Position numbers and translations under genes: made by a program. 32,573 bases of DNA from a virus: positions 1 to 32,573 of IMG/VR virus record IMGVR_UViG_3300045976_000284; one strand, written 5' to 3'. Below are positions 1 to 32,573 of the stretch, piece by piece. The notes under the pieces are model-generated. The model made no database searches, had not been told where the DNA came from, and saw only the letters and a list, made by a program, of their open reading frames with translations. Position 1 is the stretch's first letter, and each line of letters starts with the position of its first letter.

Positions 1-1
1 C

Positions 2-130
2 GCCGGCTTCGATCCCCGCAACGCGAAGGACGACACCTTCTTCGTCGCGCGCACCGGCAAGACCTACGTGGTCAAGGACGGCCGGCCCGACAGCCACGGC
101 TGGGCCATCCTCGAGGCGACGACGCTGTGA
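2..130 (+). CDS. Head-tail connector protein, C-terminal fragment
   Basis: Only the last 42 codons are present; the gene begins before the window. The frame ends with TGA inside the GTGA that starts the tail-terminator gene, so the two are translationally coupled. The visible tail is short and hydrophilic (ends GWAILEATTL). By position, just before the tail terminator in a Mu-like order, a head-completion or head-tail joining role is likely. No diagnostic motif remains in the fragment, so this is inference from context. Confidence 0.55.
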   Translation, partial: AGFDPRNAKDDTFFVARTGKTYVVKDGRPDSHGWAILEATTL

Positions 131-750
131 CCGATATCCTCGCGCGCCGCCAGCTGCGCACGCAGGTGCTGCAGGTGCTGCAGGCCATGGTCACCGGCGT
201 CACGACCTTCGCGAGCCCGGGCACCCGCGACATCGCACCGAAGGAGCTGCCGTACGTCGGACTGCGCTGCGGCCCGGAGCGCAAGGTCTCGACCGGCCGC
301 ACAATGCCGGAATTCACGACGACGGCGACGCTGTTCGTCTCCGCGCACGTGGCGGCCGACACCGACGAAGCGGCCCAGGACGCGATCGAGGCGCTGGGCC
401 AGCAGCTGGAGTACGCGATCCTCGGCGCGCCGGCGTTCGTGGAGCTCCTGCAGCAGGTCTCCGGCATCACGTCGGAGACCGAGATCAGCGCGATGGGCTC
501 GCAGTTCCAGGCCCAGCTGCGCATGGCGATCGACTGCGAGGTCTTCGAGGCCTTCGACCCGACGCTGATCAATCCGGCTGCCTATCCGGCGCTGCAGGAG
601 ATCGGCCTGCACGTCGACACCGTCCGTCCCTACGACGCTGATGGCGTCTACCTGAACCCGCCGTTCCCCGCCGCCGTCACGCCGGCGCCGCGCACCGCCG
701 GCCCGGATGGCCGGGACGAGGGCGCCGCGCTGATCGAGCTCCCGACCTGA
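127..750 (+). CDS. Tail terminator / Mu gp37-like minor tail protein
   Basis: A 207-residue soluble protein starting with GTG in a 4-base overlap (GTGA) with the preceding stop. The N-terminal 25 residues (ILARRQLRTQVLQVLQAM) form an amphipathic helix. A mixed alpha/beta body follows, with a Pro/Ala-rich tail after about residue 170. Size, position between the connector and the DUF2635/sheath genes, and general character match the tail-completion proteins that cap the sheath and tube in Mu-like and lambda-like phages. The family is inferred mainly from gene order; another minor head-tail protein is possible. Confidence 0.6.
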   Translation: MTDILARRQLRTQVLQVLQAMVTGVTTFASPGTRDIAPKELPYVGLRCGPERKVSTGRTMPEFTTTATLFVSAHVAADTDEAAQDAIEALGQQLEYAILGAPAFVELLQQVSGITSETEISAMGSQFQAQLRMAIDCEVFEAFDPTLINPAAYPALQEIGLHVDTVRPYDADGVYLNPPFPAAVTPAPRTAGPDGRDEGAALIELPT

Positions 751-761
751 GGGCCACCGCC

Positions 762-959
762 ATGTTCGTGATCCCCGCCGCCGGCATGAAGGTGCCGGAT
801 CCCGCCCACCCGAAGCGCTCGCCCGCCTACTTCCTGCCGGCCGAGGGCCGCGAGGTGGAGGACAGCCTGTACTGGACGCGCCGCGTGCGCGACGGCGACG
901 TCACCGTGGGCGCCGCGCCGGCGCCGGCGGCGGGCGCCGAAGCGCCGGACGTCGCCTGA
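762..959 (+). CDS. DUF2635 phage protein (Mu gp38-like position)
   Basis: A 65-residue protein with the recognisable DUF2635 pattern: MFVIPAAGMKVPDP at the start, then YFLPAEGREVEDSLYW, then RRVRDGDV near residue 45, and an Ala/Pro-rich tail. In Mu-like phages this small gene sits directly before the tail sheath gene, as it does here. Its exact role is unknown; a tail-assembly or completion function is usually assumed from position. An 11-base gap separates it from the gene before, and the spacing to the sheath gene (about 40 bases) carries the RBS-like ACGGAGA at 989-995. Confidence 0.85.
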   Translation: MFVIPAAGMKVPDPAHPKRSPAYFLPAEGREVEDSLYWTRRVRDGDVTVGAAPAPAAGAEAPDVA

Positions 960-999
960 TCGCGCGCCGCCCGCGCGCCCCGATCCCACGGAGATCCCC

Positions 1000-2487
1000 A
1001 TGACGATCCCCTTCAAGCAGATCCCGTCGAACCTGCGCACGCCGCTGTTCTACGCCGAGCTGGACAACAGCCAGGCCAACACCGCGAACGGCACGCAGCG
1101 CACGCTGATCATCGGCCAGATCACGTCCTCGGGTACCGCTACGCCGGGTGTCCCCGTCATCTCGCAGGGCGTCGCCGATGCAGCGGCCGCCGGCGGCACG
1201 CGCTCGGTGCTGGCAGCGATGACCAAGGCCTACCGCGCCGTCGACACCATCGGCGAGGTCTGGTACCTGCCGCTGGCCGATGATGGCGCCGCCACGGCCG
1301 CCGCCGGCTCGATCGTCTTCACCGCGGTGCCGACCTCGGCGGGCACGCTGAGCGTCTACGTCGCCGGCACGCGCTACCAGCTGCCGGTGACCGCGTCGAT
1401 GACCACCACGGCGATGGCGACGGCGCTCTACCAGCTCATCGCGGCCGACCTGACGGCGCCGGTCATCGCGACGAATGCGACGGCCGGCACGGTGACGCTG
1501 ACGGCTGCGAACAAGGGGCCGCTCGGCAACGACATCGACATCCGCCTGAACTACGGCGGCGCGCTCGCCGGCGAGGCGACGCCGGCCGGCCTGGCGGTGA
1601 CCATCACGGCGATGTCCGGCGGCGCGACGGCGCCGAGCCTGAGCACGCCGCTGGCCAACCTCGGCGACAAGGGCTTCGACTTCATCGTCTGCCCGTACCG
1701 CGACACGACGACGCTGGACGCGCTGAAGGCCTTCCTGAACGACACCGCGGGCCGCTGGTCGTGGACGTCGCAGATCTACGGCCACGTCTTCACCTTGCAC
1801 CAGGGCACGCTGTCGGCGCTGACGACCCTCGGGGACGCCCGCAACGACCAGCACGCATCGATCGTCGGCATGGGCTCGAGCCCGACGCCGGCCTACGTGG
1901 CCGCGGCCATCATCGGCGCCGCGTGCGCGAACAGCCTGCGCGCCGACCCGGCGATGCCGCTGCAGACGGTCACGCTGCCCGGCCTGCTGGCGCCCGCGCA
2001 GGCCGCGCGCTTCGTGCTCACCGACCGCAACACGCTGCTGAACAACGGCATCGGCACGATCACCGTGGCCGACGACGGCACCTGCGCGCTGGAGAACGTG
2101 ATCACGACGTACCAGCTCAATGGCTTCGGCGAGCCCGACAACAGCTACCTCGAGGTGGAGACGATGTTCACGCTGGCGGCCGTGCTGCGCCGGCTGAAGA
2201 CCGCGGTGACCTCGAAGTTCGCGCGCGTGAAGCTGGCGGCCAACGGCACGCGGTACGCGCCGGGCTCCGGCATCGTGACGCCCAACGTCATCCGGGCGGA
2301 GCTGATCGCCGAGTACCGCGCGATGCAGGACGACGGCCTCGTGCAGGGCGCCGACGAGTTCGCGGCGAACCTCATCGTGCAGCAGAACGCGACGAACCCG
2401 AACCGGGTCGACGTGCTGTACCCCGCGATCCTGATCGACCAGCTCCGCCAGCTCGCGGTGCTGATGCAGTTCCGCAACCAGGTCTGA
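1000..2487 (+). CDS. Contractile tail sheath protein (Mu gpL-like)
   Basis: A 495-residue protein, the usual length for the Mu gpL sheath family. It opens with the family signature IPFKQIPSNLRTPLFYAE, followed by an internal Ig-like, Thr/Ala-rich insertion (about residues 95-215). The conserved C-terminal domain holds RVDVLYPAILIDQLRQLAVL near the end, the segment that wraps onto the tail tube. Polymerised sheath contracts on adsorption and drives the tube through the host envelope. It lies directly before the tube gene, as in Mu. The start is ATG with GGAGA seven bases upstream. Confidence 0.93.
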   Translation: MTIPFKQIPSNLRTPLFYAELDNSQANTANGTQRTLIIGQITSSGTATPGVPVISQGVADAAAAGGTRSVLAAMTKAYRAVDTIGEVWYLPLADDGAATAAAGSIVFTAVPTSAGTLSVYVAGTRYQLPVTASMTTTAMATALYQLIAADLTAPVIATNATAGTVTLTAANKGPLGNDIDIRLNYGGALAGEATPAGLAVTITAMSGGATAPSLSTPLANLGDKGFDFIVCPYRDTTTLDALKAFLNDTAGRWSWTSQIYGHVFTLHQGTLSALTTLGDARNDQHASIVGMGSSPTPAYVAAAIIGAACANSLRADPAMPLQTVTLPGLLAPAQAARFVLTDRNTLLNNGIGTITVADDGTCALENVITTYQLNGFGEPDNSYLEVETMFTLAAVLRRLKTAVTSKFARVKLAANGTRYAPGSGIVTPNVIRAELIAEYRAMQDDGLVQGADEFAANLIVQQNATNPNRVDVLYPAILIDQLRQLAVLMQFRNQV

Positions 2488-2514
2488 AGGCGCGCCGGCG
2501 CTTAGGAGAGACAC

Positions 2515-2886
2515 GTGGCCATTGCTCCAAAACTTCTTGCCGGCACGGCGACCGTTTCAGTCGACGGCGTCAGCTATCTGCTCAAGGGAGACCTGGAATA
2601 CCAGGTGTCGGGCGAGAAGCGTGAAACGCTGCTCGGGCAGGATGGCCCGCATGGCCCCAGTGGCGTTGTCATCCAGGGCTACATCTCCGGGACCTTCCGG
2701 GACTCCGGCACGATCAGCATGTCTGACATCGCCGCGATGATCGGCGTGACGGTCGTCGCCGAGCTGGCCAACGGGAAGACGGTCATCGGCACCAACGGCT
2801 GGCGTGTCGGCGAGCCGCCCGTCGTCAAGACGGAGGACGGTACGTTCGACGTCCGCTGGGACTTCAAGAGCGTCACGGAGGCCTGA
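2515..2886 (+). CDS. Tail tube protein (Mu gpM-like)
   Basis: A 123-residue beta-rich protein, of the size and position of the Mu gpM tail-tube family (phage tail tube, about 115-125 residues). Visible features are the N-terminal AGTATVSVDG strand, the loop QVSGEKRETLLGQDGPHG, and VQGYISGTF. The start is GTG; the strong RBS TTAGGAGAGA (2502-2511) at good spacing supports it. Hexameric rings would stack into the inner tube inside the sheath encoded just upstream. The chaperone gene follows after 2 bases. Confidence 0.88.
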   Translation: MAIAPKLLAGTATVSVDGVSYLLKGDLEYQVSGEKRETLLGQDGPHGPSGVVIQGYISGTFRDSGTISMSDIAAMIGVTVVAELANGKTVIGTNGWRVGEPPVVKTEDGTFDVRWDFKSVTEA

Positions 2887-2888
2887 CC

Positions 2889-3167
2889 ATGGAAGACACC
2901 GCAACCGTCACGCTAGTCAAGCCGGTCACCCTGGGTGAACTCGAGTATTCGGAGCTCAAGCTCTCCGAGCCGACCGCGGAGCAGCTCGTCGCCGCGGAGA
3001 AGGTCGCCGGCGCGACCGCGTCGCTGGTGGAGCTGATCCACCTCAACGCCGCGATCCCGCGGAAGGTCGCCGGCCAGCTGCGCCAGCGCGACCTGCAGGC
3101 GGCCGCCGGTTTTTTCGCCCGTTTCGGCGAGACGTCGCCGGCCTCGGAGACCTCGTCGCCGAGCTGA
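2889..3167 (+). CDS. Tail assembly chaperone, short (zero-frame) product (Mu gp41-like)
   Basis: A 92-residue acidic/helical protein with the Mu gp41-like tail-chaperone pattern: VTLVKPVTLGELEYSELKLS near the start, then PTAEQLVAAEKVAG. It sits between the tube and tape-measure genes, where long-tailed phages encode a chaperone pair that coats the tape-measure protein before tube polymerisation. Codons 75-76 are TTT TTC inside a T6C run, after which the zero frame runs only 16 more codons. Those last codons differ in character from the rest, which fits a terminator peptide after a frameshift site. Confidence 0.88.
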   Translation: MEDTATVTLVKPVTLGELEYSELKLSEPTAEQLVAAEKVAGATASLVELIHLNAAIPRKVAGQLRQRDLQAAAGFFARFGETSPASETSSPS

Positions 3168-3280
3168 CCTTCAGCTACGGCTGGGGCCCGCATGACGCGT
3201 GGGGCCTCACGCGGTCTCGGTTGGAATGGTGGGCAGCGCAGTACTCGCGGATCTCCCGCAAGCTCGCTCCGAAGCGATAG
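2889..3280 (+). CDS. Tail assembly chaperone, -1 frameshift fusion product (Mu gp41-gp42-like)
   Basis: If ribosomes slip back one base at T TTT TTC (3110-3116), translation resumes at 3116 and ends at TAG 3278-3280, giving about 130 residues. The added 54 residues contain LVAELTFSYGWGPHDAWGL and LEWWAAQYSRI. That is the typical second-frame chaperone pattern: an aromatic/Trp-rich segment followed by a WW motif and a basic end. This frame has no good start of its own before the motif, so it must be reached by frameshift. In Mu and lambda, the long form recruits the tape measure while the short form coats it. The site itself is read directly; the biological ratio of products is unknown. Confidence 0.87.
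3110..3140 (+). promoter_or_regulatory. Programmed -1 ribosomal frameshift site: slippery heptamer plus hairpin
   Basis: T TTT TTC occupies 3110-3116 in exactly the zero-frame phasing of a canonical X XXY YYZ heptamer. Eight bases downstream is a perfect 6-bp hairpin, CGGCGA (3125-3130), loop GACG, TCGCCG (3135-3140), a typical stimulatory spacing. A second TCGCCG at 3156-3161 could compete for the same 5' strand. The -1 frame leads into a conserved chaperone domain that ends at 3280. Confidence 0.88.
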
Positions 3281-3283
3281 ACC

Positions 3284-4804
3284 ATGGCCAACAAGTTCGA
3301 GGTGCGCGTCGTCGCGCTGGACCAGTTCACGAAGACCTTCCGCGACCTGAACAACCAGGCCAGCAAGGCCGTGCGGCCGCTGGTCAACGTGCACCGCCAG
3401 GTCGGCATGCTGGCGCGCGAGATGCACCTCGACAAGATGGCCAAGGGCATGGGCGTCGTGTCCGACCAGGCCCTGACGATGACGCGCGCGCTGGGCCTCT
3501 CGCTGGGGCCGCTGCAGAACGTCCTCGGCGCCGTCGGTGGGGCCGGCATCGTCGGCATGCTGGGCGCGGCCGCGGTCGGCGCAGTGAAGCTGGGCGTGAA
3601 CTTTGCGAGCGCCGGCTTCGAGGTGTCCAGGGCCTCGCAGGCGATGGGCGTCTCGACGCGGTTCCTGCAGCGCATGCGCGGGGCTGCGAAGCTGACGAAC
3701 ATCGAAGTCGGGACGGTCGACGACACCATTCGCGGGCTGGGCGACACGCTTCAGAACGCGCAGTTCGGTCGCGACCCGACGGCCTACGCGATCCTCAACC
3801 GGCTCGGCATCGGCATCCCGATGAAGAACGGTCACGTCGACACCGAACTGGCGCTAGAGGGCGTGGAGCGTGCACTGTCGAAGATCCAGGATGCGCAAAC
3901 CCGCAACACCTTGGCCGACGCGCTTCACATCCCCCGGGAATCCATCGCTCTGCTGATGCAGGGCGCCGAAGCTGTTCAGGACTTGGGCGATCGTGCCGAG
4001 AGGGCCGGCCTTGTGCAGGGGCCTGCCGTGCTGAAGTGGAGCGTCGACTTCACGAACTCGCTGAACCGGATGCAGGGTGCGATCCAGGGCGCGGCGAACG
4101 CGCTGGGCGCCGATCTCGTCCCCCCGATGACCAAGCTGCTGGACAAGACCTCGGAGGTGACGGAGAAGGGCGGTCTCGGCAAAGGCGCGATGACCCTCTA
4201 CGGCGGCGGCCTGAAGGGCATCCCGAACCTGGGCCCCTTCGCCTTCCTCGCGAGGCTGCAGGGCAGCATCTTCCAATCCTTCGGCGCCATCCACGGCACC
4301 ACGCCCAACGAGCGGCAGGTCAGTGGTGCGATCGGCGGTGCGCTGCACAACGGGCCGATCGATCCGAGCGACCTTCGTCGAGCCGCAGGCAGCGCGAGCA
4401 CCAACGTGGGCGATCCGCGCTCGTGGGGCGGCGTGCCGCTGCGATTTCCAGACACAACCGTCGCCGACGCCGTAGGCGGCTTCGGGCCGAGCGGCCGCAT
4501 CGATCCCGCCGTCCAGGCGGCGCGCGACAGCGACGCGATGATGATCCTGCGCGACGAGCTCGGGCGGTCCACGGATCCGGCCGACCGAGCGGCAATCCAG
4601 CGCGAGATTGACCGCCGCACCGCCGCCGGCGGAACCAGCGACTCGATCGCGGCCACCGATCGAGCGTCGCGTGTCGCGATCGACCTCCACGTCCACGGCC
4701 TGCCGGCCGGCGCGACGGTCACCGCGCAGCAGCGCAGCGCCGGCGCCGACGCCTTCACGCCGACGCGCATCGGCTACTCGATGGCCACCGCGGAGATGCC
4801 GTGA
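3284..4804 (+). CDS. Tail tape measure protein (short)
   Basis: A 506-residue protein following the chaperone pair. It has a basic helical N-terminus (KFEVRVVALDQFTKTFRDLN), a Gly/Ala hydrophobic stretch at about residues 78-108 that could insert in a membrane during DNA ejection, and a variable C-terminal half. The N-terminal pattern of counting interacting helices followed by a hydrophobic patch is standard for tape-measure proteins. Its length sets the tail length; 506 residues would give a fairly short tail. The last codon overlaps the next gene's GTG start (GTGA at 4801-4804). Confidence 0.85.
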   Translation: MANKFEVRVVALDQFTKTFRDLNNQASKAVRPLVNVHRQVGMLAREMHLDKMAKGMGVVSDQALTMTRALGLSLGPLQNVLGAVGGAGIVGMLGAAAVGAVKLGVNFASAGFEVSRASQAMGVSTRFLQRMRGAAKLTNIEVGTVDDTIRGLGDTLQNAQFGRDPTAYAILNRLGIGIPMKNGHVDTELALEGVERALSKIQDAQTRNTLADALHIPRESIALLMQGAEAVQDLGDRAERAGLVQGPAVLKWSVDFTNSLNRMQGAIQGAANALGADLVPPMTKLLDKTSEVTEKGGLGKGAMTLYGGGLKGIPNLGPFAFLARLQGSIFQSFGAIHGTTPNERQVSGAIGGALHNGPIDPSDLRRAAGSASTNVGDPRSWGGVPLRFPDTTVADAVGGFGPSGRIDPAVQAARDSDAMMILRDELGRSTDPADRAAIQREIDRRTAAGGTSDSIAATDRASRVAIDLHVHGLPAGATVTAQQRSAGADAFTPTRIGYSMATAEMP

Positions 4805-6201
4805 CCGTCGTCAGCGTCAACGCCATCAACGGCGGCGTCCAGGGCATCAGCGACAGTGTGCAGGGCGTCCAGCAGGTGCTGGGGCGCCTGTCCGGTGGCT
4901 CCTACTGGTCGCAGCTGCAACAGGCGTCGTTCCGCGGCGTGCCCTTCGCGGTCACGTCGATCACGAATCGCTTCGGCCGCCGCAACGCCATCCACGAGTA
5001 CCCGTTCCGCGACGAGCCGTGGATCGAAGACCTCGGCAAGTCGTCCCGGCGGTTCCAGATCTCGGGCTTCATCGTCGGCGACGACGTCATCGCGCAGCGC
5101 TCGCGCATGATCGACGCCGTCGAGGCGCCTGGTGATGGCACGCTGGTGCACCCGACGCTCGGGCGCATCCAGGTCGCGCTGATCAACTTCTCGGCCGACG
5201 AGGACATCCGCGGCCGCGTCTTCCGCTTCACCTTCGACTTCATCCGCCAGGGCCAACGGCTCTATCCGTCTGCGACGCCGAGCGGAACCGATGCGGTGGG
5301 CGACGCCGCGGCCGCGACGAACACCTCCGCGGCGGCCGCGTTCGCGCAGCGCGTCGTCGGCCAGCTGTCGAACGGCGCCGCGATCGTCGACCAGGTCGTC
5401 TCGCAGGCCGCGGCATTCGCCGCCCAGGCGACGCAGTACACCAACGACGCGACCAGCTTGATCAAGCTGGCGGTGACGCTTCCAGGCTCCTACGGCCGGC
5501 TCCTCGGCCTGGCCTCCGGCATCACCCCGGGCGAGCTCGTCGCCTCCGCGACAGGCCTCACCATCGGCTCGCTGGTCGGCTCCGCGGCCCAGGCGCGCGA
5601 GGCGGTCTCCGCCGCGGCCGCCGGGCTCATCGCAGCCGCCCACTCGCTGTCGTCCGGCACCCTGGGCGCCTTCGCGACGGCTTCGCAGACCCTCGCCGGT
5701 GCGGTGCTCGCGGCGTGCTCGACGCCGGGTGATGCGCTGCGCAGCCTCGGCGCCCTGGCCGGCTTCACGCCCGTGGGCGCAGCCTCGGGCGCTCAACTCA
5801 TCGTGCAGGGTGCCGCTGGCGATCTGTTCCGGCGCGCCGCGCTGGCTGCAATGGCGCAGGCCGGCGCCGCGTACCAGCCGAGCTCGAGCAACGACGCCAT
5901 GGCCGCCCGCGCACAGGTTCTGGACGTGCTCGATGCCGAGATCACGACCGCTGGCGACCAGGGCGACGACGACGTCTACTCCGCGCTGCGCGCGCTGCGC
6001 ACGCAGGTCGTCCTCGACCTCAACACCCGCGGCGCCGCGCTGCCGAGCCTGCGCGAGGTCAGCGTGCCGGCGGCGATGCCGTCGCTCGTGCTCGCCCAGC
6101 GGCTCTACCAGGACGCGACCCGCGCCGACGAGCTCGTCGCGCGCGCGGTGCCCGTGCACCCTGGCTTCATGCCCACGACCTTCGAGGCGCTGAACGCATG
6201 A
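4801..6201 (+). CDS. Mu gpN-like baseplate / DNA circulation protein
   Basis: A 466-residue protein carrying the DNA_circ_N domain in its first 150 residues. Key motifs are YWSQLQQASFRGVPFAV, RRNAIHEYPFRDEPWIEDLG and RRFQISGFIVGDD. A long Ala-rich helical region follows. Homologues in Mu-like phages are baseplate/tail proteins acting with gpP; the name DNA circulation protein is historical. The GTG start lies in a 4-base overlap with the tape-measure stop, so translation is coupled. Confidence 0.88.
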   Translation: MTVVSVNAINGGVQGISDSVQGVQQVLGRLSGGSYWSQLQQASFRGVPFAVTSITNRFGRRNAIHEYPFRDEPWIEDLGKSSRRFQISGFIVGDDVIAQRSRMIDAVEAPGDGTLVHPTLGRIQVALINFSADEDIRGRVFRFTFDFIRQGQRLYPSATPSGTDAVGDAAAATNTSAAAAFAQRVVGQLSNGAAIVDQVVSQAAAFAAQATQYTNDATSLIKLAVTLPGSYGRLLGLASGITPGELVASATGLTIGSLVGSAAQAREAVSAAAAGLIAAAHSLSSGTLGAFATASQTLAGAVLAACSTPGDALRSLGALAGFTPVGAASGAQLIVQGAAGDLFRRAALAAMAQAGAAYQPSSSNDAMAARAQVLDVLDAEITTAGDQGDDDVYSALRALRTQVVLDLNTRGAALPSLREVSVPAAMPSLVLAQRLYQDATRADELVARAVPVHPGFMPTTFEALNA

Positions 6202-7346
6202 CCGAGCCCGTCGACCCGGTGATCCAGCGCGTCACGGTCACCGCGACCGCGAAGCGCAGCGACGACGTCACCGTCATCATCGACGGCCAGGCCTACGGCG
6301 GCTGGCAGGACGTCCGGATCACGCGGGGCGTCGAGCGGCTGCCGGCCGACTTCGACGTCCGGATGACCGACATCTACAACGTCGACCCCGACATGCTGCA
6401 GATCCTGCCCGGCAAGCCCTGCGTGGTGAAGATCGGCAACGACCCCGTCGTCACCGGCTACGTCGACATCGTCTCTCCCAGCTTCAACCGCGGCGCGCAC
6501 GAGATCATGGTGCACGGGCGCGGCAAGTGCGCCGACCTCGTCGACTGCAGCGCGGAGTGGCCCGGCGGCCAGATCGTGGGCAACTCGGTGCTCGAGGTCG
6601 CCCGCAAGCTCGCGGCGCCCTATGGAATCGAGGTCGATGCCCTGGTCGATCCCGGCGGCGCGATCGCGCAGTTCAACCTGATGCGCGGCGAGAGCCCCTT
6701 CGAGATCATCGAGCGGCTCGCGCGCTTCCGCCAGCTGCTCGCCTATGACGACTACGACGGCAACCTGCTGCTGGCTCGTGTCGCGACCCGCAAGGGTGCG
6801 TCAGGCTTCCGCGAGGGCATCAACGTGCAGGCCGGGTCGGCAGTCTTCTCGATGCACGAGCGCTTCAGCGAGTACCAGTGCTTCTTCCAGGCCGTCGAGC
6901 CCCTCATGGAGACCGGCACCGGCGGCGACGTCGTCGGCACTGCCGTCGACGCCCATGTGCCGCGACACCGCCGGCGCGTCATCATCGCGGAGATGGCCGG
7001 GGGCGCGCTGGGCGCCAAGGACGTCGCCACCGATCGCGCGGTCTGGGAGCAGGTGCGCCGGTTCGGCCGCTCGTTCGCCGTCAGGATCACGACCGACGCC
7101 TGGCGCGACGCCGCCGGCGTCCTGTATGAGCCCAACGTCCTGGTGCCGCTGGACCTGCCGACCCTCAAGGTCACCGGCCGGCAGTGGGTCATCGGGGAGG
7201 TCACCTTCCGCAAGAGCGCGCAGGGCACCACGTGCGACCTGCTGGTGATGCCAGAGTCGGCCTTCAACCCGCAGCCCCAGCTCATCGCGCAGATCCCCGC
7301 GGATCTCGTCGCCGGCACGGCGCCGGGCTCCGGAGCGGCGCCATGA
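6198..7346 (+). CDS. Baseplate hub protein (Mu gpP / gp44-like)
   Basis: A 382-residue protein of the Mu gpP family, which forms the trimeric hub at the tail tip (the counterpart of T4 gp27). Typical features are VIIDGQAYGGWQDVRITRGVE near the start, the VKIGNDPVVTGYVD barrel, the segment MVHGRGKCADLVDCSAEW, and the RGESPFEIIERLARFRQLL region. The start ATG overlaps the gpN stop by 4 bases (ATGA), and its own stop overlaps the spike gene in the same way. This continues the coupled baseplate operon. Confidence 0.92.
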   Translation: MTEPVDPVIQRVTVTATAKRSDDVTVIIDGQAYGGWQDVRITRGVERLPADFDVRMTDIYNVDPDMLQILPGKPCVVKIGNDPVVTGYVDIVSPSFNRGAHEIMVHGRGKCADLVDCSAEWPGGQIVGNSVLEVARKLAAPYGIEVDALVDPGGAIAQFNLMRGESPFEIIERLARFRQLLAYDDYDGNLLLARVATRKGASGFREGINVQAGSAVFSMHERFSEYQCFFQAVEPLMETGTGGDVVGTAVDAHVPRHRRRVIIAEMAGGALGAKDVATDRAVWEQVRRFGRSFAVRITTDAWRDAAGVLYEPNVLVPLDLPTLKVTGRQWVIGEVTFRKSAQGTTCDLLVMPESAFNPQPQLIAQIPADLVAGTAPGSGAAP

Positions 7347-8017
7347 TCTCGCGCCAGGCCCTCGACGCGCTTTGGCGACGCGTGATGCAGCTCGTCGGCC
7401 GCGGCCGGACGACGCGGGTGGACGACGGCGGCAATGCGCAGGTCCTGCAGATCCGCATGGGCGCCGACGAGCTCCGCGACGACACGCCGCGCATCGCGGA
7501 GTACGGCTTCACGTCCGTGCCGCCGGCGGGCACAGACGCCGTTGTCCTGTTCATCTCCGGAGAGCGCAGCGGCGGCGTGGTCATCGCGACCAACAACCAG
7601 ACCGTGCGCATGCGCGCGCTCGGTGACGGCGAGGTCGCCATCTACGACGACAAGGGCCGCTATATGCTGCTGGCCGCCGCCGGGATCACGGTGCAGGGCA
7701 AGGACAGCCCGGTGGCCGTGGAGACGACGGCCGGCGTCAGCGTCGATGCCGGCGGCGATGTCGACGTCACCGCAGGCGGCAGCATCGTCGGCCAGGCGCA
7801 GGCGCTGGTGTCGCTGTCGGCACCGATCATCCGGCTCGCGGCGACGACGGCGCTCGAGCTCTCCGGTGCCGCGGTCTCGGTGAGCGGCCCGACGGCGTTC
7901 AGCGGCGCCGTCGACATCGCGGGCGCGCTGCGCCAGAACGGCCATGACCTCGGCGTCGACCACTACCACGCCGACGGCACGCGCGGCGACGGCAACACCG
8001 GAACGGTGCAGACATGA
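7343..8017 (+). CDS. Baseplate assembly protein V / tail spike (Mu gp45-like)
   Basis: A 224-residue membrane-piercing spike. The N-terminal OB-like domain (about residues 1-90) includes DTPRIAEYGFTSVPPAGTDAV and an ERSGGVVIA strand. It is followed by short repetitive beta-helix strands (AGVSVDAGGDVDVTAGGSI) and a tip ending in DHYHADG. His207-Tyr-His209 matches the His-X-His motif that binds one iron ion at the apex in P2 gpV and Mu gp45. The ATG at 7343 was chosen because it forms ATGA with the hub stop; the open frame extends further upstream but only as a shadow of the hub gene. Confidence 0.9.
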   Translation: MISRQALDALWRRVMQLVGRGRTTRVDDGGNAQVLQIRMGADELRDDTPRIAEYGFTSVPPAGTDAVVLFISGERSGGVVIATNNQTVRMRALGDGEVAIYDDKGRYMLLAAAGITVQGKDSPVAVETTAGVSVDAGGDVDVTAGGSIVGQAQALVSLSAPIIRLAATTALELSGAAVSVSGPTAFSGAVDIAGALRQNGHDLGVDHYHADGTRGDGNTGTVQT

Positions 8018-8442
8018 GCGATATCTCGACGGTCTGGATCGGCACGCACGGAGATTGGCAGCAAGTCGGCTCACAGCTCGCCGCCGGCGACGACCTCGTG
8101 ACGGCGGTCCTCATCAGCCTGTTCACCGACCGGGCTGCGGAGCCCGACGACGTCGTCCCGGACGGCAGTGGCGACCCCCGCGGCTGGTGGGCGGACGGCG
8201 ACGTCAAGATCGGCTCCCGCCTCTGGCTGCTCGAGCGCGCGAAGAAGACGCAGGACACACTCGCGCGCGCCCAGAATTACTGCCAGGAGGCCCTGCAGTG
8301 GCTCATCGACGATGGCGTCGCATCCGCGATCGACGTCTACGTCGAGTGGCAGGCCTCGAACCGCCTCGCGATCCAGGTCACGGTGATCCAGGACGACGGA
8401 TCGCACCGCGTCCTTCAGTTCGCCTGGGCCTGGAGCGCCTGA
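8014..8442 (+). CDS. Baseplate wedge protein, GP46 family
   Basis: A 142-residue protein with the GP46 signature: DPRGWWADG at about residues 54-62 followed by GSRLWLLERAK at 67-77, and a basic/aromatic beta C-terminus (LQFAWAWSA). In Mu, gp46 with gp47 and gp48 forms the baseplate wedge; it corresponds to gpW/gp25-like proteins. The ATG overlaps the spike stop by 4 bases, and the gp47 gene starts one base after its stop. Confidence 0.92.
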   Translation: MSDISTVWIGTHGDWQQVGSQLAAGDDLVTAVLISLFTDRAAEPDDVVPDGSGDPRGWWADGDVKIGSRLWLLERAKKTQDTLARAQNYCQEALQWLIDDGVASAIDVYVEWQASNRLAIQVTVIQDDGSHRVLQFAWAWSA

Positions 8443-8443
8443 C

Positions 8444-9592
8444 ATGCCGTTTTCCCGTCCCACGCTCACCGAGTTGCGCCAGCAGGCGCAGCAAGACATC
8501 GCCGCCGCGCTCCCAGGCTCGGACCCGCTGCTGCGGTTCTCGAACCTCGGTGTCACCGCGGCCGTCCTCGCCGGGCTCTCGCACCTCCACTTCGGCTACC
8601 TCGACTGGATCGCGCGGCAGGGCGTCCCCTTCACGGCGACCGACGAGTACCTCGAGGCCTGGGCGGCGCTGAAGAAGGTCTTCCGCAAGCCGGCCGCGCA
8701 GGCCAGCGGAACGATCACCTTCACCGGGACGAACGGGGTCATCGTGCCGTCGGGCACGCCGGTGCAGCGCGCCGACGGCCAGGCCTATGCGACGACCGCG
8801 AGCGGCACCGTTGCCGGCGGCACCGTGACGGTTCCCGCGACGGCCATTGCCGATCCGGCAGGCCTGGTCGGCGCCGCCGGGAATGCCGATGCGGGCGTCC
8901 AGCTCACGCTCGGCACCGCGATCGCTGGTCTGATGTCGACCGGTATCGCCGCCACGGCCTTCGTCGGTGGCGCCGACATCGAGAAGGACGACGCACTGCG
9001 CGCGCGCATGCTGCTCGCCTACCAGCAGCCGCCGCATGGCGGGGACGCCACGGACTACGTCGAGTGGGCGCTGGCCGTCGCGGGCGTCACGCGCGCATGG
9101 TGTGTGCCCAACGGGATGGGTGCCGGCACCGTCGTCGTCTACTTCATGATGGACAGCGCCGAGGCCGTGCACGGCGGCTTTCCCCAGGGCACCAACGGCG
9201 TCTCGCAGCACGACGCCGGACCCGATGGCCTGCCGCGCGACGTCGTCGCCACCGGCGACCAGCTCGCGGTGGCCGACGCCATCTTCGCGCTGCAGCCCGT
9301 CACCGCGCTGGTGTACCTGCAGGCGCCCATCGCGCAGCCAATCAACTTCGTGATCTCCGGCATCTCGTCGGCATCGGCCGATACCAAGGCGGCGATCAGC
9401 GCCGCCATCGCGGCCGTCTTCCTCCAATACGCCGAGATCTCGGCCGGCGCGTCGACGCTGCCCCTGAGCTATGTCGAGTCCGCGATCGCGGCCGTGCCGA
9501 ACACGACCGGGTTCGTGATCCAGGCTCCATCCGGCAACATCGTCAGCAGCAGTGGCGAGCTGCCGATCATGGGCTCGGCTTCGTTCACATGA
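8444..9592 (+). CDS. Baseplate J-like protein (Mu gp47-like)
   Basis: A 382-residue baseplate J family protein (gp47; gp6-type wedge component). The N-terminus is RPTLTELRQQAQQDIAAALPG, typical of the family. The J core includes ATDEYLEAWAALKKVFRKPA and the beta segment GTITFTGTNGVIVPSGTPVQ. The conserved C-terminal region follows GDATDYVEWALAVAGVTRAW. It lies directly after GP46 and is coupled to gp48 by ATGA at its stop, the same order as in Mu. Confidence 0.93.
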   Translation: MPFSRPTLTELRQQAQQDIAAALPGSDPLLRFSNLGVTAAVLAGLSHLHFGYLDWIARQGVPFTATDEYLEAWAALKKVFRKPAAQASGTITFTGTNGVIVPSGTPVQRADGQAYATTASGTVAGGTVTVPATAIADPAGLVGAAGNADAGVQLTLGTAIAGLMSTGIAATAFVGGADIEKDDALRARMLLAYQQPPHGGDATDYVEWALAVAGVTRAWCVPNGMGAGTVVVYFMMDSAEAVHGGFPQGTNGVSQHDAGPDGLPRDVVATGDQLAVADAIFALQPVTALVYLQAPIAQPINFVISGISSASADTKAAISAAIAAVFLQYAEISAGASTLPLSYVESAIAAVPNTTGFVIQAPSGNIVSSSGELPIMGSASFT

Positions 9593-10200
9593 GCGACCCG
9601 CGCTTCCCGGTCGCGGCCTACGCCGGGCTCCTGCAGCAGCTGCTGCCGCGCGGCCGGGCGTGGCCTCGATCGTCCGACGCGACGCTGACCGCCGTCCTGC
9701 AGGGCATCGCTCCGGTCTTCGCGGATTCCGATGCGCGCGCGCTTGGGCTGCTTGTCGACATGTTCCCGGCGACGGTCGACGGCATGCTGCCGGAATGGCA
9801 GGCGACGCTGGGTCTGCCCGAGCTTGTCGGCTACACCGGCGACGACCTGCCGACCGAGCAGTTGCAGGTCGTCGCGGCTCTCACCGACAGCGGCGGCCAG
9901 TCGGCGGCGTACTTCGTCGCGCTGGCTGCGACGCTGGGCCTGTCGATCACGGTCACCTCATACCGGCCGGCGACGGTCGATTCGCCAGTCAGCGGCCCGA
10001 TTTATGGCGTCGCGTGGGCGCATGCGTGGGAAGTCAGTGCGACGGCCGACGCGGATTACGACCCGCTGCACGTGCTGTTCGAGCGCTACAAGCCAGCGCA
10101 CACCACGATCGTCTGGAACGTGCCAATCGGCCTGCTGCTCGCCGACACCAACTCCTATCTGCTGACCGAGTCGGGCGACCGGCTCTTCCTGGAGTACTGA
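9589..10200 (+). CDS. Mu gp48-like baseplate / YmfQ family tail protein
   Basis: A 203-residue protein with the gp48/YmfQ (DUF2313-type) opening, YAGLLQQLLPRGRAWPR at residues 11-27. Later comes GMLPEWQATLGLPE, then a C-terminal domain ending LLTESGDRLFLEY, an ending style common in phage tail proteins. In Mu it joins the baseplate to the fibre attachment. The start is the ATG at 9589 in a 4-base overlap with the gp47 stop; the same frame is open further upstream only as a shadow of gp47. Confidence 0.9.
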   Translation: MSDPRFPVAAYAGLLQQLLPRGRAWPRSSDATLTAVLQGIAPVFADSDARALGLLVDMFPATVDGMLPEWQATLGLPELVGYTGDDLPTEQLQVVAALTDSGGQSAAYFVALAATLGLSITVTSYRPATVDSPVSGPIYGVAWAHAWEVSATADADYDPLHVLFERYKPAHTTIVWNVPIGLLLADTNSYLLTESGDRLFLEY

Positions 10201-10203
10201 CCC

Positions 10204-10863
10204 ATGGACCGCGTCTTCGCCTCCAACATCTCGGCATCGCCGCCGACCGCCACCGGCGGCGTCGTCGGCTATCCGCAAGACGGCAATCCATCGACGAGCA
10301 CGCCACCGACCGTGCCGGGCGCTCGATGGTTCGCGATGATCACGGAGTCGCTGCTGAACCTGCTGGACACCGCAGGCATCGCACACAACGGCGCCGATTG
10401 GACGCTGGTGCGGCAAGCCGTGCAGGAGATCGCGACGACCATCGCCAACTCTGCCGCCTCCGCCGCGCAGGCTGCCGCGATTGCGGCCGCGGCCAGCGAT
10501 GCGACCACGAAGGCGAACAACGCGCGCACCGGCGCGGTGTCCGATGTCAACGCTGAGTTCACGGGGTCGCACCAGGGGCTCGGGCTGCCGGGCTTCCAGA
10601 AGTTCCCGGGCCCGGGATCCGGCGCGAGCGGTGGGTGGATCTTCCAGATCTTGACGGCATCGGTTGCCGGCGTGGCCTCGACGTCGGTGACGTTCCCGTT
10701 CGCGTTTCCGACGGCGATCGCCGGTGTTGTCGCTGTGCCAACGGGCGCGACGCTGCCATCGACGCCGGTCACCGTCGTCTCGCAGACTGCCTCGGGCTGC
10801 GTGATCGACTGCCAGTCCAGTTCCGACACGCCCGGGGCTACGCTGATCGCCTGGGGGTGGTGA
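10204..10863 (+). CDS. Short tail fibre protein with Gp53-like C-terminal domain
   Basis: A 219-residue fibre. The N-terminal region (about 1-75) includes GGVVGYPQDG and PGARWFAMITESLLNLL, which resembles attachment domains of Mu-like fibres. It is followed by an Ala-rich coiled coil (residues 80-105). The C-terminal beta domain (about 150-219) has SVTFPFAFPTAIAGVVAVP and ends ATLIAWGW, the pattern of the gp53-like tail-fibre C-terminal domain that can recognise the host surface. It is short for a fibre, so further adhesins may lie elsewhere. Three bases separate it from the gp48 stop. Confidence 0.82.
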   Translation: MDRVFASNISASPPTATGGVVGYPQDGNPSTSTPPTVPGARWFAMITESLLNLLDTAGIAHNGADWTLVRQAVQEIATTIANSAASAAQAAAIAAAASDATTKANNARTGAVSDVNAEFTGSHQGLGLPGFQKFPGPGSGASGGWIFQILTASVAGVASTSVTFPFAFPTAIAGVVAVPTGATLPSTPVTVVSQTASGCVIDCQSSSDTPGATLIAWGW

Positions 10864-10865
10864 CG

Positions 10866-11321
10866 ATGACGACCTACTTTTCGCCGTCGATGTGCGGCTT
10901 CTATCTCGACTTCATCCACGGCGATGCCCGTCCTGCCGATTGCGTGGAGATCGATGAGTCCCTCCGCCAGGAACTGCTCGCCGCGCAGGCGGTCGGCAAG
11001 TCGATCTCCGCCGGCTCCGACGGCCTGCCGGTCGCGCTTGATCCGCCGGCGCCGACGCGCGATCAGCAGATCGCCGCGCTGAAGCGCGCCGTGCAGGCGC
11101 AGCTGGATTCCGTGGCCCGGCAGCATGGCTACGACGACATCGTCTCCGCGGCCAGCTACGCAGGCGTCGACGCCGTCCCCTCCTACCAGGCCGAGGGCGC
11201 CGCGATGGCCGCCTGGCGCTCGAACGTGTGGGCCGCCGTGTTCCCCGCGCTGGCAGGCGATCCGCTGCCGGATCAGGCCGCGCTGCTGGCCAGCCTGCCG
11301 ACGTACGCGCCGCCGGCTTGA
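10866..11321 (+). CDS. Tail fibre assembly chaperone (Tfa-like)
   Basis: A 151-residue protein directly after the fibre. It opens with the Tfa-like pattern YFSPSMCGFYLDFIHG, then an ADCVEIDESLRQELLAAQ helix and GKSISAGSDGLPVALDPPAP. This is the typical head of phage tail-fibre assembly proteins that fold or cap the fibre tip. The C-terminal half is helical (QQIAALKRAVQAQLD). An in-frame GTG at 10860 overlaps the fibre stop and is an alternative start. Confidence 0.85.
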   Translation: MTTYFSPSMCGFYLDFIHGDARPADCVEIDESLRQELLAAQAVGKSISAGSDGLPVALDPPAPTRDQQIAALKRAVQAQLDSVARQHGYDDIVSAASYAGVDAVPSYQAEGAAMAAWRSNVWAAVFPALAGDPLPDQAALLASLPTYAPPA

Positions 11322-11371
11322 TGCGGGCGCTGTAACCGGGCGTACAAGCGCTCGTCCATACGATCAGGGGC

Positions 11372-11680
11372 ATGGCCAGCCCCAACGTCGCACGCGTCAC
11401 CGAGTCGCCTCTGTTCCGAGCCATCGGCCCGACGTTCAACGCGATCCTGGCCGCGGCCGTGATCGGCGTCGGAACCCGGGTCATGGATCGCATGGATCGC
11501 ATGGAGGCCTTCATCAATGCGGCGCAGACCGACAAGGCGACCATGGAGCTGCGGATGAAGCGCTCCGAGGAGGCGATCGAGGGCCTCATTGCCGCGAACC
11601 GAGCGCTTACCGAGGGCCTGATCCGCCTCCAGGATCGCGTCGACTCGATGGGGCCCGCGCCCCGAAAGGATCGATCGTGA
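11372..11680 (+). CDS. Small membrane-anchored coiled-coil protein in lysis region
   Basis: A 102-residue protein with one likely membrane segment (about residues 18-38, IGPTFNAILAAAVIGVG) followed by a charged heptad-like helix (MDRMDRMEAFINAAQTDKAT and onward). It is the first gene after the fibre chaperone and before the endolysin. An RBS-like AGGGG precedes the ATG. I do not recognise the family; single-pass proteins with this arrangement occur in phage lysis cassettes as holin-like or accessory proteins. The function is inference from context. Confidence 0.6.
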   Translation: MASPNVARVTESPLFRAIGPTFNAILAAAVIGVGTRVMDRMDRMEAFINAAQTDKATMELRMKRSEEAIEGLIAANRALTEGLIRLQDRVDSMGPAPRKDRS

Positions 11681-11847
11681 GGACCACCGACCGCGAGCCC
11701 GGATTCCAACGCCCGCTGGGCGAGAAGGTGCAGCGTCCCGTGAGCGCGCCGCCGGCGCGCGGCGACACGCCGGTGCCCGGCGCGGCATCCGGCATCGTGC
11801 GCGGGCCCGACGGCCGGCTGCGCACCACCACGCACAAGGAACCGTGA
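11677..11847 (+). CDS. Small hypothetical protein (56 aa) in lysis region
   Basis: A 56-residue basic, Pro/Arg-rich protein (RTTDREPGFQRPLGEK near the start; ends RTTTHKEP) with no membrane segment or Cys. The GTG start lies in a GTGA overlap with the previous stop and its own stop overlaps the endolysin start, so it is framed by coupling on both sides. That is the main reason to call it a gene. The function is unknown. Confidence 0.5.
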   Translation: MRTTDREPGFQRPLGEKVQRPVSAPPARGDTPVPGAASGIVRGPDGRLRTTTHKEP

Positions 11848-12281
11848 TGCAGCTGACGACCCACTTCTCGCTCGAGGAGCTCGTCTTCTCGTCGACCGCG
11901 GAACGCCTCGGCATCGACAACACGCCGAGCGCGGCGATCCGCTCGAACCTGCTGACGCTGGCGCTCGGCCTCGAGCAGATTCGCGCGCTGCTTGGCGCGC
12001 CGATGCACATCGACAGCGGCTACCGCTGCGAGGCCCTGAACAAGGCCGTCGGCGGCGTCGCCAACAGCGCGCACCTCTCCGGCTACGCGGCGGACTTCGT
12101 GTGCCCCGATTACGGCTCGCCGCTGATGATCGCGCGCGCGATCGCCGGCAGTGGGATCGCCTTCGATCAGGTCATCCAGGAGGGAACCTGGGTGCACGTC
12201 AGCTTCATGCCTCCGCTGCGCCACCAGCTGCTCACCGCGCGTTTCAGCCCGGCGGGCGTCACGTACTCGGAGGGCGCATGA
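11847..12281 (+). CDS. Endolysin: M15-type D-Ala-D-Ala carboxypeptidase-like peptidase
   Basis: A 144-residue peptidase M15 (group 3) domain protein. The N-terminus HFSLEELVFSSTAERLGIDN and the motif HIDSGYRCEALNKAVGG (54-70) are family features. The zinc ligands are readable as His76 and Asp83 in SAHLSGYAADF, and His117 in WVHVSF. Such proteins cut peptidoglycan peptide bonds and serve as phage endolysins. There is no signal peptide, so export through a holin is expected. The ATG at 11847 is preferred over the GTG at 11844, since AAGGA (11836-11840) is better spaced to it. Confidence 0.92.
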   Translation: MQLTTHFSLEELVFSSTAERLGIDNTPSAAIRSNLLTLALGLEQIRALLGAPMHIDSGYRCEALNKAVGGVANSAHLSGYAADFVCPDYGSPLMIARAIAGSGIAFDQVIQEGTWVHVSFMPPLRHQLLTARFSPAGVTYSEGA

Positions 12282-12463
12282 CCGCGCTGCTCGTCGCCGT
12301 CCTGCTCGTGATCGGCGGCTTCATCGCGATCGCCGTCGGCGCCATCGCCGGTGCGGATCCCCAGGGCCGCGGCGGCCGCGTGCTCGCCTGGTGCTGGGGG
12401 CTCGGCGTGCTGGCCATCTTCGCCGGGCTTTCGTTGTTCGGCTGGTGGTGGCGGGCGCCGTGA
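12278..12463 (+). CDS. Two-helix small membrane protein, holin candidate
   Basis: A 61-residue protein made of two hydrophobic helices (about residues 4-26 and 38-58) joined by a short loop with Asp and Arg residues (ADPQGRGGR); it ends GWWWRAP. The ATG overlaps the endolysin stop (ATGA). Its size, two membrane spans and place after an endolysin without a signal peptide suit a class II-type holin. No family is recognised, so this is inference. Confidence 0.6.
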   Translation: MTALLVAVLLVIGGFIAIAVGAIAGADPQGRGGRVLAWCWGLGVLAIFAGLSLFGWWWRAP

Positions 12464-12693
12464 AGCCGCTGCGCGACATTCTGACGACGGCCGACGGCGT
12501 CACCCATGACCTCGGCCGCTGGTTCGGCGCGGCGGGCGGCGCCACCGGCATCGCGCTCGAGGTCTACGACGTCGTCATCAACCACGTCCGCTTCGACATG
12601 CTCGCCTTCGGCGGCGGCATGGCGGCTCTCGCGGCCGGTGTCGGCGCGATGCTGCGTCTCAAGGCCGACACCGAACCGAAAGGCACTCCGTGA
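12460..12693 (+). CDS. Putative holin-like small phage protein
   Basis: A 77-residue protein that opens KPLRDILTTADGVTHDLGRW, a start I recall from small phage proteins near lysis genes. Two moderately hydrophobic segments (about 23-40 and 46-65) are followed by KADTEPKG at the end. The GTG start overlaps the previous stop (GTGA). It may be a holin or a holin partner. Its presence next to another two-helix protein suggests a paired holin/antiholin, but the sequence alone cannot assign which is which. Confidence 0.6.
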   Translation: MKPLRDILTTADGVTHDLGRWFGAAGGATGIALEVYDVVINHVRFDMLAFGGGMAALAAGVGAMLRLKADTEPKGTP

Positions 12694-13040
12694 CGTTCAC
12701 CATTCCCCAGCTGATCCTTGCTGCCGCGGCAATCCTGGTCGCCGGCTTCCTCATCCACAAGTACCTGCCCGGCAGCGCCGTCGCCAAGGCCGAGGCCGGC
12801 CTGATGTCGCAAGCCGAGGCGTTCGCGCCGGCGGTGCGCAGCTTCGAGAGCCGGATCGAGGGCGACGCGTCGCACCTGCTCGCACAGGCCGAGCTCTGGC
12901 TGACCGACGACTCCGCCGCCAACGCGAAGCTCGCGCAGGCCGCGAAGCTGGCCTCGGAGGCCAACGCCGACAAGGCGGCGCGCCAGGCCGCGCTGCGCCA
13001 GCACATCGCGGCGCTGCAGGCCAAGCTGCCGCCGGCGTGA
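12690..13040 (+). CDS. Single-pass membrane protein with helical periplasmic tail (possible spanin-like)
   Basis: A 116-residue protein with an N-terminal anchor (residues 7-24, QLILAAAAILVAGFLIHK) and a long Ala-rich helical domain to the end (DKAARQAALRQHIAALQAKL). That topology resembles inner-membrane spanins (Rz). However, the expected lipoprotein partner with a lipobox Cys is not seen in an overlapping frame, so the spanin call stays tentative. GTG start in a 4-base overlap. Confidence 0.55.
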   Translation: MTFTIPQLILAAAAILVAGFLIHKYLPGSAVAKAEAGLMSQAEAFAPAVRSFESRIEGDASHLLAQAELWLTDDSAANAKLAQAAKLASEANADKAARQAALRQHIAALQAKLPPA

Positions 13041-13585
13041 TGCTCTCCGACCGCGAGCTCGAGTTCATCGGCGCCGCATTACTGATCGCCGGTGTCCTCG
13101 CCTGGGCAGAGTGGCCGCAGGCGCCGCGGCTCGAGGTTGCAACGCCCGCGCCCCAGATGCGCCAGGCCGACGGCTCCGTGCTGGCTGAGCGCGCGCCGCC
13201 CGCCGCCGACCGGCCGCTGCCGCCGGCGCCGCACATCCTGCCGCGCGGCGCGCGCGAGGAGCGCCGCGAGCGCGTCATCGTCGCGCCGGCGCCGGCGGCG
13301 TCGACCGTCGAGGTCGACCTCTCGCTGGTCCGCCAGGGCGCCGAGCGTCGCGTCGTCGCGAGCTCGCCCGACGGCCAAGTACTGCACGCGATCGACATCC
13401 CGATCGACCCGGTGCCCCCGCCGCCCGCGGACAGGTCCTGGGCGGCGGGCCTCAGCTACTCCACGCAGCATGCCGTCGGCGTCTGGCTGGACCGCGACGT
13501 CGGGCGCCTGCGCCTCGGCGCGGAGCTCGACCGGCAGGCCGACGGCCGAGTGCAGGCGATGCTGCGCGTCGGCGTCCGGTTCTAG
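13040..13585 (+). CDS. Membrane-anchored Pro-rich protein with beta C-terminal domain
   Basis: A 181-residue protein. One N-terminal membrane segment (about residues 9-23) is followed by a Pro/Ala/Arg-rich linker (about 27-90). The beta-strand-rich end has alternating charged strands (VGVWLDRDVGRLRLGAELD; MLRVGVRF). It starts in a TGATG overlap and is the last gene of the + strand lysis block. A linker long enough to cross the periplasm and a C-terminal beta domain suggest an envelope-spanning or lysis accessory role. The family is not recognised. Confidence 0.55.
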   Translation: MLSDRELEFIGAALLIAGVLAWAEWPQAPRLEVATPAPQMRQADGSVLAERAPPAADRPLPPAPHILPRGAREERRERVIVAPAPAASTVEVDLSLVRQGAERRVVASSPDGQVLHAIDIPIDPVPPPPADRSWAAGLSYSTQHAVGVWLDRDVGRLRLGAELDRQADGRVQAMLRVGVRF

Positions 13586-13600
13586 CCGCCGGTCGCGGTC

Positions 13601-13619
13601 AGCCCGGCCGGCCGCCGGG
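13601..13619. terminator. GC-rich hairpin between convergent genes
   Basis: GCCCGGC (13601-13607), loop CGGCC, GCCGGGC (13613-13619) form a perfect 7-bp stem in the 43-base gap where the + strand lysis operon meets the - strand PEP-CTERM gene. On the + strand it is followed by GCGCCTTCCTTC, only weakly T-rich. A bidirectional terminator fits the position, but the missing T-tract keeps confidence low. Confidence 0.35.
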
Positions 13620-13628
13620 CGCCTTCCT

Positions 13629-14330
13629 TCAGCGTGACCGCCGACGGCGGGACGTCGCGCCGATCAGCGCGAGGCCGGCGAGAAGCATCGCCGCATCCGC
13701 GGGCTCGGGGACGTTCGTCGCCCAGAAGGAGGCGCCGAAGCCGCCGGTCTCGACCGAGTCCGTGCGGTTGGTGATGACGACCGAGTAGGGCGCATTCGCC
13801 TGCGCAAACCAGTAGTCGGCGCGCGAGTAGACGCCGTCCAGCGTCCATTCGGTTCCGACGGAGCCTTCACCACCGTGCAGGTCGAGGACGACGGTGCCGT
13901 TGATCTCGAGCACGCTGTGAGGCGCCAGCGTGAAGGTCCCGCCAACCAGCAGATCGGCTTCGCCATGGCCAGGCGCCTCGCCTTGGACGTAGACGCCGCC
14001 CGTGCCCGTCGCCGCGTCCCAGTTCGCGAGCAGCGTCGTCGCCGGCATCCCCTGGTAGTCGAATTCGGCTTCGCTGGTGATGTCCCCGAAGGGGCTCGTG
14101 CCGGTGCGATAGCCGCCGCTCTTGCTCGTCCAGAACGGCGGAAAGGCCACCGGCGGCGCGTAGCTGTTCGCGGTGTCGGCACCGGTGAACGCGAAGACCG
14201 AGTCGTTCCTGCCGTTGGCGTCGAAGCCCTCGAACGTGAGGTTCGAGATCGCGGCGGTGGTCGTCGCTTGTGCACCCGCCGCTATAGCCATCCCGACCGC
14301 CAGCGCGAGCGCCTGCATTCTGGTGCGCAT
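13629..14330 (-). CDS. Secreted PEP-CTERM sorting-domain protein (accessory/moron gene)
   Basis: A 233-residue exported protein. It has an N-terminal signal peptide (MRTRMQALALAVGMAIAAGA), a beta-rich, Asp/Gly-rich body without Cys, and a C-terminal VPEP motif followed by a hydrophobic helix and RRRRSR. That ending is the PEP-CTERM signal processed by exosortase in bacteria that secrete exopolysaccharide. The ATG at 14330 is chosen over an upstream in-frame ATG because AGGAGG sits 7 bases before it and the signal peptide starts there. It lies opposite in strand to the lysis genes, between the lysis block and attP, a usual place for morons. The role of the body is unknown; surface display or matrix modification is inference. 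Confidence 0.85.
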   Translation of the reverse strand: MRTRMQALALAVGMAIAAGAQATTTAAISNLTFEGFDANGRNDSVFAFTGADTANSYAPPVAFPPFWTSKSGGYRTGTSPFGDITSEAEFDYQGMPATTLLANWDAATGTGGVYVQGEAPGHGEADLLVGGTFTLAPHSVLEINGTVVLDLHGGEGSVGTEWTLDGVYSRADYWFAQANAPYSVVITNRTDSVETGGFGASFWATNVPEPADAAMLLAGLALIGATSRRRRSR

Positions 14331-14452
14331 GGGTGCGCCTCCTGTCCCTTGATCGGCCGTGCTCGTCGACGGGCGCCCCATGCGCGGTCATCCGGCTCGG
14401 CTCCGCGGCGCAGTCTAGCCGAGGGCCGCGGGTCGAGGACCCCCAGAATCGG

Positions 14453-14851
14453 TCAGCGCCGCCGGCTGCGGGCGCGGAGCAGGGCGACGACCGCCTCCGC
14501 AGCGATCCGGGCGCGCCGCTCGGCCTCGAGATGGTCGAGCATGGCCTGGTGCTCGGGCGAGACTGGCGCCGGCGCGCGCTTCCAGAGTTCCTGCTCGGCC
14601 TGGCGATGCGGCGCCATCGGATCGAAGTCGGGCGTCTGCTCGAGCCCGGCAGGGCGCCAGTCGGCCGGCTGGTCCGCGCCGGGCCCGCCGAGCTGCCAGA
14701 ATGCACAACCTGTCGCCGGCGTCGCCGCGACGGGGATCGCTTTCGGTCGTTCGCAGAGCCCGTGCGACGTCCCTTCGTAGACGCCGCCCCAGAACCTGCA
14801 GCGCCAGCAGGCGCGGGAGGTATCCTTCCGGTCGGGCATGAAACTGGTCAT
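14453..14851 (-). CDS. Cys-rich small protein next to attP
   Basis: A 132-residue protein with three Cys clusters: CWRC at about residue 15, LCERP at about 33 and GCAFW at about 49. These could form a zinc-binding knot. A Pro-rich linker and a helical basic tail (HLEAERRARIAAEAVVALLR) follow. Small proteins with C-x2-C-x-FW...GLC...CxFW patterns are common in phages, with no known function. Starts at 14851 (TSFMPDRK) or 14839 (MPDRK) are both possible; neither has a strong RBS. It is probably read together with the PEP-CTERM gene 122 bases downstream. Confidence 0.65.
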   Translation of the reverse strand: MTSFMPDRKDTSRACWRCRFWGGVYEGTSHGLCERPKAIPVAATPATGCAFWQLGGPGADQPADWRPAGLEQTPDFDPMAPHRQAEQELWKRAPAPVSPEHQAMLDHLEAERRARIAAEAVVALLRARSRRR

Positions 14852-14889
14852 GCATCCAGTATGCCGGACCGCCCCGGCTGCATCGCGCG

Positions 14890-14916
14890 GGGGAAATATC
14901 CGGGGAAGAATGCCCC
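14890..14916 (+). repeat. Putative integrase arm-type sites, left pair
   Basis: Two head-to-tail copies of a GGGGAA(R)nATnCC motif: GGGGAAATATCC (14890-14901) and GGGGAAGAATGCC (14902-14914). A matching pair lies on the other side of the attP core. Pairs of direct repeats 60-100 bases from a tyrosine-recombinase core are the usual layout of integrase arm-binding sites, and the integrase here carries an arm-binding N-terminal domain. Confidence 0.65.
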
Positions 14917-14970
14917 GATTCCAGCGCCCCACAGCGTATCTCGCCGGCGCCTCTTCCCAGGAGCGCCGGG

Positions 14971-16281
14971 CTACTTGGCGCGCCTCAGATGGGTTCGAGT
15001 CCAATCGCGCCTACCAGATGCAGAGGCCGGTTTCTCCTCGGGGGAACCGGCCTTTTCTCTTTGGGGCGCCGGCGCCTGGGGAAATGCCGGGGAAGTATCC
15101 GGCGCGCCGCCGGTGCCCTGCAGGGTGTCGAGTTGGCGCATCTTCGCGCGCTCCGCGTGGCCGTCGCCGCCCGGTATCCACCGCGCGTAGGTCTCCAGCA
15201 GCTCCTGCAGGCTGTGCCCGAGCTGATCGGCGATCCACGCCGGCTTCAGGCCTGCCATCAGCAGTTCCGTCGCGCGGGTGTGCCGCGTGCAGTATGCGCG
15301 CCGCGCGCGCACGCCGGCCCGGCGCAGCGCCGGCTTCCAATAGGTGTCGCGCTGGCTGCGCTCGTCGTGCCAGGGCGCGCGCAGCTCGGGATGCTCGAAC
15401 ACATCGCCTTCGCCGCCGGTCTTGACGTAGGTGAACGGCTTCATCGCGAGCAGGGCCGCCATCGCCGTCGCGTTGAGGTCGACGTCGCGCAACCGGTGCG
15501 TCTTCGATCCCTCGCGCTCGGACCCCCGGAACGTGCGCACGCGCGCGACGCGCACCGTCCCATGCGTCCAGTCGACCTCCGACCAGCGCAGCGCGATGAT
15601 CTCCTCCGGCCGCATGCCGGTCGCGAAGGCGAACTCGAAGTAGGCGACGACCCGGGGGTCGAAGTTCTCGCGCATGTCCGCGAGCACGCGGTCGCGCTCG
15701 ACCAGCGTCAGCGGGTCTGGGAGCTTCTTGACGACCGTCGAATTACCGATCCCGATCAATGGATTCTCCAGCGCCCGCGGCCCCCGATATATGAGCGCGA
15801 AGGCCCCGCGCAGGGGAATCAACGCGTTATTCTTGGATTTCGGAGATTTCCAGGGGTGCGCACCGATTACCGCGGCCAGCTTCGCGTGCTGAATCGACGC
15901 GAACGGCGTGTCGGCGCCGAGGAGCGGTTTCCAGAGATTCTCGAGGGCGTTCTGGTATTGGTCGCGGGTCGCCTCGGACTTGCCGCCGATCGAGTCCAGG
16001 TACAGCCGGCAGACGTCGGCGAAGGTGTCCTCCTTCTTCGCGACCGCCCGCGCCGCCTCAGCTTCGGCTGCCGCGCGCTTCGAGGCGGGGAAGAAGTCGG
16101 CCCAGCGGAAGGTGCCCGCGGCGATCGCCCGGCGGACGTCGACGACCAGGCGCTCGGCTCGCTTCTCGTTGGCGGGCGTCGGCGCCCAGGCTAGTGTTTC
16201 TCGGCACCATTCGCCTTGCCATTTGAACCCGACGCGGATGGACTTTTCGCGTAGTTCAACGCCCGATCCCGTTCGACCCAC
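14971..16281 (-). CDS. int: Tyrosine integrase with DUF3596-type arm-binding domain
   Basis: A 436-residue site-specific recombinase. The N-terminal DUF3596-like arm-binding domain has GVELREKSIRVGFKWQGEW. The core-binding domain is at about 85-180, the catalytic domain at about 190-380. Active-site residues are readable: Arg224 in ATGMRPEE, Lys260 in GSKTHRLRD, Arg333 in YCTRHTR (the usual His of HxxR is Tyr330, as in many relatives), His356 in LGHS and the nucleophile Tyr365 in LETYARW. Residues after about 385 are a low-complexity tail read through the right arm repeats, the terminator and the att core; its last codons (RRDWTRTHLRRAK) come from the core and beyond. It integrates the phage at a tRNA-Val gene by inference. 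It starts inside xis. Confidence 0.93.
   Translation of the reverse strand: MGRTGSGVELREKSIRVGFKWQGEWCRETLAWAPTPANEKRAERLVVDVRRAIAAGTFRWADFFPASKRAAAEAEAARAVAKKEDTFADVCRLYLDSIGGKSEATRDQYQNALENLWKPLLGADTPFASIQHAKLAAVIGAHPWKSPKSKNNALIPLRGAFALIYRGPRALENPLIGIGNSTVVKKLPDPLTLVERDRVLADMRENFDPRVVAYFEFAFATGMRPEEIIALRWSEVDWTHGTVRVARVRTFRGSEREGSKTHRLRDVDLNATAMAALLAMKPFTYVKTGGEGDVFEHPELRAPWHDERSQRDTYWKPALRRAGVRARRAYCTRHTRATELLMAGLKPAWIADQLGHSLQELLETYARWIPGGDGHAERAKMRQLDTLQGTGGAPDTSPAFPQAPAPQREKAGSPEEKPASASGRRDWTRTHLRRAK
14992..15016 (+). other. attP core: 25-base match to a tRNA-Val 3' end
   Basis: The segment begins GGTTCGAGTCC (T-arm and loop) and ends CGCGCCTACCA (acceptor strand plus CCA). From memory it matches the 3' end of proteobacterial tRNA-Val (GAC). 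The bases just before it (CAGATG) break the T-stem, and no D-arm or anticodon arm lies upstream, so this is a tRNA remnant used as an attachment core, not a tRNA gene. It lies inside the 3' end of the integrase frame on the opposite strand. Confidence 0.82.
15024..15062 (+). terminator. Rho-independent terminator downstream of the att core
   Basis: AGGCCGGTT (15024-15032) pairs perfectly with AACCGGCCT (15045-15053), with a partly paired C/G-rich loop. It is followed by TTTTCTCTTT, a good T-rich tract on the + strand. It lies 8 bases after the CCA end of the att core, so after integration it would terminate the restored tRNA-Val transcript. It is also inside the int coding frame on the other strand, where it has no T-tract and should not stop int transcription. 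Confidence 0.8.
15078..15100 (+). repeat. Putative integrase arm-type sites, right pair
   Basis: GGGGAAATGCC (15078-15088) is immediately followed by GGGGAAGTATCC (15089-15100), the same motif and orientation as the pair at 14890-14914. They lie within the C-terminal coding part of int. The two pairs flank the core at comparable distances (about 62-84 bases on this side, 78-102 on the other). Confidence 0.65.
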
Positions 16282-16469
16282 TTCTCATATCCCTTCATGT
16301 CAATATAAATCCGGCCGTCGTCGGGCTGTCGGCGATATTCGAATCCCGGTCGCCAGATACCCCGCTGGATCTTCGTTTCGATGGCCCGCTCGGTGAGGCC
16401 GGTGAGCTGCGCCGCCAGCGCGATCGTAACGAACCGCGCAGGCGCGAGCTGGACGACATCGGCCGTCAT
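16191..16469 (-). CDS. xis: Excisionase-like winged-helix protein
   Basis: A 92-residue DNA-binding protein. Residues 12-62 carry an excisionase winged-helix pattern (RFVTIALAAQLTGLTERAI, then RGIWRPGFEYRR and IYIDMKGYEKWVE). The acidic/Asn-rich tail is likely disordered. Xis bends att DNA to steer the integrase toward excision. It is the gene before int and overlaps the int start by 91 bases in another frame, recalling the lambda xis-int overlap. The start at 16469 has GGAAGG upstream and overlaps the DUF1643 stop (ATGA). Confidence 0.85.
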   Translation of the reverse strand: MTADVVQLAPARFVTIALAAQLTGLTERAIETKIQRGIWRPGFEYRRQPDDGRIYIDMKGYEKWVERDRALNYAKSPSASGSNGKANGAEKH

Positions 16470-17029
16470 GACGTCACCTTCCGCCGCCGGCGCCGCGGGG
16501 GCGCCATCGCGGCCTCGATCGCCTCGGCGTCGAACGGCTGCAGCGCGCAGCTGGCCGGCAGGTACAGCGGATGCGCCGGCCACCCTTCGCGCGTGATGCC
16601 GAGGCACTGCGGCCGGTGGCCGCCCCGGCGGACGGCGGGCAGCACGATCTGCACGCGCGCGTCCGCGGCGTCGCCGCCCGCGGTGCCCCACGCGACGCAG
16701 ACAGCGTCGGCCAGCTGCAGCGCCGCGTCGATGTGCGCGTCGTTGTGGGGCCCGACGGGAAAGCCGGCCCGGCGCAGGTCAGCCGGGCTCGTCGCGCGGT
16801 AGGCGAACAGGTTGACGATCTCGAGCTCGCCGAAGCCGCCGGAGCGCGCGAAGCCGATGCAGCGCCGCACCGTCGGGTCGTCGAGGTTGCCGTCGGCGAT
16901 CGACGGGTTCAGCATCACGAACAGCAGGCGCGGCCGCGCGGCATCCCAGAAGCGCAGGAGGCTATAGCGATACCGGCCGCACTCGCTGAGGGTCGCGGTG
17001 CGCAGCGGCTCGAAGACCTCAAGCTGCAT
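16466..17029 (-). CDS. DUF1643 family protein
   Basis: A 187-residue protein with the full DUF1643 pattern: CGRYRYSLLRFWD, then LLFVMLNPSIADGNLDDPTVRRC, then ELEIVNLFAYRATSPADLR and GPHNDAHIDAAL. It ends in a basic tail (PPRRRRRKV). DUF1643 proteins are widespread in phages and bacteria with no established biochemical role. The start is the ATG at 17029 with AAGGGAGG upstream, overlapping the preceding gene by 11 bases. Confidence 0.9.
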   Translation of the reverse strand: MQLEVFEPLRTATLSECGRYRYSLLRFWDAARPRLLFVMLNPSIADGNLDDPTVRRCIGFARSGGFGELEIVNLFAYRATSPADLRRAGFPVGPHNDAHIDAALQLADAVCVAWGTAGGDAADARVQIVLPAVRRGGHRPQCLGITREGWPAHPLYLPASCALQPFDAEAIEAAMAPPRRRRRKVTS

Positions 17030-17483
17030 CGCCGCCTCCCTTCGCGCCAAGCTGCGCGCGGGCGGCGTCGATGGCGGCATCCACAAAGGCGTCGAGTTCT
17101 CGCTTGGGGTGAACGAAGCGCCACCGCTCCGCATCCCTGCGCACCGCCTCCTCGACCTGGCCGTCACGATGGTTGCGGGCGACGAGCATATGGCGGCCAG
17201 CTGGACGCTCCGGCGGTGCTCCATAAGCCTCAATGGCCTCGCGCTCCATCTCGGCGCACTTCTCGCAGCCGCCAACACGGCTGAACGTGTACCGCTGCCC
17301 GGGTCGGATCACGACGCTGCGAATCTCGCACAGCGCCATGTCCATGGACTCCTCGACCTGGCCGGCGTGGTGGGCGCGGGCGAGCCAGCCTTCCCAGGCG
17401 CGTTGCACGTCGAGCATCACGTAGTCGCCCGTGTCGTTCCAGCGCGCGAGCCTCTTGAACTGAGGCGCCAGGCGCGGCCGCAT
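17019..17483 (-). CDS. Hypothetical phage early protein, N-terminus uncertain
   Basis: 154 residues from the first ATG (RPRLAPQFKRLARW). It has a WEGWLARA helix near 30, a Cys pair (GCEKCAEME), then a His/Arg-rich region (RHMLVARNHRDGQ) and a helical end. The same frame is open upstream and still looks coding there (RAQGAEVDEAKEREAFEGE), a type of opening I associate with this phage family. It has no ATG, and it lies inside the 3' part of the gene at 17417-17704. The original start seems to be lost; see the finding on the 17-base repeat. Function unknown. Confidence 0.6.
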   Translation of the reverse strand: MRPRLAPQFKRLARWNDTGDYVMLDVQRAWEGWLARAHHAGQVEESMDMALCEIRSVVIRPGQRYTFSRVGGCEKCAEMEREAIEAYGAPPERPAGRHMLVARNHRDGQVEEAVRRDAERWRFVHPKRELDAFVDAAIDAARAQLGAKGGGDAA

Positions 17484-17704
17484 CTCGCCCTCGAACGCCT
17501 CCCGCTCCTTCGCCTCATCGACCTCCGCCCCCTGTGCGCGCTGCTGATGACGTGCGCTTCGATGGCGTCCGCGATCTTCTGGAAGTCGGCCATCGTGACG
17601 CCCTCGCAGCCTTCGCTGTAGATGCACGATGCCGCGCCCATGTCCATGAGGCCCGCGTCCATTCCGACGGAGCGGACGATGCGTTCCAGGTCTTCTGGCT
17701 TCAT
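17417..17704 (-). CDS. Hypothetical early protein, C-terminus probably altered
   Basis: A 95-residue frame. Residues 1-55 look like a true protein (KPEDLERIVRSVGMDAG, then YSEGCEGVTMADFQKIADAI). The remainder after HVISS is Arg/Ser-rich and reads the next gene's coding DNA in the wrong phase (RRSMRRRSGRRS), so the natural end is probably lost. It overlaps the following gene by 67 bases. The ATG overlaps the upstream stop (ATGA). No function is recognised. Confidence 0.5.
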   Translation of the reverse strand: MKPEDLERIVRSVGMDAGLMDMGAASCIYSEGCEGVTMADFQKIADAIEAHVISSAHRGRRSMRRRSGRRSRARCGRAWRLSSRGSRAGTTRATT

Positions 17705-17725
17705 TCGGCCGCCCCCTGTGCGCGC
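17525..17725. repeat. 17-base direct repeat at two gene junctions
   Basis: CCGCCCCCTGTGCGCGC occurs exactly at 17525-17541 and 17709-17725. On the coding (-) strand both copies encode Arg-Ala-Gln-Gly-Ala. One is at the very 3' end of the gene at 17701-18039. The other is where the gene at 17417-17704 loses its normal-looking sequence and the frame of the gene at 17019-17483 begins to look coding. Confidence 0.7.
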
Positions 17726-18039
17726 ATGTCCTCCTGCACGTAGCGCCAGATCGCGCCGTCGATCTGCAGGTGCAGGCGGTATTGCGGCTTGGTGCCGTTG
17801 GGCATGACGGTGAAGCCGTCTCTCGCCTGTGCGCGCTCGCTGGTGGACTCGGGGCGCTGGGCCAGGGCGGCGAGGCGGTCGATGGCGGCTTCGGCCTGTG
17901 CTCGTGCGGCGCGGCAGGGCGCGACGGTGGCGCAGTTGAAGCCCTCGGTGCCGGCCTGCCAGACCTGCTCGGCGAAGGCCAGCATCAGCCGCTGCGCCTC
18001 CGCTGCCAGTGCCGCTGCGTCGGGGTGGGATGTGGTCAT
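17701..18039 (-). CDS. Hypothetical early phage protein (112 aa)
   Basis: A soluble, Ala-rich, mostly helical protein (LAAEAQRLMLAFAEQVWQ) with two Cys (NCATVAPC) and a C-terminal segment PQYRLHLQIDGAIWRYVQED. It has ATGA couplings to its neighbours at both ends. I do not recognise the family. It lies in a run of short early genes of the kind that vary between related phages. Confidence 0.6.
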   Translation of the reverse strand: MTTSHPDAAALAAEAQRLMLAFAEQVWQAGTEGFNCATVAPCRAARAQAEAAIDRLAALAQRPESTSERAQARDGFTVMPNGTKPQYRLHLQIDGAIWRYVQEDMRAQGAAE

Positions 18040-18446
18040 TGCTGGTCTCCGATGTCTGCGGCTGCGCGGACGATGGCGCGGCGGGTGGCGGCAATAGCGT
18101 CCGTACCGTGGAGTTCTTCGACTATGGTCGGAGAATGTTGGATGCCCTCAAAGCGGAAAATTCGCGTAGCGAGTCCATCGACCATCGTCATGTATCTGGT
18201 ATCCGCCGTGAGGCCCAATTTCACAAGGAGGTCGATCGCCTGATCTCCGCGATCAAGAGGATTCCAGAAGCGAATATTGCCGATACCCAAGAATGTAACG
18301 ATTCCCCAATGGACTGCATGCAGTTCCCCAACTTCGGCGAACATATATCCACCTCCCCCCTCTTGATCGGGTATCCCCGCCGCCTTCGCCGCCAACTCCA
18401 GCAGCTCGCGGTCGGTGCGCGTGTCGGGGTGGGTGGGGTGGGTCAT
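18036..18446 (-). CDS. Hypothetical phage protein of the DRELLELAAKAAG type
   Basis: A 136-residue protein. The N-terminal helix TDRELLELAAKAAGI is followed by WNPLDRGDQAIDLLVKLG, a pattern seen in small phage early proteins that also occur fused in Ead-type composites. The C-terminal half ends in helix (ATRRAIVRAAADI). GGAGG stands 8 bases before the ATG, and the stop is coupled to the next gene (ATGA). Codon use between 18100 and 18350 is less GC-rich than in the neighbours, suggesting a separate origin of this segment. Function unknown. Confidence 0.7.
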   Translation of the reverse strand: MTHPTHPDTRTDRELLELAAKAAGIPDQEGGGGYMFAEVGELHAVHWGIVTFLGIGNIRFWNPLDRGDQAIDLLVKLGLTADTRYMTMVDGLATRIFRFEGIQHSPTIVEELHGTDAIAATRRAIVRAAADIGDQQ

Positions 18447-18448
18447 GG

Positions 18449-18664
18449 TCAGTCCTCCGTGAGCGTTGCGGGCGGCGTCATGCCGGCATTGCGGTAGTCG
18501 CTGGCCATGGGCGCCATGCGGTAGACCCGGTGAAACGCGACTGCCCACGCCTCCGCGACTTCCTCGCGCCATTTGTCGGTCGTGCTGCGGTAGCCCATGC
18601 CGGAGCCGCGAACGTCGCGCTCCGCAGCTCGCATGAGGACGCGCAGCGCCTCGTTGAGCGTCAT
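18449..18664 (-). CDS. Small hypothetical early protein (71 aa)
   Basis: A short, mostly helical protein (NEALRVLMRAAERDV; DKWREEVAEAWAVAFHRVYRM). The start overlaps the preceding stop (ATGA) and the stop lies 2 bases from the next start. No Cys cluster, membrane segment or known family is visible. Length and context suggest a small regulatory or host-interacting early protein; this is inference. Confidence 0.6.
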   Translation of the reverse strand: MTLNEALRVLMRAAERDVRGSGMGYRSTTDKWREEVAEAWAVAFHRVYRMAPMASDYRNAGMTPPATLTED

Positions 18665-18972
18665 CGCCCCTCCCCGTCCGCCTGGGTGACGGAGGTGGCC
18701 TTGGCGATGGCGTCGTCGGCCCGCCCAAGCACCTTGCCGGACAGATGAGGCGCGTCCCTGCGGATCAGCGCGAGCGTTTCCCGCAGCGCGTCCAGCAGCC
18801 CCTGTGCGGCATCGTGCAAACGCTCCAGACGGGCCGCTTCCGCGCGAGCAGCATCACCGGCCTCCAAGTAGCGTTGCATGAACTCGTCGACGACGGCCAG
18901 ATCGCAGCCGGGAACAAGGGCGCCGCGGAAATCGTCGAGCACCTGTGCCGGCGTGTACTTCACTTCAGCCAT
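18661..18972 (-). CDS. Helical hypothetical early protein (103 aa)
   Basis: After a short beta start (EVKYTPAQVLDDF) the protein is almost entirely helical, including a likely coiled coil at about 40-70 (AARAEAARLERLHDAAQGLL). There is no membrane segment. It overlaps the large composite gene upstream by 13 bases and the next gene by 4. Function unknown. Confidence 0.6.
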   Translation of the reverse strand: MAEVKYTPAQVLDDFRGALVPGCDLAVVDEFMQRYLEAGDAARAEAARLERLHDAAQGLLDALRETLALIRRDAPHLSGKVLGRADDAIAKATSVTQADGEGR

Positions 18973-20738
18973 TGCTCACCCCCCTTGTCCGCCTCGGGCT
19001 GCGTGCCGATGCCTTGCCGGGCAAGCCACGAATCGCGCATGCGTTGGTACGTCTCGACGTTGGTGTAGACCCACCGTCCCGGCCCGGTGTCCAGGCTTCG
19101 CCGCATTTCCTCGTCTGGCTCCATCGGTGCCAGCCACATACCGGGCGGGATCGTCAGCGGCCTCGCCTCCACCCTGGGCGTGGCGCGGACGATGGCCTGG
19201 GCGGCGCGGAGTCGTTCGAAAATCCACTGCGCGCGATCCGTGCAGCGAACCGAGTCAGTCAGGTCGTCCATGAACGACAGCACGTCGGCGAGTAGTTGGC
19301 GATCCTCCGGCAGCGCATCGACCGGCGCGGCCTGTGCGACCTCCACCTCCGCGGACTCGACGATCGGCGTGTCCGGCGTGCCGCAGAAGACGAAGTCTCG
19401 GTTCCTGCTGATCTGACCGAACGTCGACAACAGCACGGTCGCGCCGCCGTCGGGCTCGCGCCGCATGATCGTGGCGTGTAGCGTGTCATCGTCGTCCAGG
19501 CAGACGCCGAGTACCAGCTCGCGCTCCACCTCCGCGGGCGGGGTGGGCTTGGCATAGAGCGGAGTGATCGTCGGGCACATGTTCTGCAGCCAAGGTTCAC
19601 ATTCCGGCGTCAGATCAACACGCCTCAAACCGGTGCGCGTGTGTCCGACGCTGTCCCACTCCTTCAGCCACGCCACTGGCGCCGCGTGCACAGGCGGGTT
19701 GGGCTGGGTGGCGAGGGCGGCGATCAGCGCGTCTTCGTCGACGGGCTCCCACTTCCAGTTGCCGACGCAGCGGATGAGACCTGCTTCCTCGAAGCGCGTC
19801 CAGAGCCCGAGCTGCTCCTCGCTGACCAGGTCTCGGATCTTGGCCCCCGCGTTCTTCAGGACGGTCTTCAGGAAGTCGCGCTCGTGCAGTGTCAGCTGTC
19901 TCACCCCCGCATCGGGCGGCGTGGCGGCAGGCTGGGCGGGCGTGTCGTCTTCCTCGTCGTCGAGCGGCTCACCAGCCAGCGCGGCCTTCGCGACGGAGCC
20001 ATCTTCGACCGTCGCCGTGCCCGCTTCGTCGCACCAGAAGTTCTGCGGTTCGCCGCTGACGGTGTCCCACGCGTCCTCGTCGGCGATGGCGAAGTGGCGC
20101 TGCTCAGCGTAGAACTGCAACGCGTCCTTCCAGCCGCTGAGGCGGTCGAGGATCTCCTCGTCGCCGTTCGCGACCGACCGCTCCTCCTCGGAGAATCCCA
20201 GCGCCGTACTGATGCGGCCGATCATGGCGAGCAGCGACTCGGCCAAGCCGGTCGAATCGGCCGCAGGCTGGACGCGCGCAGCGAGGTCTTCGCGGACGTA
20301 ACCGATCGAGTTGTCGTCGATCTTGTCCTCGCTCCAGGTCACCCCGAACAGGTCGGTGAAGCGGACTCCGGATGGACAGTCCTCGCCGATGACGAGCCAG
20401 ACTTTCTCAGGCGCCGTGCTGACGACGTTCGGCAGCGCCCCATCCTCGCCGGCGGCCAGCGACTCGGGCAGCGTGACGGGCTTGCCGAGCGTCTGCTCGT
20501 AGGCGTCTTGGAGGATGTTGGCAGCGTGGGTCTTCGTCGGCATCGGAGAGATGCGGGCCTCGCCGGCCGCCTCCTGTCGATCCGCGGGCAAAGTCAGGTG
20601 CAGCGTCGCCGCATCCTCGAAGGCCGACATGAGATCGTCGCCGTGCAGGCGGATGTCGTGGCGCTCGCCCCAGGCTTCCGCCTGCTCTCGGGTGAAGCGG
20701 TGCTGTCGATCCGCGGGGGAGGGGGTGGTGGAATTCAT
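18960..20738 (-). CDS. Composite Ead/Ea22-like early protein (592 aa)
   Basis: A long soluble protein that reads as several phage Ead/Ea22-type modules in series. In order: REQAEAWGERHDIRLHGDDL (17-36); VWLVIGEDC...GVTWSEDKIDDNSIGYVRED (113-151); ALQFYAEQRHFAI...SGEPQNFWCDEAGTATVEDG (206-247); an acidic linker (259-277); LTLHERDFLKTVLKNAGAKI with a winged-helix-like follow-up to GNWKWEPVDEDAL (282-338); VAWLKEWDSVGHTRTGL to ITPLYAKP (355-398); a beta segment at 405-455; then helices and PGMWLAPMEPDEEMRR near the end. Single modules of this kind are usually separate short early genes in related phages. No enzyme motif is visible; the function of the family is poorly known. The start at 20738 is preceded by GAAGGAGAAG and coupled to the small membrane gene. 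Confidence 0.75.
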   Translation of the reverse strand: MNSTTPSPADRQHRFTREQAEAWGERHDIRLHGDDLMSAFEDAATLHLTLPADRQEAAGEARISPMPTKTHAANILQDAYEQTLGKPVTLPESLAAGEDGALPNVVSTAPEKVWLVIGEDCPSGVRFTDLFGVTWSEDKIDDNSIGYVREDLAARVQPAADSTGLAESLLAMIGRISTALGFSEEERSVANGDEEILDRLSGWKDALQFYAEQRHFAIADEDAWDTVSGEPQNFWCDEAGTATVEDGSVAKAALAGEPLDDEEDDTPAQPAATPPDAGVRQLTLHERDFLKTVLKNAGAKIRDLVSEEQLGLWTRFEEAGLIRCVGNWKWEPVDEDALIAALATQPNPPVHAAPVAWLKEWDSVGHTRTGLRRVDLTPECEPWLQNMCPTITPLYAKPTPPAEVERELVLGVCLDDDDTLHATIMRREPDGGATVLLSTFGQISRNRDFVFCGTPDTPIVESAEVEVAQAAPVDALPEDRQLLADVLSFMDDLTDSVRCTDRAQWIFERLRAAQAIVRATPRVEARPLTIPPGMWLAPMEPDEEMRRSLDTGPGRWVYTNVETYQRMRDSWLARQGIGTQPEADKGGEQWLK

Positions 20739-20857
20739 TCATCTTCTCCTTCGATCGCGCGGATGATTGCGGGCATACGCCAAGCCAAGAGGGCGAAGAC
20801 CACCAGCATGGCCACGATGACGATCGTGTTCGTGAGAGGAATCGCGTCGCAGCTCAC
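20735..20857 (-). CDS. 40-residue single-pass membrane protein
   Basis: A GTG start at 20857 with an excellent RBS, AAGGAGG, 4 bases before it. The product has one hydrophobic helix (LTNTIVIVAMLVVFALLAW) and a charged tail (IIRAIEGEDE). Its stop overlaps the start of the composite gene (ATGA). A leader frame of 18 codons (20854-20910, DDTPNPAAGEPQTKEAM) ends on its start (ATGTGA) and carries its RBS, so it could be a separate peptide or only a coupling device. Phage early regions often encode such tiny membrane proteins; function unknown. Confidence 0.6.
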   Translation of the reverse strand: MSCDAIPLTNTIVIVAMLVVFALLAWRMPAIIRAIEGEDE

Positions 20858-20902
20858 ATCGCCTCCTTGGTCTGCGGCTCGCCGGCCGCGGGGTTGGGGG
20901 TG

Positions 20903-21391
20903 TCATCCATGTGCGTTCTCCAGTCGTTCGTACCTGGCCGAGACGAGCAGCAGCGCCTCCGCCTTCAGGGACTCCTCGGCCGCCAGCTGGTCCGGCGTGC
21001 GCCGGCCGTCGATCGGCACGCGGTGCACGCGCGCGAAGGCCTGGTCGACGACGGAGCCGACGTGCAGCACCGACGAGACCGCGCGGCGGCCGGCCGCGAT
21101 CTCGGCGAACTCGTCGCGCCCGCAGTTCTCGCGCACGACGCGCATGAACTCGCCGGCGAGCTCGAGCGGCGTGCACAGCGCCGCGGGCTGGCGGGCGGCG
21201 TCCTCGCCGGCCCAGTCCCAGCGCGCGATGAAGCCGGACAGCCAGCGGCGCTGCTCGCCGCTCAGCAGGCGTCGCAGCAGGTCCTCGGCGCCGACCATCG
21301 CCGGCAGCCGCTGGCGCGCGCACCAGGCCTCGAACTCCGCGCAGAGCTCGGCCTGCCGCGGCGTCGGGTCGGCGATCAGCGGCAGCAGCAT
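20903..21391 (-). CDS. Hypothetical early protein (162 aa)
   Basis: A soluble helical protein: PTPRQAELCAEFEAWCARQ at the start, then LLRRLLSGEQRRWLSGFIAR, then LAGEFMRVVRENCGRDEFA, then AEALLLVSARYERLENAHG at the end. It starts at ATG 21391 in a TGATG overlap with the Lar-like gene. No domain is recognised. It lies between the Lar-like protein and small membrane genes, in the anti-restriction/accessory part of the leftward operon. Confidence 0.6.
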   Translation of the reverse strand: MLLPLIADPTPRQAELCAEFEAWCARQRLPAMVGAEDLLRRLLSGEQRRWLSGFIARWDWAGEDAARQPAALCTPLELAGEFMRVVRENCGRDEFAEIAAGRRAVSSVLHVGSVVDQAFARVHRVPIDGRRTPDQLAAEESLKAEALLLVSARYERLENAHG

Positions 21392-21660
21392 CACGCGCCT
21401 CCCAGGCTGGGCCGCGGGCGTCGGCGCTCGTTCCAGCAGCGCGCGGCCTCCTGCGGCGTGTCCTGCGCGCGCTGCGTGGCGCCGCAGGCATAGCACTGGA
21501 TCTGCCAGCGGCCCCGGGCCTCGACGAGCTTCGGGTCGAAGTGGATCGCCATCTCGTGGCCGGCGCCCAGGCCCCAGCCGTCGCAGTGCGGGCAGGGTGC
21601 GAGGGTCGGCTCGACGGCGGCGCGGAGCTGGCGCAGCTCCTCGGTGGTGGCGGCGGTCAT
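21391..21660 (-). CDS. Lar-like zinc-ribbon protein (restriction alleviation family)
   Basis: An 89-residue protein with a zinc ribbon: Cys23-Pro-His-Cys26 and Cys56-Tyr-Ala-Cys59-Gly-Ala, then the typical ending AARCWNERR. Lar from the Rac prophage relieves restriction by type I systems. The family match rests on this ribbon plus the CWN.R end and is moderate. It lies next to the ASCH gene and near the DNA methyltransferase, which suits an anti-restriction role by context. The ATG overlaps the ASCH stop. Confidence 0.72.
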   Translation of the reverse strand: MTAATTEELRQLRAAVEPTLAPCPHCDGWGLGAGHEMAIHFDPKLVEARGRWQIQCYACGATQRAQDTPQEAARCWNERRRPRPSLGGA

Positions 21661-22067
21661 TCGGGGTGGTCCTCGGTGTTGAAGAAGCTGAGGCGGCCGC
21701 GCTCGGCGCGGAACGGCAGCTCGCGCGGCTCACGGAGCAGGAAGCCGAAGGGCCCCGTGAACCAGTCCGACGTGCTCTCGGCAACGCAGTCGAAGATCTC
21801 GACCGAGCCGACGATGCCGCCGCGGGCGAAGTCGTCGAAGCCCAACGGGATGACGATGCCGAAGGTGTCCTCGACGCCGGCGATCGCGGCGTCGAACTCG
21901 CGCCGCGTGCCGCCCTTGGACGCGTGGATCAGGCAGCGGCCGCGGAAGGGCGTCTTCCACTCGCGGTTCTCGACGTCCTTGAAGATCGGCGGCTCGCCGT
22001 TGATGGGCACGCCGGCGACGATGAAGTGGGACCAGGGCTGGCGGACGCTGAGGGCGATCACGAGCAT
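21657..22067 (-). CDS. ASCH-domain protein
   Basis: A 136-residue protein with a clear ASCH fold signature: VIALSVRQPWSHFIVAG at the start, then KDVENREWKTPFRGRCLIHASKG (21 residues: K31 to G51 region), then GIVGSVEIFDCV and a WFTGPFGFLL segment. ASCH domains (PUA-related) are thought to bind RNA or modified nucleotides; some are amidohydrolases acting on modified nucleosides. It is common in phage accessory regions, and its exact substrate here is unknown. It overlaps the upstream gene by 10 bases and couples to the Lar-like gene (ATGA). Confidence 0.88.
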   Translation of the reverse strand: MLVIALSVRQPWSHFIVAGVPINGEPPIFKDVENREWKTPFRGRCLIHASKGGTRREFDAAIAGVEDTFGIVIPLGFDDFARGGIVGSVEIFDCVAESTSDWFTGPFGFLLREPRELPFRAERGRLSFFNTEDHPE

Positions 22068-22348
22068 CTCCGACGCAGTTCGGCGACAAGAGACGGGTGC
22101 GCCACCAGCCGCCCACCCAGCATCCAGGCGCAGGGATGCCGCTCCTCGCGACGTCGCACCTGCCAGCGCTTGCGGCGGCGGTGCCGCGGGCCGACGCGGA
22201 CGACGTCGAAGTGCACGACGGTCTCCATCGCGTAGGGCGACTCGACGATGTCGATGCCGGCCGCGGCACGGAGACCCGTCTCCATCGCGACGACCGACTG
22301 CGGTCGCTGCACCGGGATGCCGAACATGAGGTCGTAGCGGAACGTCAT
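22058..22348 (-). CDS. Small basic hypothetical protein (96 aa)
   Basis: The N-terminal half is mixed alpha/beta (TFRYDLMFGIPVQRPQSVV). The middle is strongly basic (RVGPRHRRRKRWQVRRREER), consistent with nucleic-acid binding. The end is LVAELRRRCS. The start overlaps the upstream membrane gene's stop (ATGA), with GGAG upstream. No family recognised. Confidence 0.6.
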   Translation of the reverse strand: MTFRYDLMFGIPVQRPQSVVAMETGLRAAAGIDIVESPYAMETVVHFDVVRVGPRHRRRKRWQVRRREERHPCAWMLGGRLVAHPSLVAELRRRCS

Positions 22349-22788
22349 TGCAGCGCGCTCCAGAAGTTGAACGCCTCGATCGCGATCGCCGCCGCGTTCA
22401 GCGGCATCAGCCCCCACAGCCGCCGCTCGAGCGACAGCCAGATCCAGGCGACGCCCGCCGCCAGGTACCAGCTGGCGCCCACCACGGTGGTCGAGCCCTC
22501 CCACATGCCGGCGAGCGTCGTGAAGGACGCCAGGAGCTCCAGCACGAGCCAAACGACACGCCGGCGACGCGAAACGACCCCTGGCCGGATCGCCGGCCGC
22601 ACCACGCGCTGCGCGCGCTGGCGCTCGACCTCCGTGCCGAGGCGGAACATCTCGCGGGCGAAGGTCATCGAGGTGCGGCGCTGATCCGGCGTCATCTGCT
22701 CGAGGACGGGCGCGTGCGCGAGGCTCATCATCGAGAGCAGGCCCTCGGAGCTGGGCTCGAGGCGCGGCGAGGTGTCGACGGCGGCCAT
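22345..22788 (-). CDS. Membrane protein, three predicted spans
   Basis: A 147-residue protein. The first 70 residues are soluble with a helix (DQRRTSMTFAREMFRLGTEV) and an Arg-rich patch (SRRRRVV). Three hydrophobic segments follow at about 78-96, 100-119 and 126-144, the last reading LNAAAIAIEAFNFWSALQ. An inner-membrane protein with a cytoplasmic N-terminal part is likely. No family is assigned. It is coupled to the neighbours on both sides (TGATG and ATGA). Confidence 0.65.
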   Translation of the reverse strand: MAAVDTSPRLEPSSEGLLSMMSLAHAPVLEQMTPDQRRTSMTFAREMFRLGTEVERQRAQRVVRPAIRPGVVSRRRRVVWLVLELLASFTTLAGMWEGSTTVVGASWYLAAGVAWIWLSLERRLWGLMPLNAAAIAIEAFNFWSALQ

Positions 22789-22940
22789 CAGTAGGTCTCC
22801 CCGAAGAACAGGTAGGTGACCGCCGCGCAGATCGCCCACGCGAACGAGAACACCAGGGCCAGGATGAAGGCGTCGCGGAACGCCGTGTAGACCGCGAGCA
22901 AGGCGCGCGCGACGACGCGGAGGAGGGTGCGCCAGGTCAT
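22788..22940 (-). CDS. 50-residue single-pass membrane protein
   Basis: A basic N-terminus (MTWRTLLRVVARALL) leads into one long hydrophobic helix (FILALVFSFAWAICAAVTYL) and a short end. ATGA overlap with the methyltransferase stop. Together with the next gene it forms a membrane pair directly after the methyltransferase. Function unknown. Confidence 0.6.
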   Translation of the reverse strand: MTWRTLLRVVARALLAVYTAFRDAFILALVFSFAWAICAAVTYLFFGETY

Positions 22941-24847
22941 GCTGCGGCTCCCTGCGCGACGCTGAGCGCCACCGCGACCGGGCGCACCCAGATGGGCGAG
23001 GCGGACAGCTGGAACGTCTCTCCGCTCCACGCCAGCAGCAGCGTGCGCCCCATCTCGCCGGCGATGGCCTCCGCGGCCGCCGGCGGGACAGCGTTCCCGA
23101 TGCGTTCGCGCCAGGCGCTGTCGCTGAGGCCATCGAGCTCGAGCTGCTCCTCGGGGTCGACCAGCGACTGCAGTGCGGCGAGTTCCAGCGTCGTGAACGG
23201 CCGGTGCCAGGTGCCGTCCTCGCTGACGATGCGCGCGACGAGCTTCTGGTCCGAGGCCGGCAGCGGGCGGGGATCGGCGACCGACCAGCGGCCGTTGTCA
23301 TGGCAGGCAGCCGCGCTCACGGCGCCGGCTGTGCCGTCCCAGGGCACGACGCCATAGTGGCCGCCCGTGAGGTAGGCGCCGCGATCGACGTCAAGGCCCG
23401 CGCGCGGGTCGGCGATCGACAGCCAGCCGCCTTGCACGCCCTTGCCACCGGCGATGACCGTGCGCGCGGGCTCGTCCCAAGCGCCGACGGCGAGGTTGTT
23501 GCCGTGGCGATTCCAGTCCGGCCGGGGATCGGCCACCGCATAGGCTCCGGTGTCGTCGCCACCAATGACCGTGCGCGCCGGGCGCTCCCAGCCCGCCACG
23601 GGGTACTTCGAGAACAGCGGGCCCGGCCGCGGCCGCGGGTCCGCCACCGACTGCGTGTTCGAGCCAGGCGCCGCGCGGCCGGACGTGACCGTGCCGGCGG
23701 CACGATCCCACCGCACGACCCGGAAGCCGTGGAACTCGTTGTCGGGGACGCGTGGGTCAGCCACCGCGAAGCGGCCCTGGTTCGGCCAGGCCTGCGCCGT
23801 CATCGCACCGGTCGTGTCGCCCATGCGGTGCACCCCGTAGTGCTGGCCGGCGTTCCAGCCCGCGGACTGCGCGACGCGGGGATCTGCGACGCTGAACGCG
23901 CCGTTCGACGGCCGGCTCTCGCCGGCGACGACGCCGCTCGGCTCGCCCCACGCGCGGACACCGTAGCCGCCGCGGTGCATGGCCGGCACCAGCAGGTAGT
24001 CGCGCAGCTGACCATCCTCGACGGCGAGCCGGTTCAGGCTGCGCCAGTCCGAGCCGGCCTCGACGAACGCCAGGCGCACCCAGGTCTTCCACTGCAGCTC
24101 GGGCACGCGGTGCATCGGGCCCGCGCGCAGATCGCCCGGCAGCAGCATGCGGCCGAGGACGTCGCCGACGGCGCGCAGCGGGCGCTTGGCAGGCTCGTAC
24201 AGCAGCGGCGGCACCTTCGCGAGATGGCGCGCGACGAGCAGGAAGCGCTTGCGGCTCTGCGCGAGGCCGCCGAGCTCGCCGCAGTCGTGCGTCGTCTCCG
24301 CGGTGGCATAGCCGTAAGCGCGCAGCATCGCCGTGATGCGATCGAGTAGCGCGCGCCCGCGCGTCGCCAGCCGCGGCACGTTCTCGAAGACGATCAGCTC
24401 CGGCGGATCGTCGGCCCAGGCCTCGAGCATCAGCCAGACGCCGCGCAGCGTGAGCCGATTCAGCGCCTGGTACTTGTCGGTGCGGCTCTTCGCCTCCGAC
24501 AGCAGGCCGCTGAAGCCCTTGCAGGGCGCCGACAGGAAGACGATGTGCGGCCGCTCGCCGCCTGCGGCGCGCTGGATGTCGGCGGGCGTCGCCTCGCGCC
24601 AGTCCGCTGGCGGCTCGGCGTTGTGGAAGGCGCGGTACTGCTCACGGTCGAAGAGGTCGAGGACGGTGCCCGGCACGCCCGCCAGTCGGGCGAAGTCGCG
24701 CATCGCCGCGGGGTCGACGTCGATGCCACCGATGCAGCGGAAGCGCGCCTGCAGGGTGCCGACGCGCGCGCGGCCGCGGTTGAAGCCCTTCGCGCCGCCG
24801 CCGAGACCGGCGAACAGGTGGAAGTGGCGGATTTCGACGGGGGTCAC
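22937..24847 (-). CDS. DNA cytosine-C5 methyltransferase with six VADPR repeats
   Basis: A 636-residue C5 methyltransferase. Readable motifs: I, HLFAGLGGGAKGF (10-22); IV, SAPCKGFSG with catalytic Cys109; VI, ENVPRL (155-160); VIII, QSRKRFLLVA (197-206); X, RIGNAVPP (592-599). About 290 residues between VIII and X replace a normal target-recognition region. They contain six repeats of about 37-45 residues, each roughly x-V-x-x-W-D-x-P-A-x-T-V followed by SVADPR; the VADPR ends lie near 324, 366, 405, 442, 482 and 527. It transfers a methyl group from AdoMet to cytosine, presumably to protect phage DNA or mimic host methylation. No partner endonuclease is seen next to it, so it looks like an orphan. 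Confidence 0.92.
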   Translation of the reverse strand: MTPVEIRHFHLFAGLGGGAKGFNRGRARVGTLQARFRCIGGIDVDPAAMRDFARLAGVPGTVLDLFDREQYRAFHNAEPPADWREATPADIQRAAGGERPHIVFLSAPCKGFSGLLSEAKSRTDKYQALNRLTLRGVWLMLEAWADDPPELIVFENVPRLATRGRALLDRITAMLRAYGYATAETTHDCGELGGLAQSRKRFLLVARHLAKVPPLLYEPAKRPLRAVGDVLGRMLLPGDLRAGPMHRVPELQWKTWVRLAFVEAGSDWRSLNRLAVEDGQLRDYLLVPAMHRGGYGVRAWGEPSGVVAGESRPSNGAFSVADPRVAQSAGWNAGQHYGVHRMGDTTGAMTAQAWPNQGRFAVADPRVPDNEFHGFRVVRWDRAAGTVTSGRAAPGSNTQSVADPRPRPGPLFSKYPVAGWERPARTVIGGDDTGAYAVADPRPDWNRHGNNLAVGAWDEPARTVIAGGKGVQGGWLSIADPRAGLDVDRGAYLTGGHYGVVPWDGTAGAVSAAACHDNGRWSVADPRPLPASDQKLVARIVSEDGTWHRPFTTLELAALQSLVDPEEQLELDGLSDSAWRERIGNAVPPAAAEAIAGEMGRTLLLAWSGETFQLSASPIWVRPVAVALSVAQGAAA

Positions 24848-25371
24848 GCTGCGCCGCCTTCCGCGCCCGCCTTGCGCGCACCGCGGCCACCGCGCGTGCC
24901 CTTGGGCGCGGCCGCGTCGCCATCGGTGCCGGCCGCCTCCTGCTTCGCCGCCTCGAGCGCCGCGATCGCCGCCTCGACGTCCTCCAGGAGGTTGTCGCTC
25001 TGCAGCTCGGGGTCGATCGCGGCGACCAGGCGCACGAGCGCGCGGGCGTAGGCCTGGTCGGCACCGCTGGGCTTCGGCACGTCGCCGGGCGCCAGGAGCG
25101 AGGCCGGCATGTCGTCGTCCTCCGCGCGCTCGGCCGCGAGCTCCGCGCGGATCTCGTCGCGCAGCTCCGCCATCGCGCGATCGGAGAGCTTGTCGACGAT
25201 GTTGACCGGTGGCGGCAGCGAGCTGGCGCGGCCGCGCAGGAAAGGCAGCAGGCGCGCGACCGGCATCGAACCGACTTCGCGGTTCGAGCTGTAGAAGGTG
25301 CCGCCGCTGGCCTGCCAGAGCGCGCGGAGCTCGGCGTCGGTCAAGCCCGGCGCCTCGGTGGGGTTCGTCAT
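24844..25371 (-). CDS. Hypothetical protein upstream of the methyltransferase (175 aa)
   Basis: The N-terminal 45 residues (GLTDAELRALWQASGGTFYS, then VARLLPFLRGR) resemble the short start domain of several phage early proteins. The middle is helical and acidic (LRDEIRAELAAERAEDDD), then LLEDVEAAIAALEAAKQEA. The tail is low-complexity Lys/Gly/Ala (KGTRGGRGARKAG). AAGGAC precedes the ATG, and the stop overlaps the methyltransferase start (ATGA). A nucleic-acid-associated role is possible from the basic tail. Function unknown. Confidence 0.6.
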   Translation of the reverse strand: MTNPTEAPGLTDAELRALWQASGGTFYSSNREVGSMPVARLLPFLRGRASSLPPPVNIVDKLSDRAMAELRDEIRAELAAERAEDDDMPASLLAPGDVPKPSGADQAYARALVRLVAAIDPELQSDNLLEDVEAAIAALEAAKQEAAGTDGDAAAPKGTRGGRGARKAGAEGGAA

Positions 25372-25421
25372 GGTGGTGTCCTTGACGCGGGCCGCGCTCG
25401 CGGCGCCGCGTGGTCAGGTGG

Positions 25422-25595
25422 TCAGGTCGTGGCCGGCTCGTCGATCTCGAGGGCCTCGCACACGGTCGCGGTCGACAGGGCGAATGCCTGCGCGACGGCC
25501 GCGACCGCGGCGGAGATCGGTGCCGCCGGATCCAGTGCGCGGGCGCGTTCGAACGCCGCGCGCAGCCGGTCGATGGAGACGATCGGCGCGTCCAC
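25422..25595 (-). CDS. Small helical protein (57 aa), GTG start
   Basis: A short helical frame (VSIDRLRAAFERARALD; ISAAVAAVAQAFALSTATV; EALEIDEPATT) that could hold a helix-turn-helix (ALSTATVCEAL). The likely start is GTG at 25595, 2 bases after the upstream stop; no good RBS is visible, so coupling is assumed. The amino-acid pattern looks genuine. Confidence 0.5.
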   Translation of the reverse strand: MDAPIVSIDRLRAAFERARALDPAAPISAAVAAVAQAFALSTATVCEALEIDEPATT

Positions 25596-25597
25596 GG

Positions 25598-26296
25598 TCA
25601 GTGGGCGGTGCCCGCGAACGCCGCCGTGGCGGCCTCGCGCGCGGCGGCCTGCTGCTCGGCCTTCGTCGGATTGCGCGCCGGCGCGGGCACCGCGGTCTTC
25701 GGCGCGCTCTTCTGCGCCGGTGCGGCGTCCGCCTTGGTGTCGGCCTCGAACGCCGCGGTCGTGCCGTCGATGGCGTCCTGCTTCTGCTTCGGCGCCAGCA
25801 GGCGGATCTTGGTCTCCAGCTTCAGCAGCTCGCGCAGCTGGCCGACCTGGGGCGCGCCGACGTGCTTCGACTGCAGGTGCATCATCACCTTGACGGTGCC
25901 GCCTTCCTTCGGCCAGATGCGGATGCGCTTGATCTCGATCTCGTCGACGACGATGTTCGAGTCGCCGCCGAGGCCGCGGTCGATGGTGAGCTCGTAGCCG
26001 ACCCACTTCAGCGAGAGCGCGATCGGCGCCTGCAGGGCCGCCGTGCGCAGCACGGGCTTCTTCGAGACCTTCTGGATGCTGTCCAGGGACATCTGCTTCT
26101 CCTCGGCCTCGCTCTCGATCTCGCGATACAGCATGTCGAGCAGCTCGGCGTCGAAGAGGTTGAGGACGTCGTTCGCGCCTTCGTGCTCCACGACGATGTC
26201 CGTCGTGTGCACGATCTCCGCGCCCTTCTTGCGGGCGGGCAGCGAGAGGCCTGCCACCTTGACGGGCAGGAAGTTGGGGAGTTGGAAGACGGACAT
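25598..26296 (-). CDS. Conserved-looking protein of the RecT/exonuclease module (232 aa)
   Basis: The N-terminal 160 residues are mixed alpha/beta (FQLPNFLPVKVAGLSLPA, then NDVLNLFDAELLDMLYREIE, then IVVDEIEIKRIRIWPKEGG). A helix follows (VGQLRELLKLETKIRLLAPK), then an Ala/Lys/Pro-rich tail from about 185. I do not recognise the family. It lies directly after recT, 70 bases away, in the same operon as the exonuclease, so a role in phage recombination or single-strand handling is likely by context only. The ATG has GAAAGGGAC upstream. Confidence 0.7.
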   Translation of the reverse strand: MSVFQLPNFLPVKVAGLSLPARKKGAEIVHTTDIVVEHEGANDVLNLFDAELLDMLYREIESEAEEKQMSLDSIQKVSKKPVLRTAALQAPIALSLKWVGYELTIDRGLGGDSNIVVDEIEIKRIRIWPKEGGTVKVMMHLQSKHVGAPQVGQLRELLKLETKIRLLAPKQKQDAIDGTTAAFEADTKADAAPAQKSAPKTAVPAPARNPTKAEQQAAAREAATAAFAGTAH

Positions 26297-26366
26297 CGAG
26301 GTCCCTTTCGAAGCGGTGGATCACGAGGTGCGGCCGAACGGCGGCCGCGGGCCGGCGGCGCGGGCG

Positions 26367-27404
26367 TCAGCCCGGCCAGCGTTCGTTGAAGGCCGTCGAC
26401 ACGGCGGCCGCGGCGTCGCCGAGCTCCGAGCGCGCGAGGTCGAGCACCGAGGCCGCCTCGTCGCGGTCGCGCGCCTTGCTGACCTGGTCGATGTACTGGT
26501 CGACGGTGAAGCCGGGGCCCTGCGTCGGCGCAGCGGCGGCAGGAGGTGCATCGGCGGCCGCGGGCGGCGGCGGGGCCCCGCGCTTCGCCGCGGCGCGCGG
26601 CGCCGGCGTGCTCGCCGGGGGTTGGGGCGGCGTAGGCACCTCGCCGGTCTCCGGGTCGGCGTCGAGGAAGCGCACGAGGTCGCCATCGAGCACCACGCCC
26701 TTGCCGGTGTCCGCCATCTCGGCCAGCTGCGTCGCCTGCGCGAGCTCGACGCTCTGCGGCATGTACTTCAGCACCTGCAGCAGGGCCACCTTGCGGCCGT
26801 ACATCTCGAAGTTGTTCTCCGAGGCGTTGGCGTAGTGGCGGTCGCCGACCTTGTTGTAGGCCTTCAGGTGGGCCTGCACCTTGGCGCGCGTCCAGACCTC
26901 GATGACGGCCATCTGCGCATCGCGGACGCGGCCGATCGCGTAGACGTGCGTCCACGTGCCGGTGGCGTCGTCGCCCGGCCGGTGGCGGCAGAACGGCGCG
27001 TCGCCGAGCTGGTAGTCGAACTCGTCGCCCGGGCGCACGACGCCGGTCCAGACCGTGGCGCGGCCGGCGCGCGAGACGAGATCGACGAGGCCCTTCCAGC
27101 CCGGCACGAAGGTGCACGTGCCCTTGTAGGGGATCAGGTAGCCCTGGCCGTTCACGCCGGGCTCGAGGCCCAGCTGGCCGGCGACCATCAGAGACGCGGC
27201 AATGCTCTGCGCGGAGCAGCGCTGCATGTCCGGGCTGCCGCTGAATGCCGTCAGCGCCAGGCGCGCCATGCGGTCCGGGTTCAGGTGCTTCGGCAGCGCG
27301 AGCGCGAGCTGGGGCTTGAACTTGTCCAGGAAGCCGCTGAAGGCGACCAGCGGGTTCGCCGGCGGCGCGCCGGTGGCGGCGCTGCGGAGGTTGGCGGCGC
27401 TCAT
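26367..27404 (-). CDS. recT: RecT-family single-strand annealing protein
   Basis: A 345-residue RecT/Redbeta-superfamily protein. The core spans about residues 20-235: FLDKFKPQLALALPKHLNPD, then RMARLALTAFSGSPDMQRCS, then AASLMVAGQLGLEPG, GQGYLIPYKG and FVPGWKGLVDLV (all RecT signatures). It then has a Pro/Ala-rich linker (about 255-300) and a helical C-terminal end (VDQYIDQVSKARDRDEAASV), more than the minimal family length. It anneals single strands made by the exonuclease. The ATG at 27404 has AAAGGAA upstream and overlaps the preceding small gene (ATGA). Confidence 0.95.
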   Translation of the reverse strand: MSAANLRSAATGAPPANPLVAFSGFLDKFKPQLALALPKHLNPDRMARLALTAFSGSPDMQRCSAQSIAASLMVAGQLGLEPGVNGQGYLIPYKGTCTFVPGWKGLVDLVSRAGRATVWTGVVRPGDEFDYQLGDAPFCRHRPGDDATGTWTHVYAIGRVRDAQMAVIEVWTRAKVQAHLKAYNKVGDRHYANASENNFEMYGRKVALLQVLKYMPQSVELAQATQLAEMADTGKGVVLDGDLVRFLDADPETGEVPTPPQPPASTPAPRAAAKRGAPPPPAAADAPPAAAAPTQGPGFTVDQYIDQVSKARDRDEAASVLDLARSELGDAAAAVSTAFNERWPG

Positions 27405-27634
27405 CGAGCGTTCCTTTCGGCGCGGTACAGCTCGGGGGTGATGACCTCGACCTTCGCGCGCGCGGGCTTGCCCTCGGCGACGGCTTCGGCGTTGAGCTTC
27501 GACGCGGCGCGCTGCTGCGCGTCGACGAAGCGGTCGGCATCCCAGACGCGGTGCTCGCGCACGGCGCTGCAGCCGGAGGTGTCGGTGTGCCGCAAGTGGA
27601 GGTCGCGGCAATGGAAGGTGTCGACGGCGCTCAT
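27401..27634 (-). CDS. Small protein between exonuclease and recT (77 aa)
   Basis: A soluble protein with an N-terminal half containing Cys and several His (DTFHCRDLHLRHTDTSGC), which could bind a metal, and a helical C-terminal half (QQRAASKLNAEAVAEGKPAR). AAAGGAGC is upstream of the ATG, and the stop is coupled to recT. Function unknown; position suggests an accessory recombination gene. Confidence 0.6.
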   Translation of the reverse strand: MSAVDTFHCRDLHLRHTDTSGCSAVREHRVWDADRFVDAQQRAASKLNAEAVAEGKPARAKVEVITPELYRAERNAR

Positions 27635-27659
27635 GGGCGCGTGCTCCTTTCGAGGTTGG

Positions 27660-28691
27660 TCAGCCGCGGAACCCGCGGTGCGGTTGCAGGGAGCGCGCGG
27701 TCGTGCGCTCGGTGAAGAGCTCGGCGAGGTCGGGGTGCTGGCGGCGCAGCGCCTGCGCGTTCAGCCTGGCCGTCTCGAACGACGGGAACGCATAGGCCGG
27801 CTTGCCCTCGATGGCGAGCGTCCGGTACTCGCCGAGGTACTCGGCGATCTGCAGGCGCAGCTCCTCGCGGCGGGCATCGAGCTGCTCGATCTGGCGGCCG
27901 AGCCGGCGCAGCTCGCGCGCGGCGTCGGCCACCTCGGGCGTCGCTTCGAGCGTGCGGCCGTTGTCGACCGGGTAGAGCTCGCGGATGTCGGCGTACTTGA
28001 TCGGGTCCGGCGGGACGTCGGCGAGGACGTGGTTCTCCCAGAAGTCGACGGCGCGCGCGCGCATCGCGGCGATCGTGACGTCGTCGCGCCGGATCCAGTA
28101 CAGGGCGACGTCGTCGAGGCCGATCAGCGCCGCGCACAGGCAGACCTCGCGCTCGGTCAGCGCCAGGCCGTGCATGAACTGGGCGGCGTACTCGATGGGC
28201 ACGTCGTCGGAGCCCTCGTCGCCCCACTTCCGGCGCGCGAAGCCCGTGACGGTCTTGCAGTCCGCCGTGATGACGTCGCCCGAGAAGCGGACGTCGGAGC
28301 CCGCGATCGTCGCGACGCCGCTGACGCGCAGCTCGAAGTCGATCTCGGCCGTCAACCAGGGCAGCTCGGCGTCGAAGTAGCGGCCGTTCTTGGCGACCAG
28401 CGCGACGTCGAGGCCGAGCTGCTGCAGCTTGTCGATCGCCATCGCGCGCACGATCGGCTCCAAGCGCTGGCCGCGGCGCTTGATGGCGTCGCCGATCGGG
28501 TCGACCTTCGGCGGCCCCGCGCGGCCGGTTTTCGCCTTCCAGAGCTCGACCGGCGTCTGCCAGGGCGAGATGCCCATCACCGCGGCGATCTCGGAGCCGC
28601 CTAACGCCTTGCGGCGGTCGTGGCGTGGCCGGCGGGGCGCGCGCGGCGGCTTCCCCGCGGTGGCACGCTCGAACGTCATCGCGTTGGCCAT
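27660..28691 (-). CDS. YqaJ-type viral recombinase exonuclease
   Basis: A 343-residue PD-(D/E)xK nuclease of the YqaJ (phage-type exonuclease) family. Signatures: LGGSEIAAVMGISPWQTPVE (30-49) with KTG; RRGQRLEP with Glu78; TAEIDFEL with Asp118; ITADCKTV where Asp144 and Lys146 form the D-x-K core; YAAQFMHGLAL (168-178) as the conserved Tyr/Gln motif. The C-terminal 100 residues are largely helical (LRRLGRQIEQLDARREELRL). It digests dsDNA ends to give single strands for the RecT protein downstream. The ATG at 28691 is preferred over the GTG at 28694 as it forms TGATG with the upstream stop. Confidence 0.92.
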   Translation of the reverse strand: MANAMTFERATAGKPPRAPRRPRHDRRKALGGSEIAAVMGISPWQTPVELWKAKTGRAGPPKVDPIGDAIKRRGQRLEPIVRAMAIDKLQQLGLDVALVAKNGRYFDAELPWLTAEIDFELRVSGVATIAGSDVRFSGDVITADCKTVTGFARRKWGDEGSDDVPIEYAAQFMHGLALTEREVCLCAALIGLDDVALYWIRRDDVTIAAMRARAVDFWENHVLADVPPDPIKYADIRELYPVDNGRTLEATPEVADAARELRRLGRQIEQLDARREELRLQIAEYLGEYRTLAIEGKPAYAFPSFETARLNAQALRRQHPDLAELFTERTTARSLQPHRGFRG

Positions 28692-28954
28692 CACAGCTGC
28701 CTCCGGCTGCGCATGTGGCCCTCGGCATAGCCGGCCAGCCAGGCGTCGCTGTGCGTCGAACCGGCGCGGAACGGGCAGTCGCGCGTCTCGCCGTCGGCGG
28801 CCGTCAGCAGGGCCGCGAGGCAGCCGTCGCGGTAGGGCTCGCTGCGCGCAGCGCGGTGCGAGCCGAAGGATTGCTCGTGCACCTGGTGCGCGCGCGCGAT
28901 GCGCTCGGCCCGGGCCTGGTCGGAGCCGGCGAAGATGTCGGCGGTCGTGGTCAC
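28691..28954 (-). CDS. Hypothetical early protein (87 aa)
   Basis: A soluble protein: TADIFAGSDQARAERIARAH, then RSEPYRDGCLAALLTAADG, then STHSDAWLAGYAEGHMRSRR at the end. The GTG at 28954 is chosen because it lies in GTGA with the upstream stop; an ATG 12 bases upstream is possible. The ending resembles the terminal segment of small phage proteins that recognise a D-x-W-L-x-G-Y element. Function unknown. Confidence 0.6.
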   Translation of the reverse strand: MTTTADIFAGSDQARAERIARAHQVHEQSFGSHRAARSEPYRDGCLAALLTAADGETRDCPFRAGSTHSDAWLAGYAEGHMRSRRQL

Positions 28955-29268
28955 GGCGCCACCCATCCCAGCACGACGGCGATGTGCACGCCGGCCTGCA
29001 GCCCGCGCACCAGCACCCAGGCGCCGCCGACGGCGAACGCCGCGGTCAGCAGGGCGCGCAGCACCTGCCGGTTCGTCGCGCGCTCCTCGTCGGCGACGTA
29101 GGGATGGATCCGCGCGACGCGCCCCGTGACCGGGATCACCGGGCCCGCGGCGCGCCGGCGCGCATGCGCATGCGGCGGCGGAGCGACGTAGAGGCCGCAG
29201 CGCGGGGGCGTGCGGTGGATCACCTCGGGCTCGCGCGTGCGCTCGACCGGGAAGTGGATGACGGTCAT
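28951..29268 (-). CDS. Single-pass or hairpin membrane protein (105 aa)
   Basis: The N-terminal 70 residues are soluble and Pro/Arg/His-rich (VIHFPVERTREPEVIHRTPP). A C-terminal hydrophobic region holds LLTAAFAVGGAWVLVRGLQ and HIAVVLGWVAP. AGGGGG precedes the ATG, with overlaps on both sides. No family recognised. Confidence 0.6.
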   Translation of the reverse strand: MTVIHFPVERTREPEVIHRTPPRCGLYVAPPPHAHARRRAAGPVIPVTGRVARIHPYVADEERATNRQVLRALLTAAFAVGGAWVLVRGLQAGVHIAVVLGWVAP

Positions 29269-29477
29269 GCAACCCCCTGCAGGTCGCCGAAGTCGTCGAC
29301 GACGGCGTGCTGGTGCGGCAGGCGCCGCGTGGCGTGGATGTCGTAGCGCGAGATCGACCACAGGCCGGGATCGCAGTGCGGCGCGTGGCGCGCGACGACG
29401 GTGTGCTCGTCGATGAGGACGGCGAGGCCGATCGCGCGGCGGCAGAGGCCGCGCTCGAAGACGGTGACGGTGGTCAC
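29265..29477 (-). CDS. Small hypothetical early protein (70 aa)
   Basis: A GTG start in GTGA with the upstream stop. The short beta-rich protein (TTVTVFERGLCRRAIGLAVL, then RHAPHCDPGLWSISRYDI) has two Cys and several His. Too short to assign. Confidence 0.55.
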   Translation of the reverse strand: MTTVTVFERGLCRRAIGLAVLIDEHTVVARHAPHCDPGLWSISRYDIHATRRLPHQHAVVDDFGDLQGVA

Positions 29478-29851
29478 GGGCGCACCTCCGTCGGCTCCGC
29501 GGCCTCGCGCCCCAGCAGCGCCGGGTCGGCGTCGTACTGCGGCGCGCCGACGCGCTGCAGGATCTCGTCGACTTCGTCGGCGCCCGGGTTGCGGATCGGG
29601 CGGAGCAGGGCGTCCGCGATCACGAAGCAGGTGCCGGTGAAAGGCGTCCCGCACGGGAAGATGCCGGACGTGCGGATCTTCTCGGCGATGCGCCACATCG
29701 TGACGCCGTTCTCGATCACAACCTCCTCGCAGACCACCAGGATGTCGGGGCGGATCGCGAGGGCTCGGCGGCCGCACAGCGGGCAGCGCTCGAAGGCGCC
29801 CGGCGGGATGATGCGGGCGAGGTCGCCCTTCTGGTAGTTGAGGGCGGCCAT
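29474..29851 (-). CDS. Phage early protein with one CxxC motif (125 aa)
   Basis: A soluble protein with Cys-Pro-Leu-Cys near residue 23 (FERCPLCGRRALAIR) and further Cys at VVCEEV, FPCGTPF and GTCFVIAD; a zinc-binding fold is plausible. It resembles small early phage proteins by composition. The start is the ATG at 29851 in TGATG with the upstream gene. Function unknown. Confidence 0.6.
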   Translation of the reverse strand: MAALNYQKGDLARIIPPGAFERCPLCGRRALAIRPDILVVCEEVVIENGVTMWRIAEKIRTSGIFPCGTPFTGTCFVIADALLRPIRNPGADEVDEILQRVGAPQYDADPALLGREAAEPTEVRP

Positions 29852-30270
29852 CACGCGCGCACTTCCCAAGGACTCACGCCCCGGTACTTCGCGGCGATGG
29901 CGTTCACGGCGGCCGTGGCCGCGTCGACCGCTTCGGCGACGAACTCAGCGGCGCGCATGCCGACCATGCGCTGGCCCGTGCGGCGAGCGAGATCGTCACG
30001 CTCGGCGAACCGCGCGCGCTCGGCGGCATGAGCAGGATGGGCGTGCCACTCGGCGCGCGCCGCCGCGACTTGCTCGAGGTGGTAGGCGCGGGCCTCGCTG
30101 GTCTGCGTACGGCGATCCTTGCCCGTGTTCCGGCCGGCGCACACCTGGCCGTAGTGGACGATCTCGCCGTCGTTAAGCTCGATGACGACCGTGAACTTCA
30201 GGTTCGACTTGCCGCAGCAGTCGCAGGTCGTGACCCCGTCGTCGGTGCCCAGCGTCCTTGCCATCTCCAT
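29851..30270 (-). CDS. Zinc-finger phage early protein, first gene of the leftward operon (139 aa)
   Basis: The N-terminal half has TCDCCGKSNLKFTVVIELND followed by GEIVHYGQVCAGRNTGK. These motifs (CxxC, a beta hairpin, then Y-G-x-x-C) recur in small phage proteins of unknown role. The C-terminal part is a long Ala/Arg/Glu-rich helix (AAARAEWHAHPAHAAERARF) and a short terminal domain. It is the first gene after the leftward promoter; ATGs at 30270 and 30264 are both possible. Confidence 0.65.
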   Translation of the reverse strand: MEMARTLGTDDGVTTCDCCGKSNLKFTVVIELNDGEIVHYGQVCAGRNTGKDRRTQTSEARAYHLEQVAAARAEWHAHPAHAAERARFAERDDLARRTGQRMVGMRAAEFVAEAVDAATAAVNAIAAKYRGVSPWEVRA

Positions 30271-30306
30271 CCCCCGTCGCCGCCGATGGGCAGCGCGTGG
30301 GACGGA

Positions 30307-30334
30307 ATACTAAAGTAATGCTGTACGAAGTCCA
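30307..30334 (-). promoter_or_regulatory. Leftward early promoter (PL)
   Basis: On the - strand, a -35-like TGGACT (30329-30334) and a -10-like TAGTAT (30307-30312) are 16 bases apart. They lie 37 bases before the first early gene, in an AT-richer patch within GC-rich DNA. An operator copy (30314-30326) fills the spacer and another (30334-30346) lies against the -35, so the repressor would block it. It should drive the whole leftward operon from 30270 down to int. Confidence 0.55.
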
Positions 30335-30346
30335 GTAATGCTTTAT
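30314..30346 (+). promoter_or_regulatory. Operator repeats at the leftward promoter
   Basis: AGTAATGCTGTAC (30314-30326) and AGTAATGCTTTAT (30334-30346) are same-orientation copies, starts 20 bases apart (about two helix turns). The same element appears twice next to the cro-like gene. A shared repressor (CI or Cro) acting at both promoters is the simple reading. Confidence 0.7.
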
Positions 30347-30490
30347 TTCCGACTCAGACTAAGGGCTTTCGGAAGTCGTTGAGGACGATGACTTCCGCCG
30401 CCTGGAATTGCAGGGCGAGCTGCTTGTTGTTGGTGAACCCTCCGGCTGGAGCCTTCTTGCGGGCCCTCAGCGGAATGACCCGAGCCCGGC
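30347..30490. other. Intergenic stretch between PL and the repressor gene end
   Basis: Together with the promoter, this 220-base gap (30271-30490) has no gene I can assign. Besides the operators it holds an inverted repeat, CGGAAGTC (30370-30377) and GACTTCCG (30390-30397), without a T-tract. A - strand frame of 40 codons (stop 30354-30356) has a protein-like end (FTNNKQLALQFQAAEVIVLN) but no ATG, GTG or TTG start. Confidence 0.5.
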
Positions 30491-30952
30491 TCAGGCCTTG
30501 GCCGCTCTGGAGGCGCGGCCGCGGTGATTTCCCGCGTCTTCGACCAGCTCGTCGATCCGAGAGCGCATCGTCGACTCCAGCCGCATCCGCTGGAGGTCGC
30601 TCAGAGCGAGCACTTCGTCAAGCGTCACCGCGATGAATGGCCACGCCAGTCTCGGGTCCGGCTTCTTGGTGTGCCCCATGTTTTCGAGCTCGAGCTGCTC
30701 ACCGTGACCGAAGCCGAGCGAGGTGCCCAGCACACGTTCGACCACCGGCAGCCAAGTCTTGTCCATTCGGCCGGTCTTGAACCAGCTGTTCACGGCCTGA
30801 GGCGTGCAGCGCTGCCCAGAAATCTCCTCGCATCGGCGTGCCAGATCTGCCTTGGTTCGCGTCTCACCCGGCGGCCGGGCTAGTTGCCACTCGAGGAACG
30901 CGTCAGCCAGCTTCTGAGCGAGCTTCGCCGCGGTGTCTCGTTTATCAAGCAT
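30491..30952 (-). CDS. CI-like repressor lacking a peptidase domain
   Basis: A 153-residue DNA-binding protein. Residues 22-65 hold an XRE-like helix-turn-helix (TKADLARRCEEISGQRCTPQ, then AVNSWFKTGRMDKTWLP, then VERVLG). A C-terminal helical part follows (LDEVLALSDLQRMRLESTM, RIDELVEDAG). There is no LexA/CI-type S24 serine-lysine domain, so RecA-stimulated self-cleavage is not expected. Divergent to the cro-like gene, with operator repeats on both flanks, it is by position the lysogeny repressor. No SD is visible; the start lies within a 17-base palindrome. Confidence 0.82.
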   Translation of the reverse strand: MLDKRDTAAKLAQKLADAFLEWQLARPPGETRTKADLARRCEEISGQRCTPQAVNSWFKTGRMDKTWLPVVERVLGTSLGFGHGEQLELENMGHTKKPDPRLAWPFIAVTLDEVLALSDLQRMRLESTMRSRIDELVEDAGNHRGRASRAAKA

Positions 30953-30960
30953 GGCTTGAT
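30944..30960. promoter_or_regulatory. 17-base perfect palindrome over the repressor start codon
   Basis: ATCAAGCATGGCTTGAT: 7-base arms around ATG on the + strand, which is CAT, the complement of the repressor start. It is distinct from the 13-base operator element. It could be a second protein-binding site or an RNA hairpin that hides the repressor start. Confidence 0.5.
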
Positions 30961-30974
30961 TGGACGAGGGGGGC

Positions 30975-31003
30975 TTGCGATCGAGCAATGCTTTATGCAA
31001 AAT
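30975..31003 (+). promoter_or_regulatory. Rightward promoter (PR) for the cro-like gene
   Basis: TTGCGA (30975-30980) and CAAAAT (30998-31003) with 17 bases between them, 29 bases before the cro-like ATG. One operator copy (30984-30996) lies between the two boxes and another (31006-31018) covers the expected start point. Confidence 0.55.
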
Positions 31004-31018
31004 ACAGTATTGCTTTAT
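30984..31018 (+). promoter_or_regulatory. Operator repeats at the rightward promoter
   Basis: AGCAATGCTTTAT (30984-30996) and AGTATTGCTTTAT (31006-31018), starts 22 bases apart, in the same orientation as the PL copies. Between them lies ATACAGTAT (31002-31010), a small odd palindrome. Each differs from AGTAATGCTTTAT by one base. Confidence 0.7.
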
Positions 31019-31031
31019 GACAGCGAGCGCC

Positions 31032-31361
31032 ATGAATCCGCACATCAAGCGGGCTGCGGCCCAGTTCAGAAACAACGTGACGTTCGCTCGCGCAATCGGC
31101 CGTTCGCCGCAGTTCGTCAGCCAACTGCTGTCCGGTGATCGGCCCGTTCCTGGCGACCTCTGCCCGACGATCGAACGGGCCACGCGGGAGAACCGCGAAG
31201 CCTCTGGTGAGGGTGAGATCGTCACCTGCGAGCAGCTGCGGCCCGACATCGACTGGCAGGTGGTGCGCGAGAACCCGCCCGTCGAGGCCACGGAGGCGGA
31301 CCCGTCCGCCGCCGAAGCGGGCGAGGGCGCCTCGCAGCCGGAGGGCCAGGCCCATGCGTGA
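31032..31361 (+). CDS. Cro/YdaS-like DNA-binding protein
   Basis: A 109-residue protein with a YdaS/Cro-type helix-turn-helix: NPHIKRAAAQFRNNVTFARA, then IGRSPQFVSQLLSGDRPVPG, then LCPTIERATREN, then the typical VTCEQLRPDIDWQVVRENP at about 70-88 and an acidic tail. It is divergent to the CI-like repressor, so it is the Cro counterpart by position. The ATG at 31032 is preferred; an in-frame ATG at 31017 lies inside the operator copy and lacks an RBS. An 11-residue insertion between ATREN and VTCEQ is unusual. Confidence 0.85.
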   Translation: MNPHIKRAAAQFRNNVTFARAIGRSPQFVSQLLSGDRPVPGDLCPTIERATRENREASGEGEIVTCEQLRPDIDWQVVRENPPVEATEADPSAAEAGEGASQPEGQAHA

Positions 31362-31755
31362 CGGCCTGGACTGGGAAGAGATCGCCGACCAGCGGCGCCT
31401 CGAGGCGGAGGCGTACGCGGGCGCCGGCGTGCCGCCGCCGAAGTGGGTCGATGGCACGCCGCGCGCCGACGCGTTGGCGCGCGCCTGCGCTGGCGTCTCC
31501 CTGGCGGAAATCAGGGAAGCGACGGAGCGCGCCCGCGCCGAGACCGAGGCCTTCAAGGGGCGATCCGCGCCCTCAGCTGCAGAGCTTGGCTCTCGAAAAG
31601 ATTCCGCCACGCTTCGCCCGGGCCGCTCTCGCCGCCCGCCGCGAGCCGTAGCTGGACTTCTTCGTCGAACTCTCGCAGCAGCCTGGCGACGTCCGGCGAT
31701 TGCGCTGCGAGCGCTCCGATCGCAATTCGCAGCGGTGCTGCGTGCGCTTCGATGA
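31354..31755 (+). CDS. Hypothetical early-right protein (133 aa), convergent overlap at its end
   Basis: The first 70 residues look genuine (RDGLDWEEIADQRRLEAEAY, then VPPPKWVDGTPRADALARA, then SLAEIREATERARAETEAF). Beyond about residue 69 the sequence is Arg/Ala/Ser-rich and lies antisense to the gene at 31553-31792, so the original end may have been near 31560 and lost its stop. GGAGGG is upstream of the ATG, which overlaps the cro-like gene by 8 bases. Function unknown. Confidence 0.6.
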   Translation: MRDGLDWEEIADQRRLEAEAYAGAGVPPPKWVDGTPRADALARACAGVSLAEIREATERARAETEAFKGRSAPSAAELGSRKDSATLRPGRSRRPPRAVAGLLRRTLAAAWRRPAIALRALRSQFAAVLRALR

Positions 31756-31792
31756 CGCGGATGATCGAGATGTTCTCTTCGTCGTTTGACAT
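31553..31792 (-). CDS. Small hypothetical protein (79 aa), leftward, overlapping the + gene
   Basis: A well-formed helical protein (SNDEENISIIRVIEAHAAPL, then GALAAQSPDVARLLREFDEE, then GEAWRNLFESQALQLRARI). AAGGAAGGGG is upstream of its ATG. It overlaps 203 bases of the + strand gene at 31354-31755 in the opposite direction, an overlap larger than usual. The protein pattern and RBS favour this as the real one in the shared stretch. Confidence 0.62.
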   Translation of the reverse strand: MSNDEENISIIRVIEAHAAPLRIAIGALAAQSPDVARLLREFDEEVQLRLAAGGESGPGEAWRNLFESQALQLRARIAP

Positions 31793-31935
31793 GGGAGCCC
31801 CTTCCTTGGTGGCGTCGTTGGTGGAACTTCGACTCTGCCACGGTCGCGGGCTCCCGCCCGATCGAACAGAGGAACGCGCCCGCGCCAGCACCGTTGCCGA
31901 GCCCGCGGCCGCGGGCACAGGGCAGGGGGCCTGAC

Positions 31936-32106
31936 GTGAAGCCCCTGAAGCCCATCGCCTGGCGCCGGCGTGCGCTCGAGAAGCTGGCGCGCGAGCGCCG
32001 CGCGCGGTACTTCGACGTGCCGCGGCTCGTGAGCGATCCCAACGTGGCCCGCGAGGAAGCGGCGGCGCTCGAGGCAGTGCGCGCGCCCGGGGAGGCGACA
32101 TCGTGA
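31936..32106 (+). CDS. Small basic hypothetical protein (56 aa)
   Basis: A GTG start with CAGGGGGCC upstream. The product is strongly basic at first (KPLKPIAWRRRALEKLARER, RARYFDVPRL) and then acidic and helical (NVAREEAAALEAVRAPGE). A 47-codon + frame (31791-31934) ends just before it (GTGQGA) and might be a small upstream gene, but its start overlaps the - strand gene and it has little support. Function unknown. Confidence 0.5.
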   Translation: MKPLKPIAWRRRALEKLARERRARYFDVPRLVSDPNVAREEAAALEAVRAPGEATS

Positions 32107-32110
32107 CCGC

Positions 32111-32383
32111 TCAGCGCTTCGCCGGCGGCGGCATGCCGAGGCGCGCCGCGTTCTCCTCGGCGTGCCGCAGCACGTCGGCGACCACCGCAAGCCGGTGCTC
32201 GATGTACGCGTCGCTGTACGGCTGCGCCTCGGCGAGGTCGCGCGATGCGGCCAGGTTGATCGCGCGGGCCTGCGCCAGCGCCGTGGGCACGTGCGCGAGC
32301 AGCGCGCCGAGGATCTGGCGCAGCGCACCGAGCTCCGCGGCGAGCTCCTCCGGGGAAAGCTCGAAGCTGTCGTCGTTCGTCAT
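32111..32383 (-). CDS. Hypothetical protein (90 aa), leftward
   Basis: A helical protein: SPEELAAELGALRQILGALL, then ALAQARAINLAASRDLAEA, then AYIEHRLAVVADVLRHAEEN. GAGGG precedes the ATG. It is read with the upstream CPLC gene, whose stop is 9 bases away, so the right end of the window also holds a - strand operon. Function unknown. Confidence 0.62.
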   Translation of the reverse strand: MTNDDSFELSPEELAAELGALRQILGALLAHVPTALAQARAINLAASRDLAEAQPYSDAYIEHRLAVVADVLRHAEENAARLGMPPPAKR

Positions 32384-32392
32384 CGGCGGCCC

Positions 32393-32573
32393 TCAGTTCA
32401 ACGAGGAGGGCGGCATCGGCACCTCCTCGCGCGGCCCGGTGAAGGCAAACACGACCGCCTTGCACAAGGGGCACTCGACGCCGACGTCCACAAACGACGG
32501 GTCCTGCGTGGGGCGCGTGCGCACGCGCGGGAAGTCCTCGGCGGCGTGCTGCGGCGAAGGCGCCAGCCGCAGG
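32393..32573 (-). CDS. CxxC-containing protein, 3' part only
   Basis: The last 59 codons of a gene that starts beyond the window. It contains DPSFVDVGVECPLCKAVVFA, a Cys-Pro-Leu-Cys knuckle, and ends MPPSSLN. Similar small zinc-knuckle proteins occur in phage early regions. It is read leftward into the gene at 32111-32383. Confidence 0.55.
   Translation of the reverse strand, partial: LRLAPSPQHAAEDFPRVRTRPTQDPSFVDVGVECPLCKAVVFAFTGPREEVPMPPSSLN

Follow-up and report, generated by a model that had tools for sequence, protein, structure and literature searches.

Does a phage whose integrase gene ends inside its own attachment core make one integrase as a free phage and another as a prophage, and would the difference matter? 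The question is raised by IMG/VR virus record IMGVR_UViG_3300045976_000284, positions 1 to 32,573 of which (32,573 bases) are the window analyzed here. Genes of a contractile-tail phage (sheath, baseplate), RecT, a YqaJ-type exonuclease and a C5 cytosine methylase are found along the window (1-32573). The ORFs that were checked included no identifiable head or packaging gene, which makes the record a probable fragment. The window has no tRNA gene and the core is flanked by phage genes on both sides, which indicates the free (attP) arrangement. The gene at 13629-14381, between attP and the lysis genes, encodes a PEP-CTERM sorting-signal protein, an unusual cargo for a phage and a hint of a betaproteobacterial host.

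An integrase reading frame across the attachment core

The features around the core are as follows:

14891..14907, minus strand: predicted arm-type sites on the far side, a TTCCC pair spaced 12 nt
14971..14991, minus strand: free-phage int tail HLRRAK and TAG stop, in phage DNA past the core
14971..16281, minus strand: int, tyrosine integrase of 436 aa, GTG start
14992..15016, plus strand: attP core, an exact 25-nt copy of the tRNA-Val(GAC) 3' end, from T-loop to CCA
15022..15055, plus strand: intrinsic terminator in the tRNA direction, 5 nt past CCA, antisense within the int coding sequence (z -3.5)
15079..15094, minus strand: predicted arm-type sites on the int side, a TTCCC pair spaced 11 nt, within the int coding sequence
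16191..16691, minus strand: ORF directly upstream of int with an excisionase-like domain at about residues 78-166 (PHROG excisionase families); start approximate

The int product is a tyrosine recombinase/phage integrase with an N-terminal arm-binding domain (Arm-DNA-bind_2, PF12167, residues 6-68, E 2e-17) and a catalytic domain (Phage_integrase, PF00589, residues 208-367, E 3e-15), and the catalytic residues R224, R333, H356 and Y365 are invariant in 21 relatives. The int family, in which the HxxR histidine is Y, escaped a regular expression written for the tyrosine recombinase motif, and an HMM was used instead.

The translation of the minus-strand ORF (14971-16281) ends in ASGRRDWTRTHLRRAK followed by a stop. 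The core 25-mer, GGTTCGAGTCCAATCGCGCCTACCA, is present a single time in the window (14992-15016), and 100 dinucleotide shuffles gave 0 matches at up to 3 mismatches. Its antisense codons encode the GRRDWTRT of int, and the attP core is therefore contained in the int ORF. The original observation that int reads across the core into HLRRAK and a TAG is thus confirmed, and the core is exact and single. The antisense of tRNA-Val is open in the GRRDWTRT frame, so that an integrase lacking an earlier stop would run through the core. Since the last residues of int are encoded by the DNA used for insertion into the tRNA, recombination would change its tail, from the phage-specific HLRRAK to NDPHHVKVVL and a TAA located antisense inside the tRNA. 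AlphaFold models the window integrase confidently up to about residue 387, near which the folded part ends, and residues 396-436 have pLDDT values mostly below 50; the extra residues past the folded domain are thus predicted to be disordered.

Tails of related prophages and free forms

IMG/VR and genome searches returned no prophage of exactly the window phage, the nearest prophages being those of relatives. Family prophage integrases that read through the core are 48-61% identical and are located at intact tRNA-Val(GAC), which, along with the identity of the core to the tRNA 3' end, supports the target that had been proposed. They end in DWxRTNDPHHVKVVL and a stop, with an NDPYHVKVVL variant in two; among the homologous integrases in tRNA-Val(GAC) prophages the ends are DWIRTNDPHHVKVVL, NWIRTNDPHHVKVVL or DWTRTNDPHHVKVVL, each followed by a stop. 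The stops lie in the tRNA, where the earlier note had suggested reading them, and the tail that it had predicted agrees with these ends in sequence detail. Further prophages ending in NDPHHVKVVL (L040, L132, L198) or NDPYHVKVVL (L204, L043) came from the IMG/VR and genome searches.

Both forms of the tail could be read in two Roseateles genomes, where homologous integrases (52-53% identical) abut intact tRNA-Val(GAC) and their frames cross the core to end in FGRRDWIRTNDPHHVKVVL and FGRRNWIRTNDPHHVKVVL, respectively, before the stop. A second copy of the core is present 51-57 kb away. The sequence past these remote att copies is different, and the same frame yields RTNSK and RTSSKPEED followed by stops, so that NSK and SSKPEED are the tails that the Roseateles free forms would carry. 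Other free-form tails from the IMG/VR and genome searches are SAAGEPKGTKGRAA (L143), NTRGN (L144), NKSGTGG (L168), KKPGNSGQ (L180), NSRRAAGRGKP (L195) and one of 26 residues (L066). Integration thus replaces the C-terminus in the relatives, as read from homologous prophages and from the remote att copies, and the anticipated difference between free-phage and prophage integrases exists in the family. By extension from these sequences, the window phage would be expected to swap its tail in the same way.

The remote Roseateles copies were also considered as active tandem prophages; this was ruled out, as their outside flank lacks an open int. That flank is a relic of an int 3' end of 82-150 bp, on the side of the remote tRNA-Val core that faces the chromosome (L005 1447-1528; L009, reverse complement, 1378-1526) and 89-95% identical to the resident int 3' end in the two genomes. 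It looks as if it were the scar of an earlier, related prophage since lost; in L005 it may alternatively be the native tRNA terminator.

No common sequence is shared by the free tails of family members, which are mostly polar at the end, while the prophage tail always ends in VKVVL. A role of the free tail as an ssrA-like tag was discarded: HLRRAK is not ssrA-like, and an AA end was found only in L143 (GRAA). The tail peptide was not found in a search of the literature, and the family alignment, used to search genomes across the class, recovered solely the R. violae copy.

Nesting of int in the attachment site explains the DWTRTNDPHHVKVVL endings of predicted integrases; the origin suggested beforehand for the DWTRTNDPHH endings of annotated integrases, read-through into tRNA-Val antisense, is supported. 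Protein comparisons can be misled by such tails, through spurious homology and false matches to tRNA genes. The prophage-form tail GRRDWIRTNDPHHVKVVL (query residues 402-425) matches translated tRNA-Val genes in many of 301 genomes.

Conservation, reading frame and possible function of the tail

The family sample comprised 52 integrases, 38 of them non-redundant and with the core in view. Read-through was found in 15 of these 38, and the remaining 23 stop before the core, the early-stop sisters using the same tRNA as the read-through integrases. A maximum-likelihood tree requires about 13 changes of the read-through state, no fewer than with shuffled labels; well-supported branches force at least 7 of them. 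In the three alignable read-through pairs, nucleotide differences pooled for the linker are spread evenly among the three codon positions (18/15/19), and over the final 100 codons of the catalytic domain of the same pairs third positions are favoured (51/40/128). The flat differences in these three pairs rule out the linker as a conserved protein segment, and the extra residues appear to behave like unconstrained sequence.

We consider it fairly likely (probability around 0.72) that attP encloses the int 3' end, that recombination swaps the tail and that the swap is largely a neutral by-product of the nesting. The overlap itself and the prophage and free tails of relatives are direct observations; that the swap would be largely neutral follows from the tail being, as we infer, a disordered addition past a complete catalytic domain. 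The earlier note had left undecided whether the two tails mark or tune the integration state or are neutral. The second option is the better supported, while the first conflicts with the frequency of early stops, the repeated changes of state, the unrelated free tails and the unconstrained linker.

A regulatory reading has its precedent in Myxococcus phage Mx8 (IntP/IntX; Tojo 1996; Magrini 1999, cited through PMC6070905 and PMC4701971). According to those articles, attP is inside int and integration swaps the C-terminus from 112 residues to 13, with lower activity or changed specificity. Likewise, attP is here within a tyrosine integrase gene that would acquire a new C-terminus upon integration, and the free form might favour integration, with a less active or less stable prophage form protecting lysogeny. 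The precedents of Mx8 and the mycobacteriophage repressor gp33 (PMC6070905, PMC4701971, PMC4557955), the bias of read-through to one frame described below and the constant non-polar VKVVL end of the prophage tail, set against the mostly polar free tails, are in its favour. However, sister integrases at the same tRNA stop short of the core, the free tails are unrelated to one another, the read-through state is not conserved on the tree and, unlike in Mx8, only about 6 residues would be exchanged for 10, past the folded domain. We regard regulation of this type as unlikely. By analogy with Mx8, where an altered integrase C-terminus can affect activity, some doubt about neutrality may be justified, but a regulatory role of the tail swap is unsupported and probably absent. 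The principle of an integration-dependent integrase tail has been known since Mx8, and the window integrase is a further case; read-through and early-stop sisters at one tRNA offer a natural series for testing an Mx8-like tail swap.

The frame of entry into the core deserves separate consideration. The frame names refer to where codons begin with respect to the first base of TGGTAGGCGC: f0 gives an immediate TAG, f1 GRRDWTRT and f2 VGAIGLEP. Among the 38 non-redundant integrases, read-through was found in 15/20 in f1, 0/9 in f2 and 0/9 in f0 (none of the 9 f0-phase integrases gets as far as the core TAG), against 9.9, 2.9 and 2.6 expected from shuffled linkers. The difference between f1 and f2 has a Fisher p of 2e-4, with relatedness of members ignored. 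Composition fails to explain the bias, because 9 of the 15 non-redundant f1 read-through members also have f2 open throughout the last 60 nt and, in early-stop members, f1 is open no more often than the other frames. Either an ancestral f1 read-through was lost often, or long f2 tails, covering the whole tRNA, are counterselected, or f1 is favoured. Pure neutrality does not predict a one-frame bias, which keeps a weak functional reading open.

One such reading takes GRRDWTRT, common to both states, as a useful C-terminal element for which f1 is kept, the later residues being incidental. All 16 read-through integrases are in f1 despite the frequently open f2, and distant members have in-frame linkers of 50-107 nt. 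These residues, however, are dictated by the tRNA, which makes their conservation uninformative; they are absent from most family members, and the same bias could arise from repeated loss of an ancestral f1 read-through. We find this explanation quite improbable. No more credit can be given to the idea that the tRNA target acts as donor of a C-terminal tag, with f1 favoured and the appended non-polar NDPHHVKVVL lowering integrase stability or activity and so helping to hold the prophage.

Attachment-site packing and known systems

On the plus strand, GGGAA is found at 15079-15083 and 15090-15094 on the int side of the core, and at 14891-14895 and 14903-14907 on the far side. In the family, pairs of TTCCC (or TGCCC) with a spacing of 10-12 nt are located on the int side, where they fall within the int coding sequence in read-through members, and also past the core in free forms. 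An int-side pair within 100 nt of the core is present in 20/38 relatives (0.6 in shuffles) and a far-side pair in 13/21 free forms (0.5 in shuffles); in prophages, 0 of 14 have a pair past the intact tRNA. Since the TTCCC pairs are one helical turn apart and present on both arms, they are probably arm-type sites for the integrase N-terminal domain.

The hairpin at 15022-15055 is strong and has a T-run in the tRNA direction only. Its position suggests that, after integration, it would serve as a replacement terminator for the restored tRNA-Val transcript. A hairpin ahead of the core also raises the doubt that the tail is an ORF artefact, int transcripts ending there and the tail being translated rarely or not at all. 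In some members, such as L002 and L158, the hairpin preceding the core is two-way and has a T-run in the int direction. In the window, however, the T-run faces the tRNA direction only, and no stop codon lies ahead of the hairpin, so that ribosomes would continue to the transcript end; we hold an artefact to be rather improbable. The last 40 or so codons of int overlap the predicted arm-type sites, the terminator and the core, in that order, a case that illustrates how densely arm sites, a tRNA terminator and a tRNA end can be packed into the end of an integrase gene.

Integration of SSV splits the integrase gene, unlike the situation here, in which int exchanges its tail only. As in SSV-type viruses and Islander islands, a tDNA fragment overlaps the integrase ORF (PMC4383910). 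Islander lists Mx8 and SSV as integrases extending across attP, for which an explicit exception was made, and 626 of its 3919 islands overlap annotated coding sequences (PMC4383910). The ICEs at rumA differ from the window int in having a serine recombinase/integrase and a protein-coding target with a changed frame (PMC4701971). In mycobacteriophage BPs, in which immunity depends on integration, attP is in the repressor gene (gp33), the viral form of which carries an ssrA-like degradation tag (PMC4557955). As in BPs, a C-terminus would report the integration state, attP being inside a gene; unlike in BPs, the core lies not in a repressor gene but in int, with its integrase domains. The same kind of overlap is found at other target genes: distant integrases at tmRNA, 37-38% identical, also enter the target RNA gene antisense and end in VEAGGIEPPSESPLQSVLHT and a stop (L045 2733, L047 1584).
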